A stretch of DNA of 63,673 bases, from assembly GCA_021463195.1 (NCBI GenBank), contig JAJTXZ010000020.1:1-63673 (forward strand), given 5' to 3'. Of the stretch, positions 1 to 63,673 are shown piece by piece (the first letter of the stretch is position 1; each line of letters starts with the position of its first letter). Source of the stretch: Anaerolineae bacterium. GTDB lineage: Bacteria; Chloroflexota; Anaerolineae; UBA4142; SHND01. Below the pieces are notes generated by a model. The model ran no database searches, was not told the origin of the DNA, and saw only the letters and a program-made list of their open reading frames with translations. Made by a program: the position numbers and the translations under genes.

Positions 1-454
1 ATGTCGAAGGGACTGAGACATCTCGCTCCGCTCGATGTGACAGTTCTCTGCTCACACAGCCCCTGCGGGCTGACCATCTCGAAATGACACTTGAGCGCAA
101 GTCCTGTCTTGAAAAAAAACACGCGAACACACGGCAAATTTAAAATTGCGCGCCAAGGCGAGGAAATCAAAGCGAAGCAATCAAGCGTTAAATGAATTAT
201 AGCCAATCCGCAAACAGACGACAAGCCGCATTAGGAACGAGCGCATTTCACTTTAGGAGCAAATCAGCCAAGCGCTTGGAACGCGCGGCAACTAGAGCGC
301 AAGTCTGCGGCGAATCAAACGTATTCGCAAGCGCAAACTGGGATGCGAGAACATCCGCAGGAACGTTTCGCGCTTTTGTTGGCGCGAATTGGATTTGTCC
401 GCAAACTGACACCAAAGATAAATTGCATCCACAGAAACGCATCGGCGCATTGTA
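1..454. other. Intergenic stretch without a supported gene
   Basis: No convincing gene is visible up to the start of the GH44 gene at 621. Positions 1-100 hold scraps resembling a dispersed repeat with a core like CGAGCGGAGCGAG, also visible near 31075 and 59830. Positions 115-160 hold a degenerate relative of the approximately 80-bp element found at 15990. An open frame at 192-461 runs into the 94-bp element at 455 and has no protein-like character, so I do not call it. Confidence 0.5.
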
Positions 455-548
455 CTGGTGATTGCCCGGATTTCCAGACCCTAAGGGTTTTCGAAAACCC
501 TTAGGGTCTGGAAATCCGCTGCATTTTCAAGATGTGGGCAATCACCAG
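455..548 (+). mobile_element. 94-bp MITE-like element, copy 1 (CTGGTGATTGCCC ends)
   Basis: The ends are perfect 13-bp inverted repeats, CTGGTGATTGCCC and GGGCAATCACCAG. The centre is a perfect palindrome around GGGTTTTCGAAAACCC. A second 94-bp copy lies in the opposite orientation at 35883-35976, with only a few substitutions. No transposase is encoded, so mobilisation in trans is inferred. Flanks here (ATTGTA on both sides, but not in register) do not give a clean target duplication. Confidence 0.75.
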
Positions 549-620
549 GTTATTGTACTATTGACAGCGCCGCTGGCTTGGCAGTACGTTAAGCGCGCAT
601 AGACACTTAAAGGAGTTGGC

Positions 621-3221
621 GTGACTGAAAAATCCAAACGCGCGTTTCTGCGCGCGCTGTGGTTGTGCGGTTTGTTTAGCGCGTGCATGTGGCTCATCTG
701 GCTCGCGCCGCGTTCCGCGCCATTGCACGCGGCGGGCGATTATATTGTGTATGACGATGCGTCGCAAAATAATTTCGCGGATTGGAGTTGGACGCAGCGC
801 GATTTGAATAACGCGGCGCCGGTGTACGCGGGCAGCAAATCTATCCGCGTCACATTTGACGCGGGCTGGAACGGTCTGTGGCTGGTGAATCAAGGCGCAG
901 GCATTGACACCTCCGGTTACACCGCGCTGCGTTTTGCCATTCATGGCGGCGCAGCGGGCGGACAGACCATGTGGGTCTTGGCGGGCAGCGGCACAAATTT
1001 TCCATCGAGCGGCGTGGAATTGAACGCCTATCTCACAGGCGGACCGACGCCGAATCAATGGCGTCTGGTCACCATTCCGTTGAGCGCGTTGGGGATGCAA
1101 AACGCGACGCTCAATAATATCGCCTGGCAAAATAATCAAGCATTGGCGCAGCCGACTTTTTATCTTGACAGCGTAGAATTGGTTGCTGGCGCTGCGCCAA
1201 CGCCAACAACCGTTGACGGCTTGATTTTGAATATCAATACCACCGCGGCAGGATATCCCATCAATCCCGACATTTACGGCATGAATTTCGCGGACGAAAA
1301 TTTAGCGGCAGAGATTGATTTGCCGGTGCGTCGGTGGGGCGGCAACGCGACGACGCGTTATAATTGGCAGAATGACACCGCCAATCACGCGATGGATTGG
1401 TATTTTGAAAATATTCCCAACGACAACGCGAATCCATCCGCGCTGCCGAATGGTTCCACCACCGACAGATTTGTGGCACAGGATCGCCGCACCAACACCA
1501 AAACAATCTTGACGATGCCGTTAATCGGATGGACGCCCAAAGCGCGCGCGTACGCGTGCGGATTCAGCGTCGCACAATATGGCGCGCAGCAGAGCGTTGA
1601 CCCGTGGCGTCCCGATTGCGGCAACGGAATTTTGCCGAACGGCGCTCCGATTACGAACAATGCCGCGACGGACACGAGCGCGGCGATTACACCGCAGTTT
1701 GTCCAAGCTTGGCTTGCGCATCTCGTAAACAATTACGGCGACGCGGCGAGCGGCGGCGTGAAATTTTACAATCTCGACAACGAGCCGATGTTATGGAACG
1801 ATACGCATCGCGACGCGCATCCGACGCCGACCTCGTACGACGAATTGCGCGATCGCACGTATCAATACGCGGCGGCGCTCAAACAAGCGGACCCAACGGC
1901 GAAACTATTGGGGCCCGTTTTATGGGGCTGGACCGCGTATTTTTGGTCCGCAAAAGATTGGGCGCCGGGCGGCAGCTGGTGGACCAATCCGCAAGACCGC
2001 AACGCGCACGGCGGACAGCCGTTTATCGAATGGTATCTCGACCAAATGCGCGCGTACGAACAGCAGCACGGCATCCGCATTCTCGATTACATGGATTTGC
2101 ATTATTATCCGCAAGCATCCGGCGTTTCGCTCGCGCCCGCCGGCAGCGCGGCGACCCAAGCGTTGCGTTTGCGTTCGACGCGTTCATTATGGGACGCCGC
2201 GTACACGGATGAAAGTTGGATTGCCGAACCCGTCCGCCTGCTTCCGCGCATGCGCGCGTGGCGCGACGCGCATTATCCCGGCACACAACTCGCCATCACC
2301 GAATACAACTGGGGCGCGCTTGAACATCTGAACGGCGCGCTGGCGCAAGCTGATGTATTGGGCATTTTCGGACGCGAACAATTAGACCTCGCCACACTGT
2401 GGGCGCCGCCGGCGGCGGCTGAACCGGGCGCGTTTGCGTTCCGCATCTATCGCAATTACGACGGTCAACATCGCAAATTCGGCGATACGAGTTTGCCCGC
2501 GACGAGCTCAGACCAAGCGCAGCTGTCCATTTACGCCGCGCGGCGCGCGAGCGACAACGCGCTCACGTTTGTCGTCATCAATAAAAATACCGCGCATACG
2601 AACGCGGCGGTGACGTTGAATGGTTTGACCGACGCCTATGCCCAAGTCTTTCGCTATAGCGGCGCCAATCTCAACGCCATCGTCGCGCAAAACAATCAGT
2701 CCATCGTAAATGGCGCGTTCAATGCTACGTTTCCCGCGTCGTCCATTACTTTGTTCGTGGTGAATAATTCTATCGCGCCGAGCGCGACGCCAACGCAAAC
2801 CCGCGCCGCCACCGCGACCGCTACACGCACCGCGACGGTTACGCGCACTGCCACCGCTACGCGCACCGCGACGATTACGCCTTCCGCAACTATTACACCC
2901 TCTGCGACGGTTGCCCCGCCCGCCACACCTTGCGCGCAGAAACCGCGCGCGCCAAAACTTGTGGCGCCGCCAAAAAGCGGCAGCGTTTCCGCCGGAACTG
3001 TTTTACTCGATTGGCGCGATACAAAATGCGCGACCTTTTACAAAATCGTTGTCAAACAAAATTCCGCGAGCGGCGCGTTGATTCAGCGCGCGACCAAGCT
3101 GTCGGAATCGCGCTTTGAAACCAAAATTTTGGCGAGCAAGACAACCTTTGTGTGGCGCGCGTACGCGTGCAACGCCACGGGCTGCGCCAAAGCGGCTTGG
3201 CGGAGTTTTACAACGAAATAA
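621..3221 (+). CDS. Secreted GH44-type endoglucanase/xyloglucanase-like protein
   Basis: The 866-residue protein starts at GTG 621 behind AAGGAG at 610. Residues 8-38 form a signal or anchor segment. Residues 40-190 look like a carbohydrate-binding beta-sandwich. The GH44-type catalytic region begins near 200 and includes DIYGMNFADEN and RRWGGNATTRYNW. Candidate acid/base is E388 in FYNLDNEP and candidate nucleophile E561 in ITEYNWG, the two signature positions of this family. A Thr-rich linker (about 715-775, repeating TATRTA) leads to a C-terminal Fn3-like domain. Known family members cleave beta-1,4-glucans outside the cell; the actual polymer here is unknown. The gene stands alone, so the context gives no substrate clue. 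Confidence 0.85.
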   Translation: MTEKSKRAFLRALWLCGLFSACMWLIWLAPRSAPLHAAGDYIVYDDASQNNFADWSWTQRDLNNAAPVYAGSKSIRVTFDAGWNGLWLVNQGAGIDTSGYTALRFAIHGGAAGGQTMWVLAGSGTNFPSSGVELNAYLTGGPTPNQWRLVTIPLSALGMQNATLNNIAWQNNQALAQPTFYLDSVELVAGAAPTPTTVDGLILNINTTAAGYPINPDIYGMNFADENLAAEIDLPVRRWGGNATTRYNWQNDTANHAMDWYFENIPNDNANPSALPNGSTTDRFVAQDRRTNTKTILTMPLIGWTPKARAYACGFSVAQYGAQQSVDPWRPDCGNGILPNGAPITNNAATDTSAAITPQFVQAWLAHLVNNYGDAASGGVKFYNLDNEPMLWNDTHRDAHPTPTSYDELRDRTYQYAAALKQADPTAKLLGPVLWGWTAYFWSAKDWAPGGSWWTNPQDRNAHGGQPFIEWYLDQMRAYEQQHGIRILDYMDLHYYPQASGVSLAPAGSAATQALRLRSTRSLWDAAYTDESWIAEPVRLLPRMRAWRDAHYPGTQLAITEYNWGALEHLNGALAQADVLGIFGREQLDLATLWAPPAAAEPGAFAFRIYRNYDGQHRKFGDTSLPATSSDQAQLSIYAARRASDNALTFVVINKNTAHTNAAVTLNGLTDAYAQVFRYSGANLNAIVAQNNQSIVNGAFNATFPASSITLFVVNNSIAPSATPTQTRAATATATRTATVTRTATATRTATITPSATITPSATVAPPATPCAQKPRAPKLVAPPKSGSVSAGTVLLDWRDTKCATFYKIVVKQNSASGALIQRATKLSESRFETKILASKTTFVWRAYACNATGCAKAAWRSFTTK

Positions 3222-3291
3222 ATCTAGACCAAGCAGCTAAATATTTTCCAAAGTCACACCCTATGCTAAAATTCGCGCGCGAGAAAAAACG

Positions 3292-4188
3292 ATGCGCGAA
3301 TTTTTTTATGATTTTTCACGCGCGGCGATAGCATTGGCGCTTGTAGGCGCGGCGCTATCAAGCTGCGCGCGCCCGGATGCCGCGAACGAAAACGGAAAAA
3401 CCGACGGCGAGATTGTCATTGAAAACAAAGGCAGCGATACGATGGTGAATCTCGCGCTGGTATGGGCAGAAGAATACATGACGCGACAGCCCAATGTGCG
3501 TTTGAGCGTCACCGGTGGCGGTTCCGGCACCGGCATCGCGGCGTTAATGAATGGCACAGTGGATCTTGCCAATGCGTCGCGCTCGATGAAAGCGGTCGAG
3601 TTTCAAGCCGCGCGCGCGCGCGGCTATACGCCGCAAGAGTTTATCGTCGCGCGCGATGCGATTGCGGTCGTCGTGCATCCTTCGAATCCGGTGAATGGTT
3701 TGACGATCCAACAGCTTGCCGATATCTATACCGGCAAAATCACAAATTGGCAGGCGGTGGGCGGCGCGGACCGCCCGATTGTTTTGCTTTCGCGCGAATC
3801 CAATTCCGGCACTTATGTATATTTTTTAGAGCATGTGATTCGACAGGGTGACGAGCAAAGTCACCTTTTGTTTTCGCCTGAAACTTTGTTGATGCCGTCA
3901 TCGGAAGGCATCAGCGCCGAAGTGCGTCAAAATCCGAACGCGATTGGTTATGATGGTTTGGGTTACGTGACACCCGACCAGAAAATGCTCGGGCTCGCGC
4001 GTCGCGACGGCGACGAATATATTTTGCCTTCAGTTGAAGCGGTGAACGCGGCGACCTATCCGATTGCGCGACCGCTATTCATATACACCGTCAACGAACC
4101 CACCGGCGCCATCAAGGCGTATCTGGATTGGATTTTGAGCGATGGACAAGCGTTGATTCCGCAGTTGGGTTTTGTGCCGCTGCATTGA
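3292..4188 (+). CDS. pstS: Phosphate ABC transporter substrate-binding lipoprotein PstS
   Basis: The 298-residue protein binds phosphate outside the membrane and delivers it to PstCA. A short signal ends in a lipobox (ALSSC, lipid-modified Cys25). The PBP-like domain shows typical PstS motifs: GSDTM near residue 48, TGGGSGTGIAAL near 74, NASRSMK, and SRESNSGTY, which forms part of the phosphate pocket. It opens a tight operon, with pstC starting 27 bp downstream. No PhoB-type regulator is encoded in the window, and I could not identify a pho box with confidence. Confidence 0.93.
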   Translation: MREFFYDFSRAAIALALVGAALSSCARPDAANENGKTDGEIVIENKGSDTMVNLALVWAEEYMTRQPNVRLSVTGGGSGTGIAALMNGTVDLANASRSMKAVEFQAARARGYTPQEFIVARDAIAVVVHPSNPVNGLTIQQLADIYTGKITNWQAVGGADRPIVLLSRESNSGTYVYFLEHVIRQGDEQSHLLFSPETLLMPSSEGISAEVRQNPNAIGYDGLGYVTPDQKMLGLARRDGDEYILPSVEAVNAATYPIARPLFIYTVNEPTGAIKAYLDWILSDGQALIPQLGFVPLH

Positions 4189-4215
4189 GCGCGCCATTGG
4201 CGCAAGGAGCTATCA

Positions 4216-5106
4216 TTGTCCGAACGCGCAAATTGGAACGAGTTTCTCATTGGCGCCGTCATTCGCGTCATTGGTTTCTCGACGATTGGTTTCGTCATTC
4301 TCATTTTTTTCTTTTTGCTGCAGCAAGGCGCGCCGGCGTTGACGCAAACTTCGCCCGGCGAATTTCTCGGCACGCGCTGGTATCCAACGCTCGAATTGTA
4401 TGGCATGCTGCCGCTGCTTTTGGGTTCATTGTTGGTGACCGCGACCGCGATTGTGATTGCGCTGCCGCTCGGCGTCGCCACCGCGGTCTATGTGCGCGAA
4501 GTCGCGCCGTCTTGGGCGCGCGAAATTTTAAAACCGCTGATTGAAGTGTTGGCGGGAATTCCATCCGTCGTGTTGGGTTTTTTTGGCATGACGATGCTGG
4601 CGCCATTTTTGCGCGAGACGTTAAATTTGCCCACCGGCTTGACTGCGTTCACTGGCGCGCTCATCCTCGCGTACATGGCGCTGCCGACCATGACCAGCGT
4701 CGCCGAAGACGCGCTGGACGCGGTGCCAAAAAGTTATCGCGACGCGGCGCTGGCAATGGGCGCGACGCGATGGCAGACGATTTGGCGCGTGAGCGTGCCT
4801 GCCGCGCGCACAGGCATTATGACGGCGGTGATGCTAGGCATCGGGCGCGCGATGGGCGAAACAATGGTGGTTTTGATGGTGACAGGCAATGCCGCGCGCA
4901 TGCCGACTACTTGGAATTCGTTGTTTTTGCCGGTGCGTACCATGACCGCGACGATCGCGGCAGAGATGGGCGAAGTCGCCGCCGGCAGCGCGCATTATCA
5001 TGTTTTATTTTTTATCGGCATCCTGTTATTTGTCATAACCTTTATGATAAATCTCGCCGCCGCGCCCGCGATTTTGGCAAAGCGTCGCCGCGGAGGATTG
5101 CGATGA
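4216..5106 (+). CDS. pstC: Phosphate ABC transporter permease PstC
   Basis: This 296-residue membrane permease forms the phosphate channel with PstA. The start is TTG 4216 with AAGGAG about ten bases upstream. About six membrane segments are visible. The EAA-type cytoplasmic loop (AALAMGATRWQTIWRVSVPAA), which contacts the ATPase, lies near residues 175-195. The glycine-rich MLGIGRAMGETM stretch that follows is typical of PstC. The stop codon overlaps the pstA start as ATGA, indicating translational coupling. Confidence 0.93.
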   Translation: MSERANWNEFLIGAVIRVIGFSTIGFVILIFFFLLQQGAPALTQTSPGEFLGTRWYPTLELYGMLPLLLGSLLVTATAIVIALPLGVATAVYVREVAPSWAREILKPLIEVLAGIPSVVLGFFGMTMLAPFLRETLNLPTGLTAFTGALILAYMALPTMTSVAEDALDAVPKSYRDAALAMGATRWQTIWRVSVPAARTGIMTAVMLGIGRAMGETMVVLMVTGNAARMPTTWNSLFLPVRTMTATIAAEMGEVAAGSAHYHVLFFIGILLFVITFMINLAAAPAILAKRRRGGLR

Positions 5107-5948
5107 GCCGCGCCTGGCAGCAGCGCATCGGTTTTGGCGGACTCGCGGCGCTGACGCTCATTGTCATTCTGCCGATTTTATTTGTCATTGGCAATATCAT
5201 CGCGCAAGGGCTAGGCGCGATCAGTTTGGAATTTATATTTGCCATGCCGCGCGCGGGCATGCGCGCGGGCGGCATTTTTCCAGCCATCGTCGGCACGATT
5301 CTACTGACACTGGGGACGGCGCTGTTTGCGATTCCGTTCGGCGTCGGCGGCGCGATTTATCTTTCGGAATACGCGCGCGACACTCCCTTTACGCGCGCGA
5401 TTCGTTTGGCGCTTATTAATCTGGCGGGCATTCCTTCGATTGTGTACGGTCTCTTTGGCCTGGGCCTGTTTGTTTTATTTTTTCAGTTCGATACGTCGCT
5501 CTTGGCGGGTTCACTCACGCTCGCGCTCATGACGCTGCCGGTCATTATCAGCGCGTCGGAAGAAGCGCTGCGCGCGGTGCCGATCGAATTTCGCGCCGTG
5601 AACGCGAGTCTGGGCGGCACGCGCTGGCAAGGCATTCGCAGAATTGTTTTGCCGCAAGCGCTGCCCGGCATTATCACGGGCGTGATTCTCGGTTTGCTGC
5701 GCGCGGCGGGCGAAACCGCGCCGATTCTTTTCACTGTCGCCGCGTTTTATTTGCCGCGTTTGCCGCAGTCGCCATTCGACCAGACAATGGCGCTGCCGTA
5801 CCATTTGTACATCATTAGCACACAGGTGCCGGACATGCCCTTGGAAATTCAAGCGGGCACCGCGTTGGTATTGTTAACCTTAACGCTCTCGCTGAATTTG
5901 ACCGCGACCTTGCTGCGCCGCTATTTCCGCAAGCGCAGACAATGGTGA
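5103..5948 (+). CDS. pstA: Phosphate ABC transporter permease PstA
   Basis: This is the second permease, 281 residues. I place the start at ATG 5103, overlapping the pstC stop. The frame stays open further upstream, but that stretch lies inside pstC and is not protein-like. The EAA loop (NASLGGTRWQGIRRIVLPQA) lies near residues 178-197, followed by GLLRAAGETAPILFT, which is typical of PstA. Multiple hydrophobic helices fit a six-segment permease. A 50-bp gap precedes pstB1. Confidence 0.93.
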   Translation: MSRAWQQRIGFGGLAALTLIVILPILFVIGNIIAQGLGAISLEFIFAMPRAGMRAGGIFPAIVGTILLTLGTALFAIPFGVGGAIYLSEYARDTPFTRAIRLALINLAGIPSIVYGLFGLGLFVLFFQFDTSLLAGSLTLALMTLPVIISASEEALRAVPIEFRAVNASLGGTRWQGIRRIVLPQALPGIITGVILGLLRAAGETAPILFTVAAFYLPRLPQSPFDQTMALPYHLYIISTQVPDMPLEIQAGTALVLLTLTLSLNLTATLLRRYFRKRRQW

Positions 5949-5998
5949 GCGCAAACGCGCACGCTGCGGCGTTCGGGTGAACTTGCGCTTGGCGTTCC

Positions 5999-6766
5999 GT
6001 GAACTTTATGACTGACCCAAAGATTCAGATTGAAAATGTTTCGTACGAATACGAAGGCGCGCGCGCGCTGCGCAATATCACGCTCGATATTGCGCCTCAG
6101 CGTATCACGGTTTTTTTCGGTCCAGCGGGGGGGGGGAAAACGACGCTGCTGCGGCTCATTAATCGGTTGAATGATTTGGCAGAGGGGACCAAAATGACCG
6201 GGCGCATCCGATTGGACGGCCAAGATATTTACGCGTCTAGCGCGGACGTGACAACGCTGCGCCGTAAAGTGGGCATGGTCTTTGCGCTGCCGCTGCCGCT
6301 GCCCGGCACGATTCGCGAGAATGTGATATACGGACCAAAACTCGCGGGCGTGCGCGCGGCGCGCCAGCTCGACGAAATCGTCGAGCGCAGTTTACGCCAA
6401 GCGGCGTTATGGGACGAAGTGCATGAGCGACTGGATGCACCGGCGAACGCGTTGTCCGGCGGACAACAGCAGCGTTTGTGCATCGCGCGCAGTTTGGCCT
6501 TGGAGCCGCAAGTGCTGCTGTTGGACGAACCGACTTCGGGCCTCGATCCGCTTTCGACCAACAAAGTGGAGACGGCGCTGCAAGAGATGAAAAAAAATTA
6601 CACCATCATTATCATTCCGCACAGCGTGCAGCAAGCCGCGCGTCTCGCCGATTACGCCGCTTTTTTTTTGCAGGGCGAATTGATTGAATATCGCGCGGGG
6701 CGCGAAATTTTCACGACGCCGCGCGATCAACGCACCGAAGATTATGTGACGGGCAGATTTGGCTAA
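5999..6766 (+). CDS. pstB: PstB-type phosphate ABC ATPase 1 (Q-loop Gln replaced)
   Basis: This is a 255-residue ABC ATPase of the PstB family. Start GTG 5999; ATG 6008 is also possible. Walker A is GPAGGGKT (residues 41-48), encoded across an uninterrupted run of ten G at 6127-6136. The ABC signature LSGGQ (152-156), Walker [10 protein letters not shown] and H-loop histidine (IIPHSVQQ) are intact. The Q-loop, normally VFQKPNPFP, reads VFALPLPLP, so Gln is replaced by Ala96. The end overlaps pstB2 by 8 bp. A heterodimer with pstB2 is inferred; PstB is usually a homodimer. Confidence 0.88.
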
Positions 6767-7523
6767 AGCAGTGGAAAAAATTTCGGTTCAACATCTGAAT
6801 TTTTTTTACGGCGTCAAGCAGGTCTTGACGGATATTTCGCTGCCGATTGACGACCGTCAGATTACGGCGCTGATCGGTCCATCGGGCTGCGGCAAGTCCA
6901 CCTTTTTGCGCACGCTCAATCGCATGAACGATACGATTGCGGGGGCGCGCGCGGAAGGACAAATTTTATTGGACGGCGAAAATATTTTCGCGCCGACGAT
7001 GGAGGTGACCCAACTGCGCGCGCGCGTCGGGATGGTGTTTCAGCGTCCTAATCCATTTCCGCAATCGGTCTTTGACAACGTGGCGTTTGGACCGCGCATT
7101 TTGAATGGGGCGCGCGCGCAAGCGCTGACCGCGCTGGTCGAAGCGAGCTTGCGTCAAGTCGGATTATGGGATGAGGTCAAGGACCAGCTCGGGCAAGACG
7201 CGCTGCGCTTGTCGCTCGGACAACAACAACGGCTCTGTCTCGCGCGCACGCTCGCGGTGCAGCCCGAAGTGATTTTGATGGATGAACCGTGTTCGGCGCT
7301 CGATCCGCTGGCGACACTTGAGATCGAAGAATTGATGCGCCGCTTGCGCGAGCGTTATTGCATCGTGATTGTGACGCACAATATGCAGCAGGCGGCGCGC
7401 GTGTCCGATCGCACCGGTTTTTTTTGGCTGGGGCAGTTGGTGGAATATGACGCCACCCAAACCATTTTCACGCGCCCGCGCAACGCGTTGACCGAAGATT
7501 ATATTACCGGACGGGCGGGCTGA
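6759..7523 (+). CDS. pstB: PstB-type phosphate ABC ATPase 2 (altered signature motif)
   Basis: This 254-residue paralogue lies directly behind pstB1. The frame starts at TTG 6759; GTG 6771 is an alternative, and neither has a strong ribosome-binding site. Walker A GPSGCGKS (40-47), Q-loop VFQRPNPFP with Q95, Walker [11 protein letters not shown] and H-loop VTHNMQQ are canonical. The ABC signature is LSLGQ (151-155) rather than LSGGQ. The lost residues are thus complementary to those of pstB1. In a head-to-tail dimer they would fall in the same composite ATP site. Confidence 0.9.
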
Positions 7524-7542
7524 GACGAAAAGGAGGACGCTT

Positions 7543-8220
7543 GTGCCACGCGATTTATTTGAACGCGAGCTGGAACAGCTGCAAAATGAAATGTTGACGA
7601 TGGCGCACGCGGTGGAAAACGCGCTGACGGACGCGGTCGCGATGCTCGCGCAGCGCGATATGGAAGGCGCGCGCGCGTTAATCGCGCGCGATCGCGCCAT
7701 CAATCAACAGCGCTTTGATTTGGAAGCGCAATGTCTCGTCGTCGTCGCCACGCAGCAGCCGATGGCGAGCGATTTGCGGATTGTGGCGGCGATTCTGTTC
7801 AACGTCAACGAGTTGGAACGCATTGGCGATTACGCCAAAGGCATCGCTAAAATCAATCTACGCATTCCGCCCGAACCATTGCTGCAGCCGCTGGCGGATT
7901 TGCCGCGCATGGCGGAAATCACGCGCGCGATGCTGCACAGCGCGCTTGACGCGTTTGTGCGACGCGATGTCGCGTTGGCGCGCGCGATTCCGCGCCAAGA
8001 TGACGCGGTGGACGCGTTGTTTGAAAAAGTGAATCAGGATTTGCTGCAGCTCATCATTGCCGATTCGCGCGTGACCGCGCAAGCGAATTTGTTGATGTGG
8101 GCGGCGCACAATTTGGAACGCGCGGCGGACCGCGTGACAAACTTGTGCGAACGCGCCATTTTCACCGTCACGGGCGAATTTGTGGAAATGGACGCCGATG
8201 AGCCGGGGCAGACTGATTGA
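7543..8220 (+). CDS. phoU: Phosphate signalling protein PhoU
   Basis: This 225-residue all-helical protein has two PhoU repeats. Each contains the acidic metal-binding type motif, seen as ILFNVNELERIGDYAK near residue 87 and MWAAHNLERAADRVTN near 187. PhoU links the Pst transporter to PhoR-type signalling and damps phosphate uptake. Start GTG 7543 follows a strong AAAGGAGG. It closes the pst operon and is followed by a strong hairpin terminator. Confidence 0.93.
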   Translation: MPRDLFERELEQLQNEMLTMAHAVENALTDAVAMLAQRDMEGARALIARDRAINQQRFDLEAQCLVVVATQQPMASDLRIVAAILFNVNELERIGDYAKGIAKINLRIPPEPLLQPLADLPRMAEITRAMLHSALDAFVRRDVALARAIPRQDDAVDALFEKVNQDLLQLIIADSRVTAQANLLMWAAHNLERAADRVTNLCERAIFTVTGEFVEMDADEPGQTD

Positions 8221-8246
8221 GCGCGCGCCGTTGGCAAGCGGATAGC

Positions 8247-8290
8247 AAAAACAAGCGGGCGTTAGTTGCGCTAACGCCCGCTTGTTTTTT
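8247..8290 (+). terminator. Rho-independent terminator of the pst operon
   Basis: Perfect inverted repeat: AACAAGCGGGCGTTAG, a short loop, then CTAACGCCCGCTTGTT with a T run to 8290. It lies 27 bp after the phoU stop. The A-rich left flank would also allow some termination on the other strand. Confidence 0.9.
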
Positions 8291-8338
8291 CAAGCTGAAT
8301 GATTTGCAAATCCCAAAAGCTGTCCGCTCGGCGTACAC

Positions 8339-8432
8339 TAGAGCGAATTCCTAATTCGTTTGTGGGGCAAGGCCTTTCGGGTTTTCGGAAACCCGAAAGG
8401 CCTATCCACAAATCAAAGTGAAAGCGGCGCTA
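8339..8432 (+). mobile_element. 94-bp MITE-like element (TAGAGCGAATTCCT ends), copy 1
   Basis: Exactly 94 bp from TAGAGCGAATTCCT to a decayed right end, GCGCTA. The centre is a perfect palindrome around GGGTTTTCGGAAACCC. A better preserved relative of the same length lies at 46028-46121. Its length and central palindrome echo the element at 455-548, although the ends differ. Confidence 0.65.
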
Positions 8433-8459
8433 GAACAGCCGCGCATTTTCAAACCTTGA

Positions 8460-9242
8460 CTAGGGCGCGACTTGGAGCGTGACATCCACTTCCAATATGA
8501 TGTCATCGGCAATACTCAACACACGCGGCACGCGCGGCTGTTCAAGTTTGAAATCCGCAAAGGTAAAGGTCGTGCGCGCATGACACGTCCCTTGCGTCGC
8601 GCTCGTCGGCTGACAAGTCGCATCCCATGTAACCGCTTTGGTCACGTCTCGAATCGTCAAATCGCCGGTGAGCTGAAATGAAACCTCGCCGGTGGGCGGA
8701 AGCGTCGTGGGCAGTCCGGTGGCGGAGGTCGGAACAAAAGTGGCGTTGGGAAATTGTCCGGTGTTTAGCACGCTGCGTTGAATAAAGCCGTCGCGCATGG
8801 ATTGGTCGCTCTGTAGCGTCGTCAAATTCACGACAAATTTACTGTCCGCCGCGAGAATGCTCCCATCGGTTTTACCGACAATTTGTCCGCTAATATCACT
8901 CGTCTTGCCAACCGCATCACCCGGCAAATTTTGACCCGCGAGTTGTTCGCGCACGCGATAATTCGCCGTGCTTGCGCCGGGAACAAGCGTCAACGTTACG
9001 GTTCCACTACCCGCGGACGCGGCATTCGTCGGCGCAGGCGCGTTCGTCGGCGCAGGCGCGTTCGTCGGTGCAGGCGCGTTTGTAGATGCAGGCGCGTTTG
9101 TAGATACAGGCGCAGTTGTTGGCGCGGGCGCGCTCGTCGGCGCGACGGTTGGCTCGGCGGTGGCGCAGCCGATAGCGAGCGCGCCGAGCGCGAGCGCACA
9201 GACAGCAAACAACCTTTGAATTGATATAAACATTGTTTTCAT
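8460..9242 (-). CDS. YceI-like domain lipoprotein with Ala/Pro/Thr tether
   Basis: The 260-residue protein starts at ATG 9240-9242; the frame extends further upstream but without signal-like sequence. The lipobox LAIGC gives a lipid-modified Cys near residue 23. A tether of repeated NAPAPT units spans about 35-77, followed by a YceI-like lipocalin-type barrel. Visible features include VNLTTLQSDQSMRDGFIQ and the closing strand DDIILEVDVTL. YceI proteins bind long-chain amphiphiles such as polyprenoids; the ligand here is unknown. The gene is monocistronic and divergent from the TauE permease. Confidence 0.82.
   Translation of the reverse strand: MKTMFISIQRLFAVCALALGALAIGCATAEPTVAPTSAPAPTTAPVSTNAPASTNAPAPTNAPAPTNAPAPTNAASAGSGTVTLTLVPGASTANYRVREQLAGQNLPGDAVGKTSDISGQIVGKTDGSILAADSKFVVNLTTLQSDQSMRDGFIQRSVLNTGQFPNATFVPTSATGLPTTLPPTGEVSFQLTGDLTIRDVTKAVTWDATCQPTSATQGTCHARTTFTFADFKLEQPRVPRVLSIADDIILEVDVTLQVAP
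9028..9145 (-). repeat. 18-bp tandem repeat encoding NAPAPT units
   Basis: About six degenerate 18-bp units, plus-strand form GTCGGCGCAGGCGCGTTC, code for the tether of the YceI-like lipoprotein. Eighteen base pairs equals six codons, so copy number can change without shifting the frame. Confidence 0.8.
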
Positions 9243-9326
9243 CTGCTCTCTTGAGGATGCGGAGCGAACCGGGCATCCCTTCAAGGGGGCGAGTATATCA
9301 AAATTTTTCGAGGACACCAAAAAAAA

Positions 9327-10046
9327 TTGGACGCGCTTTTTCTTTATCTTTGGAGCATCATCGCGCTCGCGGCATTCACGCAAAGCGTCAGCGGTTTTGG
9401 TTCGGCGCTGGTGGCTATGGCGCTTTTGCCGCTTGTCATCAGCATCCATCAAGCGGTTCCGCTGGTGACGCTCATGAGTTTGACGTTGGAAATTATTTTG
9501 CTGCGTCATTATCGCAGCGCGATTAATTTGCGCGCGCTGCGTCGCGTGATTTTCGGTTCGCTGCTCGGCATTCCGTTCGGACTTTATTTATTGCGCGGCG
9601 CGGATGAGGAAAGCGTTTTGCGTCTGCTTGGAATCGTCTTGGTCGCGTATGCGGTATACGCGTTGTTGAAACTGCGCTTGCCCGCGTTCGCGCATCCGCG
9701 CTGGGGTTGGTTATTTGGTTTTGCCGCGGGGCTTTTGGGCGGCGCGTACAACACCTCCGGTCCGCCGATGGTGATTTATGGTCAGAGTCAGAATTGGGGC
9801 CCGGACGAATTCAAAGCAAACTTGCAAAGTTTTTTTCTGGTCAATAACGCGATTGTGGCGTTTGGACACGCGATGGGGGGCAATCTGACGCCGTCCGTGT
9901 GGAATTATTTTTTACTGACGCTGCCCGCGCTGGCGCTCGGCATTTTTGTCGGATTAAAGTTGAATTATCGGATTGACGCGCTGCGCTTTCGCCAAATCGT
10001 TCAAGTATTGTTGATTGGTTTGGGTTTGCGCTTGATTTTCGCGTAA
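9327..10046 (+). CDS. TauE/SafE family anion permease
   Basis: This 239-residue polytopic membrane protein has about eight helices in two related halves. The first half carries QSVSGFGSALVAMALLPL, the second GLLGGAYNTSGPPMVIYG, both typical of the TauE/SafE sulfite/sulfoacetate exporter fold. It starts at TTG 9327. The substrate cannot be read from sequence. A sulfite oxidase lies far away at 51.7 kb, so a sulfite role is only a possibility. Confidence 0.88.
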   Translation: MDALFLYLWSIIALAAFTQSVSGFGSALVAMALLPLVISIHQAVPLVTLMSLTLEIILLRHYRSAINLRALRRVIFGSLLGIPFGLYLLRGADEESVLRLLGIVLVAYAVYALLKLRLPAFAHPRWGWLFGFAAGLLGGAYNTSGPPMVIYGQSQNWGPDEFKANLQSFFLVNNAIVAFGHAMGGNLTPSVWNYFLLTLPALALGIFVGLKLNYRIDALRFRQIVQVLLIGLGLRLIFA

Positions 10047-10095
10047 ACAACTTGCGCATTCGCGTCAACACAACGCGTTACGCCGCGTTCGATTT

Positions 10096-11541
10096 TTATT
10101 GCGGCGCGGTAAAATCCTCGACCAAATCCAACATCAATTCATGCAAATCGCCGCGATTCGGCAGCGTGCCAAGCATGCCGTACATGGCAGCGGAACGTCC
10201 GCCGCCGGCCGCGCCGCCCGTCAACGCGGGCGACGCGCCGCGCGTTAATTTGCTCAACCACGCGGCGGGCAAAATTCGCGCCGCGCCATTCGCCGCGTTC
10301 ACTAACGCGCGGTCAAAAAATTTCCGCGCCGACATTTTTTTCGCCGCCGCCACCGCGTCTTGCAAATCATCCAAAAAATTTTCCGCGCTCGCCGCGTGCG
10401 CGTAATGCACTGTGAGATGCAAACTCGGCGGAAAAGATTGGCGGTCGAGATGCCAGCCGCGCGCGGACAATTCATCGCCGATTTGATAAATATCGAGCGT
10501 ATCGCTCGCCAACGCCAGCACGCTCATATCGGGATTCCCCAAAATTTTTACGTCGCCGATTTGAGCGATGCCCGCGCGCAAGAGCTCGACCGTTTTCATT
10601 ACCACGTTCATAAGATTCAAATAACCGTCCGCGCCCAGATAATTCAACACCGCCCATGCCGCCGCGATCGCGCCGCCGGGACGCGTGCCCAGCATTGTCG
10701 GCGACGCGTAAATGCCGCCCGCCCATTCCGTCGTCACGTACATCATCGCGCGCCGCAAGGCGCGGCTGCGATACAAAATCACCGATGCGCCTTTGGCGGC
10801 GTATCCGTACTTGTGTAAATCCACCGAGAGCGATGTGACGCCCGGCACGGTAAAATCGAAATCGGGAATCGCGTAACCGAGTTGACGCGCAAAGGGCAGA
10901 GCCATTCCGCCGACACATGCGTCCACATGCAGCAAAATATTTTTTTCTTGCGCGAGCTGCGCGAGTTCGCGTATCGGGTCTACGACGCCGTGCGCGTATT
11001 GCGGCGCGGACCCGACGAGCAAAATCGTATTGGGCGTAAGCGCCGCGCGCGTCGCGTTCACATCGGCGCGAAATTCCGCGGTGATGGCGGTGCGCGTCAC
11101 CTTGACGTCAAAATAATGCGCGGCTTTGTCAAAGGCGGGATGCGCGGTGACGGGCAAAATCATTTCAGGCATTTTGATTTCGGGATGAATTTTTCGGGCG
11201 TAATCGCGCGCGGCTTTGACCGCCATCAAAATACTTTCGGTGCCGCCCGAAGTCATATTGCCGACGATCGCGTCGTCGCCGCCGAGCAGCGCCGCGACCA
11301 TCGCGACGACTTCGGTTTCGAATTTTCGCAGACTCGGAAACGCGGTGGGATTCAAACCATTTTCGGCGAAAAATAATTCGTACGCTTGCTGCGCGACGGC
11401 GCGCACATCGTCGCCCGCGTCAAAGACGAGCGAAAAAACGCGCCCGGCCTGCCACTTGACATCGCGCGCGCGCGCGGCGCGCATCGCGTCGAAAATGGAT
11501 GCGCGCGTATGGCCGCGCGCGGGAAATGAGATTGGATTCAT
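10096..11541 (-). CDS. PLP-dependent decarboxylase/lyase, sphingosine-1-phosphate lyase-like
   Basis: This 481-residue fold-type I PLP enzyme belongs to the group II decarboxylase/sphingosine-1-phosphate lyase group. The cofactor lysine is K244 in SVDLHKYGYAAKG, D207 in HVDACVGG would pair with the pyridine nitrogen, and MTSGGTES near 96-103 binds phosphate. Eukaryotic lyases split long-chain base phosphates; bacterial homologues act on varied substrates. No N-terminal membrane anchor is present. A Gly/Ala-rich loop (ALTGGAAGGGRSA) lies near the C-terminus. Substrate unresolved. Confidence 0.85.
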   Translation of the reverse strand: MNPISFPARGHTRASIFDAMRAARARDVKWQAGRVFSLVFDAGDDVRAVAQQAYELFFAENGLNPTAFPSLRKFETEVVAMVAALLGGDDAIVGNMTSGGTESILMAVKAARDYARKIHPEIKMPEMILPVTAHPAFDKAAHYFDVKVTRTAITAEFRADVNATRAALTPNTILLVGSAPQYAHGVVDPIRELAQLAQEKNILLHVDACVGGMALPFARQLGYAIPDFDFTVPGVTSLSVDLHKYGYAAKGASVILYRSRALRRAMMYVTTEWAGGIYASPTMLGTRPGGAIAAAWAVLNYLGADGYLNLMNVVMKTVELLRAGIAQIGDVKILGNPDMSVLALASDTLDIYQIGDELSARGWHLDRQSFPPSLHLTVHYAHAASAENFLDDLQDAVAAAKKMSARKFFDRALVNAANGAARILPAAWLSKLTRGASPALTGGAAGGGRSAAMYGMLGTLPNRGDLHELMLDLVEDFTAPQ

Positions 11542-11741
11542 TTAACGCCTCGAAAATCGGATCGCATCTTGGACATTGGATCACTCGAGTTCAACAGGTT
11601 TTTACATGAATCTCGCGATGCCGCCAAAAATTGTTTGATGGAACTTGCCGCCGCTGCGAGAATCAATTTGCGCGGCAGGCGAAAAAAAGAAAAAAAGACG
11701 AACCTATATTCGATTCGTCTTTCTAGTCGCGCACAGTCAAA

Positions 11742-11813
11742 AGCGGGAGACGGGATTTGAACCCGCGACCTTTTCCTTGGCAAGGAAACGTACTACCGCT
11801 GTACTACTCCCGC
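11742..11813 (-). tRNA. tRNA-Gly (anticodon GCC)
   Basis: The reverse strand folds into a complete cloverleaf: acceptor GCGGGAG/CTCCCGC, D arm GTACAGCGGTAGTAC, anticodon stem TTTCC/GGAAA with loop TTGCCAA (anticodon GCC), and T arm GCGGGTTCAAATCCCGT. The discriminator base is T and no CCA is encoded. Confidence 0.96.
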
Positions 11814-12011
11814 GAACGCGCATCATTATATAACGTAAGATACGCGTGTCAAATTTCGATTGCGCGATGGCGACCGTTTGCGCGGCGCTTTATCGCCAAA
11901 GCCGCCGCGCAAAAAAACACGCCGAATCCTTGTATGCAACATACAAAAATCCGGCGTGTCAGAGGGGAGAGGAGAAATGGTCAAGTGAATATAAAACAAG
12001 GCGACTGTCGT

Positions 12012-12518
12012 TTACTCGCGCGCTTTTAATTCGCGCGCAATGCGCTCGGCATATTCAGCGGAAACCGGCGGAATTGACGCGGGCGCAGCGCCGACGCCGC
12101 CCGCTGGATGACCAAGCCAACCGCGCGCGGTGAAAAATAAAATAATCGCGCCCAGCGCCAAAACACCCAACGGCAACAGATACACGCTCAGATTGAATCC
12201 TTCCGGCGGCGGCGCGCCCAACACCCGTTCGCCGTATTGCGCGATAAAATACGCGCGGATTTCCGACGCGCTGGCGCCCGCCAACAATTTTTCGCGAATC
12301 AACGCGCGCCACTGCACGCACGCTTGCGTCTCGCATACGTCCAGCGGCACGCCTACGCACACGGGACAGTACAAATCTTTCGAGATCCGTAAAACCTCAT
12401 CGTCCACATTCGGCGCCGGCTGCTGCGCCGTCGCCACGCTGACAGAGCTCAACGCCAAGCCGCCAAACAAAATAAACATGCCCAGAACAAAGCTGAGACG
12501 CGAAAAAATTTTCAACAT
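12012..12518 (-). CDS. ccmH: CcmH-type cytochrome c maturation thiol protein
   Basis: The 168-residue protein starts at ATG 12516-12518 behind GGAGGAT. Signal or anchor residues 4-28 are followed by DEVLRISKDLYCPVC, where CPVC is the CcmH redox pair that reduces the apocytochrome haem-binding cysteines. Two further cysteines follow directly in LDVCETQACVQW, which standard CcmH lacks. A C-terminal membrane helix lies at about 115-137. It is last in a cluster with ccmF and ccmE. Confidence 0.85.
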   Translation of the reverse strand: MLKIFSRLSFVLGMFILFGGLALSSVSVATAQQPAPNVDDEVLRISKDLYCPVCVGVPLDVCETQACVQWRALIREKLLAGASASEIRAYFIAQYGERVLGAPPPEGFNLSVYLLPLGVLALGAIILFFTARGWLGHPAGGVGAAPASIPPVSAEYAERIARELKARE

Positions 12519-12535
12519 ATCCTCCCGCCGCGAAT

Positions 12536-12781
12536 TTACGCGCGCGCGTCGGCCAAGGGCGGAGAAACTTGGACCGCGTTGACGCCCAGTTTGTCCAACT
12601 CTTGCGAGTCGCCAACATATTCCCACAACAACGCCTTGAGCTTGCCGATTTCTTGGACTAGCTTGATGCGTTCGTGTTGATAATCTTCAATCATCACATC
12701 GAGGTCAGACAGCTGCATCGCCTTGACGCGAATTTGCTGCGCCAGCTCTTCGACTTGATTGCCTTGCGGGATATTTTCCAT
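12536..12781 (-). CDS. Small coiled-coil protein in the ccm cluster
   Basis: An 81-residue soluble, helical protein with heptad-like hydrophobic spacing over residues 8-55 (ELAQQIRVKAMQLSDLDVMI). There are no cysteines and no signal. It lies 17 bp upstream of ccmH and downstream of the zinc-ribbon gene on the same strand. I do not recognise the family. Its position suggests a scaffold or accessory in cytochrome maturation. Confidence 0.65.
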   Translation of the reverse strand: MENIPQGNQVEELAQQIRVKAMQLSDLDVMIEDYQHERIKLVQEIGKLKALLWEYVGDSQELDKLGVNAVQVSPPLADARA

Positions 12782-12877
12782 GCGCTCTTCTCCCGATGCA
12801 AGTTTTGGGCGGCGAAACGTCTGAACGTCGCGCCCAACGGCTCTCCCAAAAACAGCGCGCTATGACGCGCGACGCAT

Positions 12878-13258
12878 TCATATCTTGGCGCCGCACTGCG
12901 CGCAAAATTTATCCGACGCACTCGCGGCGGCATGACAGCGCGGACAGTCGCGCCGGCCGCGCGCGTTTTGGGTTTGCGCTTGCAGCGCGTCAATTTGGCG
13001 CAGCACATCCGCCGCTTGCGTTTGATAGCGCGCGTCGAGCTGTTGATAATCAGCGGTCGAAAGCTTGCCGGTCGCGTATTCAAATTGCAAATCGCGCAGC
13101 GCCTCGAATATGTTTTCACGCGCGTCGCACAAATCATTATAACGCGCCGACGTCCGTCCGCGCTCTATCAGGTCGCGATAACGCGCGGGATTCACCAACG
13201 GATAACCGATAATCAAGATTACCGCCAAGACGAGCGCGAGAATGACAAAAATTTCCAT
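12878..13258 (-). CDS. CcmI-like membrane-anchored protein with C-terminal zinc ribbon
   Basis: A 126-residue protein with one N-terminal membrane helix (residues 3-22), a helical segment and a C-terminal zinc ribbon CPRC-x11-CAQC. The CPRCH string belongs to the metal knuckle and is not a haem site. The layout resembles the short N-terminal module of CcmI, and it sits immediately after ccmF. A role in handling apocytochromes is inferred from position only. Confidence 0.7.
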   Translation of the reverse strand: MEIFVILALVLAVILIIGYPLVNPARYRDLIERGRTSARYNDLCDARENIFEALRDLQFEYATGKLSTADYQQLDARYQTQAADVLRQIDALQAQTQNARGRRDCPRCHAAASASDKFCAQCGAKI

Positions 13259-13316
13259 GTCTGTTTGATGCGTTGGCGCAATCGCGCGTTAGTGAAACTA
13301 CGATTGCGCGATTGCA

Positions 13317-15338
13317 TTATGGCGCGGTTGCGCTCGATGCGCCCACCAACGCTTTTTCCGCGCGCACGCGTTCCACGGCTTGCGCTTCGCGCGGGTCGGG
13401 CAGCATCGCAATCAACGCGCCGAGAACAAAGACGCCGAAACCAATCCACAGCCACACGACGAGCGGGTTGATAATCACTTTTAACGTCGCGCTGCCATCG
13501 TCATTCCAACCGGCGAGAATAATGTACAAATCTTCGAGCGCCGTAGTGCGCACCGCGACTTCGGTGGTCATCTGATCGGCGGCGGCATAGTACGCTTTGA
13601 TTGGGCGCAGCGTGTCAACCAAAACGCCGTTTTCAAACACGCTCAAATCCGCGCCAATCACCTGCGCGTTGCCTTCTTGCGTCATCTTTAATTTTTCAAA
13701 TTGCAGCGTATAGCGTCCCAACGAAACCGTTTCGCCGGGCGCGATATTTTTTTGAATATCGGTTTGAAAAAAGGTCGAACCGACAATCCCGATGACGGCG
13801 AGAATGACGCCGAGATGCGTAATATAACCGCCATAACGACGCCGATTTTTATTGACGAGCTGCGCGGGCGCGACCAGAATATTTTCACGATACATTCGCA
13901 TACGCGCGCGAATGCCGCGATAAAATTCCAACAGCACGGTGGTCAACACAAAGGCGGCGGCGGTGAACGCGATGAGACCGTACAAGTCGCGTACGCTGAG
14001 CAGCGCCAGCGCCAACGCCGCGCTCAAGGCGACCGCCGCAGGCGGTATAAAATTGCGCAGCAAATGGCGCGGCGAAGCGTGACGCCAGCCAATCATGGTG
14101 CAAACGCCCATCAAGACGATGAGCGCGAGAAAAATCGGACCATTCACTTGATTAAAGAACGGCGCGGCGACAGTGATTTGCTTGCCCGCGATAATTTCAC
14201 TCAGCATCGGAAAGATGGTGCCCCACAATGTCGCCACCGCCGCGCCGAGCAAAATCAAATTGTTCAAGAGAAAAGTGGCTTCGCGCGACCAAAATGAATC
14301 GAGACGATTCTCTTCTTGCAGCTGGTCGAGCCGCCGATACATCAAGTACGTAAAGATGACCAACGCCGCCGCGATGTACGCGAGGAACAAGGGGCCCATC
14401 GAACTCACGCCAAACGCATGGACAGATTGGATCACGCCGCTGCGCGTAATGAATGTGCCTAAAATACACAAGAGGAATGTGAGCATGATGAGCGCGAGAT
14501 TCCACACTTTGAGCATGCCGCGTTTTTCTTGAATCATAATGCTGTGCAAATACGCGGTGCCGGTGAGCCAAGGAATCAGCGCGGCGTTTTCTACCGGGTC
14601 CCAACCCCAATAACCGCCCCAACCGAGTTCCACATACGCCCACCGCATTCCAAACAAAAGTCCAAGCGAAAGGAATAGCCACGCGAATAGCGCCCAGCGC
14701 CGTGTGACGCGAATCCATTCATAGCCCAAATCGCCTGTGACCAACGCCGCCAACGCGAACGCAAAGGGCACCGTGAAACCGACATAGCCCAAATATTGGG
14801 TGACAGGATGGATGAACATGCCAGGATCTTGGAGCAAAGGATTCAAACCGATGCCATCCGCAGGCGTTTGCGCCAAGAGCGTAAAGGGTCCGGTGATAAA
14901 AACCAAGAGCGCGAAAAAGAACGCTTGCGTAAATGCCATGAACGCAATAACCCACGGCACGAGCGGATTGCGCTGCCCGAAATGTTGAATCAATACGGCG
15001 GCGCTAAACAGCGAGAGCAGCCACACCCAAAACAAGAGTGAACCTTCTTGGCCGCCCCATAACGCGGAAACAGTATAGAGTACGGGTTGGTCGCGACTGA
15101 CATGACTGGCGACGTATTCAAAACGAAATTGATGCGTCAGTAACGCCCATTCGAGAATGAATACCGCGAGCGTGGTCAAACCCGCAATCACCCAAACGCC
15201 ATGTTTGACGCTGACAAGAAATTCGGGGCGCTGTTTGCGCTGCGAAAATATGGCAGCGAAAATGAGATATAGCGAGACGACCAAGCCCAAGACCAGCGTT
15301 AGATTGCCTATTTCAGCGATTTGTGAAAGCGCCATCAT
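13317..15338 (-). CDS. ccmF: Cytochrome c haem lyase subunit CcmF
   Basis: A 673-residue polytopic protein. I choose ATG 15336-15338, preceded by AGGAG, over the upstream extension, which is not protein-like. The WWD haem-handling domain lies near residues 240-259 (ELGWGGYWGWDPVEN) and conserved histidines flank it. About 14 membrane helices precede a soluble C-terminal domain. CcmF joins haem from CcmE to the CXXCH thiols of apocytochromes. It supports the multihaem cytochromes next door. CcmA, B, C and G are not in this window. Confidence 0.95.
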   Translation of the reverse strand: MMALSQIAEIGNLTLVLGLVVSLYLIFAAIFSQRKQRPEFLVSVKHGVWVIAGLTTLAVFILEWALLTHQFRFEYVASHVSRDQPVLYTVSALWGGQEGSLLFWVWLLSLFSAAVLIQHFGQRNPLVPWVIAFMAFTQAFFFALLVFITGPFTLLAQTPADGIGLNPLLQDPGMFIHPVTQYLGYVGFTVPFAFALAALVTGDLGYEWIRVTRRWALFAWLFLSLGLLFGMRWAYVELGWGGYWGWDPVENAALIPWLTGTAYLHSIMIQEKRGMLKVWNLALIMLTFLLCILGTFITRSGVIQSVHAFGVSSMGPLFLAYIAAALVIFTYLMYRRLDQLQEENRLDSFWSREATFLLNNLILLGAAVATLWGTIFPMLSEIIAGKQITVAAPFFNQVNGPIFLALIVLMGVCTMIGWRHASPRHLLRNFIPPAAVALSAALALALLSVRDLYGLIAFTAAAFVLTTVLLEFYRGIRARMRMYRENILVAPAQLVNKNRRRYGGYITHLGVILAVIGIVGSTFFQTDIQKNIAPGETVSLGRYTLQFEKLKMTQEGNAQVIGADLSVFENGVLVDTLRPIKAYYAAADQMTTEVAVRTTALEDLYIILAGWNDDGSATLKVIINPLVVWLWIGFGVFVLGALIAMLPDPREAQAVERVRAEKALVGASSATAP

Positions 15339-15428
15339 TGGCTCCTGAACGGATTTTAAAGTTGGAGCGCGAGCCAAGCTTGATTCAATGCGCTCAGCCA
15401 AGTTCCAAGCGTCAAGCTCCATCCTTTA

Positions 15429-15875
15429 TCAATATTGTTCGGGACTCTTTTCATATTTTGAAGGACATTTGACCAAAATCGAATCGGCTTGAAAAACGCC
15501 GCTGCCGTCGAGTTTGCCTTCGGCGACGACGCTTTCGCCGCTGCTCATCGTATCCGGCGCGACGCCGCGATAGACGACGGGCAGCGCGTGTTCGCCTTCA
15601 ATGAGATTAAATTTCAAAATTAGATTCTTTTGATCATTCACGATGCTTGCTTTGTCCAACGACGCGTTGACGCGCAACGTGCGCCCGATCAATTCATTTT
15701 GCTGCGCGTACAATTCGGACAGCGTATAGTAATAGACTGCATTGGATTGAAAACTGTTGAACATGACAAAGCCAATCACGCCGAGCAAAACAATGACGCC
15801 GAAAATATATTTGAGCGAATAGCCGGATGCGCGCGCGACAGGTTTTGCGGGGGAATTTTGTAAAACGCTAGCCAT
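15429..15875 (-). CDS. ccmE: Haem chaperone CcmE, CXXXY variant
   Basis: A 148-residue protein with one N-terminal helix (about 22-41) and the CcmE beta-barrel. The haem-binding residue, His in the common HXXXY form, is Cys137 in CPSKY (C137, Y141). The Cys form is known from Ccm systems of sulfate reducers and archaea, some of which lack CcmH. Here a CcmH-like gene is present in the same cluster. It is transcribed ahead of ccmF. Confidence 0.93.
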   Translation of the reverse strand: MASVLQNSPAKPVARASGYSLKYIFGVIVLLGVIGFVMFNSFQSNAVYYYTLSELYAQQNELIGRTLRVNASLDKASIVNDQKNLILKFNLIEGEHALPVVYRGVAPDTMSSGESVVAEGKLDGSGVFQADSILVKCPSKYEKSPEQY

Positions 15876-15989
15876 CTGCCTCTCCTTGCGAATTTAGAAT
15901 ATTCTCGTCGGTTTTCTTTTTTTAGTACGGCTTTAGAGTAATGAGCCCAAGTCCGAATCGTGTCCAATCAGGGTCAAAATCACCATGCA

Positions 15990-16072
15990 ACTCGCGTTAC
16001 GCCCTTTGCTAAAAAATAGCGCGCAGTAGCACGGCAAATTTCAAATTTGCCGTGCTACTGCGTAACATGAGT
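15990..16072 (+). mobile_element. Approximately 80-bp MITE-like element, copy A
   Basis: Ends ACTCGCGTTACG and CGTAACATGAGT form a 12-bp imperfect inverted repeat. Inside are CTAAAAAATAGCGCGC and the palindrome GGCAAATTTCAAATTTGCC. Flanks ATGCA and ATGTA (4 of 5 bases equal) look like a target duplication. Related copies lie at 33718 and 47724. It sits in the spacer between ccmE and the first multihaem cytochrome gene. Confidence 0.8.
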
Positions 16073-16134
16073 ATGTAACTACAAATCGGGATACGCGGCC
16101 CGTATGCGTCAGGACATTCTTTCGCGTAAACCAG

Positions 16135-16166
16135 AACGGACGCGTTCAACGTTGAACGCGTCCGTT
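16135..16166. repeat. 32-bp perfect palindrome downstream of a multihaem cytochrome gene
   Basis: The half-site AACGGACGCGTTCAAC is followed at once by its exact complement. It lies about 40 bp after the stop of the minus-strand cytochrome gene. There is no T run, so a Rho-independent terminator is not proven; a 3'-end stabilising hairpin is possible. Confidence 0.6.
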
Positions 16167-16207
16167 AGTTGCGCTTGCGCCGAATTTATTCGCGGGCGGC
16201 GTCAAGC

Positions 16208-18223
16208 TTATTTCATTATTTTCGCTCCCGGAACCGCTTGACCGGTGAGGTCTTGATACGAGAGTTGCAAGAGTTGAACCGCGCGGTTGAAATTGTGGAC
16301 TGCTTGCGCTTTGCCTTGATTGCCATCGCCGGTATCTTCGCCCCACATTACGCCGTACACGATGCGATAGTTGTACCAGGCATTGTCAATCTTGTCATCC
16401 ACTTGACCATCGGCGCCTTTGGGCAGGACTCCGTACGGATAACCGGTTTCCACTTTTTTGACGCCTTTGGCTTCTAACGCTTTCATCAACACATCCAACA
16501 GTCCTTTGACTTCGTCCTGCGCGCCTTCGACTTTGCCGTTGCCGTCGTAATCGGCTTGAACCGGCATATTAAAGGTGGTGATGTCTTGATGGCAGGATTC
16601 GCAGGCAGCGGTGTATTCGAACTTGCCATCGGGACTGACGGTGTTGAACGAGTGACCGCCGACCTTTTCAAAGTTCGGGTCTTTCGGGTCGGCGATGAGA
16701 GGCCACATGTGACACGCGACGCACGCGCCGGGCACGTTGCCCTTGTCATCACCCGGGGCGCTCCAGAGGAATTTGCCGGCGGCGGGATCATCTGTAGCTG
16801 CCGGATTCTTGACAGGCGCGCTGCCGACGAGATCGCCGTGCGGCGAGTTGGCGACCTTTTGCCCGTACGTCACGCCGCCCGTATTGCTGATAAATTCGGC
16901 GACCGAACTATAGTGCGGGAAGGAGCTCTTGACAGCTTCTTCCGGTGTGGTGCGCGAATTATGACATTCAAAACAGGTTGCCGAGAGACCGACGTTTTGT
17001 GTTACTTGGAACGGCAGTCCAATCGGCTTGTCTACGATGCGCAGCTGCCAGGCATTGGTCGAGTCGTGTGGATTGTGGCAGGTCGCGCACGAGATTGTCT
17101 GTTTGACATTCGCCCAGGCGGCGGGGTTCGTCGGATTCGCAAGGAATGAGACGTATCCATCGCCCGAGTGACAGCGCACGCACGCTTGACGCGTCGGACC
17201 GATCGGTTCATTGAAAGCGGGAGAATTCGCGTCCGAGTGTCCGGCGTTCTGGAGTTCGGTGCCTTTGCCATGTCCACCCGAGTTGTGACACATGTTGCAG
17301 GTGCCAGCGCTCTGACTGGTTGCCATCACAGTGGCGCCGTTTTTGACGTGTTCCGCCGCCGGCCCGTGACATTGTTCGCAGCCGATATTCGCCATCGCTT
17401 TTACTTCGGGGGGCATCGCGTCAAAGTTGCTTGGTCCGCCTTTGCCCGCCGCGTTAATTTGTTCGAGCGTCGGGAACTGCCATTTGGTCGCGGTGGCAGC
17501 ATCCTTGAATCCATTTGAACCCGAGCCGATGGGTGGAACAAAGTAACCTGTGGTGTGACACGCGGCGCAGTATTCGGTAAAGTGCGAATCTTGGTCGGGC
17601 GCGAGCTTGTTGTCAAGCAGCGGCGCCAGCGAATTAGCGTGACCGGTCTTGACCCAATCTTCAACTTGACGCGGATGGCAGGTCTTGCACGTTTCAGCAT
17701 TATTGCCGACATAGGCGCCGGCAAAGAGATGCAATCCATCCGCCGCGCCGCCGCCGGGCAGCGCGCACGTAACCGCATACGCGCCCGCGATGTCGGGCGT
17801 GAATTCGGTCAAGTTCGCTTTCGGGTCCTTGAGCGCGGCTTGAGAATCGGGCGATTTGTATAGCGACCACGTTGGCGTTATCGGTCCAGTGTATTCGAGA
17901 TTGTCGGGTTTACATTCGACGCGAACAGGGACGTTGATTGGCACATTGGTTAGACCGGTCGCGCCCATCGCGACAGTGGCATTCGATTCGCCGACTTTGG
18001 TATCCGTAATGATTTTGATGGTAGCGGTGATAGCGTTCGGGTCTTTGGCGCTCATGGTGACCGGAACGATATTGACGACTGCATTAATGGGCGCAGGCGT
18101 CGGTTCTTGCGCCGGCGGCGCCGCAAGAGCGGTGGCAGCCGGGGTGAACGAGACAACCGCAAGCGCGACCGTAAGGACGGTGACGACGCTCGCGGCAATC
18201 GCGACGAGTTTCCAACTAGACAT
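16208..18223 (-). CDS. Exported nine-haem cytochrome c
   Basis: A 671-residue protein from ATG 18221-18223 behind GGAGG. The signal peptide ends near residue 36 (ALAAPPAQ). An N-terminal beta-rich domain of about 150 residues contains no haem. Nine CXXCH motifs follow: CKTCH, CAACH, CEQCH, CNMCH, CVRCH, CATCH, CFECH, CVACH and CESCH, with several separate His residues as axial ligand candidates. After the last haem comes an EF-hand-like loop (DYDGNGKVEGAQDEV) and a helical tail. It is divergent from the second cytochrome gene across a 526-bp control region. Role in respiratory or extracellular electron transfer is inferred; no catalytic family was recognised. Confidence 0.88.
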   Translation of the reverse strand: MSSWKLVAIAASVVTVLTVALAVVSFTPAATALAAPPAQEPTPAPINAVVNIVPVTMSAKDPNAITATIKIITDTKVGESNATVAMGATGLTNVPINVPVRVECKPDNLEYTGPITPTWSLYKSPDSQAALKDPKANLTEFTPDIAGAYAVTCALPGGGAADGLHLFAGAYVGNNAETCKTCHPRQVEDWVKTGHANSLAPLLDNKLAPDQDSHFTEYCAACHTTGYFVPPIGSGSNGFKDAATATKWQFPTLEQINAAGKGGPSNFDAMPPEVKAMANIGCEQCHGPAAEHVKNGATVMATSQSAGTCNMCHNSGGHGKGTELQNAGHSDANSPAFNEPIGPTRQACVRCHSGDGYVSFLANPTNPAAWANVKQTISCATCHNPHDSTNAWQLRIVDKPIGLPFQVTQNVGLSATCFECHNSRTTPEEAVKSSFPHYSSVAEFISNTGGVTYGQKVANSPHGDLVGSAPVKNPAATDDPAAGKFLWSAPGDDKGNVPGACVACHMWPLIADPKDPNFEKVGGHSFNTVSPDGKFEYTAACESCHQDITTFNMPVQADYDGNGKVEGAQDEVKGLLDVLMKALEAKGVKKVETGYPYGVLPKGADGQVDDKIDNAWYNYRIVYGVMWGEDTGDGNQGKAQAVHNFNRAVQLLQLSYQDLTGQAVPGAKIMK

Positions 18224-18480
18224 TGGTTTGCCTCCAATTTGATGTTTGAGGTTTTCAAACCGCTCTGCGTTCTTTGTCCTCGAGCCAAAGAACGGAATCA
18301 TTCACCCCTTTCCGCGGCGCAAGATATATATCGCGCGTTCACGCTGAAATTAGATTATGAATCGCGCGACCGAGGCGCTGCCGCCGTTTTCATAGCGACG
18401 CGCCAAGGCAAACCACGCCGCGTTACGCATACAGCGCAACGCATGACCCCCGTCTTGAGGATGTCACAACGCGATAACGC

Positions 18481-18617
18481 GTCTGACGTGTGTCCGACAT
18501 CAGACACAAATTCGATTTTACCCTAAAGCGTCCAAGTCAAAACTATGTGCGCGCAAAATCAAAATTTGGTGAGAGAACTGTAGCGCGCGCGCAAGAATTT
18601 TCACCTAGTTTTGACTT
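18481..18617. promoter_or_regulatory. Divergent control region with two inverted repeats
   Basis: The 526 bp between the two divergent cytochrome genes (18224-18749) hold no gene. A short dyad GTCTGA-N13-TCAGAC lies at 18481-18505. A perfect 12-bp inverted repeat, AAGTCAAAACTA at 18534-18545 and TAGTTTTGACTT at 18606-18617, is split by 60 bp, a spacing suited to cooperative regulator binding or looping. An AT-rich stretch near 18618-18635 may hold promoter elements. The regulator is unknown. Confidence 0.45.
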
Positions 18618-18749
18618 TTTTCCTATTTTAAAAGGACTCGCCCCGCCTAGACTCGAAACGTATTGGCGTCATGCTCGCGGCAGGGCTTGGCTCGCGCGCA
18701 AGGCAGACGCTATTTTGTTTTATTGCATCGGTCGGGGAGGCGTTTGGTT

Positions 18750-19913
18750 ATGACAGGATTTCGTGTTCGCTTTAGCGTTTTGACAGAACGCCGCGCGCGC
18801 CGCTGGGCGCTGTGGATCTGCGCGCTATTTTTTGCCTGGGGCGCATTTTGGGGTTTGACATTGACCGCCAGCGCGCAAGGTCCATCCGGCGACGCGGAAT
18901 GCCTGACGTGTCATTCGAACCCGGATTTAGCCATGACGCTGCCGAGCGGCGAGCCGCTTTCTTTATTCGTGGACGCGGAAAATTTTCAAACGTCCGCGCA
19001 CGGCACGCTCCAAGTGCAATGCACACAGTGCCATACGGACATTACCGGCTATCCGCATCCACCCGCGAATTATATTGACCGTCGCGATGTGACGCTGCAA
19101 AATTATCGAACTTGCGAAAGCTGTCACGCGGATAATTATCGCCAAACGTTGGACAGTATGCACCGCATCGCGTTAGCGGGCGGCAATCGCAACGCCGCCG
19201 TCTGTTCGGACTGCCACACCGCGCACGCGGTGACCGACCCGGCAACGCCGCGCACGCGCATTCCCCAAACGTGCGCGCAGTGTCACAGCGCCATCAGCGA
19301 TGCTTACGCCCAGAGCGTGCACGGCGAGGCGCTATTCAACGATAACAATCCCGATGTGCCAACTTGCGTGGATTGTCACAGCGCGCACAGTATCGCCAAT
19401 CCGACCACCGCGCGCTTTCGTCTCGATTCACCGCAGCTCTGCGCCGCGTGTCATACCGACCAAGCCATCATGTCCAAGTACGGCATTTCGACGAACGTGT
19501 TGAATACTTATGTCGCGGATTTTCATGGCACGACAGTCGAGCTCTTTGCGAAACAACATCCGGACCAGGCGACAAACAAACCGGTCTGTTACGATTGTCA
19601 CGGCGTTCACGACATCAAAAGCGTGAGCGACCCGGCAGCCGCCGTCGCGACGCAAGAAAATCTGCTCGCGACGTGTCAGCGTTGTCATCCTGACGCGACC
19701 ACCGCGTCATTTACCGCCGCGTGGATGAGCCATTACGAAGCGAGTCCTGAAAAATATCCCGTCGTCTATTACATCAATTTATTTTATTGGATTCTGATTC
19801 CTCTGACCATCGGCGCGTTATTGATTTTTATCGGCAGCGATATTTTTCAGCGCGCGCGGCGGCGGCTCGGCGCGCGCCATACGCCGCACGCGCCGCGAAA
19901 GGATGAGGTCTAG
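18750..19913 (+). CDS. Membrane-anchored nine-haem cytochrome c
   Basis: A 387-residue protein starting at ATG 18750, with GGGGAGG nine bases upstream. A signal or anchor helix lies at about 20-42. Nine CXXCH sites follow (CLTCH, CTQCH, CESCH, CSDCH, CAQCH, CVDCH, CAACH, CYDCH, CQRCH). Many show the spacing and CHSAHS-type surroundings of the cytochrome c3/doubled-CXXCH superfamily. A C-terminal helix (WILIPLTIGALLIFIGSDIF) anchors it in the membrane. The next gene, a cytochrome b, starts 3 bp after the stop, so the two probably form one quinol-linked unit. Confidence 0.88.
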   Translation: MTGFRVRFSVLTERRARRWALWICALFFAWGAFWGLTLTASAQGPSGDAECLTCHSNPDLAMTLPSGEPLSLFVDAENFQTSAHGTLQVQCTQCHTDITGYPHPPANYIDRRDVTLQNYRTCESCHADNYRQTLDSMHRIALAGGNRNAAVCSDCHTAHAVTDPATPRTRIPQTCAQCHSAISDAYAQSVHGEALFNDNNPDVPTCVDCHSAHSIANPTTARFRLDSPQLCAACHTDQAIMSKYGISTNVLNTYVADFHGTTVELFAKQHPDQATNKPVCYDCHGVHDIKSVSDPAAAVATQENLLATCQRCHPDATTASFTAAWMSHYEASPEKYPVVYYINLFYWILIPLTIGALLIFIGSDIFQRARRRLGARHTPHAPRKDEV

Positions 19914-19916
19914 CCC

Positions 19917-21056
19917 ATGACAGCTCCAACGGAAAAAGCGCAAACGCCGCCGCCAGAATATCGCCGCTTTGACAGCATTCAACGCGCGCAGCACGCGCTA
20001 TTGATTTTTTCATTTACGCTCCTCGCGCTTAGCGGCTTGCCGCAAAAGTTCGCGGGCGATGCTTGGGCGGAAACGATGATTATGTGGATGGGCGGCATTG
20101 AGAATGCGCGCGTCATCCATCGCTACGCGGCGATTGTGCTGGTGTTTGTTTCCATTGCCGAAGTCATCATGCTCGGTTATAAAATTTATGTTGAACGCGC
20201 GCGCTGGACAATGTTCCCGCGCGTTCAAGACGCGTTCGACGCGTTCAATCAATTTTTCTTTAATCTCGGTTGGCGCAAACAAGAGCCGCGGTACGACCGT
20301 TATTCGTGGGGGGAGAAATTTGAATATTGGGCGCTGGTGTGGGGCACGCTCATCATGGCGCTCACCGGATTCATTTTGTGGAATCCGATTCTGAGCAGCA
20401 AACTTTTGCCCGGCGAATGGATTCCCGCCGCCAAAGCCGCGCACGGCGGCGAAGCGCTGCTCGCCGTATTGGCGATTGTGGTGTGGCATTTTTATAACGT
20501 TCATTTCAAAACGTTCAACAAGTCCATGTTCACGGGCAAAATGTCGCGCCACGAAATGGAACAAGAGCACGCGCTCGAATTGGAATTAATCGAACAGGGC
20601 AAAGCGAGCTATCAAGCGCCTGCCGAAATTCAACAGCGCCGCCGTCGCCGCTTTTTGCCATTTGCCATCGTCACTGGCGCGCTGCTTTTGTTTGGCTTGT
20701 ACCTGTTTGTCACGGCGGAAACGACCGCCATTAGCACCGTGCCGCCGATATCGGCTCAGCAGCAAGTTTTCGCGCCGCGCACATTTACGCCAACGGCGAC
20801 GCGCATTCCGCCAACGCCGACGCCCGCGCCGCCCACCGCCACGCCTGAACCCGGCAAACCAACATTGACGCCGGCGCCCGCCGTTTCACCAACCGCGAGC
20901 GGAATCGTTGGCGCGAGCGCGCTGCCCGAAGACCATGCCGGGCGCGCCGTCTGCCAAGTGTGTCATGTTAGCGGCGTCGGCGGCGCGCCCAAAAATCCGC
21001 CCGACCATGAAGGACGGTTGGATTCGACTTGCGCCGATTGCCATAAACAACCGTAA
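19917..21056 (+). CDS. Cytochrome b (FdhI/b561-like) with C-terminal dihaem c tail
   Basis: A 379-residue integral membrane protein. Residues 20-215 form about four helices with histidines suited to bis-His haem b (QRAQHALL, NARVIHRYAA, KAAHGGEAL, VVWHFYNVHF), as in formate dehydrogenase gamma and hydrogenase cytochrome b subunits. A fifth helix lies at about 245-262. A Pro/Thr linker then leads to two haem c sites, CQVCH and CADCH. The fusion would pass electrons from quinol through haem b to an external haem pair and on to the adjoining multihaem proteins. Direction of flow is inferred. Confidence 0.88.
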   Translation: MTAPTEKAQTPPPEYRRFDSIQRAQHALLIFSFTLLALSGLPQKFAGDAWAETMIMWMGGIENARVIHRYAAIVLVFVSIAEVIMLGYKIYVERARWTMFPRVQDAFDAFNQFFFNLGWRKQEPRYDRYSWGEKFEYWALVWGTLIMALTGFILWNPILSSKLLPGEWIPAAKAAHGGEALLAVLAIVVWHFYNVHFKTFNKSMFTGKMSRHEMEQEHALELELIEQGKASYQAPAEIQQRRRRRFLPFAIVTGALLLFGLYLFVTAETTAISTVPPISAQQQVFAPRTFTPTATRIPPTPTPAPPTATPEPGKPTLTPAPAVSPTASGIVGASALPEDHAGRAVCQVCHVSGVGGAPKNPPDHEGRLDSTCADCHKQP

Positions 21057-21248
21057 CTCATTCGACGCAAGGATATTTGACCTATTCCAATGAACATTAT
21101 TTTTGACCGCGCTGTGACACATTTTTGACCTGCGGTTTTTAGGATAACTATATTCTGTGGTGGCGCTGCCCAAATCGTGCGTGATGCCGCGTACGCGTTG
21201 AATCGGATTTGCTCAAGGCAAGTCCACGTCATTTCGTGGAGGCATTGG

Positions 21249-23174
21249 ATGCAATGGTTTAAAAAAGTTTGGCGACAAATTCGCGGCGTGCGCCCGCGTA
21301 CATGGTTCTTGACATTCGGCGGCGCGTTCGTCTTGCTATTATTATTCGGCGTCGGCATGTACGCTTGGGACTATACCAATTCGTCATATTTTTGCGGCAC
21401 GACTTGTCACACGATGCCGCCGCATTATGAATCGTATCTCCGTTCGCCGCACGCGCGCGTCGAATGCGTCGAATGTCATATCGGGCGCACTTCGTTTGGC
21501 ATCAAATTCACGCGCAAAGCGAATGACGCGCAATTCGTGTGGTCCTATCTGACGCAGCAATACGAATTTCCGTTGTACGCCAAAGGTTTGCAGCCCGCGC
21601 GCGAATCGTGCGAAAAATGTCACTGGCCCGAAAAATTTTCATGGGACAAGGTCGTTTCGGAAAAAGATTATCAAAGCGATGACGCGAACACTTTGCAAAG
21701 CACGACGCAGGTGATGAAAATCGGCGGCGGAACCGAGCGCGCCGGTTTGGGCCGCGGCATTCATTGGCATATCGAAAATCCGATTGATTTTATTTATACT
21801 GACGGCGAAGAACTCAAACAGCAAATCCCCTGGGTGCAGGTCACCAATCCCGATGGCACGACGACAACCTACACCGACATTGAAAATCCGCTGACGCCCG
21901 AACAAATCGCGCAGCTGCCCAAGCGTCGCATGGATTGCATTGATTGCCACAATCGCGTCTCGCACACTTTTTTGACGCCCGCCGAAGCGATGGACAATTT
22001 GCTCGCGACCAAACAAATTGACCCGAACATTCCCAACATCAAAGCCAAAGGCGTCGAAGTGCTGGCGCAATCGTTCGGTTCAGACTTGACATTGGCGAAC
22101 CAAGCGATTCAACGCGTCGAAGCGTATTATCAGCAAAACTATCCCGATTTTTATCAACAAAATACCGCCGCCGTGCAAAACGCCGTCGCGCAGCTGCAAA
22201 CGTGGTATCCCAAATTGCATTTCCCGGAGCAGGGTTTGGATTGGACCACGCACCCCGACAATCTAGGTCATAAAGAATGGGCGGGCTGTTTTCGCTGTCA
22301 CGATGGCAAACATTTCACCGCGGACCGCAAACAAGCGGTGCGGCTGGAATGCAATGTCTGTCACACCATTCCGTCCATCAGTCAGGGCGCGCAGGCGAAC
22401 GCGGTGATTACGCTCGAACAATCCACCGAACCCGCTTCGCACAAGACAACGACCTGGTTATTGGAACATCGCACCAAATTCGACGCGACCTGTCAAGATT
22501 GTCACGATACGCGCAACGCGGGCGGCAGCGACAATAGCTCTTTTTGTTCCAACAGCGCCTGTCACGGCACAAAATGGGAATATGCCGGCTTTGACGCGCC
22601 CGCGCTCGCTCAAATCCTTCAAGCGTACGTCAAACCGCCATCCGACCCAAATGCGCCGCCCGCGCAAGTTCCGCATCCCATCGGCGGCAATCCTGATTGT
22701 CAGATTTGTCACGGCCTCGACAGCAAGGTTCGTCCGATGCCTGTTTCGCATAAAGGGCGCACCAATGACTTGTGCTTGTCCTGTCACGTTCCGACCATTC
22801 CGCCCGAAGGTTACGATGCCCAAGCTGGCAAGCCGCCGGGCATCACGCACGAAATCGCCGGACGCGCGGAATGTCTCGGTTGTCACAATACGGGCGCGAC
22901 AAGTTTCGCGCAAATTCCGCCATCGCACCAAACACAGAATTACACCGACGCGCAATGCGTGACCTGTCATCAACCGGCAAAAGCAGGCGAAGAAAGCGCG
23001 CCCTCCGAAACCACGGGCGGCGATTCCGGTATTCCGCCGATACCGCCCGATCACGCCGCCAGCGCGTGCGCGGCATGTCATGCCACCGGCGCGCTCAACT
23101 CGCCGCAATTCCCGGATAATCACGCCGATTATCGCGACGCGCAATGCGCGGCTTGTCACAAACCCGCGCCGTAA
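21249..23174 (+). CDS. NapC/NirT-like anchored cytochrome with 14 candidate haem sites
   Basis: A 641-residue protein from ATG 21249 behind GGAGG. One N-terminal helix (about 19-38) is followed by a NapC-like opening, FCGTTCHTMPP, whose haem motif is CX3CH. Canonical CXXCH motifs then occur twelve times (CVECH, CEKCH, CIDCH, CFRCH, CNVCH, CQDCH, CQICH, CLSCH, CLGCH, CVTCH, CAACH twice). One CX4CH (CSNSACH) lies between CQDCH and CQICH. NapC-like proteins take electrons from quinol; the long C-terminal extension suggests a built-in conduit. It ends the cytochrome gene group and is followed by a strong terminator. Confidence 0.88.
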   Translation: MQWFKKVWRQIRGVRPRTWFLTFGGAFVLLLLFGVGMYAWDYTNSSYFCGTTCHTMPPHYESYLRSPHARVECVECHIGRTSFGIKFTRKANDAQFVWSYLTQQYEFPLYAKGLQPARESCEKCHWPEKFSWDKVVSEKDYQSDDANTLQSTTQVMKIGGGTERAGLGRGIHWHIENPIDFIYTDGEELKQQIPWVQVTNPDGTTTTYTDIENPLTPEQIAQLPKRRMDCIDCHNRVSHTFLTPAEAMDNLLATKQIDPNIPNIKAKGVEVLAQSFGSDLTLANQAIQRVEAYYQQNYPDFYQQNTAAVQNAVAQLQTWYPKLHFPEQGLDWTTHPDNLGHKEWAGCFRCHDGKHFTADRKQAVRLECNVCHTIPSISQGAQANAVITLEQSTEPASHKTTTWLLEHRTKFDATCQDCHDTRNAGGSDNSSFCSNSACHGTKWEYAGFDAPALAQILQAYVKPPSDPNAPPAQVPHPIGGNPDCQICHGLDSKVRPMPVSHKGRTNDLCLSCHVPTIPPEGYDAQAGKPPGITHEIAGRAECLGCHNTGATSFAQIPPSHQTQNYTDAQCVTCHQPAKAGEESAPSETTGGDSGIPPIPPDHAASACAACHATGALNSPQFPDNHADYRDAQCAACHKPAP

Positions 23175-23186
23175 AATCATAATAGC

Positions 23187-23240
23187 AAGACCCGAAGGAT
23201 TTTCGCCAGCTGGCGCGAAATTCTTCGGGTCTTTTTTTTT
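23187..23240 (+). terminator. Terminator of the multihaem cytochrome group
   Basis: Long hairpin with arms AAGACCCGAAGGATTTTCGC and GCGAAATTCTTCGGGTCTT (one mismatch), loop CAGCTG-like, followed by a run of T. It lies 12 bp after the 14-haem cytochrome stop, between convergent genes. Confidence 0.9.
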
Positions 23241-23267
23241 CTCTCCGCGCGCCTATCTAAAGCGTCC

Positions 23268-23846
23268 TTACAACATCCCATCCGCTGTGATAATGGCGTT
23301 GGCGATTTCGCCCATTTTTTTATTTTCGTTTTGACTGCGACGCTGCATCCGATGAAACGCTTCCTCTTCGCTCAAATTCAGGCGGCGCATCAAAATCCCT
23401 TTGGCGCGTTCCACCAACTTGCGCGTTTCAAGCGCGTCGCTCAAATCCTGCACTTTACGATTCAGCGTTTGAAATTCATTGAACCGCGAGGTGGCGAGCG
23501 CGATGGTCGGCGCCAAATCTTGCGGCAGCGCCGGCTTCATCAAATACGCGGCGACGCGCGCATGCGCGGCGCGTTCGGCGAGCGACCCTTCGCTGTATGC
23601 CGTCAGCAAAATAATCGGCAAAGGTTGTTCCTGCATAATCGTCTCGGCGACTTGGATGCCATCCGGTTCCGGCATCTTGATGTCGAGAATCGCCAAGTCG
23701 GGGCGCAAATCGCGCAAGAGCCGCAGCGCGGATTCGCCATCGTCCGCCTCGCCGACGACGCGATGCCCCATCGCTTCCAGTTGCGCGCGCAAACTCATCA
23801 AATGCAAGCTTTCATCGTCGGCAATGACAATGCGTAAAGTTTTCAT
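23268..23846 (-). CDS. Response regulator with ANTAR RNA-binding domain
   Basis: A 192-residue protein from ATG 23844-23846. Receiver domain 1-120 has the acid pair D10/D11, phospho-acceptor D55 (LAILDIKMPEPDG), T83 and K104. A coiled linker and ANTAR domain (about 128-188, with ERAKGILMRR) follow. ANTAR proteins bind paired hexaloop hairpins in nascent RNA and block termination. The gene lies behind a matching HisKA_2 kinase. Targets are unknown; the multihaem cytochrome group is the nearest candidate. Confidence 0.93.
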   Translation of the reverse strand: MKTLRIVIADDESLHLMSLRAQLEAMGHRVVGEADDGESALRLLRDLRPDLAILDIKMPEPDGIQVAETIMQEQPLPIILLTAYSEGSLAERAAHARVAAYLMKPALPQDLAPTIALATSRFNEFQTLNRKVQDLSDALETRKLVERAKGILMRRLNLSEEEAFHRMQRRSQNENKKMGEIANAIITADGML

Positions 23847-23898
23847 AAGCGTATCTGACGCGGCAAGACGCGCCTTGCCGCGCTCATCGAAAATTATA

Positions 23899-24816
23899 TT
23901 ATGCCAGCGGAAACGAAAATTCCGCGCGCGCGCCGCGCAGCGGTAGATTGGGCAAGCGCGCATTATCCAGCGTGAACATGCCGCGCAAATCCTTTTCAAT
24001 CAACGTCCGCACAATCCGCAAGCCCAAGCCGGCATCGCGCTGCGCGTCAAAGCCCGCGCGCAGTCCCGCGCCGCTGTCTTGAATCACCAGATAGGCGCGC
24101 TGATCATCCGCGGCGATACCGATTTCTATTTCGCCAGTGACGCAATCGCGCAAACCATGTTCCAACGAATTGCTCACCAATTCGTTAATCACCAACGCGA
24201 ACGCGGTCGCCGCTTTGGAATTCAGTCGCACCGATTCGCCCGTCACGCGCACCTGAATCGTTTGACTCGGCAGAATCTGCGCCAGCCGCGCATTCTCGGC
24301 GACGCGCGCGGCGAGGTCCAAAATATCTGTCGCGCCCACTTGATCGGCGGTCAATAATTCATGCGCCGCCGCAATCGTCTTGATGCGCGTCACCGAATCG
24401 CGCAAACTTTGCGCCGCGTCAGAGCTGGGCGTGCGCGCCAATTCGAGCGCCAATAAATCGGCGACGGTTTGCAAATTGTTTTTGATGCGATGCTGCATTT
24501 CCAACAACATGCGCGTGCGCGTATCCGCTTGCGCTTGCGCGGTTTCGCGCGCGCGAATTTCTTGCCCAATCCAATGTAGCGTCACCCACAACACCGCCGG
24601 CGCGCCAAGGCCCAAGACGAAAAACTCGATGGCGAACATTGCCGGATGGTCGTTTGTCGGAAAAATCAGATGCCGCGAGATTTGATAAAGCATCACCGCC
24701 GCGAGCAAAGCCAGCGGCAGCATTTGTTGCAGCGCCAACACGCGCTCGGACAGCCGCCGCGGCTCTGGCGACGACGGGTCTGATTCGAGTGATTGAGTAA
24801 ACGCGCGCGGCAACAT
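23899..24816 (-). CDS. Membrane histidine kinase, HisKA_2 (HWE-like) type
   Basis: A 305-residue protein. Two membrane helices (about 31-47 and 60-82) are joined by a very short loop, so no large sensor domain is present. The dimerisation box MQHRIKNNLQTVADLLALEL puts the phospho-acceptor at H109. The HATPase N box reads NELVSNSLEHGL. Kinases of this type commonly partner ANTAR regulators, and the adjacent downstream gene is one. It starts 6 bp after the zinc-ribbon gene stop. Confidence 0.9.
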   Translation of the reverse strand: MLPRAFTQSLESDPSSPEPRRLSERVLALQQMLPLALLAAVMLYQISRHLIFPTNDHPAMFAIEFFVLGLGAPAVLWVTLHWIGQEIRARETAQAQADTRTRMLLEMQHRIKNNLQTVADLLALELARTPSSDAAQSLRDSVTRIKTIAAAHELLTADQVGATDILDLAARVAENARLAQILPSQTIQVRVTGESVRLNSKAATAFALVINELVSNSLEHGLRDCVTGEIEIGIAADDQRAYLVIQDSGAGLRAGFDAQRDAGLGLRIVRTLIEKDLRGMFTLDNARLPNLPLRGARAEFSFPLA

Positions 24817-24822
24817 GTCTGA

Positions 24823-25737
24823 CTATTTTCGTTTCGCGCCGCACTTGGGACAAAAATTATCGCCCGCGCGCAAACCGTTGCCGCATTGACTGCAAAACGC
24901 GATGGCGCGCTCGGCGCGTTTGCCGCCGCTCGGCGCGCCCGCGTACGCCAAACGCGGTTGACGACGCGTATACCACATCCACAACGCCAACAAACCCAAC
25001 GCCAATGCGACGGTCGCGCCGACGAGCAAGAAAATTTGTTGCGTGTTCAGCGCCGTGCCGTTATCCGCCAGCGCGCCGGATGGCGCGGTTGGATTGGAGG
25101 TTACCGGCGGCGTCACATTTTGCATCGAAGGATTGGGATCGGTTTTCGTGTACGCGATTTGCAGCTTGAGGTCTTGGTTCGCCGCGAGGCCCGGATAATT
25201 GAACAGATGATATTTAAAGCCGTGCATTCCTTCCGAAATTAACGCGGCGGCGGGTAGCGTTTTGAAATTATCCGATTTGAGCGGCTGCTGAATTTGCACC
25301 TGCACCGAATCGGCGGGCAGCAGCGCTTGATACACAAAGTTCAAAACTTTGTCCGGCGCGCCTTGAATCGCGTCGTCATAATATTCCAAATGAAAATTTG
25401 GTTTGGGTGTTTTAAAAGTGACGCGCTTGAAATTGGCGCCTTCGACGGTGACCGTCGCCGGCTCGGTGTTGAGAAATTCTTTTTGTTCGTTTTGATACGC
25501 GGTGGCGTTCAGCTGCGCGCTGACGGGAATCAAAAAGACAAGTTCGCGCGGATAGCCATCCTGCGCCGCGAGCGTGCCGTCAAATTGCACAAGCGCGCGC
25601 GGGTCATCAAATTCGGGCCAAACCGCGATATCGAGTTGGGTGAGTCGTTCGGGCGTTTGAGCAAACGCCAAAGTCGGGGTAACGAGCGCAAGGAGCGCGA
25701 TCGCGCGCCAAACGCTCAAAATATGGCGAACATTCAT
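24823..25737 (-). CDS. Exported membrane protein with C-terminal zinc ribbon
   Basis: A 304-residue protein with a signal peptide (cleavage near TLAFAQ, about residue 26), an external beta-rich domain of about 185 residues, one membrane helix (LLVGATVALALGLLALWMWY) and a cytoplasmic zinc ribbon CSQC-x12-CPKC. I do not recognise the external domain. It is the first gene ahead of the kinase and ANTAR regulator with minimal spacing, so it may be the sensory input for a kinase without its own sensor; that role is inference. Confidence 0.75.
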   Translation of the reverse strand: MNVRHILSVWRAIALLALVTPTLAFAQTPERLTQLDIAVWPEFDDPRALVQFDGTLAAQDGYPRELVFLIPVSAQLNATAYQNEQKEFLNTEPATVTVEGANFKRVTFKTPKPNFHLEYYDDAIQGAPDKVLNFVYQALLPADSVQVQIQQPLKSDNFKTLPAAALISEGMHGFKYHLFNYPGLAANQDLKLQIAYTKTDPNPSMQNVTPPVTSNPTAPSGALADNGTALNTQQIFLLVGATVALALGLLALWMWYTRRQPRLAYAGAPSGGKRAERAIAFCSQCGNGLRAGDNFCPKCGAKRK

Positions 25738-25966
25738 AGTTCTTCTCCGCTAAGATTAATCGTGAGACGACGCGGCAACGCGGAAGCATCATCCCACGCT
25801 GCACGGTACAAGTCGCGGGTCTGAATTGGGTCAAAATTGGATGCGGAATCGTTGCGGTGAGAAAAAAAAGGACAGCTGCCACGCGCGCGGCGTGACAACT
25901 GTCTGTATGCGAAAAAAAAATAGATAGCGAAACCGCCACATCGGCGCGCAGCTCGAGCTACGATCC

Positions 25967-25992
25967 ATTTATTTGTTTACTTGTTTACCTGT
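25967..25992 (-). repeat. Octamer repeat forming the mutM 3' end
   Basis: TTTACTTG and TTTACCTG type units (complement AAGTAAAC and AGGTAAAC) cover the last codons of mutM and its stop. They encode the C-terminal TGKQVNK. The same units form the hairpin at 62740-62824. Confidence 0.6.
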
Positions 25993-26946
25993 TCCTTGCA
26001 TCCGCTCTATCCGCTGACAGCTCGGGCAATAATACGTCCCGCGCTGTCCGACCACTGTTTTCACAATCGGCGCGCCGCAGCGATAACACGGTTCGCCCGC
26101 GCGTCCGACCACGCGCAATTTTTCTTGAAACGCGCCGCTCTCGCCGTTAATGCGTTTGTACGTCGCGTCAAAACTGGTGCCGCCTACGCCAATCGCTTTG
26201 CGAAACACGCGGCGAATCGCGTTGTATAAATCGCTCGCCTCTTTATTCGTCAATGTTGTCGCGTCGCGCAGCGGATGAATTTTGGCGTACCACAACGATT
26301 CGTCGGCGTAAATATTGCCAACGCCCGCGACAAAAGTTTGATTCAAAAGTAATGGTTTGATGTGTCCGCGTCGCGCGCGCAGTCGCGCCAAAAATTCTTT
26401 TTTCGACATCTCGAGCGGTTCGGGACCCAATTTGCCGATAACCTGTTCGGGTTTGTCCACGAGCCACCAACGTCCGAATTTACGAAAATCGTGAAAACGC
26501 AATTCGCGCCCGTCGTCAAGCAACAAATGCACGTGTTGATGTTTATCGCGTTTCACGCGCGGCGCATAAAAACCGAATTGCCCCGTCATGCGCAGATGGA
26601 CGAGGAGAAATTTCTGATTTTTGATTTGCGCTCCCGCACGTTCGTTCGGGACATGTTTTTGATTTGCGATTTGATATGCGGCAGCCGATTCGCGCGAATT
26701 TCGTCCGTCGTCCGCCGTCCGTCGTCTATGGTCTATCGTCTGCTTGCTCTCCAACTCAAACACCAGATATTTGCCGCGCCGATTGATTCCAATAATTTTA
26801 TAGCCGACAATTTCGCGCGTGAATTGTTTTGCGTGCGGCTGCGCGACGGTGCGTTCCCATGTTACGCGCGCGCGTTGAATCGTGCGCCCAATCAAATGTG
26901 GACGCAAATCGCGGACGGTGGTTTCGACTTCGGGGAGTTCAGGCAT
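25969..26946 (-). CDS. mutM: Formamidopyrimidine-DNA glycosylase MutM with repeat-derived insert
   Basis: This 325-residue base-excision repair enzyme removes 8-oxoguanine and cuts the DNA backbone. The N-terminus MPELPEVE supplies the catalytic Pro and Glu, K59 lies in RRGKYLVF, and a C-terminal zinc finger (CYRC, then CPSC) is intact. Typical length is about 270-290. The excess is residues about 66-112, between GKYLVFELE and LLVHLRMTGQF, and is coded by degenerate 7-bp repeats. The insert lies in an N-domain surface loop, so function may survive. The last residues also come from repeat DNA. Confidence 0.93.
   Translation of the reverse strand: MPELPEVETTVRDLRPHLIGRTIQRARVTWERTVAQPHAKQFTREIVGYKIIGINRRGKYLVFELESKQTIDHRRRTADDGRNSRESAAAYQIANQKHVPNERAGAQIKNQKFLLVHLRMTGQFGFYAPRVKRDKHQHVHLLLDDGRELRFHDFRKFGRWWLVDKPEQVIGKLGPEPLEMSKKEFLARLRARRGHIKPLLLNQTFVAGVGNIYADESLWYAKIHPLRDATTLTNKEASDLYNAIRRVFRKAIGVGGTSFDATYKRINGESGAFQEKLRVVGRAGEPCYRCGAPIVKTVVGQRGTYYCPSCQRIERMQGTGKQVNK
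26605..26752 (-). repeat. Heptamer repeat array inside mutM
   Basis: On the plus strand, units such as TCGTCCG, TCGTCCG, CCGTCCG, TCGTCTA, TGGTCTA and TCGTCTG run at 26701-26742. Related seven-base units around TTTGATT occur at 26610-26680. The array corresponds to the extra loop of MutM. The added length is a multiple of three, so the frame is kept. Confidence 0.75.
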
Positions 26947-26983
26947 TAAAAGATCCTATCGCTTGCTCTATACCCATATTGGG

Positions 26984-29041
26984 CTACGGTTTGACTTGGT
27001 AAGCGCGCAGGCGGCCGCTCGACGCGAACAATTGCAAACGTTCAGGTTCCGCCTGGATCAACTGATTAACCCATTCCGAATTTTGCCGTGCCACAAGCAC
27101 TTTAACATTATAAGCTTTGAGGACGGCCATGCGCTCCGCGAGCGTACTATTCTTGGCAATCAATTTGCGCAAGGCATTCCAACGTTCCACTGCTTCAGCC
27201 CAATCGAGCACGCTCAATTTCCACATGCCGAGCTTGGTGCGAAACGCAAACACGCGCCCCTTTGTCGTCACACTGGGCAAAAGATCATTCAAACGCCGAT
27301 CTCCGCCAACCATCACAGTCGTTTCATCCAGATTGGCATCGAGAATCGGTTTGAGCGCAATCAAATCGGTCACATTGGCGCGCGCCGCGTTTGGCGGTTG
27401 CAGCGCTTCAAACAAAGAATCATTCGCGCCACGCAGCGCAGACACAAGTGCCAATATGAGGATGCCCATTGCGAGCGTCGGATACGCGATGCGCTCGATA
27501 TGGCGCGCGGCGGAAGCGCGCGCTTTTCGCCAATCAAAGAACCGTATCAACAAATACGCCGCAGCGATACCAAATGGCGTGAACCAAACGATGCGCCAAA
27601 TTTGACTTGTGCCCAGCGCCAAGCCCCATGCCCATGCCGTCACCGGCAATAGCGCGCTCAAGACGACCAGCATCGAAGCGCAAATCCAACGCGCCGCATA
27701 ACTGCGTTTGAGTTGCAAGAAACTAAACGTCGCGGCGACCAGAGTCCAGAAAAAAGGCAAACCAGCGACAAGTTGCGGATGTATCGCATACAGCCACGCA
27801 TTCCATTCCAGCACGCGCCGTATTTGTCCTTGACGCTGCAGCGCTTCCGCATTGAAAGGAATTTTTTGGACGTACGACACGTCAAAGATTCGAAAACCCA
27901 AAGGAATGGCGATCAGCGCAATCAAGACGATAAACAGCTGAATCGTCACGCGCAGATTGCGTTCTGCCAAATAATTGAATAGAACAAACAAGCCGACGGC
28001 TGCCGCCGCGATGCCCGTAATTGTGGGATGCGTCAAGACAAGCGCCGCGCCCAAAAACCAGAGCAGCCCCATGCGCCCGCGCGTTGGTTGTTTGGAATAA
28101 GCGGCGACGGCGAGCGCAAAAAGCGGAACGAGAATAAACGCGGCGACGGCCTTGTCCTCGACCAGCCGATTAAAAAAAATAGCGCCGGCTTGGTCTTGGG
28201 CGACGAGCGACAATAACGCGGCGGTCTGCGCGCAGAGCGCGAAACTACTCGCGGCGCGCGCCAAGTTCAACGCGCGCGCAAGCGCATAGGTAGCTAATAA
28301 TGCGGTGAGCGCCAGAAATGGAGTGAGATACAGCTGCGCGAGTTCGACGCCATGCAAACCGCTCCACTGCGCGAACAGCGCTTGATTGAGGGGCCAATAC
28401 GCAAGCCAAAAACGCGAGGGCGCGGCTGGCGCGATTCCAAAAATGATTTCATTCCAATCATAATGCGCCGCGCTCTGCCAATTCAAGAGATAGGCATTAT
28501 GCGTCAGGTCGTCGCCGCTCACATCGAGACCCATCGTCAAGCGTACAACAATAAGACACGCCAATAACACGGGAACGCTCATCAGAATATGCCACAGTGA
28601 AAATTCGACGCGCCAGCGCGGGCGCCAATTCCAACGCGCGCGCGCCGCAAGCAAAAGCGCGCAAACGATTGTCATCACTGTAAAGCCGCCAATGACAAAC
28701 CATAACGCCAAATGGAGCGCGGTGGCGATTAAACCCAAAAATCCGCCCAAAGCCACTGCGATCCCAAACCCGGTTATCGCGCGTTGACTGACCGAAATAT
28801 CGCGCCACAACAACTGTTGCAATAACAAGCCGGGCGCGAGCCAGAGCAGCCAAGCCGCGCCGAGACGCAGCCAACTATTCGGCATATACGCTTGCCAAGA
28901 GCCCCACGCCAAGCCAACATACAAGCCCAGTCCGACAATCAGGGCGACAATGAGCCATCGCCGCGTCAAACACCCTTCAAAAGTAAAACTCTTACTCTGT
29001 CGCGCCTCCACAAAAGCGCGCGCGAACTTGCTTTCAATCAA
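26984..29041 (-). CDS. Large polytopic membrane protein, GT-C-like, function unknown
   Basis: A 685-residue protein with about 13-15 hydrophobic helices over residues 25-520 and a soluble C-terminal domain of about 150 residues. The first external loop carries acidic residues (DVSGDDLTHNAY), reminiscent of GT-C glycosyltransferases, which place a catalytic acid there. No family could be fixed. Start TTG 29041 overlaps the upstream dehydrogenase stop, suggesting coupling. Confidence 0.7.
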   Translation of the reverse strand: MIESKFARAFVEARQSKSFTFEGCLTRRWLIVALIVGLGLYVGLAWGSWQAYMPNSWLRLGAAWLLWLAPGLLLQQLLWRDISVSQRAITGFGIAVALGGFLGLIATALHLALWFVIGGFTVMTIVCALLLAARARWNWRPRWRVEFSLWHILMSVPVLLACLIVVRLTMGLDVSGDDLTHNAYLLNWQSAAHYDWNEIIFGIAPAAPSRFWLAYWPLNQALFAQWSGLHGVELAQLYLTPFLALTALLATYALARALNLARAASSFALCAQTAALLSLVAQDQAGAIFFNRLVEDKAVAAFILVPLFALAVAAYSKQPTRGRMGLLWFLGAALVLTHPTITGIAAAAVGLFVLFNYLAERNLRVTIQLFIVLIALIAIPLGFRIFDVSYVQKIPFNAEALQRQGQIRRVLEWNAWLYAIHPQLVAGLPFFWTLVAATFSFLQLKRSYAARWICASMLVVLSALLPVTAWAWGLALGTSQIWRIVWFTPFGIAAAYLLIRFFDWRKARASAARHIERIAYPTLAMGILILALVSALRGANDSLFEALQPPNAARANVTDLIALKPILDANLDETTVMVGGDRRLNDLLPSVTTKGRVFAFRTKLGMWKLSVLDWAEAVERWNALRKLIAKNSTLAERMAVLKAYNVKVLVARQNSEWVNQLIQAEPERLQLFASSGRLRAYQVKP

Positions 29042-29937
29042 GTAACATTCCCCTTTATCTCAATGCCCGCCAGTTGTTCAATTACTTTGACCAACGCAAA
29101 ATTTCCCTCGCGCTCCAAACCGTGCGCCTGCAAACTTTTTTGCAATTCGTACGTTAGCGCGGTACCGGGCAGCGAAAGATTCATGGCGCGCGACGCCTCC
29201 ATCACCAGATTCAAATCTTTTTGCTGCAAGCTCACCATGAACCCCGGCGAAAAATCGCGACGCAAAATTTTCGGCGCGTAATTATTCAAAGCCCACGAAC
29301 CCGCCGCGCCCGCCGAAATGGCTTCCAACACCTTTGCTGCATCCGCGCCCGATTTTGCCGCAAACACCAGCGCCTCGCTCATCGCCAAATTGTTCAACAC
29401 CACCGCGATTTGATTCGCCAATTTGCAAACTTGTCCCATCCCATTTTCGCCGATGTGAACGATGCGTTTGCCCATCGCCTCGAACGCGGGACGCACGCGT
29501 TCCAACACCGCCGCGTCGCCGCCGACCATAATCGAAAGCGTTCCTTCAAGCGCGCCCTTTTCGCCGCCGCTCACCGGCGCGTCCAACATATCAACATTTT
29601 TTTCTTTCAACGCGCTCGCGATTTCGCGCGTCACTTGCGGCGAAATCGTGCTCATGTCCACGACGACGGAACCCGCGCGCGCGCCGTGTATCACGCCCAG
29701 ATCGCCCATCATCACTTGCTGCACATCGGGCGAATCGCTCACCATTGTAATAATAATGTCCGAATGTTCCGCGACCTCTTGCGGCGACGCCGCGCCGCGC
29801 GCTCCCAGCGCGACGAGTTCGTCCATACGCGCCGCGGTGCGATTCCACACCGTCAACGGAAATCCCGCTTGCAATAAATTTTTGCCCATCGGTTTGCCCA
29901 TGATGCCGAGACCGATGAGTCCGATTTTTTCTGTCAT
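29038..29937 (-). CDS. 3-hydroxyisobutyrate dehydrogenase / tartronate semialdehyde reductase family
   Basis: A 299-residue protein from ATG 29935-29937 behind GAGG; the longer open frame upstream is repeat DNA and is excluded. The NAD(P)-binding motif is GLIGLGIMGKPMGKNL, the substrate loop DAPVSGGEKGA and the catalytic lysine lies in QVCKLANQI. These NAD(P)-dependent enzymes oxidise or reduce short beta-hydroxyacids. Following 2-oxoacid dehydrogenase E1 genes, it fits branched-chain amino acid breakdown, but glyoxylate-type metabolism is possible. Confidence 0.88.
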   Translation of the reverse strand: MTEKIGLIGLGIMGKPMGKNLLQAGFPLTVWNRTAARMDELVALGARGAASPQEVAEHSDIIITMVSDSPDVQQVMMGDLGVIHGARAGSVVVDMSTISPQVTREIASALKEKNVDMLDAPVSGGEKGALEGTLSIMVGGDAAVLERVRPAFEAMGKRIVHIGENGMGQVCKLANQIAVVLNNLAMSEALVFAAKSGADAAKVLEAISAGAAGSWALNNYAPKILRRDFSPGFMVSLQQKDLNLVMEASRAMNLSLPGTALTYELQKSLQAHGLEREGNFALVKVIEQLAGIEIKGNVT

Positions 29938-29950
29938 AATGACCTCGTGT

Positions 29951-30062
29951 GATTGGAGATTGGAGATTGGAGATTGGAGACTAGAGACTAGAGATTTTTG
30001 ATTTGCAAAGTAGTGCGATAGTGCAATCGCGCGATAGTGCAACTTGCAACCTGCAACCTGCT
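29951..30062 (-). repeat. Heptamer tract between dehydrogenase genes
   Basis: Plus strand 29951-30000 is GGAGATT and AGAGACT-type units at a period of seven. Positions 30007-30062 are units of seven or eight around GATAGTGC and AACCTGC. The second tract starts 4 bp after the E1 beta stop. Four separate unit families of this kind recur in the window. Confidence 0.8.
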
Positions 30063-30065
30063 CTT

Positions 30066-31199
30066 TTAATACGCCAACAACTTTTTCGCGGCTTGCAAAA
30101 TCTTTTCCTTGTTCGGGCGCGACGCGTCTTCGAGAATCGGCGCGTAGGGTGGCGGAATATCGGGCGCGGCGAGGCGAACGATGGGCGCGTCGAGAAACTC
30201 GAACGCGTGCTGTGAAATCAACGCCGCAATTTCCGCGCCGACGCCGCACGTCAAATTCGCTTCATGCACAATCATCACTTTACTCGTTTTGCGCGCCGTT
30301 TCCAAAATCGCGTCAGTGTCCAATGGTTTCAGCGAGCGCAAGTCCAAAATTTCCACGCTAACATTTTCTCGCGCGAGTTCATCCGCCGCTTTCAACGCTT
30401 CGTGCAATGGCGCGCCATACGTGATGATACTCAAATCATTTCCCGCCCGTGCGGTTTTTGCGCGACCAATCGGCACAATTCCTTCCTCGCCTTCGGGAAC
30501 ATTGCCGCGAATCGAACGATACAGCGCTTTGTATTCAAAATAAATCACGGGATTCGGGTCACGCAGCGCGCTCAATAGCAAACCGCGCGCATCGGCGGGT
30601 GTCGCGGGCGCGACCACTTTCAAGCCGGGCGCATGCACAAACCACGCTTCAGGATTTTGCGAATGAAACGGCCCGCCGCGCAAGCCGCCGCCGCTCGGCG
30701 CGCGAATCACCCACGGCACGGGCGCGCCCCAACGATAATGATTCGTCGCCGCGAATTGCACGATGGAATCGAATCCTGTCGAAATAAAATCAGCGAACTG
30801 CATCTCGACGACAGGACGCAGCCCCATGAACGCCATCCCCGTCGCCGCGCCGACCATGCACAATTCCGACATCGGCGTATCAATCACGCGCTCTTCGCCA
30901 AATTCTTCAAACAATCCTTGCGTCAATTTGAACGCGCCGCCAAACACGCCGACATCTTCGCCCATCACCAACCCGCGCGGGTCGCGCCGCATCTCGTATT
31001 GCAGCGCGTCGCGTATCGCTTCGAGGTATGTCAGTTCGCGCGCGTTATCCTCACGCGCAATGTCATTTCGAGCGGAGCGAGAAATCTCGTTTTTCGTTTC
31101 GCGTGGAATAATCGAATCCCAGGTCATAAAACAAATCGCAGACAACAGACGACAGTCTCCTGATAGGTTCGTCGTCCGTCGCCTGTCGGCAGTCGTCAT
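30066..31199 (-). CDS. 2-oxoacid dehydrogenase E1 component, beta subunit
   Basis: A 377-residue frame; the conserved domain starts near residue 55 (ELTYLEAIRDALQYEM). Beta-subunit motifs follow: GEDVGVFGGAFKLT, DTPMSE, FADFI and APSGGG. With the alpha subunit it decarboxylates pyruvate or branched 2-oxoacids using thiamine diphosphate. ATG 31199 lies directly after the alpha stop (TGAATG). However, residues 1-24 and about 36-48 are translated repeats (heptamers, and the CGAGCGGAGCGAG type), so ATG 31125-31127 or a later start may be used. No E2 or E3 gene is in the window. Confidence 0.85.
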   Translation of the reverse strand: MTTADRRRTTNLSGDCRLLSAICFMTWDSIIPRETKNEISRSARNDIAREDNARELTYLEAIRDALQYEMRRDPRGLVMGEDVGVFGGAFKLTQGLFEEFGEERVIDTPMSELCMVGAATGMAFMGLRPVVEMQFADFISTGFDSIVQFAATNHYRWGAPVPWVIRAPSGGGLRGGPFHSQNPEAWFVHAPGLKVVAPATPADARGLLLSALRDPNPVIYFEYKALYRSIRGNVPEGEEGIVPIGRAKTARAGNDLSIITYGAPLHEALKAADELARENVSVEILDLRSLKPLDTDAILETARKTSKVMIVHEANLTCGVGAEIAALISQHAFEFLDAPIVRLAAPDIPPPYAPILEDASRPNKEKILQAAKKLLAY

Positions 31200-32165
31200 T
31201 CATTCCGCAAAAATCCCTTCCGTCAATTTCGACGGGTCAGGCATTGGCGCGTTTTCCGCGAACGCTTGCGCGGCATCAATTTCGCGTTCGATGCGCGTCA
31301 ACAATTCGTTTTGTTTCACGTCATCCAACAAATTCATTTCGCGCAAACGCTTTTCAAAAAGCAAAAGCGGGTCGCGCGGTTCCCATTCCGCGAGCAATTC
31401 TTTTGGCACGTACGACATATTATCGTGAATGGCGTGCCCGCGCATCCGCATCGTTTTACATTCGAGCAGCGCGGGCCCGTCGCCTCCGCGCGCGCGTTCC
31501 ACCGCTTCTTTTGTCGTTTTATGCACCGCAAAAAAATCATTGCCATCAATCACAACCCCCGACATCCCATAACCTGCCGCGCGTGCGGCGATGTCTGGCA
31601 TCCGCATTTGATTTTTCGTCGGCGTCGAATACGCGTACTGATTATTTTCGACAATGAATACGACGGGCAGTTGATACAAACTCGCCCAGTTGAGCGCTTC
31701 GTGAATCAAACCTTCGCTGCTGCCGCCGTCGCCGAAAAAATTGAGCGCCACGCGCGGTTCGCGTTTCAATTTGAACGCGTGCGCCATGCCTACCGCGACG
31801 GGCGTGGATTGGGGAATGTGACTCACGAATCCGACAATGCCTAATGACAAATCGCCGCAGCCGTGCAGATTCGCATCGCGTCCGCCGCTCGGCCCCGTCG
31901 CGCGTCCCATGTATTGCGACATCAGGCGCGCGGGCGTCATGCCGCGCGCAAAATACGCGCCCAGGTCGCGGTGCATCGGCGTAATCACATCATCGGGACC
32001 GAGCGCGAGCGCCGCGCCGACGCTGATGGCTTCGTGTCCGCGCTGCGAAAATAATCCGCCGACGAGTTTGCCCTGCTTGAAGAGCAAATCCAAGCGGTCG
32101 TCAAACGCGCGCGTCAAGCGCATCCAATAATGCGCTTGTTCTAAAAGTTCGTTGGAAAATTCCAT
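31200..32165 (-). CDS. 2-oxoacid dehydrogenase E1 component, alpha subunit
   Basis: A 321-residue thiamine diphosphate-binding alpha subunit. The cofactor motif is GDGGSSEGLIHEALNWASLYQLPVVF in outline (GDG to N), with the phosphorylation-loop region around RMRGHAIHD. I choose ATG 32163-32165; the open frame continues to TTG 32192, but that codon lies within a perfect hairpin arm. It is translationally linked to the beta subunit (TGAATG). The substrate, pyruvate or branched-chain 2-oxoacid, cannot be fixed. Confidence 0.88.
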   Translation of the reverse strand: MEFSNELLEQAHYWMRLTRAFDDRLDLLFKQGKLVGGLFSQRGHEAISVGAALALGPDDVITPMHRDLGAYFARGMTPARLMSQYMGRATGPSGGRDANLHGCGDLSLGIVGFVSHIPQSTPVAVGMAHAFKLKREPRVALNFFGDGGSSEGLIHEALNWASLYQLPVVFIVENNQYAYSTPTKNQMRMPDIAARAAGYGMSGVVIDGNDFFAVHKTTKEAVERARGGDGPALLECKTMRMRGHAIHDNMSYVPKELLAEWEPRDPLLLFEKRLREMNLLDDVKQNELLTRIEREIDAAQAFAENAPMPDPSKLTEGIFAE

Positions 32166-32186
32166 TCGAATTGAACCGCGAATCTG

Positions 32187-32230
32187 CGCCAAGCTACGCG
32201 AATCTATTTTTTTATTCGCGTAGCTTGGCG
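32187..32230 (-). promoter_or_regulatory. 16-bp perfect stem-loop between the DUF6285-like gene and E1 alpha
   Basis: Arms CGCCAAGCTACGCGAA and TTCGCGTAGCTTGGCG enclose a 12-base loop containing the DUF6285-like stop codon. The first arm encodes the last residues AKLRE of the upstream gene. The second ends 22 bases before the E1 alpha ATG. There is no T run, so it looks more like a processing or translational-control hairpin than a terminator. Confidence 0.6.
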
Positions 32231-32625
32231 GTTTCTTTTAATACGCGTTCCAAGTATTTCGGATTCGCCACTTGCAATTTTTCCATCACCGTTTGTTGGA
32301 CGTGCGCGTATACGGCATTGTGAAACGCGCCCGCGTCCGCGTCGCCCGCGCGAATTTTTCGCGCCAACGCGCGTGTCATACGTTCCACCTCCGCGCGCGT
32401 ATTTTCGCCCGACGCGTTCTCGTTCAACAACGCGTTCAAACGTTCCCGTTCCGCGCGCAGCTGCGCGTCGCTCATTTCCAATTCGCGCGCGACAATTCGC
32501 AAAACATTCGCGGCGACGAGGACGCGAAATTTCAAGCGCGCGTCGTTCAACGTCGGCGCGAGTTCTGCGCCGAGAAATTGCGCGACGGTGAGGATGAGTT
32601 CGTTTGTCGTAGGAGAATCTTGCAA
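32212..32625 (-). CDS. DUF6285-like small protein
   Basis: A 137-residue helical, soluble protein opening MQDSPTTNELILTVAQFL, with RFRVLVAANVL-like helix (here LKFRVLVAANVLRIVARELE) and a closing MEKLQVANPKYL segment. I recognise this pattern as DUF6285, usually coded next to an aminoglycoside-phosphotransferase-like kinase and an acyl-CoA dehydrogenase, as here. In the Pseudomonas levulinate pathway, a small partner protein is needed by such a kinase; equivalence is inferred. Confidence 0.75.
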   Translation of the reverse strand: MQDSPTTNELILTVAQFLGAELAPTLNDARLKFRVLVAANVLRIVARELEMSDAQLRAERERLNALLNENASGENTRAEVERMTRALARKIRAGDADAGAFHNAVYAHVQQTVMEKLQVANPKYLERVLKETAKLRE

Positions 32626-32633
32626 AGCATAGT

Positions 32634-32703
32634 GGAAACTGGAGACTAGAGATTAGAGACTATTTGCAATCTCCAGTCTCTAGTCTCCAATCTCTAATCT
32701 TGA
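32634..32703 (-). repeat. Heptamer hairpin at the phosphotransferase stop codon
   Basis: On the minus strand, TAGAGATTGGAGACTAGAG begins with the stop codon of the upstream kinase gene. After a short spacer, complementary units (AGTCTCTAATCTCTAGTCTC) follow. The tract can fold into an imperfect hairpin of about 28 bp and fills the gap to the next gene. Confidence 0.8.
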
Positions 32704-33716
32704 ATCAACCTCAATATTTCCAACTCCACCTCCGCGCAGCGTCTGCCCAAACTCGCGAATTCCAAATTCGACTCTTTGCCGCGCAAATGGCGCTGCGCTT
32801 GATTCAACATCCCGACCGCCCAACGCGCGTTGCCCATGATTTCCCAATAACGCACTGCGTCATGATTCAATTTTACGCCCATCGCGTTTTCGTACGCGGC
32901 AAAAAATTCATCCGGTTGCGCGATGCCGCCGAAATGAAACGCATCATTGCCGAAACGCCAATCGCGGACTTGGGACCACGTAATATCTTCGTACGCATCG
33001 CCGAGATGGGCAAATTCCCAATCCAGCACGCTGACCAAACCATTTTCATTCACCACCACGTTGCCGATGCGATAATCGCCGTGCAGCAAAACGAGATTCT
33101 TTGGCGCGGGTGGTTCATTCTTTCGCAGCCAACGCAAGCCCAACTCGAGCGCGGGATGCGGCTCGCCGATTTCGTCCAAATTATTTTCGAGCTGCGCGAG
33201 CATCCATTGCGCCGGCGATTGATGCGGCGGCGGATGCGGCAGTTCGTTCAGCAGCCCGTATTTTTCAAAATCAATTCGATGAATGCGCGCGAGCATTTCG
33301 CCCATCTGCGCGGGCAGCATTTTGCGCGCGTTTTCAAATATAGGTTCGCGCGCCAAACGTCGCCCAATAGTTTCACCCGCGTGATAATGAATCAGCGCCG
33401 CGGGGCGGCCGAGCAAGTCGGGCAAAAACGCTTGTGGATACGGGACCGCGGCGTTTGACGCGTACGCCACTTGCATCACGTGGAACTCGCGCCACAAATC
33501 CAACGCGTCGCGATAAATTTTGCCGCCGAGGTGGCGTCGCAACACGAGCGCGTATTCGCCGCGCGGTTCGCCATTTTCCAAAAATAAATCGAGAGCCCAC
33601 GTTTCTTGCGACGCGCCGCCCGCGAGCATTTTTAAATTTTCCACGCGCACACCGCCTCGCGTCAGCGCGCGCAATGTTTCCTCTAACGCGTTTCGCAAAA
33701 CATTAGTTTCAATCAT
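32694..33716 (-). CDS. Phosphotransferase-family kinase (APH/ACAD10-like)
   Basis: A 340-residue kinase-like fold from ATG 33714-33716. The catalytic loop is LLHGDYRIGN and the metal-binding loop SVLDWEFAHLGD. Members of this group linked to acyl-CoA dehydrogenases phosphorylate 4-hydroxyacyl-CoA. The gene lies between acyl-CoA dehydrogenase and a DUF6285-like gene. An approximately 80-bp mobile element ends two bases upstream of the start codon, so the original leader may be lost. The stop codon TAG is the first part of a heptamer tract. Confidence 0.88.
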   Translation of the reverse strand: MIETNVLRNALEETLRALTRGGVRVENLKMLAGGASQETWALDLFLENGEPRGEYALVLRRHLGGKIYRDALDLWREFHVMQVAYASNAAVPYPQAFLPDLLGRPAALIHYHAGETIGRRLAREPIFENARKMLPAQMGEMLARIHRIDFEKYGLLNELPHPPPHQSPAQWMLAQLENNLDEIGEPHPALELGLRWLRKNEPPAPKNLVLLHGDYRIGNVVVNENGLVSVLDWEFAHLGDAYEDITWSQVRDWRFGNDAFHFGGIAQPDEFFAAYENAMGVKLNHDAVRYWEIMGNARWAVGMLNQAQRHLRGKESNLEFASLGRRCAEVELEILRLIQD

Positions 33717-33717
33717 C

Positions 33718-33795
33718 ACTGATGTTACGCAGTGGTAGGGCAAATTTCAAATTTGCCGTACGGCTGCGCGCTCTTTTTTAGCGAATGTGCGTGAG
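33718..33795 (-). mobile_element. Approximately 80-bp MITE-like element, copy B
   Basis: Inverted relative to copies A and C, with ACTGATGTTACGC at the left, the palindrome GGCAAATTTCAAATTTGCC inside and CTTTTTTAGCGAATG near the right. A 5-base internal deletion shortens the right end. TCATC occurs on both sides (33713-33717 and 33796-33800), a 5-bp target duplication that includes the kinase start codon region. Confidence 0.8.
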
Positions 33796-33799
33796 TCAT

Positions 33800-33965
33800 C
33801 ATGTTCTTTGCGTTGCGCTTTTCGTTCTTTGCTTTTCGTTCTTTATTCTGCGCTTTACGTCTTTCGATTCTTGGCTCTCGATTCTCGACACTCAACTCTC
33901 GCCCCCAGTCTCCAGTCTCCAGTCTCCAATCTCCAGTCTCCAATCTCCAATCTCCAACCTCTCTT
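33800..33965 (-). repeat. Long degenerate heptamer array after acyl-CoA dehydrogenase
   Basis: About 23 consecutive seven-base units grade from TTTCGTT, CTTTGCT and CTTTATT through CTCGATT and CTCGACA to CCAGTCT, CCAATCT and CCAACCT. It ends 1-2 bp after the acyl-CoA dehydrogenase stop. No gene is supported in 33717-33966 apart from this array and the mobile element. Confidence 0.85.
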
Positions 33966-33966
33966 T

Positions 33967-35148
33967 TCACGCTTGCGTCATTCGCCGAAATACGCGCCGC
34001 CCTACGCTCATGCGATGCACTTCGGAGGGTCCATCGTAAATGCGAAAGGCGCGATGTTCGCGATACAACATGGCGAGGGGCCAATCCTCCGCGATACCGT
34101 GCGCGCCGCAGACTTGGACCGCGCGGTCAATCACGCGATTCACCGTTTCCGCGACAAACACTTTTGCCATGCTCGTTTCGTGCCGCGCTTTTTCGCCATT
34201 GTCCAACAACCATGCCGCGTGCCAAATCATCAAACGCGCCGCGTGCATTTCGATTTCCGAATCGGCGACCATGAATTGCACGGCTTGATGTTCCGACAAG
34301 GTTTTGCCAAACGACTCGCGCACGCGCGCGTATTTCACCGCGTATTCCAGCGCGCGCCGCGCCGCGCCCAACCAACGCATACAATGCGTCAAACGCGCGG
34401 GCCCCAAACGCACCTGCGCGTATTCAAATCCTTCGCCCGCCGCGCCCAATACCGCGTCATCGCTCACCTCGCAATTTTCAAATTCCACTTCGGCGTGCCC
34501 GCCGGGCCAACCCAAATCGAGCGTCGGCACATGACGCACGATGCGAAAACCGGGATTGTCCGCGTCCACCAAAAACATCGTCGCGCCGCTCCTCGTCCCC
34601 CGTCCTCCGTCCCCCGTTCTTGCCATGCAAATTGTATACGCCGCGCCAATCGCGCCGCTGATAAACCATTTGCGTCCGTTGATAATCCATTTGCCATCGC
34701 GATATTCCGCGCGCGTTTTCAAAAGATTCGGGTCCGCGCCCGCGCCGTTCGGCTCGGTCATCGAAAAGCAGGAACGCACTTGGCCTTGCGCGAGCGGGCG
34801 CAAATACTTTTCTTTTTGCGCGGGCGAAGCGATTTTTTCGAGCATGTGCATATTGCCTTCATCGGGCGCGGCGCAGTTTAACGCCTGGGGGCCCAATAGC
34901 GAGCGGCCCGCTTCTTCAAAGAGAACAGAACAATCGCGCCAATTCAAACCGAGGCCGCCGTACTCTTTCGACATGTGCGGCGCAAACAATTCGGCATATT
35001 TTGCTGCACGCTGTAATTCGTCGCGCAGCTCGAATCCTTCGTCCGCGCGTTCGGGCATTCGCCTTTCGGCAGGAATTACGATTTCGTCAATGAATTGACG
35101 CGTGCGTTCTTTCAGTTCGAGCAGTTGAGGCGAGAATGAGAAATCCAT
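33967..35148 (-). CDS. Acyl-CoA dehydrogenase, ACAD10/11-like
   Basis: A 393-residue flavoprotein with the three acyl-CoA dehydrogenase regions: helical N-domain, beta domain (SMTEPNGAGADPNLL and KWFISGAIGA) and C-domain (RESFGKTLSEHQAVQFMVAD, VCGAHGIAEDWPL). Residues about 175-186 (TGDGGRGTRSGA) are an insert coded by heptamer repeats at 34590-34624. It heads the gene run of kinase, DUF6285-like, E1 alpha and beta, and dehydrogenase on the minus strand. Confidence 0.9.
   Translation of the reverse strand: MDFSFSPQLLELKERTRQFIDEIVIPAERRMPERADEGFELRDELQRAAKYAELFAPHMSKEYGGLGLNWRDCSVLFEEAGRSLLGPQALNCAAPDEGNMHMLEKIASPAQKEKYLRPLAQGQVRSCFSMTEPNGAGADPNLLKTRAEYRDGKWIINGRKWFISGAIGAAYTICMARTGDGGRGTRSGATMFLVDADNPGFRIVRHVPTLDLGWPGGHAEVEFENCEVSDDAVLGAAGEGFEYAQVRLGPARLTHCMRWLGAARRALEYAVKYARVRESFGKTLSEHQAVQFMVADSEIEMHAARLMIWHAAWLLDNGEKARHETSMAKVFVAETVNRVIDRAVQVCGAHGIAEDWPLAMLYREHRAFRIYDGPSEVHRMSVGRRVFRRMTQA
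34590..34624 (-). repeat. Heptamer repeats inside acyl-CoA dehydrogenase
   Basis: Plus-strand units CCTCGTC, CCCCGTC, CTCCGTC, CCCCGTT and CTTGCC run in sequence within the coding frame. They produce a Gly/Arg-rich loop before the conserved strand MFLVDADNPGF. Confidence 0.7.
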
Positions 35149-35511
35149 GACGGGGGGATAGAAAACCGGGGACTGACACGGATGATTTGCAAAGCAGTCC
35201 GCGGTTCTCTTTCAAAGGCGCAAAAATGTATTCTTGAATGCGCCATCATTATATGGAAAAATGGGGCTAAATGACAATCGAAAGTTTCGCCGGTTGGTAT
35301 GGCGCGAACGCGGGATCGTTCGCGCGTTTGCAGGGGTTGGGTACGGAGAGAAAAGATGTGGGGGATTTTGTGACGTTGGGTCAACAGGTAGAGGTGAAAT
35401 AAACAGAGCAGAGGCATATTTTGAATGTCTTTGCTCCTTATTTGGCTCATCGCTTTTTCACAACGTGACACGTCTGGGTCGCAAGGAATTTGTTCGCTCC
35501 TGACAAGCTTG
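35149..35511. other. Gene-poor stretch upstream of acyl-CoA dehydrogenase
   Basis: Short open frames exist on both strands, but none shows protein-like composition, a ribosome-binding site or a recognisable motif. The region before 35260 probably holds the promoter of the acyl-CoA dehydrogenase gene run (an ATTATATGG stretch at about 35248 is suggestive). Nothing else is apparent. Confidence 0.4.
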
Positions 35512-35778
35512 TCAAGGCCTGGCTTGGTTTGTACCGAAAACAAAGTACATTTGCACTTTGCAAATTATTTCTCCTTGCGTCGAATCAATCCATCCTTGCT
35601 CCCATGCGTAACTCGTCAGCCCCGCGCGATTTTTTATCCCCACTTTTTGATAAATCACACATAAATAATTCCGCGCCGTCTGCTCTGCCAAACACAATTT
35701 GTCCGCAATCTCGCGATTCTTGCAGCCAAGCGCGACCAGAATCACGATTTCTTTTTCCAATGCAGTCAACGTATCCAA
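35512..35778 (-). CDS. Stand-alone LuxR-type HTH protein
   Basis: An 88-residue protein consisting almost entirely of a LuxR/GerE four-helix DNA-binding domain: LTALEKEIVILVALGCKN, REIADKLCLAEQTARNYL, then the recognition helix and KVGIKNRAGLTSYA. No receiver or ligand domain is attached. It may be a complete small regulator or the remnant of a longer one. It lies alone between two gene-poor stretches. Confidence 0.75.
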   Translation of the reverse strand: MDTLTALEKEIVILVALGCKNREIADKLCLAEQTARNYLCVIYQKVGIKNRAGLTSYAWEQGWIDSTQGEIICKVQMYFVFGTNQARP

Positions 35779-35882
35779 GATAACCTCCTTTGGTCAAACG
35801 CTTTGACAAGCCACTCAAACAGTCCCCCCCCAAAAAACATCATCATTATATCGAAAAAAAATAAACGCCGAGCAAAAGTTTT

Positions 35883-35976
35883 CTGGTGATTACCCACATC
35901 TCGAAAACGCAGCGGATTTCCAGACCCTAAGGGTTTTCGAAAATCCTTAGGGTCTGGAAATCCGGGCAATCGCCAG
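35883..35976 (-). mobile_element. 94-bp MITE-like element, copy 2 (CTGGTGATTGCCC ends)
   Basis: Reverse-orientation copy of 455-548, 94 bp long. The left end is CTGGTGATTACCC, the right end GGGCAATCGCCAG. It is flanked by an exact 8-bp direct repeat, AAAGTTTT (35875-35882 and 35977-35984), the expected mark of transposition. It occupies the leader region of the glycosylation gene run. The rest of 35779-36086 holds short C runs and GCACTATC-type octamers at 36050-36086, but no gene. Confidence 0.85.
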
Positions 35977-36086
35977 AAAGTTTTTCCGTTTTCCCCCCCT
36001 TTATGCTATCATCTCCGCGCTTGAATCTCCTCGCGCCCGTTTCACGATTCGCCCACACGACTATCGCACTATCGCACTACCGAACT

Positions 36087-36857
36087 ATGAAACCCAGTAT
36101 TTCCGCTTTCTTTCCTTGTTACAATGATGCCGGCACCATCCATGTCATGGTCCTGCGCGCGCTCCAAGTATTGCGCGAGGTGTCGGACGATTACGAAGTC
36201 TTTGTCTTTGACGACGGCTCGACCGACGATTCCGTGCAGGTTTTGGAAGAATTAAAGCGCATTTATCCCGACGAATTTTGGTACGAAACGCATGCCAAGC
36301 CCTACAACTATGGCGGACAAATTCGCGCCGCGGTCAAAGCCGCGCGCAAAGAATGGTTTTTTTACACCGACGGCGACGCGCAATACGACGCGCGCGAATT
36401 GAAACTGCTCGTCGAAAAAATTGCGGATGACGTGGATGTGGTCAATGGCTACAAAATCAAACGCCAAGACCCATTGCATCGCATCATCATCGGTTACTTG
36501 TACCAATACTTTATAAAATTTATTTTCAATTTACATATCCGCGATGTGGATTGCGATTTCCGTTTGATGCGGCGCGAAATTTTCGATGTGGTGGAATTGG
36601 AAAGCGACAGCGGCACGATTACGTTCGAGATGGTGAAAAAAATTCAGGACGCGGGCTATCGCTTTGTCGAAGTGCCGGTGCATCATTTTTATCGGCAGTA
36701 CGGCACGTCGCAATTTTTCAATTTTGCGCGCGTGGGTAAAACGCTTTTGGCGATTTGGGGTTGGTGGTGGCGCTTGGTGGTCAAGCAAGAAGCAAAGCGA
36801 CAGTACGCGCCGAAACGGGAAGCGCAGTCGCGCGCGCTAACGAGTAACGAAGGATGA
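36087..36857 (+). CDS. GT2 glycosyltransferase, polyprenyl-phosphate glycosyltransferase-like
   Basis: A 256-residue GT-A enzyme from ATG 36087. Nucleotide-sugar motifs are FDDGSTDDS (about 37-45) and the metal-binding YTDGDAQYD (about 92-100). The fold resembles dolichol-phosphate mannose/glucose synthases and ArnC, but the two C-terminal membrane helices of ArnC are absent; only the stretch LLAIWGWWWRLVV could lie on the membrane. It opens a run of nine collinear genes and overlaps the next by ATGA. A role in loading sugar onto a lipid carrier is inferred. Confidence 0.87.
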   Translation: MKPSISAFFPCYNDAGTIHVMVLRALQVLREVSDDYEVFVFDDGSTDDSVQVLEELKRIYPDEFWYETHAKPYNYGGQIRAAVKAARKEWFFYTDGDAQYDARELKLLVEKIADDVDVVNGYKIKRQDPLHRIIIGYLYQYFIKFIFNLHIRDVDCDFRLMRREIFDVVELESDSGTITFEMVKKIQDAGYRFVEVPVHHFYRQYGTSQFFNFARVGKTLLAIWGWWWRLVVKQEAKRQYAPKREAQSRALTSNEG

Positions 36858-37837
36858 ACGAGTTTGCGGGCAAGAACATCCTCATCACCGGCGGGCTCGG
36901 TTTCATCGGCGCGAATTTGGCGCTGCGGTTAGCAGAACTCGGCGCAAATGTTACGTTGGTTGATTCGCTCATTCCCGAATACGGCGGCAATCTATTCAAC
37001 ATCGAGCCGATGCGTGAACGCGTGAATGTGAATATCGCCGATGTGCGCGATGAATTTTCGATGGACTATCTCGTGCGCGGGCGCGATTATTTGTTCAATC
37101 TCGCAGGCCAAACATCGCATCTCGATTCGATGCGCGACCCGTACAAGGATTTGGAAATCAACTGCCGCGCGCAATTATCCATTCTCGAAGCGTGCCGCAA
37201 AAATAATCCGACCGTCAAAATCGTGTACGCCTCGACGCGCCAAATTTACGGCAAGCCCGATTATTTGCCGGTAGATGAAAAACATTTGCTCCATCCGACC
37301 GACGTGAACGGCATCAACAAAATGGCGGGCGAGTGGTATCACATTTTGTACAATAATGTGTACGGCGTGCGCGCGGTTTCTTTAAGGTTGACCAACACCT
37401 ATGGACCGCGCATGCGCGTCAAAGACGCGCGGCAAACGTTTTTGGGCATTTGGCTCAAGCGCGTAATTGACGGCGAACCGATTGAAATTTGGGGCGACGG
37501 TTTGCAGCTGCGCGATTTCAATTACGTGGATGACGTGGTGGACGCGATGCTGCTCGCGGCGGCAAACGACGCGGCAAACGGCAAAATCTATAATCTCGGC
37601 AGCGCCGAAATCATCAACCTTAAGGATTTGGCGCACAAACTGCTTGCGCTCAACGGCGGCGGGCAATGCAACATCATTCCCTTTCCGCCCGACCGTAAAG
37701 CGATTGACATCGGCGATTACTATTCCGATTTTTCATTGATACGCGGCGAATTGCAATGGCAGCCGCGCGTGGATTTGAACGAGGGTTTGCGCCGCACACT
37801 AGAATATTATCGAAAACATCGGGGCGAATATTGGTAA
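36854..37837 (+). CDS. NAD-dependent epimerase/dehydratase with altered catalytic motif
   Basis: A 327-residue extended short-chain dehydrogenase. The NAD motif is TGGLGFIGANLA (about 11-22). The usual YxxxK catalytic pair reads NGINK (in DVNGINKMAGEWY), so Tyr appears replaced by Asn while Lys is kept; STRQIYG supplies the Ser/Thr region. The substrate is presumably an NDP-sugar for the downstream aminotransferase. The Asn variant may define a particular subfamily; whether it epimerises or dehydrates cannot be said. Confidence 0.87.
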   Translation: MNEFAGKNILITGGLGFIGANLALRLAELGANVTLVDSLIPEYGGNLFNIEPMRERVNVNIADVRDEFSMDYLVRGRDYLFNLAGQTSHLDSMRDPYKDLEINCRAQLSILEACRKNNPTVKIVYASTRQIYGKPDYLPVDEKHLLHPTDVNGINKMAGEWYHILYNNVYGVRAVSLRLTNTYGPRMRVKDARQTFLGIWLKRVIDGEPIEIWGDGLQLRDFNYVDDVVDAMLLAAANDAANGKIYNLGSAEIINLKDLAHKLLALNGGGQCNIIPFPPDRKAIDIGDYYSDFSLIRGELQWQPRVDLNEGLRRTLEYYRKHRGEYW

Positions 37838-37846
37838 GACAACCGT

Positions 37847-38320
37847 ATGGCTGCCGCATTTACTTTTGTTTTCAAATACGCGTGGTTTATCTTTGGTCTG
37901 TTCGCCCTCGCGCAATCCGTTTTTTTGCTAACGCGCGCCGGAAAAATCGCCGCGTCCACTGGCGACGACCCCGCGCAAGCGCGTCGGTTTATTTTCGGAT
38001 ATGCCGTTTATTATGTGACGCCATATTTTGTTCTTGGCGCGCTGCAATTTTTGGGCGGATATGATTCGGCGTTTTACGTATTTTTCGCGCCGCTTACCGA
38101 TCCATTTGTTCTTGCCGCCATTGGATTTTTCATTTTATGGTGGGCGCTCGGTTTGTACATTCTCTGGGCGCGCGGCGGCGCGCGCACGCTGATTCGTTAT
38201 CAGCTGATACAGGGCGCGCGTAATGAAACATTCGTTAAACTTTTCTTTGGCGCAGGAATTGTGTTTATCGTCGTCTGGGTTGTCCTTTTTCGTTTTCTTG
38301 TGCCGCCTCCGCCATTCTGA
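37847..38320 (+). CDS. Small four-helix membrane protein, unknown
   Basis: A 157-residue protein with about four hydrophobic helices and no recognised motif. Start ATG 37847 lies 9 bp after the epimerase. Its place between NDP-sugar genes suggests a membrane partner of lipid-linked sugar assembly, but this rests on position alone. Confidence 0.65.
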   Translation: MAAAFTFVFKYAWFIFGLFALAQSVFLLTRAGKIAASTGDDPAQARRFIFGYAVYYVTPYFVLGALQFLGGYDSAFYVFFAPLTDPFVLAAIGFFILWWALGLYILWARGGARTLIRYQLIQGARNETFVKLFFGAGIVFIVVWVVLFRFLVPPPPF

Positions 38321-38362
38321 CGCATTGTCGGAAAATCCAATATTCAGCGTTCACCCTTTAGC

Positions 38363-39472
38363 ATGATTCCTTTTTTCGATCTCAAGAAACAATACGAATC
38401 CATCAAAGCCGAAATTGATGGCGCGACGCGACGCGTGTACGCGAGCGGCTGGTTCATTCTCGGACCCGAAACCGAAGCGTTCGAGCAGGAATTCGCCGAT
38501 TACATTGGCGTAAAATATGGCGTCGGCGTCAATTCAGGCACCGACGCGCTGCATCTCGCCATTCGCGCGCTCGGCATCGGCAAAGGCGACGAAGTGATTA
38601 CCGTGCCGAACACAGCGGTCGCCACCGTCGCCGCGATTGAAATGGCGGGCGCGACGCCGGTGTTGTGCGATGTGCGCGCCGATTCGATGAACATGGACGC
38701 GGATTCCTTTGCCGCCGCGATTACGTCAAAAACGCGCGCGGTGATTCCCGTGCATCTCTTTGGCCAAGCCGCCGAACTCGACGCCATTATCGGCATCGCG
38801 CGTCAATATCGCTTGGCGGTAATCGAAGATTGCGCGCAGGCGCACGGCGCGACGTATCAAGAGCAGCGCGTTGGCTCATTCGGCGATATCGCATGTTTTA
38901 GTTTTTATCCGACTAAAAATCTCGGCGCGTACGGCGACGGCGGCGCGGTGGTGACGAATGACGCGCGACTCGCGGAACGCGTAAAACTATTGCGGCAATA
39001 TGGCTGGCGCGCGCGCTACGAAAGCGAAATCAGCGGCGTCAACACGCGCTTGGACGAATTGCAGGCGGCGCTTTTGCGCGTCAAATTAAAATATTTACCC
39101 GCGTGGACCCAAGCGCGCCGCGAACGCGCGAGCTTGTACACCGAATTGCTGCCAAACAAACGCGTGCATCCGCCAAGTGAAATGACTTATGGCGCGCATG
39201 TTTATCATTTGTACGTCGTGCAGTGCGACGAGAGCGCGGGCGCGTCGCGCGATTATCTCGCCTTGTTTTTAAAAGAGCGCGAAATCGGCACGGCGATTCA
39301 TTATCCCACGCCGATTCATTCGCAGCCCGCGTATCAAGCGCGCGCGCCCATCGGCTCGCTGCCCGTCGCCGAAAAACTCGCGCGCGAAATTTTGTCGCTC
39401 CCGTTGTATCCTGAACTTGCGCTCGCCGACATTCGCGCCGTCGCCGCCGCGCTCCGCGAATTTGAATCGTGA
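38363..39472 (+). CDS. DegT/DnrJ/EryC1/StrS sugar aminotransferase
   Basis: A 369-residue PLP aminotransferase of the NDP-sugar family that includes ArnB. The cofactor lysine is K185 in FSFYPTKNLGAYGDGG, with EDCAQAHGA near 155-163 contacting PLP. It would make an aminosugar from a keto-sugar nucleotide produced by the epimerase/dehydratase. The stop overlaps the following GT-C gene. Confidence 0.93.
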   Translation: MIPFFDLKKQYESIKAEIDGATRRVYASGWFILGPETEAFEQEFADYIGVKYGVGVNSGTDALHLAIRALGIGKGDEVITVPNTAVATVAAIEMAGATPVLCDVRADSMNMDADSFAAAITSKTRAVIPVHLFGQAAELDAIIGIARQYRLAVIEDCAQAHGATYQEQRVGSFGDIACFSFYPTKNLGAYGDGGAVVTNDARLAERVKLLRQYGWRARYESEISGVNTRLDELQAALLRVKLKYLPAWTQARRERASLYTELLPNKRVHPPSEMTYGAHVYHLYVVQCDESAGASRDYLALFLKEREIGTAIHYPTPIHSQPAYQARAPIGSLPVAEKLAREILSLPLYPELALADIRAVAAALREFES

Positions 39473-41598
39473 AATGGTTTGACACGCGAAAAAAAGCGCT
39501 CCGCCAAAACGCTCCCACTATCATCCTGTTGGTCGCCGCGGCGCTGCTTACGACGACGCTAGTGTATCAAGTTCCAAACACCGCGCGGATTGACGTGGGC
39601 AGCGGAAACGATACGCCGTTCGCGCAGGGCTTTTCGTTCCGCGAAAACTTGCCCGATGGCAATGACGCGCGTTGGAGCGCGGGCCAAGGCGAAATTCGTT
39701 TCTGGGGCGTGGGCGCGCAAGATGGTCTCTTGAAATTGCGCGTGCTGGCGCCGGAACAAAATCGCGCGGCGGGCATCCAAATTTTGGTGAATGGACAATC
39801 GCGCGACACATTTCAGCCCGCGTCGGGATGGAATGAAATCACGCTGCCGCTTGCGCGCGACGATATAGGTTGGCGCGGCGATTTGATAGTCAAAATCGTC
39901 AGCGCGACCTTTACGGCGCCGCCCGACACGCGCAAGCTCGGCGTCCAAGTGGACGACGCGCAATTTAGCGGCGGCGGCGCGCCGATATTTCCACCGCTGC
40001 GCGTTTTGATTTTTGCGCCATTGTTGACGCTGCTCGCCTTTACCATTGGCGCGGTGTGGAGCGGCGCGCGCTGGGGCGGCTGGCTCGCGGCAAGCGTGAC
40101 GCTGTTGGCGTGCGCGTTAGGTTTGACGACGGCGCGCGTGGCGGCGGCGTATTTTATGGCGCCGTTATTTTTTGCCGCGTTATTTTCGTTTGGCGGCGCG
40201 CGTGCGTTTGGCGCGGGACTGCGACGTTTGACCAATGTTTTGCCCGCGCCCGCGTTGTCAAATCGCGCGCTGCGTTTATTATTTTTGGGCATGAGCGCGG
40301 CGCTCGCGTTTCGTTTGATTTTCGCGTCCAGTCCGGGCTTTATCATAGACACGCAAGATTATGTGGTGTGGTCGTACAAAACGGTGACGTACGGTTTGGG
40401 CGCAATGTACGCGTCGTTCGACGGGCTGTGGCTTTCAGACCAATCGCCGGGATTGAATTATATTTTGCACGCGATGGGTTTGTTGTATCGCGATATTTTC
40501 GCGCCCGATTTTTTATATCCCGCCGTCGCGGGCGCGCCCGCGCTGCGCGGTTTGAGCGACAATCCCGCGTTTCTTGCCGACCCGACGCAGCGTTTGCTCT
40601 TGCGCTTGCCGATGTTGCTCGCCGATGCGTTGACCGGCGCGTTGATTTTTTGCGTGGCGCGAAAATATGTCGCCGACCAATTCGCGTGGCTCTGCGCGCT
40701 AGCGTATTGGTTCAATCCCGCCGTGCTGTGGAATGGAACGTTTTGGGGGCAGATGGACGCGCTTCACGCGCTGCTCGTTTTGGTCAGTTTCCTTTTAATT
40801 GTTTTCGCGCGCCGCATCGGCTGGGCATTTTTTATTTTGGGCATCGCCGCGTTCACCAAACCGCAAGCCATGATTTTTGGGCCGCTGCTGTTATTGGCGG
40901 CGTATAAAAGCTTTGGGGTTTTCGGAAACGCCAAAGCTTTCAAGGGGATCGCGCGCGCGTTTTTATTTGGCGCGTTGGGCGCAGGATTAATCTTGTTGCC
41001 CGTCGCGCTGACAGGCGGCGCGCAAGGTTTGTTCGCGTATTTTGGCGATACGGTCGGACATCATCCGATTTTGACGGCGAACGCGCACAATTTATGGTGG
41101 TTTTTATATCCCGATAAAATTGATTTGCAAGATACAATGGCGCTTTGGCCCGGCGCGCCGCTTTCGTTTCGCGCATTCAGTTTGTTATTGTTTGGCGCAT
41201 TTTACGCGCTGGCGCTGTGGCGCGCGTGGCGCGCGCCGTTGGAAGAATTTTTTGAACTCGGCGCGTTTGTGGCGTTCGCGTTTTTCATGCTGCCCACCGA
41301 GATTCATGAAAATTACGGTTATGCGCTGCTGCCGTTGTTGGCGACGGCGATGACGCGCGTTAAACGATTGCTCGCGTTTTATATCGCAATCAGCGCGACT
41401 ATGACTTTGAATTATGCGCTGCACGACCCGACCTTGTTCGAGCGCTTTCAACTGCGCGAGCCATATACGCAATGGGCGCTGCCGCGCTGGGGCAATGCGC
41501 TTTTTAATCTGGTTATTTTTGGCGTGTGGAGCGTATCTGTCTTGGCGCGGACGCGTTTGCCGCGCGCCAAAGCGCTGACGCCTGCGAACAATCTCTGA
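39469..41598 (+). CDS. GT-C membrane glycosyltransferase with lumenal beta-sandwich
   Basis: A 709-residue protein from GTG 39469. An N-terminal helix is followed by an external beta-rich domain (about 45-170) resembling a carbohydrate-binding fold, then about 11 helices. An external Asp-rich loop (FIIDTQDYVVW) is placed where GT-C enzymes of the PMT/ArnT type carry catalytic acids. Residues about 480-491 (KSFGVFGNAKAF) come from a 34-bp palindrome inserted in frame. It probably moves sugar from a lipid carrier to an external acceptor. Confidence 0.8.
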   Translation: MKWFDTRKKALRQNAPTIILLVAAALLTTTLVYQVPNTARIDVGSGNDTPFAQGFSFRENLPDGNDARWSAGQGEIRFWGVGAQDGLLKLRVLAPEQNRAAGIQILVNGQSRDTFQPASGWNEITLPLARDDIGWRGDLIVKIVSATFTAPPDTRKLGVQVDDAQFSGGGAPIFPPLRVLIFAPLLTLLAFTIGAVWSGARWGGWLAASVTLLACALGLTTARVAAAYFMAPLFFAALFSFGGARAFGAGLRRLTNVLPAPALSNRALRLLFLGMSAALAFRLIFASSPGFIIDTQDYVVWSYKTVTYGLGAMYASFDGLWLSDQSPGLNYILHAMGLLYRDIFAPDFLYPAVAGAPALRGLSDNPAFLADPTQRLLLRLPMLLADALTGALIFCVARKYVADQFAWLCALAYWFNPAVLWNGTFWGQMDALHALLVLVSFLLIVFARRIGWAFFILGIAAFTKPQAMIFGPLLLLAAYKSFGVFGNAKAFKGIARAFLFGALGAGLILLPVALTGGAQGLFAYFGDTVGHHPILTANAHNLWWFLYPDKIDLQDTMALWPGAPLSFRAFSLLLFGAFYALALWRAWRAPLEEFFELGAFVAFAFFMLPTEIHENYGYALLPLLATAMTRVKRLLAFYIAISATMTLNYALHDPTLFERFQLREPYTQWALPRWGNALFNLVIFGVWSVSVLARTRLPRAKALTPANNL
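40907..40940 (+). repeat. 34-bp palindrome inserted in frame in a GT-C gene
   Basis: Arms AAAGCTTTGG and CCAAAGCTTT enclose GGTTTTCGGAAACG, the same kind of centre as in the 94-bp elements. Translation is KSFGVFGNAKAF with no break in the frame, which recalls the protein-coding palindromic elements known from Rickettsia. Confidence 0.75.
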
Positions 41599-42029
41599 TG
41601 TCAATTCCCGACCCATCCCGACCGCCGACCTTTTATTCATCGCGCGCGATTTTCCAAGCGTTGCTGCTGCTCATTCCCGCGATTTTGTCCAGCACGACGG
41701 GGCAATTATTTTTGAAAATGGGCATGTCGCAAGTGGGCGATTTCGCGTTTACGCCCGACGCGATTTTTTCCGTGCTGCCGCAAATCGCGTTCAATCCTTT
41801 GATTTGGATTGGCTTTGCGGGTTTTATCGGCGGCACCATTTTTTGGCTCGGCGTCATTTCGCGCGCGCCGCTTTCGCTCGCCTATCCGATTTTGGCAATG
41901 AGCTATTTTGTCGTCGTCCTCGAAGCCTGGCTCTTTTTAAATGAACCTCTGTCGTGGCAGTTACTCTTGGGCGTCGCGGTCATTTTTGTCGGCGTCGTGA
42001 TTGTCGGATTAAGCGAAGAACGCAAATGA
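41598..42029 (+). CDS. SMR-family transporter subunit 1 (ArnE/F-like)
   Basis: A 143-residue, four-helix protein of the small multidrug resistance superfamily. ATG 41598 overlaps the GT-C stop. Helix 1 reads LSSTTGQLFLKMGM, with Gln at the position of the essential EmrE Glu; PLSLAYPILAMSYFVVVLEA marks helix 3. It is paired with a second SMR gene overlapping by 4 bp. ArnE/ArnF pairs flip undecaprenyl-phosphate-aminoarabinose, and the present context is similar. Confidence 0.85.
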   Translation: MSIPDPSRPPTFYSSRAIFQALLLLIPAILSSTTGQLFLKMGMSQVGDFAFTPDAIFSVLPQIAFNPLIWIGFAGFIGGTIFWLGVISRAPLSLAYPILAMSYFVVVLEAWLFLNEPLSWQLLLGVAVIFVGVVIVGLSEERK

Positions 42030-42403
42030 TAGATAACGCGTTGTGGCTGCTAATTCCCGCCATTCTGTTTAGCACGACCGGCGAACTGTTTTTCAAAATG
42101 GGCATGAATCGCATCGGCGGTTTTGAATTTTCAGGGCGCGCGCTGGGCGCCGTGCTGCCGCGCGTGCTGCGCAATCTATTCATTTGGCTCGGTTTTGTCG
42201 GGTTCGGTTTGGGCGCGCTGTTCTGGCTCGCGGTCCTCTCGCGCGTGCCGCTCTCGATTGCGTACCCGATTCTCGCCTTGAGCTATTTCGTCGTGGTGAT
42301 CGAAGCGCGGTTATTTTTGCGCGAGCGCGTGACGTGGAGGCGCATGTTGGGCGTGACAATCATTGTCATTGGCGTTGTCATCGTCGGCTTGAGCGAAGCA
42401 TAA
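42026..42403 (+). CDS. SMR-family transporter subunit 2 (ArnE/F-like)
   Basis: A 125-residue, four-helix partner of the preceding gene. ATG 42026 overlaps the previous stop; the frame upstream is inside that gene and is excluded. Helix 1 reads LFSTTGELFFKMGM, with Glu where subunit 1 has Gln. Helix 3 is PLSIAYPILALSYFVVVIEA. The E/Q difference suggests an obligatory heterodimer with one protonatable site. Confidence 0.85.
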   Translation: MIDNALWLLIPAILFSTTGELFFKMGMNRIGGFEFSGRALGAVLPRVLRNLFIWLGFVGFGLGALFWLAVLSRVPLSIAYPILALSYFVVVIEARLFLRERVTWRRMLGVTIIVIGVVIVGLSEA

Positions 42404-44791
42404 ATGTCGCGGTCACGACACAACGCGCTTTTATATCGAATCGCGGCGCTGGCGCTGCTTGCGCTCGCGTTTTTTTTGCGTGTCTATCGGCTGGGCGAAA
42501 AAAATATTTGGTGGGATGAAGGATGGACGGTGTGGATGGCGAAACACGATTTTGCGTGGATTGCGTTACGCACCGCCAGCGATGAACACCCCCCCCTGCA
42601 TTATTGGTTAATGAATATTTGGCAAACGGTGTTTGGCGCGGATGTTTTTACAGGGCGTTTTTTTTCGGTGATATTTGGCGCGCTGCTCGTCGCCATCATT
42701 TATCGGCTCGGCAAAGAGATTGGCGGCGCGCGGCTGGGTTTGCTCGCCGCGTTATTTTTAGCGCTGTCGCGTTTTCAAATTTGGTGGGCGCAGGATATAA
42801 AAAATTATACGCTGTCGGCGTTTTTCGCGTGGGTGAGCGTGTGGTGTGTATGGCAGATTACAGCGCGCAGACGGCCGACCGCAGACGGCAGGCGACAATT
42901 ATTATTTTGGCTTGGTTATATTCTCGCGACTTTTCTCGCGTTATTTTCGCATTACCTCGCGGCGCTGCTCGTGTTGGCGAACAATGTTTTTGTCGGCATC
43001 GTTTTGATTTCAAGCTGGCGGCGCGGCGAGAAAATTTTTCCGTCGCTGTTGAAATGGAGTCTCGCGCAAGTTGCGGTGGTAATTTTATTTTTGCCATGGC
43101 TGTGCCTTTATTTACAAAATGGCGCAACATGGAGCGCGGCGCCGACGTTTGATTTTGGATTGTTTCTGCGCCTCGCCGCAACCGTTCTCGCGTTAGGCGT
43201 AACCACGTATATTGAAAATTATACATTCATCGTTTTGGGAAGTTTGGCGATCGCGGCGTTGAGTGTGGGCTGGATGGCGCGGCGGCAGACGACAGCCGAC
43301 AGCTTAACGAGTCGCTCATCGTCCGTTGTCCGTCATTCGTCTCTGGCGTGGGCAACCCTCTACATGCTTTTTATCGCGTTCATTCCGCCTGCGCTGATTT
43401 ATCTGCTTTCGCTCACGCCCGCCGCCATCTTTGCGCCGAAAATTCAGGCGCGCTATTTGATGATGCTCACGCCCGCGCTGTCGCTGCTGCTCGCGCTCGG
43501 CGTTTTGTTCGTCGCGGAAAATACGCGCGGGCGCGTCGGAAAAATAGTTACCGTCGCGCTCGTGCTGTTCATCGTCGCCGCGCAAATTTTTACATTGCGC
43601 GATTATTTTCGAGAACGCATTTTGCGCGACGAGTATGCGACGCTTTCGCAAATGCTCAATAATTTTGCGTTCAGTGACGACGCGATTGTTTTGAACACCG
43701 ACCAAGAATATCCGACGTTTTTGTATTATCTCGAACGCGATTTTGATTGGATTGGCGTGCCGAACGGCGCGCCGGTGAATGCGGAAACCGTCGCGCGCAT
43801 CGCCGCGCAAACGGCGTCGCATAACGCGGTGTGGGTGGTCACGATTCCCGACGCGTTACAAAAAGATCCGCAGCGTTTGGTGGAACAAAAAATCGCGGAA
43901 CGTCTGCCAAAACAGTACGAACAAAACTTTGGCGACAAGCGTCTGACATTGTATGCCAGCGCGCAGCGCAACGTACAAGACGCGCCGCGCGAAAATTTTT
44001 CGCCGCTCGCCGCGCGCGACGCGGTTTTGGATGAACGCTTAAAATTGGTCGGCGTGGATTTGCCGCTTCGCGAAGCGTTCGGCGGCGATGTCGTGAGTGT
44101 CGTCACGTATTGGCAAGCGCAAGATTTGACGACCATCAATTTGTCATTGCAAAAACAAAATGGCGAAATCGTGGCGCGCGCGGCGATTCCGATTTCCATC
44201 GGGGCGCGCGAACGCGCGGAGGGCGCTTTGCAAATTCCGCCGGATGCGACGGGCGGCGAACTGCGCGTTATCGCGCAAGCGCGTTTGAATTCACTGCCGC
44301 TTGGCATAATTCAAGTTTTGCCGCGCGAAAATGCGCCGAGCAGCGCGGATGGGACGACGAGCCAAGCGCGCCGCGAACGCTTTGGCGAACATATTGCGTT
44401 GGTTGGCGTCAATCTCCCGACGCGAAATTTTCGCGCGGGCGAAAGCGTGCCGCTGACTTTGTTTTGGCAAGCGGACGCGCCATTGCAAACGAGCTACACA
44501 GTGTTTGCGCATTTGCTGGGGGAACAGTACAATCCCGCGCAAAATAATTTTTTGTGGGGACAGGTGGACCAAATTCCGGTGGAGGGCAGGTTTCCGACCA
44601 ACGCGTGGTCGCCACGCCAAATTATTGTGGACGCATATCAAATCAAACTCGATGAACGCGCGCCCGCGGGCGCGTATAAAATCGAAATCGGTTTATATGA
44701 CGCGAACGGAACGCGTTTGCGGGTGTTTGACGCGGACGGGAATGATTTGGGCGACGCGTTGATTGCGGGTGAAATCCAAGTTGGAAATTAG
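42404..44791 (+). CDS. GT39/ArnT-like membrane glycosyltransferase
   Basis: A 795-residue protein. About 11-12 helices occupy residues 8-410, with the first external loop NIWWDEGWTVW carrying the catalytic-type Asp-Glu pair, and EHPPLHYW after it (coded over a run of eight C near 42589). Two beta-rich external domains fill 500-795 (GVDLPLREAFGGDVVSVV and GVNLPTRNFRAGESVPLT are internal repeats). Heptamer repeats expand two cytoplasmic loops, at about residues 155-165 and 294-313. It likely transfers a lipid-linked sugar to an external acceptor. Confidence 0.85.
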   Translation: MSRSRHNALLYRIAALALLALAFFLRVYRLGEKNIWWDEGWTVWMAKHDFAWIALRTASDEHPPLHYWLMNIWQTVFGADVFTGRFFSVIFGALLVAIIYRLGKEIGGARLGLLAALFLALSRFQIWWAQDIKNYTLSAFFAWVSVWCVWQITARRRPTADGRRQLLFWLGYILATFLALFSHYLAALLVLANNVFVGIVLISSWRRGEKIFPSLLKWSLAQVAVVILFLPWLCLYLQNGATWSAAPTFDFGLFLRLAATVLALGVTTYIENYTFIVLGSLAIAALSVGWMARRQTTADSLTSRSSSVVRHSSLAWATLYMLFIAFIPPALIYLLSLTPAAIFAPKIQARYLMMLTPALSLLLALGVLFVAENTRGRVGKIVTVALVLFIVAAQIFTLRDYFRERILRDEYATLSQMLNNFAFSDDAIVLNTDQEYPTFLYYLERDFDWIGVPNGAPVNAETVARIAAQTASHNAVWVVTIPDALQKDPQRLVEQKIAERLPKQYEQNFGDKRLTLYASAQRNVQDAPRENFSPLAARDAVLDERLKLVGVDLPLREAFGGDVVSVVTYWQAQDLTTINLSLQKQNGEIVARAAIPISIGARERAEGALQIPPDATGGELRVIAQARLNSLPLGIIQVLPRENAPSSADGTTSQARRERFGEHIALVGVNLPTRNFRAGESVPLTLFWQADAPLQTSYTVFAHLLGEQYNPAQNNFLWGQVDQIPVEGRFPTNAWSPRQIIVDAYQIKLDERAPAGAYKIEIGLYDANGTRLRVFDADGNDLGDALIAGEIQVGN
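42868..42898 (+). repeat. Heptamer repeats in the GT39-like gene, site 1
   Basis: Units ACGGCCG, ACCGCAG, ACGGCAG and GCGACAA encode an Arg-rich loop (RRPTADGRRQ) between membrane helices. Confidence 0.65.
43285..43342 (+). repeat. Heptamer repeats in the GT39-like gene, site 2
   Basis: Units CAGACGA, CAGCCGA and CAGCTTA are followed after ACGAGTC by GCTCATC, GTCCGTT, GTCCGTC and ATTCGTC. They code for the hydrophilic loop RRQTTADSLTSRSSSVVRHS between two membrane helices. Confidence 0.7.
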
Positions 44792-44794
44792 AAT

Positions 44795-46000
44795 ATGAAC
44801 AAGTTTTACGTTTTTCTTTTTGGCGCGCTGCTCGCGCTTGTCGTCGCGTGCGGAAATTCCACGCTGTTAACGAATGTGAATCTCGAACCGTCGTTGATTT
44901 CGCCGCGTCCGGGCGCGCCGAATCGCGCGACGCTTATCACTTATTCGTTAGCGCGCGCGGCAAATGTAAGCGTTTATTTGCAAGACGCGCGCGGCAAATA
45001 TGTGCTGCGCGAAAATCAGCCGCGCGCGCCGGGCGATTTTGAAATTTTATTCGGCGGCTCGGTGGACAATCGAACGCTGAACGATGGGACGTATCAGATC
45101 GTCGTCACCGCGCAAGACGCGAACGGCGTGCGCGATGAAAAAACCGCCGCGCTGACCATCGTCAATGCCGACACCACTTTGCCCGAGTTACAAGCGTTCA
45201 CGGTATTTCCGCAAGAGTTCACGCCGAACCAAGACGGTCTCGACGACCGCGTGATTATTCGTTATTATTTGACGAAACCGGCGCGCGTGACGGTGTATCT
45301 CACCGACGGCAAAACGAAATTTCCGATTGACGAGAAAAAAGAGACGACGCTGTTGACCCAAGACAAATTGAGCGAAATCGGACCGCACGAGTACGATTAC
45401 GATGCGGGCATTGATCGCGGCGCGCCGCCTCCCCCCGACGGCGCTTACACCATCGTCGCGGAAGCGGTGGACGCGAATGGCAATATGGTCACAGAACAAG
45501 CGCCGCTTACGATTAAAGCTGGCGGCACGCCGCGCGCCGCCATCATCGGCAGCGCGGGCGATTTCAATCCGCGCGTCGTGCCATTGGGCGATACCTTGTA
45601 TTTCACAGTGACGGTGAAAAATGTCGGCGCCGCGCCGATTCGCACCAAGGGCCCCGAGCCGGGTTTTGTGTACAACACCAGTCAAAATTTTTCAACCATC
45701 GAACAATACGAAGAACCGGGCATCTGGCGGCTCGGCGTGGATTCCGAAGGCAATTCCATCGGACGGCAGTATCCTTATCGCTGGCAGTTGGGCATGAACG
45801 ACGAATTGACCAAGGTGGAACGCGACGGCAAAACGATTTATTATTTAATGCCGGGGCAGGTGGTGACAATTTCGGGCGGCATCAAAATCACCGACAAGCC
45901 GCCAAAAGTGGACCCGGCATATTGGTTCGGGCTGGTGCAAGAGCAAGTGCGGATTGTGGAAGACCATGTAGAGCCGACAAGAATCACAGTGGATTTTTAA
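44795..46000 (+). CDS. Lipoprotein with FlgD-like Ig repeats
   Basis: A 401-residue lipoprotein; the lipobox ALVVAC gives a lipidated Cys19. Two FlgD/Ig-like domains follow (about 40-125 and 130-240), each with the FlgD-type phrase DGTYQIVVTAQDANG or DGAYTIVAEAVDANG. The second opens with FTPNQDGLDD, common in surface-anchoring domains. A third beta domain fills 245-400. It ends the glycosylation gene run, starting 3 bp after the GT39-like stop, so it may be a glycan acceptor or an assembly partner; function unproven. Confidence 0.78.
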   Translation: MNKFYVFLFGALLALVVACGNSTLLTNVNLEPSLISPRPGAPNRATLITYSLARAANVSVYLQDARGKYVLRENQPRAPGDFEILFGGSVDNRTLNDGTYQIVVTAQDANGVRDEKTAALTIVNADTTLPELQAFTVFPQEFTPNQDGLDDRVIIRYYLTKPARVTVYLTDGKTKFPIDEKKETTLLTQDKLSEIGPHEYDYDAGIDRGAPPPPDGAYTIVAEAVDANGNMVTEQAPLTIKAGGTPRAAIIGSAGDFNPRVVPLGDTLYFTVTVKNVGAAPIRTKGPEPGFVYNTSQNFSTIEQYEEPGIWRLGVDSEGNSIGRQYPYRWQLGMNDELTKVERDGKTIYYLMPGQVVTISGGIKITDKPPKVDPAYWFGLVQEQVRIVEDHVEPTRITVDF

Positions 46001-46027
46001 AAGGTCGCAATTTGTTTGCGCAAAGCA

Positions 46028-46121
46028 TAGAGCGAATTCCTATTCGATGGAAGGGATAAAACCTTTCGGGTTTCGGAAACCCGAAAGGTTTGTCCCTTGA
46101 ACCCATCAGGAATCTGCTCTA
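46028..46121 (+). mobile_element. 94-bp MITE-like element (TAGAGCGAATTCCT ends), copy 2
   Basis: Ends TAGAGCGAATTCCT and AGGAATCTGCTCTA match at 12 of 14 positions. The inner stem is centred on GGGTTTCGGAAACCC. It is 94 bp long, like the copy at 8339, and lies downstream of the lipoprotein gene. No clear target duplication is visible. Confidence 0.75.
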
Positions 46122-46133
46122 GTATAACAAGAG

Positions 46134-46176
46134 GCGTAAAAAAAATCGGCGCAGCGCGCCGATTTTTTTTTTACGC
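46134..46176. terminator. Bidirectional terminator between convergent genes
   Basis: GCGTAAAAAAAATCGGCGC and its complement enclose a tiny loop, giving A and T runs on both sides. It serves the lipoprotein gene on the plus strand. It also overlaps the stop codon of the carboxypeptidase gene on the minus strand. Confidence 0.9.
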
Positions 46177-47697
46177 TTGGGGGATTGCGTCACGGATAAA
46201 TTTTTCCAAATCCGTTTTTAATTGCGCCAACGATGGCAAATGAACGTACATCATGTGTCCCGCTTCGTAATATGCCATCGAAATATTGTCGCGCAAACTC
46301 GCATCCAAGCCCAGATGATTAAAGGTGTATTCGGTCGCCAGATACGGCGTCGCCAAATCATAATAACCGTTCGCCACAAACACTTTTAGATACGGATTGG
46401 TGCTCATGGCTTTACGCAGCGTATCGGCGACATCCACATAGCGATTCTCGTGTTCGGCGAAACTCCACTGCGCATTCACTTTGAACGAAAGAATTTCGTA
46501 CGGCAAATCGCTTTCAAATTTCAATTCGCGGCGCGCATAATCGTAAAACGTCGCAGTATATGGGCCGAGAATATTACTCATGCTCGGATCGTTTTCGATG
46601 ACTTCGCCCGCCGCGTCGCGCTCGATCCCTTGAAAACGCGAATCGAGGCGTCCGACGGTGCGCCGCTGTTCGCGCAACAATTCTTTGACAAAGCGAAAAA
46701 TGTCAATCCGTAAATTCGCGCGTTCGATATAGTCGGGCGACAATCCCGTCAAGCGCGCGAGCGTTTGAACGATGCGCGCGCGTTCCTCGCCCGCGAGCGC
46801 GTCGCCTTTTATCAACGCGCTGGCGTAATCATTCAACGCGAATTGTTCCGCCAATCGCAAGGTCGCGTGTAAATCGGTTTGCAATTCCGCGTCAAGTTTT
46901 TTGTGATACCACGCCGTTGCGGTATAGGTGGGCAAAAATAAAATATACGGCAAGTCATTGCCCGGATGAAAATCGGCGGTTGAAAAATTGAGAATCGAGG
47001 AAATGAGCATGATGCCGTTCAGGTACAAACCGTGCCGTTCTTGCAAATAGCCGCTCAACCCCGCCGCGCGCGTCGTGCCGTAACTTTCGCCGATCAAAAA
47101 TTTCGGCGAAAGCCAACGATTGTAACGCGTGGTGTACAAGCGAATGAAATCACCGACCGATTCAATGTCTTTTTTAAAGGTGTGAAATTCTTTTGATTTT
47201 TCGCCGCTCGTCGCGCGGCTATACCCCGTGCCAACGGGGTCAATAAAAACCAAATCGCTCACATCGAGCAGCGAATATTCGTTATCCACAAGTTGGTATG
47301 GCGGCGGCGGCAAAGCGCCAAGATCCGTCATCGCGGCGCGACGCGGACCCAAGACGCCGAGATGCAGCCACACTGATGACGAGCCGGGACCGCCATTGAA
47401 CGAAAACGTGATGGGACGCGTGCGGAGGGGGGGCGCAACGACACCCGGGTCAGCCACGGAACCGGGTTCCGTGGCTACCCTTTCATCGCGCGTGTACGCG
47501 ATAAAGAAAAACGACGCTTTGGCTTTTTCGCCTTCGGACGCGCCATCTTTTTCGGATTCCTGTCTCAACACCATCGTGCCGGTCGTCACCGTATACGCAA
47601 TCGCGACGCCATTCAAGGTGATGCTGTGCTGCGTAACGACAAGTTGGTCGAGTTCAGCTTTTGCGGGCGCTTCAGTTTCTGTTTGCTCTTTAGCCAT
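46171..47697 (-). CDS. S10-family serine carboxypeptidase-like protein
   Basis: A 508-residue alpha/beta hydrolase of peptidase family S10. Oxyanion motif NGGPGSSS lies at about 101-108, the nucleophile is S205 in GESYG, and the acid and base are D447 (NGYYDLATP) and H481 (YEAGHMMYVH). No signal peptide is visible, so it seems cytoplasmic. Residues about 74-90 (VATEPGSVADPG) are extra relative to the family and come from a palindromic insert. The natural substrate is unknown. Confidence 0.9.
   Translation of the reverse strand: MAKEQTETEAPAKAELDQLVVTQHSITLNGVAIAYTVTTGTMVLRQESEKDGASEGEKAKASFFFIAYTRDERVATEPGSVADPGVVAPPLRTRPITFSFNGGPGSSSVWLHLGVLGPRRAAMTDLGALPPPPYQLVDNEYSLLDVSDLVFIDPVGTGYSRATSGEKSKEFHTFKKDIESVGDFIRLYTTRYNRWLSPKFLIGESYGTTRAAGLSGYLQERHGLYLNGIMLISSILNFSTADFHPGNDLPYILFLPTYTATAWYHKKLDAELQTDLHATLRLAEQFALNDYASALIKGDALAGEERARIVQTLARLTGLSPDYIERANLRIDIFRFVKELLREQRRTVGRLDSRFQGIERDAAGEVIENDPSMSNILGPYTATFYDYARRELKFESDLPYEILSFKVNAQWSFAEHENRYVDVADTLRKAMSTNPYLKVFVANGYYDLATPYLATEYTFNHLGLDASLRDNISMAYYEAGHMMYVHLPSLAQLKTDLEKFIRDAIPQA
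47447..47480 (-). repeat. 34-bp palindrome inserted in frame in the carboxypeptidase gene
   Basis: Arms GGGT-AGCCACGGAACC and GGTTCCGTGGCT-ACCC with a one-base loop. It codes for VATEPGSVADP, placed between IAYTRDER and RPITFSFNGG, where the family normally has a short turn. Length is the same as the palindrome at 40907. Confidence 0.75.
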
Positions 47698-47723
47698 AAT
47701 TTTCGCTCCGTTTCAAATTATGA

Positions 47724-47807
47724 ACTCACGTTACGCGCATTCGCTAAAAAATAGCGCGCAAACGCGCGGCAAATTTGAAAGTTGCCGCGTTATGGCGTAA
47801 CATCAGT
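47724..47807 (+). mobile_element. Approximately 80-bp MITE-like element, copy C
   Basis: Best preserved copy: ACTCACGTTACGC at the left, GCGTAACATCAGT at the right, with CTAAAAAATAGCGCGC and GGCAAATTTGAAAGTTGCC inside. An exact 5-bp direct repeat, TATGA (47719-47723 and 47808-47812), flanks it. It lies upstream of the carboxypeptidase gene. Confidence 0.85.
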
Positions 47808-47861
47808 TATGAAATATAAGTTTTATAAAATGCGTCAAATGTTTTGCGCGCGACGCGCCAT

Positions 47862-47963
47862 TTATTTTATTCGCGATTTGAAAAATCGCGGAACGCGCTT
47901 GCGCAATTCACGCTGGGGCGTATAGCCAAGCGAATCGAATTCGTCGCCGCACAGGCGCATCAT
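47862..47963 (-). CDS. Possible 33-residue protein coupled to xylulokinase
   Basis: An ATG at 47961-47963 (followed by a second ATG) overlaps the xylB stop as ATGATG. The 33-residue product is basic and opens MMRLCGDEFDSLGY, continuing TPQRELRKRVPRFF. I recognise no family. The overlap favours translation, but it could be the surviving end of a longer decayed gene. Confidence 0.4.
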   Translation of the reverse strand: MMRLCGDEFDSLGYTPQRELRKRVPRFFKSRIK

Positions 47964-49522
47964 GTCGCAAGCGCGCCTAGCCGTTCAAACTGCGTTTGCA
48001 GCGCGGGATACAACGCGCGATACACTTGATAATAGTCGTCATAGACTTGTACATCTTTTCCTTGTGTAGCCAAGTCTGTCACATGAATCGTGCGCGCGCA
48101 CGCGTCCTCGACGTTCGCGTACACGCCCGCGCCAACGCCCGCCAACAACGCCGCGCCGAACGCCGCGCCTTCGGTACGGAATCCGCTTTCCGGATTCCAA
48201 TTTACCAACGCGATTTCGGAATTGAAAACATTTGCGAGAATTTGCCGCCACAATTCACTGCGCGCCCCGCCGCCCGACGCGCGCACTTGCGAGATATTCA
48301 AACCCAACGCGCGCATCAACTCTAACGAATCGCGCAAACCATACGCGACGCCTTCCAACACCGCGCGCGCAAAATGTTCTTTGCGATGACGCAGCGTAAT
48401 TCCAAAAAACGCGCCGCGCGCGTGCGGGTCAGGATGCGGCGTGCGTTCGCCGGTGAGATACGGCAAAAAAATCAAGCCCTCGCAGCCCGCGTTCGCGCGC
48501 GCTGCCTTTTCCGTCAAAATTTCATACACGTCTTTGTTCTCGTCACGCTGTTCTTTAGCGTCCCTCGCTTCTCGTTTTTCTTGTTCGCCCAGCGCATCCC
48601 GAAACCAGCGAAAACTTCCTGCCGCCGAAAGCATCACGCCCATCAAATGCCATTTGTTCGGAACGGCGTGGCAGAACGCGTGCAGCAAACCATTCGGTTC
48701 CAAACGATACGAATCGCTTGAAGCAAACACAACACCCGAGGTGCCGAGCGTCGCGCTCACGATGCCCTCTTGCACGATGCCTGTGCCAACCGCTTGCGCC
48801 GCTTGGTCGCCGCCGCCGCCGACAACCGGCGTACCTTCCAACAATCCCGTTTCGTTCGCCGCGTCCGCAGAAATTTTCGCGCTGACAACGGACGATTCAA
48901 ATACATCGGGCAACCACGCGCGGGGAATTTCAATCGCTTTGAGCAGTTCATCCGACCAATTTCGTTGCGCCACATCGAGCAGCGCCGTGCCTGACGCGTC
49001 GGAAACTTCGGTGGCGTACGCGCCCGTCAATTTGTAGCGCAAATAATCTTTCGGCAAGAGAACATGCGCCGCGCGCGCGTACACCTGCGGTTCGTTTTCG
49101 CGCACCCACAAAATTTTTGGCGCAGTGAAACCGGGCAGTACGGGATTGCCAATCATTCGCAAAAGATTTTTCGTGCCGCCGACTTGGTCCGTAATTTCCG
49201 CGCATTGTTTCGCGGTGCGCTGGTCGTTCCACATGATGCACGGGCGCAGAACATTTCCTTCCGCATCGAGCAACACCAGCCCGTGCATTTGCCCCGTGAG
49301 ACCGATGCCCGCGATTTCGCGCGCGGGAATTTTTTCCAGCACGCGGCGAATCACCTTTACGCACGCGCGCCACCAATCGGCAGGATTTTGTTCCGCCCAC
49401 AGCGGACGCGGCGTAAAAAATTCGTACTCGTCGCTCGCGATCGCGACAACGCTGCCGCGTTCGTCAATGACCAACGCTTTCGTTGCGGTGGTGCTGACAT
49501 CAATGCCGAGGAGATAGGACAT
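47960..49522 (-). CDS. xylB: Xylulokinase-like FGGY carbohydrate kinase
   Basis: A 520-residue FGGY-family kinase. Residues 1-20 hold the phosphate motif GIDVSTTATKALVID, GLTGQMHGLVLLD lies near 73-85, substrate residues in MWNDQRTAKQ, and the C-domain GGGGDQAAQAVGTGIV and ASGGGARSELWRQI motifs complete the fold. It phosphorylates xylulose in the best-known branch; related pentulose or hexulose substrates are possible. The TIM-barrel isomerase-like gene at 54974 could supply a ketose. A small open frame overlaps its stop. Confidence 0.9.
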   Translation of the reverse strand: MSYLLGIDVSTTATKALVIDERGSVVAIASDEYEFFTPRPLWAEQNPADWWRACVKVIRRVLEKIPAREIAGIGLTGQMHGLVLLDAEGNVLRPCIMWNDQRTAKQCAEITDQVGGTKNLLRMIGNPVLPGFTAPKILWVRENEPQVYARAAHVLLPKDYLRYKLTGAYATEVSDASGTALLDVAQRNWSDELLKAIEIPRAWLPDVFESSVVSAKISADAANETGLLEGTPVVGGGGDQAAQAVGTGIVQEGIVSATLGTSGVVFASSDSYRLEPNGLLHAFCHAVPNKWHLMGVMLSAAGSFRWFRDALGEQEKREARDAKEQRDENKDVYEILTEKAARANAGCEGLIFLPYLTGERTPHPDPHARGAFFGITLRHRKEHFARAVLEGVAYGLRDSLELMRALGLNISQVRASGGGARSELWRQILANVFNSEIALVNWNPESGFRTEGAAFGAALLAGVGAGVYANVEDACARTIHVTDLATQGKDVQVYDDYYQVYRALYPALQTQFERLGALAT

Positions 49523-49565
49523 GGGAAAGGTGATAACGACGTATCAGCCGCGGTACCTCACATTC

Positions 49566-49641
49566 TTTGGACACAGATGTAACAGATAACACAGATTTTA
49601 GGTTTGATTCATCAGTGTTATCTGCGCAATCTGTGTCCAAA
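49566..49641. repeat. Dispersed inverted repeat with CACAGAT units
   Basis: TTTGGACACAGAT and ATCTGTGTCCAAA are perfect outer arms; ACAGATAACAC and GTGTTATCTG pair inside. The unit CACAGAT/AACAGAT recurs at 7-8 bp, so this may be another heptamer-type hairpin. It fills the space between convergent or adjacent 5' and 3' gene ends near 49.5-49.7 kb. Confidence 0.6.
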
Positions 49642-49688
49642 AGGTCAAATTGCAATGTACTGTGACTGGTTACGTCAAACGTAAAGAT

Positions 49689-50903
49689 TTATGGTTTCAA
49701 GCGCGCTTTCAAGCGCATGATGCGCTGGTACGATTCGTCAATGCGTTGTTCAGAAATTTTTCCGTCGCGCACAAGTTGTTTGATGACGCCAAATGCCCGC
49801 GCGCCAATGGTGGGGTCGTACGCCAAATTGTTCGCCAACGCGAGCATATCCACGCCCGCGTGGATTGCCAATTCGAGCGCTTGCTCAAATCCGTAATAGC
49901 GGCTAATCGCGCCCATCTGCATATCGTCGCTCATCACCACGCCGTCATAGCCGAGGTGTTGACGCAGGATGCCGGTGATGATTTTGCGCGAAAGCGTCGC
50001 GGGATATTGCGCGTCGAGGTTCGCATTGAAAATATGCGCGGTCATGATCGCGTCGGCGAGACCTGCGCGAATGAGTTCGCGATACGGTTCGAGTTCAAGC
50101 GCTTGCCACGTCGTCGTCACGTCAACGAAACCTAAATGCGAATCGCTTGCCGCGCTGCCGTGTCCGGGAAAATGTTTGAGCGTGGTGAGAACGTTTTGCG
50201 AATGATAGCCCTCAATCGTCGCGCGCGCGTGCGCGGTGACAATGCGCGGGTCGGCGGAAAAGCTGCGTTGATTTTTTCCGATGGCGGGGCTGTGGGGATT
50301 GAGGTTGACATCCACGACGGGCGCGAGGTTCAGATTGATTCCCAGGTCGCGCAAAATTTTTCCTTCCGCTTCCGCCGCCGCGCGCGTCAACGCGACATCA
50401 TTTTGCGCGCCATAAAATTCCTGCGATTGCGTCGGCGGAAAACCGAATCGCTCCGCGAGCCGCGAAACGGCGCCGCCCTCTTGATCAATTGTGATGAGCA
50501 GCGGCGTCTGCGCGAAAGCTTGTAACGACGCGTTCAACGCTTGCACTTGCGCGGGCGAAGCGATATTGCGCTCGAATTTTTTCAATTCGCCGTCATAACT
50601 AAAGAGAACCACCGCGCCGAGATTGCGTTCGCAAAGATCCTGAACAATCGCATCGTCGGCTTGCAATTCATAACCGCGAAAACCGAGCAAAAGCATCTGT
50701 CCGATTTTCGCGTCGAGCGTTATTTCGTTTGGAGTGGGCATAGTTGTTGACTTTGTTACCGTTGAGGTTGGCGTGTGCGCGGTCGCGTGCGGACTATTCG
50801 CGGTTGGCGCAGAAATTGGCGCGTTGTTTGCGCAGCTTGCGAGCGCGAGCAAAAAGGTTTGTCCGCCGAGCGCGAGAAGTTGGCGGCGCGAAAATGATGG
50901 CAT
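49689..50903 (-). CDS. Exported GH3 beta-N-acetylhexosaminidase-like protein (NagZ family)
   Basis: A 404-residue protein from ATG 50901-50903. SRRQLLALGG is a possible Tat signal, and LALASC a lipobox. A Ser/Thr linker leads to a GH3 TIM barrel with TIDQEGGAVSRL, the NagZ-type His-Asp dyad in KHFPGHG...DSH, and the nucleophile Asp in VMSDDMQMGAI. This group removes beta-N-acetylglucosamine from muropeptides or glycans. Location outside the membrane suggests cell-wall or glycan turnover. Confidence 0.9.
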   Translation of the reverse strand: MPSFSRRQLLALGGQTFLLALASCANNAPISAPTANSPHATAHTPTSTVTKSTTMPTPNEITLDAKIGQMLLLGFRGYELQADDAIVQDLCERNLGAVVLFSYDGELKKFERNIASPAQVQALNASLQAFAQTPLLITIDQEGGAVSRLAERFGFPPTQSQEFYGAQNDVALTRAAAEAEGKILRDLGINLNLAPVVDVNLNPHSPAIGKNQRSFSADPRIVTAHARATIEGYHSQNVLTTLKHFPGHGSAASDSHLGFVDVTTTWQALELEPYRELIRAGLADAIMTAHIFNANLDAQYPATLSRKIITGILRQHLGYDGVVMSDDMQMGAISRYYGFEQALELAIHAGVDMLALANNLAYDPTIGARAFGVIKQLVRDGKISEQRIDESYQRIMRLKARLKP

Positions 50904-50938
50904 TGCGCTATGATATAATTGTCGCAGCGAGGCGCAAA

Positions 50939-51253
50939 ATGAATCCAACAGCAGAAACAACAAAACCGCAACTGGTGCGCGAAGAATATGGCGGCGAAAT
51001 GTACGAATATTATCCGTTAGGCGAGTACGTTGTCGTCGCGCCCGGCGTCTGTGGCGGCAGACCCACGTTCAAGTACACGCGGCTGGAGGTGAGCGTGATT
51101 CTTTCACTTGTCGCGCGCGGAACGAGTATTTCGGAAATCCTCTGGCGATACGACGAGAGTCACATTAACGCCGACGCGATTACAGAAGCCGTGGAATTGG
51201 CTGATCGTGCTCTCATAGATTCTACGCGTTTTCTGCAACCAGCATTGGCATGA
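50939..51253 (+). CDS. DUF433-family antitoxin
   Basis: A 104-residue protein from ATG 50939, divergent from the GH3 gene with a TATAAT at 50914-50919. The DUF433 core reads VVVAPGVCGGRPTFKYTRLEVSVIL, followed by ISEILWRYDESHINADAITEAVELA. This helix-turn-helix domain is the usual antitoxin of DUF5615 PIN-like toxins. It overlaps the next gene by 4 bp, as expected of a toxin-antitoxin pair. Confidence 0.85.
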   Translation: MNPTAETTKPQLVREEYGGEMYEYYPLGEYVVVAPGVCGGRPTFKYTRLEVSVILSLVARGTSISEILWRYDESHINADAITEAVELADRALIDSTRFLQPALA

Positions 51254-51651
51254 TTATTCTTGACGAGAATCTTCAAGATAGGTTGATTCGTGAGGAGATT
51301 GCCCGGTGGTATCCGGGGCAGGTCATCTCTATCACCAAGCTGCGCCCACAAAGTTCAATTAAAGATGAGGCAATACCCGCTCTATTACGTCGTACAAATG
51401 AGCCGACTTTTGTCACAATCAACACGAATGATTTTTGGAACAAGATTCGAGCATCCGCTGCCTATTGCATCATCGCTATCGAAATCCCTAAAGAGCGTTC
51501 CCTCGAAATCCCCCGCCTCTTGCGCGAAATCTTCCAATTAGAAACATTCAAAACCAAAGCAGCGCGCATGGGTAAAGTAATCCATTGGACGCCGACGCGC
51601 ATCGAGTATTACGAAGAGAATCGGCGTATCATCGCCCTTCTCCAAGAATGA
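51250..51651 (+). CDS. DUF5615 PIN-like toxin
   Basis: A 133-residue protein whose N-terminus MIILDENLQDRLI carries the Asp-Glu pair of the PIN-like DUF5615 nuclease family. FVTINTNDFWNKI supplies the second acidic site. It follows the DUF433 antitoxin by overlapping start and stop. RNase activity is expected from the family, not shown. The length is slightly greater than common members. Confidence 0.85.
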   Translation: MIILDENLQDRLIREEIARWYPGQVISITKLRPQSSIKDEAIPALLRRTNEPTFVTINTNDFWNKIRASAAYCIIAIEIPKERSLEIPRLLREIFQLETFKTKAARMGKVIHWTPTRIEYYEENRRIIALLQE

Positions 51652-51678
51652 CAGCAGTTGCGTCACTTGCGGCAAAAG

Positions 51679-51722
51679 CGAAACCTTTTGACTTTTAGCT
51701 TTTAACTTTTACCTTTTACCTT
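51679..51722 (-). repeat. Heptamer tract encoding the sulfite oxidase C-terminus
   Basis: Units TTTTGAC, TTTTAGC, TTTTAAC, TTTTACC and TTTTACC at a period of seven. Read on the minus strand they encode the last residues KVKGKS and supply the TAA stop of the sulfite oxidase gene. Confidence 0.8.
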
Positions 51723-52766
51723 GACCCGATGCCACGCGTTATTCATATATCCCTTGAAATTCCACACATGCCGCGCCTCTTCGGGCTGGGTGTTTGACGC
51801 CGAATCGAACGCGCGCGCGATAATCTCCGCGTCTCCATTCTCCAGTATCAATCGCGCTTCCCAAAACGCCCACGCCCACTGTTGATCGCCTTGCGTGATG
51901 TGCGCGGTTGTCCAAGAATTTCCACCATCGCTTGAAACATCAACCCGCGCGATTTTTCTGCCTCCGCCGGTGATTGCGTAACCTTGCGCGAGAACCTCAC
52001 CCGAAACGATTTCGCCATCACGCGGCGACGTGATGACACAATTCACCGACAACTCGCTCAACTGCAAACCCGCGTTCCAATCGGCGGTTTCCGCGTTCGT
52101 CTGCGGCGGAAAGAGTTGGTACGCGTGTGCCTGAAAATAATTTTTTGAGGAAAACGCTTGAACCGTAATTTGCGCCAACCATTTCACACTGCGCGCGCCG
52201 ATATAGCCCGGAGCGATTACGCGCAACGGAAAACCGTGAATCGGTTCGAGCGCTTTGCCGTTCATTTCGTACGCGAGCAAAACGTCATTGCTCAACGCTT
52301 TGTCGAGCGCAATCGAAGCGCCAAATCCGACATTTTCGCCGTGACGAATCACCTCCTCCGCGCCCATGAACGCCACGTACTGCGCGCCGATTTTGATTCC
52401 CGCCGCGTTCAAAACTTCTTTTAACGGCACGCCGCTCCAGAACGCGTTGCCAATCGCGCCCGCTTGCCACGGCACTTCGCCCGGAATTTCTTTCAACGCC
52501 ATCAACTGGTCGCGCCGATTTCCCGCGCATTGCAGCGTCGCCATCACGGTGCGTTTCGGAAAATCGTTCAGCAATGTGTCGAGCGATAATTCGAGTTCGC
52601 GTTCCACCATGCCGTTGACGACGAGCCGAAAAGCTTGCGCGTCAATCTCGGGAACGTCGCCATGATTCCGCACGTAAAACAATTCGCGCGGCGTGATAAA
52701 ATTTTCGCGCAGCAGTTCCAGCGGCGGCTCGGCGTTGTAGGGCGAGGTGGTGTGGACGATGAGCAT
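51702..52766 (-). CDS. Molybdopterin-dependent sulfite oxidase family protein
   Basis: A 354-residue protein with the sulfite oxidase fold. The molybdenum-ligating cysteine is C80 in LQCAGNRR, pterin-binding features include GFPLRVIAPGYIGARSVKWL, and a C-terminal dimerisation domain ends in HVWNFKG. No signal peptide and no haem domain are present, so it appears cytoplasmic with an unknown electron acceptor. The last six residues derive from heptamer repeat DNA. Confidence 0.92.
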   Translation of the reverse strand: MLIVHTTSPYNAEPPLELLRENFITPRELFYVRNHGDVPEIDAQAFRLVVNGMVERELELSLDTLLNDFPKRTVMATLQCAGNRRDQLMALKEIPGEVPWQAGAIGNAFWSGVPLKEVLNAAGIKIGAQYVAFMGAEEVIRHGENVGFGASIALDKALSNDVLLAYEMNGKALEPIHGFPLRVIAPGYIGARSVKWLAQITVQAFSSKNYFQAHAYQLFPPQTNAETADWNAGLQLSELSVNCVITSPRDGEIVSGEVLAQGYAITGGGRKIARVDVSSDGGNSWTTAHITQGDQQWAWAFWEARLILENGDAEIIARAFDSASNTQPEEARHVWNFKGYMNNAWHRVKVKGKS

Positions 52767-52845
52767 AAGTAAAAAGTAACAAGTTCAAAGTTAAAAGCTA
52801 AAAGTACGGATTGTCTCTACTTTTAGCTTTTAACTTTGAACTTTA
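52767..52845. repeat. Perfect 26-bp heptamer hairpin at the ridA stop
   Basis: Arms 52781-52806 and 52818-52843 are exact complements built of AAAGTTA, AAAGCTA and AAAGTTC units, with an 11-base loop. The right arm touches the ridA stop codon (52843-52845). The left side fills the gap to the sulfite oxidase start. A run of A or T lies within the units, so terminator activity is possible. Confidence 0.85.
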
Positions 52846-53238
52846 GTTTGCGAGCGCAGCCGTCGCTTCAATCTCAATCAAAAGACCGGGAAACGCGAGC
52901 GCGCTGACGCCAATAAGCGTACTCGCGGGCAGACGCTGCGGATTAAAATACTTGGCGCGCGTTTCTGCCAGAATCTGACGCGACGCAGGGGTGTAATTGA
53001 CAATAAACGCCGTGACTTTGACAACGTCGTCGAACGTCGCGCCGACGCTCGCCAACGCGGTTTTGATATTTTCAAATGCCTGTTGGGTTTGCGCGAGCAA
53101 ACCGCCTTTCATCTCGCCGTTCGCGTCAATTCCGATTTGCCCGGAAATGAAAACCAGTCTGCGCGCATCGGTAGTGACAACGTGCGTGTAACCTGTCGGC
53201 GGCGCAATGCCTGCGGGGTTGATAAATTGGGTGGCCAT
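52843..53238 (-). CDS. RidA (YjgF/YER057c/UK114) family protein
   Basis: A 131-residue protein of this imine/enamine deaminase-like family. The start MATQFINPAG and the motif VFISGQIGIDANGEM are typical, and TAFIVNYTPASRQIL and the C-terminal PGLLIEIEATAAL complete the barrel. The Arg of the classic active site (usually in a segment near residue 105) is not evident, so deaminase activity is uncertain. It follows the remains of an MFS gene. Confidence 0.87.
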   Translation of the reverse strand: MATQFINPAGIAPPTGYTHVVTTDARRLVFISGQIGIDANGEMKGGLLAQTQQAFENIKTALASVGATFDDVVKVTAFIVNYTPASRQILAETRAKYFNPQRLPASTLIGVSALAFPGLLIEIEATAALAN

Positions 53239-53692
53239 AAATGCTCCTTTGGCTTGTCCTTTTCAAACAATGTCAACACTGCAACCAACACCGCCGTTCC
53301 AATCAACAACGGTGTCAACGTCCACGCGCCCAGAGCGCCGACGCTCACACCAATCACGAACGGCAAAATGATTCCGCCGAGTCCTGTCGCCGCAAGGAAA
53401 ATGCTCATCATTTGCGCGCTGGTTTTGGGATGCCGCCGCGGCGCTCATGCGTTTAGCGTTGTGAATACAACACTAAACGAAATTCCTGTCAAGGCAAAAC
53501 CAAGAAACGCAAGCAATGTAGCAAAATTCCCAGATTCGCAATCGGTTGTCCCGTCTCGCCCGCAATATATACGAGCGACGGTCCATAAAGCGTCGTAGAC
53601 GCGCCGAGCGTGAACATGTTCAGCAGCCCGGCGGGGAGGACGGTGGAGAGGGAAATTCCGCTTTGGCTTTGAGAAATTGTCAATTCGCTCAT
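53235..53692 (-). pseudogene. Remnant of an MFS transporter gene
   Basis: ATG 53690-53692 opens LPAGLLNMFTLGASTTLYGPSLVYIAGETG, a typical MFS first helix. A frameshift near 53522 is needed to read NFATLLAFLGFALTGISFSV. An in-frame TGA lies at 53445-53447, then MMSIFLAATGLGGIILPFVIG and a last helix follow. About 150 of the usual 400 residues remain, so a large internal deletion accompanies the breaks. The frame runs into ridA without its own stop. Confidence 0.75.
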
Positions 53693-53705
53693 TCTTGGCG
53701 ATCTA

Positions 53706-54074
53706 TCATGAAGAGGTAACTTTGTACTTTCTTTTATATTTACCACGTACCTTATTTCCCGGTGGCCGGATAACACGAATCAACAATGTTTCAATGTCTT
53801 TGATGTACTGCTGGCGGGGAACTTGATAGAACGAGAATTTATCCCACTGCCCGCGATGATGATCTTTCAATGCATGATTTTTCAAGCGACGGCGAAGACT
53901 TGTTTTCGACATTCCAACATAATACGGCTTGTCGCCTTTGAAGAGGATGTAAATGCCCATACCTCGATCTTTTCTGCCAAGTGCATAGACAAAGTTTTCA
54001 ACTTTCTCGCGTTCCATGTTTTTCTTAATGAGACGACTCTTGTCGCTTTTCTTTTTCGGTTTGGGCTCTTTCAT
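53706..54074 (-). CDS. Stand-alone GIY-YIG domain protein
   Basis: A 122-residue, Lys-rich protein. The GIY-YIG nuclease core reads GIYILFKGDKPYYVGMSKTS with RRRLKNH after it. A basic N-terminal tail of about 25 residues may contact nucleic acid. Such solitary domains occur in mobile or defence-linked islands as well as repair. A DUF3800 gene and a toxin-antitoxin pair nearby make this an accessory region. Confidence 0.8.
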   Translation of the reverse strand: MKEPKPKKKSDKSRLIKKNMEREKVENFVYALGRKDRGMGIYILFKGDKPYYVGMSKTSLRRRLKNHALKDHHRGQWDKFSFYQVPRQQYIKDIETLLIRVIRPPGNKVRGKYKRKYKVTSS

Positions 54075-54259
54075 GGTCTATATCCTACAACCAATTATGC
54101 CGCCCCTCACGAGCGGCACAATCATTTTACATTCCCGCCGCGAACTTGACACCTGAAATACGCCGCGAAAAATCATTGACGCGTCTCTCCATCGCGGCTA
54201 TAATAGAATCATCAAATAAACCAAGTTCGTTCCGATTCGGGATGAATCGAGTTTACTCG

Positions 54260-54331
54260 CCCCCAGCGACAAGCCCGCCGCCTGTGGTGGACTTTTCCGA
54301 CGAGGTTTCCTCGTTTGGAAATAGCTGGGGG
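54260..54331. other. Compact structured element, candidate small RNA
   Basis: Outer arms CCCCCAGC (54260-54267) and GCTGGGGG (54324-54331) close a 72-base element with an inner hairpin ACGAGG-TTT-CCTCGT. It occupies the 261-bp gap between the GIY-YIG and DUF3800 genes and ends just before the DUF3800 stop. No clear T run follows. It could be a structured RNA on either strand or a folded 3' element. Confidence 0.35.
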
Positions 54332-54335
54332 TGTT

Positions 54336-54962
54336 TTATGTACCGTCACTTCTGACCCACCACAAGTCAGATACTTTGTGGCGAAACGACATAAAATATT
54401 CCTCTTCGTGTCGCATTGCATAATGCATGATTGCACCTGCTAGCATATCAGCAAGCTGCAACCCATCATGTTGCTGCGAACGTCCACCCACAATTTTGCT
54501 GAATGGACGTGTGCGTTTGGTTTTCTTGCACTCGTGAGAAAGTTTGATTCGCAACGCGCGACAAAGCGCATCTGTACCGGCATCAATCATCATTACATCA
54601 TTTGCAATATCAAGCTCCGACGCCCGCAAGACGAGCCGGGAAATAAGCTCTACCGCAAAGTCCTGATGATTCATACGCGCGAAAGCAGGACCTAAACTCT
54701 TTTTGTCAATGACTGCTGCGCGCACGCGAAAATTAATAGATTCGATTTCCTTGAAAAAAGACTCTTTCTGTTTCGGTTTTGCGCGATAGTACTTGATTTC
54801 AAAATCACTTGGCAAGTGAAATTCGCGTCGGTGTATCGCGAGTTCTGGCAATGGATCATTATGCGCTATTTGAACCATTGCCAGAATCAGATAGCGGGTT
54901 ACACCTTGGCTCTGACCTAATCCCCAATTCCCCGACTCGTCAAGATGATGATATTGTGTCAC
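54336..54962 (-). CDS. DUF3800 protein, RNase H-like fold
   Basis: A 208-residue protein with the DUF3800 opening HHLDESGNWG, the central acidic MMIDAGTDAL and the late QQHDGLQLADMLAGAIMHY motif. The acidic residues suit an RNase H-like metal site. Members are often found near mobile or defence genes; activity is not established. No partner gene is obvious in the 6 kb around it. Confidence 0.85.
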   Translation of the reverse strand: MTQYHHLDESGNWGLGQSQGVTRYLILAMVQIAHNDPLPELAIHRREFHLPSDFEIKYYRAKPKQKESFFKEIESINFRVRAAVIDKKSLGPAFARMNHQDFAVELISRLVLRASELDIANDVMMIDAGTDALCRALRIKLSHECKKTKRTRPFSKIVGGRSQQHDGLQLADMLAGAIMHYAMRHEEEYFMSFRHKVSDLWWVRSDGT

Positions 54963-54973
54963 GATGAAGGCAA

Positions 54974-56116
54974 TTATTTTAATTTCGGCAGTGGCGTTAA
55001 TTTCTCCACGTTCATTGCCCGCGCGCGCACCAGATACGCTTCAATCCAGCCGCGCGCTTGATTTGGATGTTCGCTTGCCCAGATGAGCGATTCGTGGTCG
55101 AGCGAATTGATGCGGTCGTTCGCCACGCGCAAGGCATCCATCGAAATTTTTAGCGCAGTGTCCACGGGCATCCGTTCGGGATTGATGTCAATGCCGAACC
55201 ATCCTTCATAGCCGTACATTTTCAACGCGTACAACATCGCCTCGTTCGCTTCCGTCGAAATCACGCCGACGTTCAAATCTTGGTCGTAATTGCCGAGCGG
55301 CTGCGAATTGAGATGCACATGCGCGAGGCGCGCGTACTCCATCACCAGCCCGTACGCGTAGGGCAAATCTTCATACCCCATCAACATGTGCCCCACTTCG
55401 GGATTCATCGCCACGAGCGCGTGCCCTTCGTCCAACAATTTTCTGTTGTCGGGATGTTTCAACATGCGCTCCACTTTTTCGCCGAGCAAAATGCCTTCAG
55501 AGGTGTAGCCGTACAAAATGTGTCCGCGCGGTTCATACGGTTTCGGCTCGAACGCGACGCGCACGCCGGGTACCGCGTCCAACGCTTCCGCCATGCCTTC
55601 CGCGAAACGATCACGCGCCGCGCGCAAATCGGCGCCGAATCCATTTTCGTAGCCGTCAATGCCGGGCCACACAATCATAAATTCCGTGTCGAGTTCTTTG
55701 TTCAAACGCGCGGCACCCTTGACGCGTTCAATCGCCGCGCGGCGTATTTCGGGAATCGGATTCGAGAGCGAACCCCATTCAAATTGTTCGTCCCAAAACA
55801 ACAGCGGAATGACGGTGAGAATTTTGATTCCCGTCTCGTGCGCGAATTTTTTCCAGAGGTCAAGATTGTCCTCGTTGATTTCGTTCGGGTAATGCGCTTC
55901 CATCGCGCCGAGTCCATAGTCCTTGAGCGACGCGGCAATTTCCAAACGCGCGGGAATATCGAGCGTCGGTTTATATTTGTCGTGAAAGCGCGAATTGGGC
56001 GGCGAAAAAAACCACACGCCTGCAGAAAATTTCAAATCGAGTTCAAACGTTTTCAGGTGTTGAACCAATTCGTCAGGCGTGCGGCGAAGGGATTGCGAAC
56101 GCAAGTCTCGTAACAT
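54974..56116 (-). CDS. TIM-barrel sugar isomerase-like protein
   Basis: A 380-residue protein of the xylose isomerase-like TIM-barrel superfamily. Features include IAASLKDYGLGAMEAHYPNE, the metal-ligand candidates in AFEPKPYEPRGHILYG, and MNPEVGHMLM followed by LAHVHLNSQP. Exact activity is unknown; a ketose/aldose isomerase feeding xylulokinase would fit the neighbourhood. It is followed by repeat DNA and two further sugar genes on the same strand. Confidence 0.8.
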   Translation of the reverse strand: MLRDLRSQSLRRTPDELVQHLKTFELDLKFSAGVWFFSPPNSRFHDKYKPTLDIPARLEIAASLKDYGLGAMEAHYPNEINEDNLDLWKKFAHETGIKILTVIPLLFWDEQFEWGSLSNPIPEIRRAAIERVKGAARLNKELDTEFMIVWPGIDGYENGFGADLRAARDRFAEGMAEALDAVPGVRVAFEPKPYEPRGHILYGYTSEGILLGEKVERMLKHPDNRKLLDEGHALVAMNPEVGHMLMGYEDLPYAYGLVMEYARLAHVHLNSQPLGNYDQDLNVGVISTEANEAMLYALKMYGYEGWFGIDINPERMPVDTALKISMDALRVANDRINSLDHESLIWASEHPNQARGWIEAYLVRARAMNVEKLTPLPKLK

Positions 56117-56117
56117 G

Positions 56118-56218
56118 GCAAAAAAAGAGACTAGAGATTAGAGATTAGAGATTGTTTCGTTCCTTGCAATGACGGTCTCCAGTCTCTGGTCTCCAATCCC
56201 CAATCTCCAATCTCTAAT
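56118..56218 (-). repeat. Heptamer tract at the Gfo/Idh/MocA stop codon
   Basis: The minus strand reads TAGAGATTGGAGATTGGGG from the stop codon of the oxidoreductase gene. After an unrelated stretch of about 30 bp, complementary units (AATCTCTAATCTCTAGTCTC) end just before the TIM-barrel gene start. Confidence 0.82.
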
Positions 56219-57404
56219 ATTTCACATCAACGCGTCGTCCCGATTCCGCGCTCTGCAAAATCGCGTCGCAGATGACGGCGTTGCGATAGCCGTCGGTGAA
56301 ATCGGCGCCGTAGGGCGCGACGGATTTGTTATTGACAATCGCGTCGAGGAGATGATTGATTTCGTGAACAAAGGTGTGTTCCCAACCGATGATGTGCCCT
56401 TGGGGCCACCAGTTGCTCCAGAACGGATGATACGCTTCGCTGACGTTGATGGCGTGAAACCCTTGCGTCTCGCGCGGTTCTTCGCCAACCCAAAACACTT
56501 GCAATTCATTCATCCGTTCGAGATTAAAAACGATGCTGCCCTTTTCGCCGTTGATTTCAAATGAATTGAAATTTTTGCGTCCACCCGCGAAACGCGTCGC
56601 TTCGACGGAACCAAGCGCGCCGTTTTCAAATTCCACCGTCGCGACGAACGCATCATCCACGTCCACTTTTTTCAACGCGCCCGTGCCATCGGGCCGTTCA
56701 GTAATAAATGTTTGCGTCGCCGCGCTCACGCGGCGCGGTTCGCCGACGAGAAAACGCGCGAGGTCAATGATGTGCGCGCCGAGATCGCCCAACGCGCCGC
56801 TGCCCGCTTGCGCTTTGTCGAGGCGCCAAATGTGCGGCGTGTGGTAATGCGGCATAATCCATTCTTGCAAATAGACCGCGCGGTAATGATAAATTTGTCC
56901 GAGTTTTCCCTGTTCAATCAAATCGCGCGCGAGCCGCACGGCGGGAACGAAACGATAATTGAACGCGACGGCGTGTTTCACATTCGCTTTTGTCACCGCA
57001 TCCAACATCGCGGCGGCTTCGTTTGCGTTTCGCGCCAATGGTTTCTCGCACAAGATATGTTTGCCAAGTTGCGCGGCGGCGATGCACGGTTCCGCGTGCG
57101 CGTCGTTCGGTCCGCCATTGTCAAAAAGTTGCACCTCATCGTCATTCAGCATTGCGCGCCAATCGGTGTAAAATTTTTCATAGCCGTAACGTTCCGCCGC
57201 CGCGCGCGTCGCCTCTTGATTGCGTCCGCAAATCGCGACGAGTTTCGGAATTGCGACGGACGGATACATCATGTACGGAATTTTTTTGAACGCGTTCGAG
57301 TGCGCCTTGCCCATGAACGCATACCCAAGCATCCCAACGCCAATCATCGGCGCAGCGGTTTCCGCGCGCGCGGCTGCCATTGTGGTGAATCCGGTTTCGG
57401 ACAT
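56214..57404 (-). CDS. Gfo/Idh/MocA family oxidoreductase
   Basis: A 396-residue NAD(P)-dependent dehydrogenase. The Rossmann motif is GVGMLGYAFMGKAHSNAF (about 22-39), the hallmark EKP appears in ILCEKPLARN, and a His/Lys pair in the C-domain (DLGAHIIDLARF) completes the active site. These enzymes oxidise or epimerise sugars and inositols. The start may be ATG 57404 or a Met about 20 residues on. It lies between two TIM-barrel sugar genes, a common catabolic grouping. The stop TAG belongs to a heptamer tract. Confidence 0.88.
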   Translation of the reverse strand: MSETGFTTMAAARAETAAPMIGVGMLGYAFMGKAHSNAFKKIPYMMYPSVAIPKLVAICGRNQEATRAAAERYGYEKFYTDWRAMLNDDEVQLFDNGGPNDAHAEPCIAAAQLGKHILCEKPLARNANEAAAMLDAVTKANVKHAVAFNYRFVPAVRLARDLIEQGKLGQIYHYRAVYLQEWIMPHYHTPHIWRLDKAQAGSGALGDLGAHIIDLARFLVGEPRRVSAATQTFITERPDGTGALKKVDVDDAFVATVEFENGALGSVEATRFAGGRKNFNSFEINGEKGSIVFNLERMNELQVFWVGEEPRETQGFHAINVSEAYHPFWSNWWPQGHIIGWEHTFVHEINHLLDAIVNNKSVAPYGADFTDGYRNAVICDAILQSAESGRRVDVKY

Positions 57405-57413
57405 TGTTGTCTG

Positions 57414-57480
57414 GTGGAGACTAGAGATTGGAGATTAGAGAACGAGTCTCCAGTCTCCAATCTCCAATCTCCAATCTCTA
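57414..57480 (-). repeat. Heptamer hairpin at the second TIM-barrel stop codon
   Basis: The minus strand reads TAGAGATTGGAGATTGGAG from the stop codon (57478-57480). Units of the opposite sense follow after about 40 bp, allowing a long hairpin. It fills the whole gap to the Gfo/Idh/MocA gene. Confidence 0.82.
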
Positions 57481-58476
57481 CTTTTTCGAAAACGCCGCAT
57501 CAAACGCCACCGCGCTCGGCGCGAAATCGGCGCGGCGGACAAACGCCAACGCGTCTTGCGCGCCCCATTCGCGGTCCATCCCTGAATCTTCCCATTCAAT
57601 CGAAAGCGGGCCCTGATAGCCGATGCGATTCAACGCGCGGAATAAATCTTCAAACTTGACGTCGCCGTGGCCGGGCGAAACGAATGTCCAGCCGCGCGCC
57701 GCTTCGCCAAAGTCGAGATGCGAACCAAGAATGCTGCGGCGTCCATTTAAAAGTTTTTTGGAATCTTTGACGTGAACGTGATAGATGCGCTCGGCGAATT
57801 CCAAAACAAATTCCGCGCTGTCGAGAAATTGATGCGCGAGATGGCTGGGGTCAAAATTGATGCCGAACTCGGGACGATTATTTAGCGCGTCCAACGCTTT
57901 ACGCGTTGTCACAAAATCGTACGCGATTTCGGTGGGATGCACTTCGAGTCCAAACTTGACGCCCTCGTTTTTGAAAACGTCCATGATGGGATTCCAACGA
58001 TTCGCGAAATCTTGGTACCCTTTTTCAATTTCTCGCCAATCGTTCGGCGGAAACGAATACAGCATGTGCCAGATGGACGAACCCGTAAAGCCGTTCACTT
58101 GCGTCACGCCAAATTTCGCGGCGGCGCGCGCCGTGTCCATCACGCATGACGCGGCGCGTTGACGCACGCCTTCGGGGTCGCCGTCGCCCCATACTTTGGC
58201 GGGTAAAATTCCTTTGTGCCGCGCGTCAATGTTGTCGCACACCGCTTGTCCGACGAGATGTGTCGCAATCGCAAAACATTGCAAATTGTATTTCTGTAAC
58301 AGCGCGCGTTTATTTTTCACGTAATCCGATTCAGCGAGCGCGCGCATCACGTCGAAATGGTCGCCCCAGCACGCGAGTTCGAGACCATCAAAACCCCACG
58401 CGTTCGCTTTTTGCGCCAGCGTTTCGAGCGGCAAATCCGCCCATTGTCCGGTGAATAGGGTGACGGGTCGAGGCAT
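57478..58476 (-). CDS. Sugar phosphate isomerase/epimerase-like TIM-barrel protein
   Basis: A 332-residue protein from ATG 58474-58476 behind AGGAG; the open frame upstream is repeat [47 protein letters not shown] and [10 protein letters not shown] supply Glu, Asp and His metal ligands as in the AP-endonuclease-2-like isomerase group. Usually found with Gfo/Idh/MocA enzymes, as here, in inositol or keto-sugar catabolism. Substrate not assignable. Confidence 0.87.
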
Positions 58477-58492
58477 CGTTCTCCTGGATTCA

Positions 58493-58600
58493 AAACTCAA
58501 AGTAAAAAGCTCAAAGCTAAAAGCGCATTCCACTTGCGAAAAAACTTTTAGCTTTGAGCTTTTGGCTTTTTACTTTTTTACTTTTCAACCTTTAAAAGTT
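58493..58600. repeat. Heptamer hairpin upstream of the TIM-barrel gene
   Basis: AAAAAGCTCAAAGCTAAAAG and CTTTTAGCTTTGAGCTTTT are complementary arms made of AAAGCTA/AAAGCTC units. Further units (TTTTTAC, TTTTTTAC) extend to 58600. It lies between the cytochrome gene 3' end and the TIM-barrel gene 5' end. Confidence 0.78.
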
Positions 58601-58682
58601 TGACCCGAAAAAGTTTTCAGCGCGCCTTGTGGATCGCGTCGCCGGAGCGCGCCGAGCGCTTTTTCGGGTCATTGCCCTATTG

Positions 58683-59672
58683 TCAGCGCGTACGTCGCGC
58701 GCCGCGCCAGACAAACGCGCCGGTAACCAACAATGCGCCGCCCAAAGCGATCAACGCAAACGTCAGCGGCAAATTATTCATGTCACCGCCAGTCGCAGGC
58801 AGCGTCGCGGGCGCCGGAGTATTATTCACTGCCGGAATCGTCTTCAAGTACGCCGCAATCGCCGCGCGGTCCGCGTCAGTCAATTTGCTAAAACCGCCGG
58901 CAACCACTTGAGCCATCAAACCGCCCACCGCGCTGCCATCGGGACGCTGTCCGGTTTTCAACAGATTCACGATTTGTTCTTCCGTCCAAGTTCCAATTCC
59001 GGTTTCCATGTCCGGCGTAATATTCGCCGCGACTTCGCCCTCGACCACCGAACCTGCCAAGAACTTGTCCATCATGGGCGCGCCCTGCGCGTCCGTCGGA
59101 GTGTGACAACCGCTGCAATCTGAAACATGCTTTACCAGATACTCGCCGCGGGCGGCGCCTTCCGTCGGAGCTGTCGCGGGCGCTTGTGGCGGCGTGAACG
59201 GCGGAACCGGAATCTTGAGATCATCTTTTGGCACATCATTGCTGACCGGCGGCACCGTTTTGATGTATGACGCCAAATCATACGCGTCCTGGTCCGACAT
59301 GCCGCTAAAATTCTGATACGGCATTATCGGGAACAGCATTCCGCCGTCCGGCGTCTTGCCGGTGCGAATCGCAGTCACGATATCGGCTTCGCTCCATTTA
59401 CCCAACCCTGTCGCCTCGTCGGATGTGAGATTCTTGGCGAACACCACCCCCAATGGGCCCAAATCATACTTGGCGCCTCCAGCAAGAAAACCCGCCTCGG
59501 ACATGTGACAGCCGCAGCCCGCCGCCGCCACAAAGATATACGACCCGCGCGTCGGGTCGCCTTTCATTTCTTGCGCGGGCGGCGCGGCTTGCGTGCTTGC
59601 TGAAAACGCCGCCGCCACAAACATCAGTATCGCTGCCGCGAACATTGCGCCCGCGATTATTCGTCGTTGCAT
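58683..59672 (-). CDS. Exported two-domain cytochrome c with LPXTG-like tail
   Basis: A 329-residue protein from ATG 59670-59672 behind GGGGAGAG. The signal peptide ends near ASTQAAP (about residue 30). Two cytochrome c domains follow. The second has a normal site, CSGCH; the first reads AAGCGCHM, in which the two Cys are separated by a single residue (CXCH). Later Met residues (FPIMPYQNFSGMS) are sixth-ligand candidates. The C-terminus is LPATGG, a hydrophobic helix and RGARRTR, the layout of a sortase cell-wall sorting signal. No sortase gene is in the window. Confidence 0.87.
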   Translation of the reverse strand: MQRRIIAGAMFAAAILMFVAAAFSASTQAAPPAQEMKGDPTRGSYIFVAAAGCGCHMSEAGFLAGGAKYDLGPLGVVFAKNLTSDEATGLGKWSEADIVTAIRTGKTPDGGMLFPIMPYQNFSGMSDQDAYDLASYIKTVPPVSNDVPKDDLKIPVPPFTPPQAPATAPTEGAARGEYLVKHVSDCSGCHTPTDAQGAPMMDKFLAGSVVEGEVAANITPDMETGIGTWTEEQIVNLLKTGQRPDGSAVGGLMAQVVAGGFSKLTDADRAAIAAYLKTIPAVNNTPAPATLPATGGDMNNLPLTFALIALGGALLVTGAFVWRGARRTR

Positions 59673-59781
59673 TTTTTTCTCTCCCCTTCCATCTTGCGCT
59701 TGCGTTCGACGCGATCCATCCAATCTAAATATATTTTATTATTTTTTTATTATTCACGCAATGCGCCCTATAGCTCAGATT

Positions 59782-59910
59782 AGGGCTGGCACAAAGTCAG
59801 GGAGCAGCCATTATCATTTCGAATGCAATGAGAAATCTCGTTTGACGCGCAAGGTCGAGATTTCTCGCCTCCGCTCGAAATGACAGTTTGCGCGACTTTG
59901 TGCCAGCCCT
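59782..59910. mobile_element. Approximately 130-bp MITE-like element with perfect 17-bp ends
   Basis: Ends AGGGCTGGCACAAAGTC and GACTTTGTGCCAGCCCT are exact complements. Inside are inverted arms of the CATTTCGAATGCAATGAG and CTCGAAATG type. CCCTATAGCTCAGAT occurs directly on both sides (59766-59780 and 59907-59921), a candidate duplication that overlaps the right end. The remaining gap to 60039 holds no gene. Confidence 0.75.
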
Positions 59911-60039
59911 ATAGCTCAGATCGCTTTTAAGCGACCGGCGCGAAACTGTCATTGCGAATCGTTTTAGCAAAACACTCCCACGCGCGGCGAACGAGCTTGC
60001 GGCGATGAACTGCGCCGCGACGACGCATTAACAATCAAC

Positions 60040-62736
60040 CTACTTGGCGATAGCCGCGTCTCGCGTTAGCGCGTGCATCCAAAATATCGTCAACCAAAAC
60101 ACATACGCCAAATCCACATAAAAATACGCCGCGTCAATCAAACCGTGCGCGAGAAAATTCACCATGCTCGCCATCAAACCGAGCGTCAACGCGCGCGCAA
60201 ACCAATCCTCTGTCGTTTTGAACGTATGCCACGCGCGGCGAAAAAACAAAACCAGCAGCGTCAACAACAGCGCGACGCCGAAAATTCCGAGCCGCGTCCA
60301 AAAATCCAAAATAAAATTATGCGGATGCGAAAGATTCGGTTCGCGCCACGCGTCGGGCAAAATATATTTCGGATACTCGTACAAAAAATTATCCAACCCG
60401 ACGCCGAGCAACGGATGCGCGCGGATCATGTTCACCGCGCTCGTCCACACCGCCACGCGAAAAAAACCCGTCCCCGTTCCGGTTTGAAACAATGAATGGA
60501 AACGTTCCGTCGTCATAAACCATCCCAACGCCAGCGCGCCCGCACTCAAGGCGCCGCCAATGCCAAGCCACGCGCGACGCGATAAACGACGGTTTTGCCA
60601 ATATGCCGTCACCAAAACAAACAACACGCTCGCGGGAACGCCCAGCAGCAGCGCGCCGCGCGAATACGTCAAAAGAATCGTCACGCCAAACAGCGCGGTC
60701 AGCGCCGCGTAAATCCAACGCGCGCGGCGATTGCGCCACCACAACGCGAACGTCAGCGCAAGCGGCAATAATCGCCCCAAATACAACGCGACATTGTTCG
60801 GCGAACCCCACACCGCCGTTAACCGCGCGACGCCGTCAGCCAAAATCACATCGCCGGTCGCGAATTGATACAAACCGATGAGGCACACCGCGACGCCGGA
60901 CGCGAGCAACGCCGCAACCTCGCCTCTTATTCCGCTTTGGAAAAACGCGGCGGACAAATCTTTCGCCTCGCCCGCTAGGGCGGCGGGGTTGCGAGCGAGA
61001 GACGACATCCGCAGCAGCGCGTACAGCAGCAGCGGATCCAATACCATAATCCGAAACTCGCGGCTCGCTACGCCAAAGTTGTCCGCCCAACGCGTCGAAA
61101 GCGCGCCTAAAATAAAAAACGCGAGCGCGCACAAATCAAACGGCGAGACCTGCGCGCGCAAACCGCGGATTGAAAATAATTTACGCGCGCGCGCGAATTG
61201 ATTTTCCAAAATTTCATTCAGCGCGAATGCGCCGACTGCCGCCCACGTGAACGCTTCGACCGGCGCCAAAGCAAAACCGCCAAACAAACTTTTTGGAAAA
61301 TTCCAAAAAGGAATCGTCAAGATAATCAATGCGAACGCGAAATCCAATCGGAGCGCGAATAAAACAATCAACGCGGCGAGCAACAGAAAATTTAGCGCGG
61401 GGTGGGGCGAAAAATAAAACGCGATGGCGACCGCCAAGACCGCCGCAAACTGCGCGAGTTCGGGGAATCGCCGCGCGCGCGTTTTCAGCGCGCGCCAACG
61501 TTCCGTCGCGCGCAGCGCAAACATCCAATGCCACGCGCGCCATGCCGCGACGAGCGCGACGCCGCCGCAAAGCGCGAGCGCCAAACCGGGCGCGGCGGGC
61601 GGCGGCGACAGAGGGGGAGGTGAAATATTAAAGCGTTGGAGCGTTTCATAAAACGCGCGCGGCGTTCCATCGCGCGTCAACAGCGCAAAACCCCAACGCG
61701 GATTATTTGCGTCCACATTCGGCTGCAAATAATTTGGAAACGCGTGCGTGACCCAAGCCCATTCGTTTCGCATGCGCGCTAGGCCGCGCGCGAGCCGGTC
61801 ATTCTGTATTGCCTCTGTATCGCTGCCCCACGGCGAGGGCGCGCCCGTCCAAGGCGACGGCAGCGCGTTCCATCCCATTTCCACCGCCCACATTGGTTTA
61901 GTCGCGTCGCCGTAATGCCGCATCTCATCGCGCAGCAAAATCAGCCGCGAAAAATTCAATGTGTCGGAATTCACCGCGCGGTCTTCGGGGCCCGTCCACA
62001 TGCCATACGGTTTCGCCGCGACCACATCAAAATATTTTTGCGCGCCAATTTCGTACAAGCCGCGCAAAAATAAAATCTCGGAATAATTCGGATGCGGACG
62101 CTGAACCTTGAGATTCATCGCCAAACCCGCGAGCAAAATTCGCGCGTCGGCGTCGTGCGCCCGAATCGCGTCCGCCGCGGGGCCAAGCATTTGCGCGTAT
62201 TCGGTTGGGTCGGCGTTGCGCTTGCCCCAATTTGGCTCGACATTTGGCTCGTCCCAAATTTGGTAATAGGTTAACGCATCGCCATAACGTTCGGCGAACG
62301 CGCCGCCAAAGCGCGCGAATTCAGAAAAATCATCCGGCGGCGCGTTCGGCATGTCGCGTTCGCCCGCGCGTTGACTCCACGCGGGCGCGGTGGTCAACAC
62401 GGCGATTAGTTCGATGCCATTTGCGCGTGCCGCGTTCACAATGCGATCCGCGCGCGTCCAATCATACGCGCCGCGCGTCGCTTCGATTTCGCGCCATGAA
62501 AAATATTGACGCGCGCGCGTAATCCGCGCGTCTTGCAACGCGCGGAACGCGCGCCGCAAAGCGGCATCATCATATTGTTCCAACGCCACATTTGTCCCGA
62601 TGCTTTGGGTCGTCGCGCGCAAATCGTTTTCAATCCCGCGCGTCATGCGCGCGTAATCCAGCGTCGCATAACTCGCCGCGCCGAGCGAAACGACGAGCAG
62701 CAAGAGATAGAGGAACAGAGTAAACGTCCGCAGCAT
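60040..62736 (-). CDS. Glycoside hydrolase-like domain fused to O-antigen ligase-like membrane domain
   Basis: An 898-residue protein from ATG 62734-62736. One N-terminal helix (2-22) precedes an external TIM barrel (about 50-370) of the GH5/GH39 clan: E163 in YYQIWDEPN is the acid/base candidate and E286 in MWAVEMGWN the nucleophile candidate. About 12 helices follow, with O-antigen ligase/Wzy features such as LLTYSRGALLLG and a periplasmic loop RAHPLLGVGLDNFLYEYP with HPHNFILDFWTRLG. Known ligases join lipid-linked glycans to acceptors; the attached hydrolase might trim or transglycosylate the same glycan. Fusion function is inferred. Confidence 0.87.
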   Translation of the reverse strand: MLRTFTLFLYLLLLVVSLGAASYATLDYARMTRGIENDLRATTQSIGTNVALEQYDDAALRRAFRALQDARITRARQYFSWREIEATRGAYDWTRADRIVNAARANGIELIAVLTTAPAWSQRAGERDMPNAPPDDFSEFARFGGAFAERYGDALTYYQIWDEPNVEPNWGKRNADPTEYAQMLGPAADAIRAHDADARILLAGLAMNLKVQRPHPNYSEILFLRGLYEIGAQKYFDVVAAKPYGMWTGPEDRAVNSDTLNFSRLILLRDEMRHYGDATKPMWAVEMGWNALPSPWTGAPSPWGSDTEAIQNDRLARGLARMRNEWAWVTHAFPNYLQPNVDANNPRWGFALLTRDGTPRAFYETLQRFNISPPPLSPPPAAPGLALALCGGVALVAAWRAWHWMFALRATERWRALKTRARRFPELAQFAAVLAVAIAFYFSPHPALNFLLLAALIVLFALRLDFAFALIILTIPFWNFPKSLFGGFALAPVEAFTWAAVGAFALNEILENQFARARKLFSIRGLRAQVSPFDLCALAFFILGALSTRWADNFGVASREFRIMVLDPLLLYALLRMSSLARNPAALAGEAKDLSAAFFQSGIRGEVAALLASGVAVCLIGLYQFATGDVILADGVARLTAVWGSPNNVALYLGRLLPLALTFALWWRNRRARWIYAALTALFGVTILLTYSRGALLLGVPASVLFVLVTAYWQNRRLSRRAWLGIGGALSAGALALGWFMTTERFHSLFQTGTGTGFFRVAVWTSAVNMIRAHPLLGVGLDNFLYEYPKYILPDAWREPNLSHPHNFILDFWTRLGIFGVALLLTLLVLFFRRAWHTFKTTEDWFARALTLGLMASMVNFLAHGLIDAAYFYVDLAYVFWLTIFWMHALTRDAAIAK

Positions 62737-62739
62737 CAC

Positions 62740-62824
62740 AGACACAGGTACACAGGAAAACAAGTAAACAGGTGACAAGTAAACAGGTAACTTGTCTACC
62801 TGTTTACCCTACCTGTCTATATTT
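62740..62824. repeat. Hairpin of AAGTAAAC/AGGTAAAC units
   Basis: Units AAGTAAAC, AGGTGAC, AAGTAAAC, AGGTAAC and the complementary TACCTGTTTACC, TACCTGTC face each other. The right end abuts the stop codon of the beta-propeller gene and the left end the start of the fusion gene. The same unit type forms the end of mutM. Confidence 0.75.
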
Positions 62825-63673
62825 CTATTTCCACCGCGCTAACTTGCTATCCCCATTCGCCGTCAGCGGCGCCCAAGTTTTTGACGCGAGATCGTACAAC
62901 CATAAATCGCCTTCGCGCAAAGCAATGAGCTGCGACGCATCGGGCGCCCAGGCGAATTGCGCCACGCGCACGCCGTCAAGCGCGTTTTCGATAGCGGGGA
63001 AAATCCGTTCGCGATTGCTGCCATCGCGGTCCATGATATAGAGCGCATAGAGCGAACGTTCGCTGTTCACTTGATTTTGCGCGACGCCATACGCGATTTT
63101 GCTTTGGCCGCGCGCGTCGAGCGGCGACCACGTCGGAAATGCCCACATGCCCGTATTACGCGCGAGCGGAATCGCGAGCGAACCGTCGCGCGCGAAAAGC
63201 CACACATCAAAACCGGTGGCGTCCGGCGCGGGTTCCGCGCCATTCGGCGGTGCGTGAATCGTCGCCGCCAAAAAACGCGCGTCGGGCGACCACGCTAATT
63301 GCGGAATCCAGACCCAATCGCCGCGCGCATTGTAATACGCGAATTGTTTCAATACGCGCCGTCCGCCCGCTTCAGGCGCAATCAAACCGATTTGGTCCGC
63401 CAGCGCATAACCAAATATTTTCGCGTCGGGCGACCACGCAAAAGCGCCGCCCCACCAGCTGTAGGGCGCGGGCGCGCCGCGCGGAATGATGGCGCGCGTC
63501 GTCGTCGTAAGCGGCGTCTGCGCGGTTTGCGCGATGGTCGTCACGCGCGTGCTGGTGATATACATCGTGCGCGTAAATGGCTGCGCCGGCGGACGCGGCG
63601 TCAAAGTTGGCGGCGGCAGCGTCGGCGGCACATTGGGGTCCGGCACAACGGTAATATTCGGGTCGAGCGCCGC
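62825..63673 (-). CDS. TolB/WD40-like beta-propeller protein (5' end cut by the window)
   Basis: At least 282 residues; the frame is open to the window edge, so the start is outside. A Pro/Thr linker (NVPPTLPPPTLTPRPP) precedes three or more blades with the recurring phrases FAWSPDAKIFGYAL, LAWSPDARFLAA, TWSPLDARGQSKIAYG and FAWAPDASQLIAL, typical of TolB/DPP-IV-type propellers. Probably exported and involved in protein or glycan contacts; no enzyme motif is seen. Confidence 0.8.
   Translation of the reverse strand, partial: AALDPNITVVPDPNVPPTLPPPTLTPRPPAQPFTRTMYITSTRVTTIAQTAQTPLTTTTRAIIPRGAPAPYSWWGGAFAWSPDAKIFGYALADQIGLIAPEAGGRRVLKQFAYYNARGDWVWIPQLAWSPDARFLAATIHAPPNGAEPAPDATGFDVWLFARDGSLAIPLARNTGMWAFPTWSPLDARGQSKIAYGVAQNQVNSERSLYALYIMDRDGSNRERIFPAIENALDGVRVAQFAWAPDASQLIALREGDLWLYDLASKTWAPLTANGDSKLARWK

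Follow-up and report, generated by a model that had tools for sequence, protein, structure and literature searches.

A PslG-like barrel joined to an O-antigen-ligase-like membrane domain in Chloroflexota: distribution of the fusion and fate of its catalytic pair

Introduction

In many polysaccharide operons a hydrolase gene accompanies those for synthesis, for reasons that are debated. In a 63,673-nucleotide stretch of DNA from an Anaerolineae bacterium (the window; source genome of 4.72 Mb in 143 contigs), a hydrolase-type barrel and a ligase-type membrane domain are encoded by one gene. An initial annotation of this gene had proposed that the barrel trims or transglycosylates the polymer handled by the ligase. 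The locus thus raises the question of what a glycosidase barrel does when it is part of a putative ligase, and whether it still possesses the means to cut.

Results

Gene, domain architecture and predicted model

The fusion was encoded by a single open frame on the minus strand, from an ATG at 62736 to a stop at 60040, and an alternative TTG start 42 nt upstream would give a protein of 912 aa (Table 1). The 898-residue product combined a Wzy_C match with a PslG-like barrel, which bore out the earlier claim of one chain with both domains. Pfam analysis placed Wzy_C at residues 679-825 (E 1.1e-20; 74.3 bits against a cut-off of 31.7), while the N-terminal part scored barely above the cut-off for Glyco_hydro_42 (25 bits, cut-off 21) and barely below it for Cellulase (GH5) (22.1, cut-off 23.5). 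IctB (TIGR00947) was rejected as an identity for the protein, the score of 77.8 bits being far below the cut-off of 366 and the match reflecting the common Wzy_C.

Table 1. Positions of the fused gene, its parts and its upstream neighbour in the window
Feature	Position	Strand	Description or basis
Upstream same-direction gene, cut by contig end	62825..63673	(-)	C-terminal beta-propeller part, family profile E 7.3e-95
Fused gene	60040..62736	(-)	898 aa: N-terminal anchor, PslG-like GH39-type barrel and O-antigen-ligase-type membrane domain
N-terminal transmembrane helix (signal anchor), residues 2-32	62641..62733	(-)	AlphaFold helix 2-32, hydropathy 2.41
Predicted extracytoplasmic (beta/alpha)8 barrel, PslG/GH39-like, residues 45-376	61609..62604	(-)	Profile, structure alignment, topology
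E163 codon, equivalent of PslG acid/base Glu165	62248..62250	(-)	Alignment
E286 codon, equivalent of PslG nucleophile Glu276	61879..61881	(-)	Alignment
Polytopic O-antigen-ligase-like domain, residues 420-898	60043..61479	(-)	Wzy_C, WaaL 7tpg
Wzy_C Pfam core, residues 679-825, with R693, R760, H804, H806	60262..60702	(-)	Pfam

The AlphaFold model of the window protein had a mean pLDDT of 92.3 and a pTM of 0.87, with pLDDT above 90 over most of the barrel; the barrel resembled PslG and the membrane half resembled WaaL. The predicted topology consisted of the N-terminal helix, the barrel outside, a positive loop (406-425) inside and the catalytic loop (742-817) outside. According to this prediction, the barrel and the ligase centre would share the same outer face of the membrane, as the initial annotation had supposed in calling the barrel external, and the positive-inside loops are consistent with this arrangement.

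Likeness of the barrel to PslG

The nearest solved relative of the barrel was PslG of Pseudomonas aeruginosa (GH39; PDB 4zn2, 5bx9, 9g17). A family profile of 62 members matched PslG along the full length of the barrel (E 2.6e-33), and the window model aligned with 9g17 over 332 residues (Z 33.1, rmsd 3.3 A), in agreement with the initial assignment to a GH39-related clan, here clan GH-A. The two catalytic glutamates named in that annotation, E163 and E286, were numbered correctly and aligned with Glu165 and Glu276 of PslG, which are the acid/base and the nucleophile, respectively (PMC11912335). PslG is mainly found at the inner membrane, and its hydrolytic activity is required for normal Psl production (PMC6813494, PMC9075953), so that membrane association and a part in glycan synthesis are further points of likeness. 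The PslG double mutant E165Q+E276Q does not restore Psl production (PMC6813494), and the natural E-to-Q changes of some fused homologues look alike.

The differences were equally clear. PslG is a separate and catalytically active protein, about 22% identical to the barrel, whereas the barrel described here is fused to a ligase and the catalytic pair has been lost in most homologues. The acid/base motif reads W161-D-E-P-N165 in the window and W-N-E-P-N in PslG, so that the acid/base is preceded by Asp162 and not by the Asn expected in clan GH-A. In PslG this Asn164 contacts the -1 sugar (PMC11912335), and another -1 contact, Asp332, is replaced by Asn345 in the window protein. The residues that contact sugar in the distal subsites of PslG were not conserved in the fused family, which indicates a ligand other than Psl.

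Likeness of the membrane half to O-antigen ligases

The membrane half was confirmed as Wzy/WaaL-like and polytopic, the family profile matching WaaL (GT121; PDB 7tpg) with an E of 1.4e-9 in addition to the Wzy_C match. WaaL was also the best structural match of this half: the model of the long form aligned with 7tpg over 372 residues (Z 24.7), and in a Foldseek search with the window model WaaL ranked ninth (E 2.6e-7). The predicted models thus showed both a WaaL fold and a catalytic loop on the outer face. R693, R760, H804 and H806 aligned with R191, R265, H311 and H313 of WaaL, where R191 and R265 bind diphosphate and H313 is proposed to activate the acceptor (PMC10920833). Among the fusions with a full ligase half (111), R760, H806 and D868 were invariant (111/111 each), H804 was present in 110/111, and position 693 was Arg or Lys in 100/111.

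These residues bear on whether the membrane half is a ligase or a Wzy-type polymerase, in which case the barrel would be a built-in chain-length or chain-holding module. Wzy_C takes in both kinds, and sequence separates them with less than certainty. His in the position that activates the acceptor is characteristic of O-ligases; in most of the clan's inverting polymerases this position is Asp or Glu (PMC10920833). The HxHN motif, with its invariant His at the WaaL H313 position, and the structural match to WaaL therefore argue against a polymerase, which we consider quite unlikely.

Two known systems were compared with the fused protein. WaaL has the same fold, and its active site contains the corresponding two Arg and His, but it is without the extra N-terminal anchor and barrel. 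The PglL protein O-oligosaccharyltransferases share Wzy_C with the conserved Arg and His (PMC3643930). PglL_A (PF15864), a model built on known proteobacterial PglL, was not listed for the fusion in the Pfam scan. To our knowledge, no PglL carries a barrel.

Distribution of the fusion

A search for the same architecture in Chloroflexota genomes, sampled at class and phylum level, showed the fusion as one ORF in 126 distinct homologues with adequate coverage of the barrel among the loci fetched; 111 of these had the full ligase half and served as the base for the residue counts given above. In the class-level sample of 298 genomes drawn evenly, 207 had a match at E <1e-60, not all of them necessarily fusions, and in the phylum-level sample 108/400 genomes had a match at 1e-40, some of which were not fusions. 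In a plasmid collection, the matches covered the barrel only, and none covered 80%. An assembly artefact, which the initial annotation had named as a refuting outcome, was ruled out together with an annotation artefact, because other species carried the fusion as a single ORF in many independent assemblies.

Within the window's genus, each of the five further genomes sampled contained the fusion (5/5), one of them (G001) with a split frame. In that locus (L013; G001:C183:22802-25892) the break between the two overlapping ORFs fell close to query residue 590 and is probably due to a frameshift or sequencing error.

The spacer between the halves came in two lengths: about 40-50 residues, which is the layout of the window protein, and about 120-240 residues. 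AlphaFold prediction of one long homologue placed a beta-sandwich in the spacer, between the barrel and the membrane half, which distinguishes the long fused homologues from PslG and is absent from the window's clade, either lost or never present. In L129 this inter-domain beta-sandwich (L129:6471-6854, residues 385-512 of L129:5319-8447) gave a weak CE2_N match.

The barrel tree was compatible with a single fusion, since constraining the unfused rows to stay together gave a tree more likely than the quick unconstrained one (p-AU 0.886). Several fusions from outside Anaerolineae retained N-E...E, and therefore the loss of the catalytic Glu probably came after the fusion, as far as an unrooted tree allows this to be read.

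Fate of the catalytic pair

Both Glu were kept in 45 of the 126 fused homologues (31 with D-E...E and 14 with the full N-E...E), while one or both were missing in 81. Position 163 was replaced by N, Q, A, D or T, and position 286 by H, N, S, A, Q, R, D, T or F. The acid/base was preceded by Asp in 83% of the fused homologues. These bacteria also have stand-alone PslG-like barrels, which lack a membrane ligase and share about 35-40% identity with the fused one; here both Glu were present in 33/33 cases, and Asn preceded the acid/base in 97%. The association of fusion with Glu loss gave a Fisher p of 8e-13 on rows that are not phylogenetically independent, the independent pairs being too few for a sign test. 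On a tree built from ligase columns only, the minimum number of changes was 16 for the both-Glu state, 14 for the acid/base and 12 for the nucleophile, and on a barrel tree without the catalytic columns the both-Glu state changed at least 13 times.

The window's genus showed D-E...E with both Glu in all sampled members, and its sister family, about 48-51% identical overall, had lost the acid/base through E163N (D-N...E) in 12/12 tree rows. The catalytic pair on which the initial annotation relied was thus lacking across much of the family, including close homologues, which is an outcome that the annotation itself had named as refuting; in the window's genus the pair was present, with Asp in place of Asn. 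As a general function, the proposed trimming or transglycosylation was not supported by this count.

A narrower form of that proposal is that the barrel of the window's lineage is a working retaining endo-beta-glycosidase whose cuts, made before ligation or in its course, set the length of the polymer, loss elsewhere being secondary. The Glu pair of the genus, the fused homologues with D-E...E or N-E...E and the dependence of Psl production on hydrolysis by PslG speak for it, but both -1 contacts are altered in the window (Asp for Asn and Asn345 for Asp332), the first of them also in the great majority of fused barrels and hardly ever in unfused ones, and the acid/base is gone in the sister family. 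We regard active trimming as rather improbable, though worth serious consideration.

The pocket frame followed a different course from the catalytic residues. In the 74 full-length fused proteins without a catalytic Glu, W93, D97, P118, W120, P164, N165, W283, G288, W289 and W328 were invariant, and W161, which flanks the acid/base, was invariant or nearly so. In the same proteins, columns 163 and 286 ranked 143rd and 250th in conservation out of 319. Loss of catalysis with an invariant frame can be read as selection on the pocket as a binding cleft without chemistry; structural demands could explain some of the invariance. That the catalytic residues were lost repeatedly would also be expected of a functionless passenger domain in decay; yet the frame residues stay invariant even without catalysis, the barrel is modelled with high confidence, and the single-ORF fusion recurs in many assemblies, which also opposes an artefact. 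A decaying passenger or an artefact is therefore very hard to credit.

The replacements themselves allow another reading, in which Glu-lacking barrels are natural glycosynthases or transglycosidases that form beta-linkages from alpha-linked diphosphate-activated donors, giving two glycan-forming centres per chain. Separate lineages had changed the nucleophile to H, N, S, A, Q or R, or the acid/base to N or Q. Engineered glycosynthases and thioglycoligases use substitutions that include Ala, Ser and Gln, but neither His nor Arg is known as a substitution in glycosynthases. Undecaprenyl-diphosphate-linked repeats are axially linked activated donors, as this reading would need (PMC10920833). A new active site would, however, call for one conserved replacement, and none was found, so that we judge this reading highly improbable.

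Gene neighbourhood and genome context

Complete relatives of the truncated upstream product contained DUF348, G5 and a beta-propeller. A gene of this G5-DUF348-propeller type adjoined the fusion in 57 of the 142 loci with enough upstream sequence (species duplicates included), often overlapping it by a few bases, and was a recurrent partner across Anaerolineae. The downstream gene in the window (58683-59723, minus strand) encoded a cytochrome c in which two haem domains were matched, together with a match to an LPXTG-like C-terminal tail.

Elsewhere the fusion was followed, at many loci, by genes for a sugar epimerase, a second Wzy_C protein with HxHN, GtrA and a GT4. The frequent second Wzy_C protein, together with about nine Wzy_C proteins in the window's genome, indicates that several such enzymes operate and would suit a polymerase; the neighbour also carries HxHN, however, so that this pair alone gives no division into ligase and polymerase. 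The assignment of the fusion as ligase and the downstream neighbour as polymerase was accordingly unsupported. In four loci (L112:4732-5280 and relatives) the fusion was separated from the epimerase gene by a gene for a Macro-domain protein.

An unfused PslG-like barrel gene lay directly upstream of the fusion in 8 loci (L152, L153, L155, L156, L159, L160, L161 and L163). In these tandem barrels the upstream, unfused one had an intact W-N-E-P-N and nucleophile, and in L152 the fused barrel was D-D...A behind the active-type unfused barrel.

Four LytR-CpsA-Psr proteins were likewise encoded in the window's genome, and the priming-transferase family Bac_transf was matched nine times; lipid-linked glycan assembly is likely present. 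LpxC was detected in none of the 20 nearest genomes (20/20 negative), with positive controls in E. coli and others. Lipid A is probably absent from these bacteria, and therefore lipid A-core, the acceptor of WaaL, is improbable as the acceptor in the fusion genomes.

Discussion

The reading we prefer, and which we hold to be slightly more probable than an even chance, is that the fused protein is a lipid-linked-glycan ligase with a pseudo-glycosidase barrel that mainly grips the glycan. From the conserved residues, the predicted fold and the genome content we infer the ligase activity, its donor and acceptor, and the binding role of the barrel. The protein would be an extracytoplasmic O-antigen-ligase (GT121-like) enzyme that uses an undecaprenyl-diphosphate-linked glycan. 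R693 and R760 would hold the lipid-linked donor glycan, and H806 would activate a wall or protein acceptor. The PslG-type GH39 barrel beside the ligase may grip the polymer, present it to the ligase or set which polymer is accepted; this binding role is suggested by the conservation of the frame, some residues of which are possibly purely structural.

The acceptor would most likely be a cell-wall or protein glycan and not LPS, because LpxC, and hence probably lipid A, is missing. That a G5-propeller protein is a recurrent partner suggests an acceptor bound to the wall. As a counterpoint to the gripping role, the barrel may be active in the 45 homologues with both Glu, and in these lineages, including the window's genus, it may also trim.

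A bolder form of the preferred reading is put forward tentatively, the balance leaning somewhat against it: the ligase would have domesticated an exopolysaccharide hydrolase as a built-in covalent polymer receptor, the barrel threading or selecting the polymer, and the altered pocket of some lineages could even serve as a natural glycosynthase. If true, the domesticated barrel would be a glycan-side counterpart of the pseudo-kinases.

Each half of the protein is of a known kind, and the fusion is seemingly undescribed. In the open-access literature searched, which takes in few subscription journals, no paper described the fusion, brought together PslG and O-antigen ligase, or linked an O-antigen ligase to a glycoside hydrolase domain in Chloroflexota; automated databases may well list the architecture.

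The finding makes a hydrolase-type barrel and a ligase one molecule throughout much of a phylum. It also provides a natural series, from the intact N-E...E through the altered D-E...E to the presumably dead D-N...E and D-E...H, with the ligase centre unchanged, and this series allows the direct question of whether such a barrel serves for cutting or for holding. Finally, it suggests that Chloroflexota have a ligation step independent of LPS; the surface glycans of this phylum have hardly been studied.
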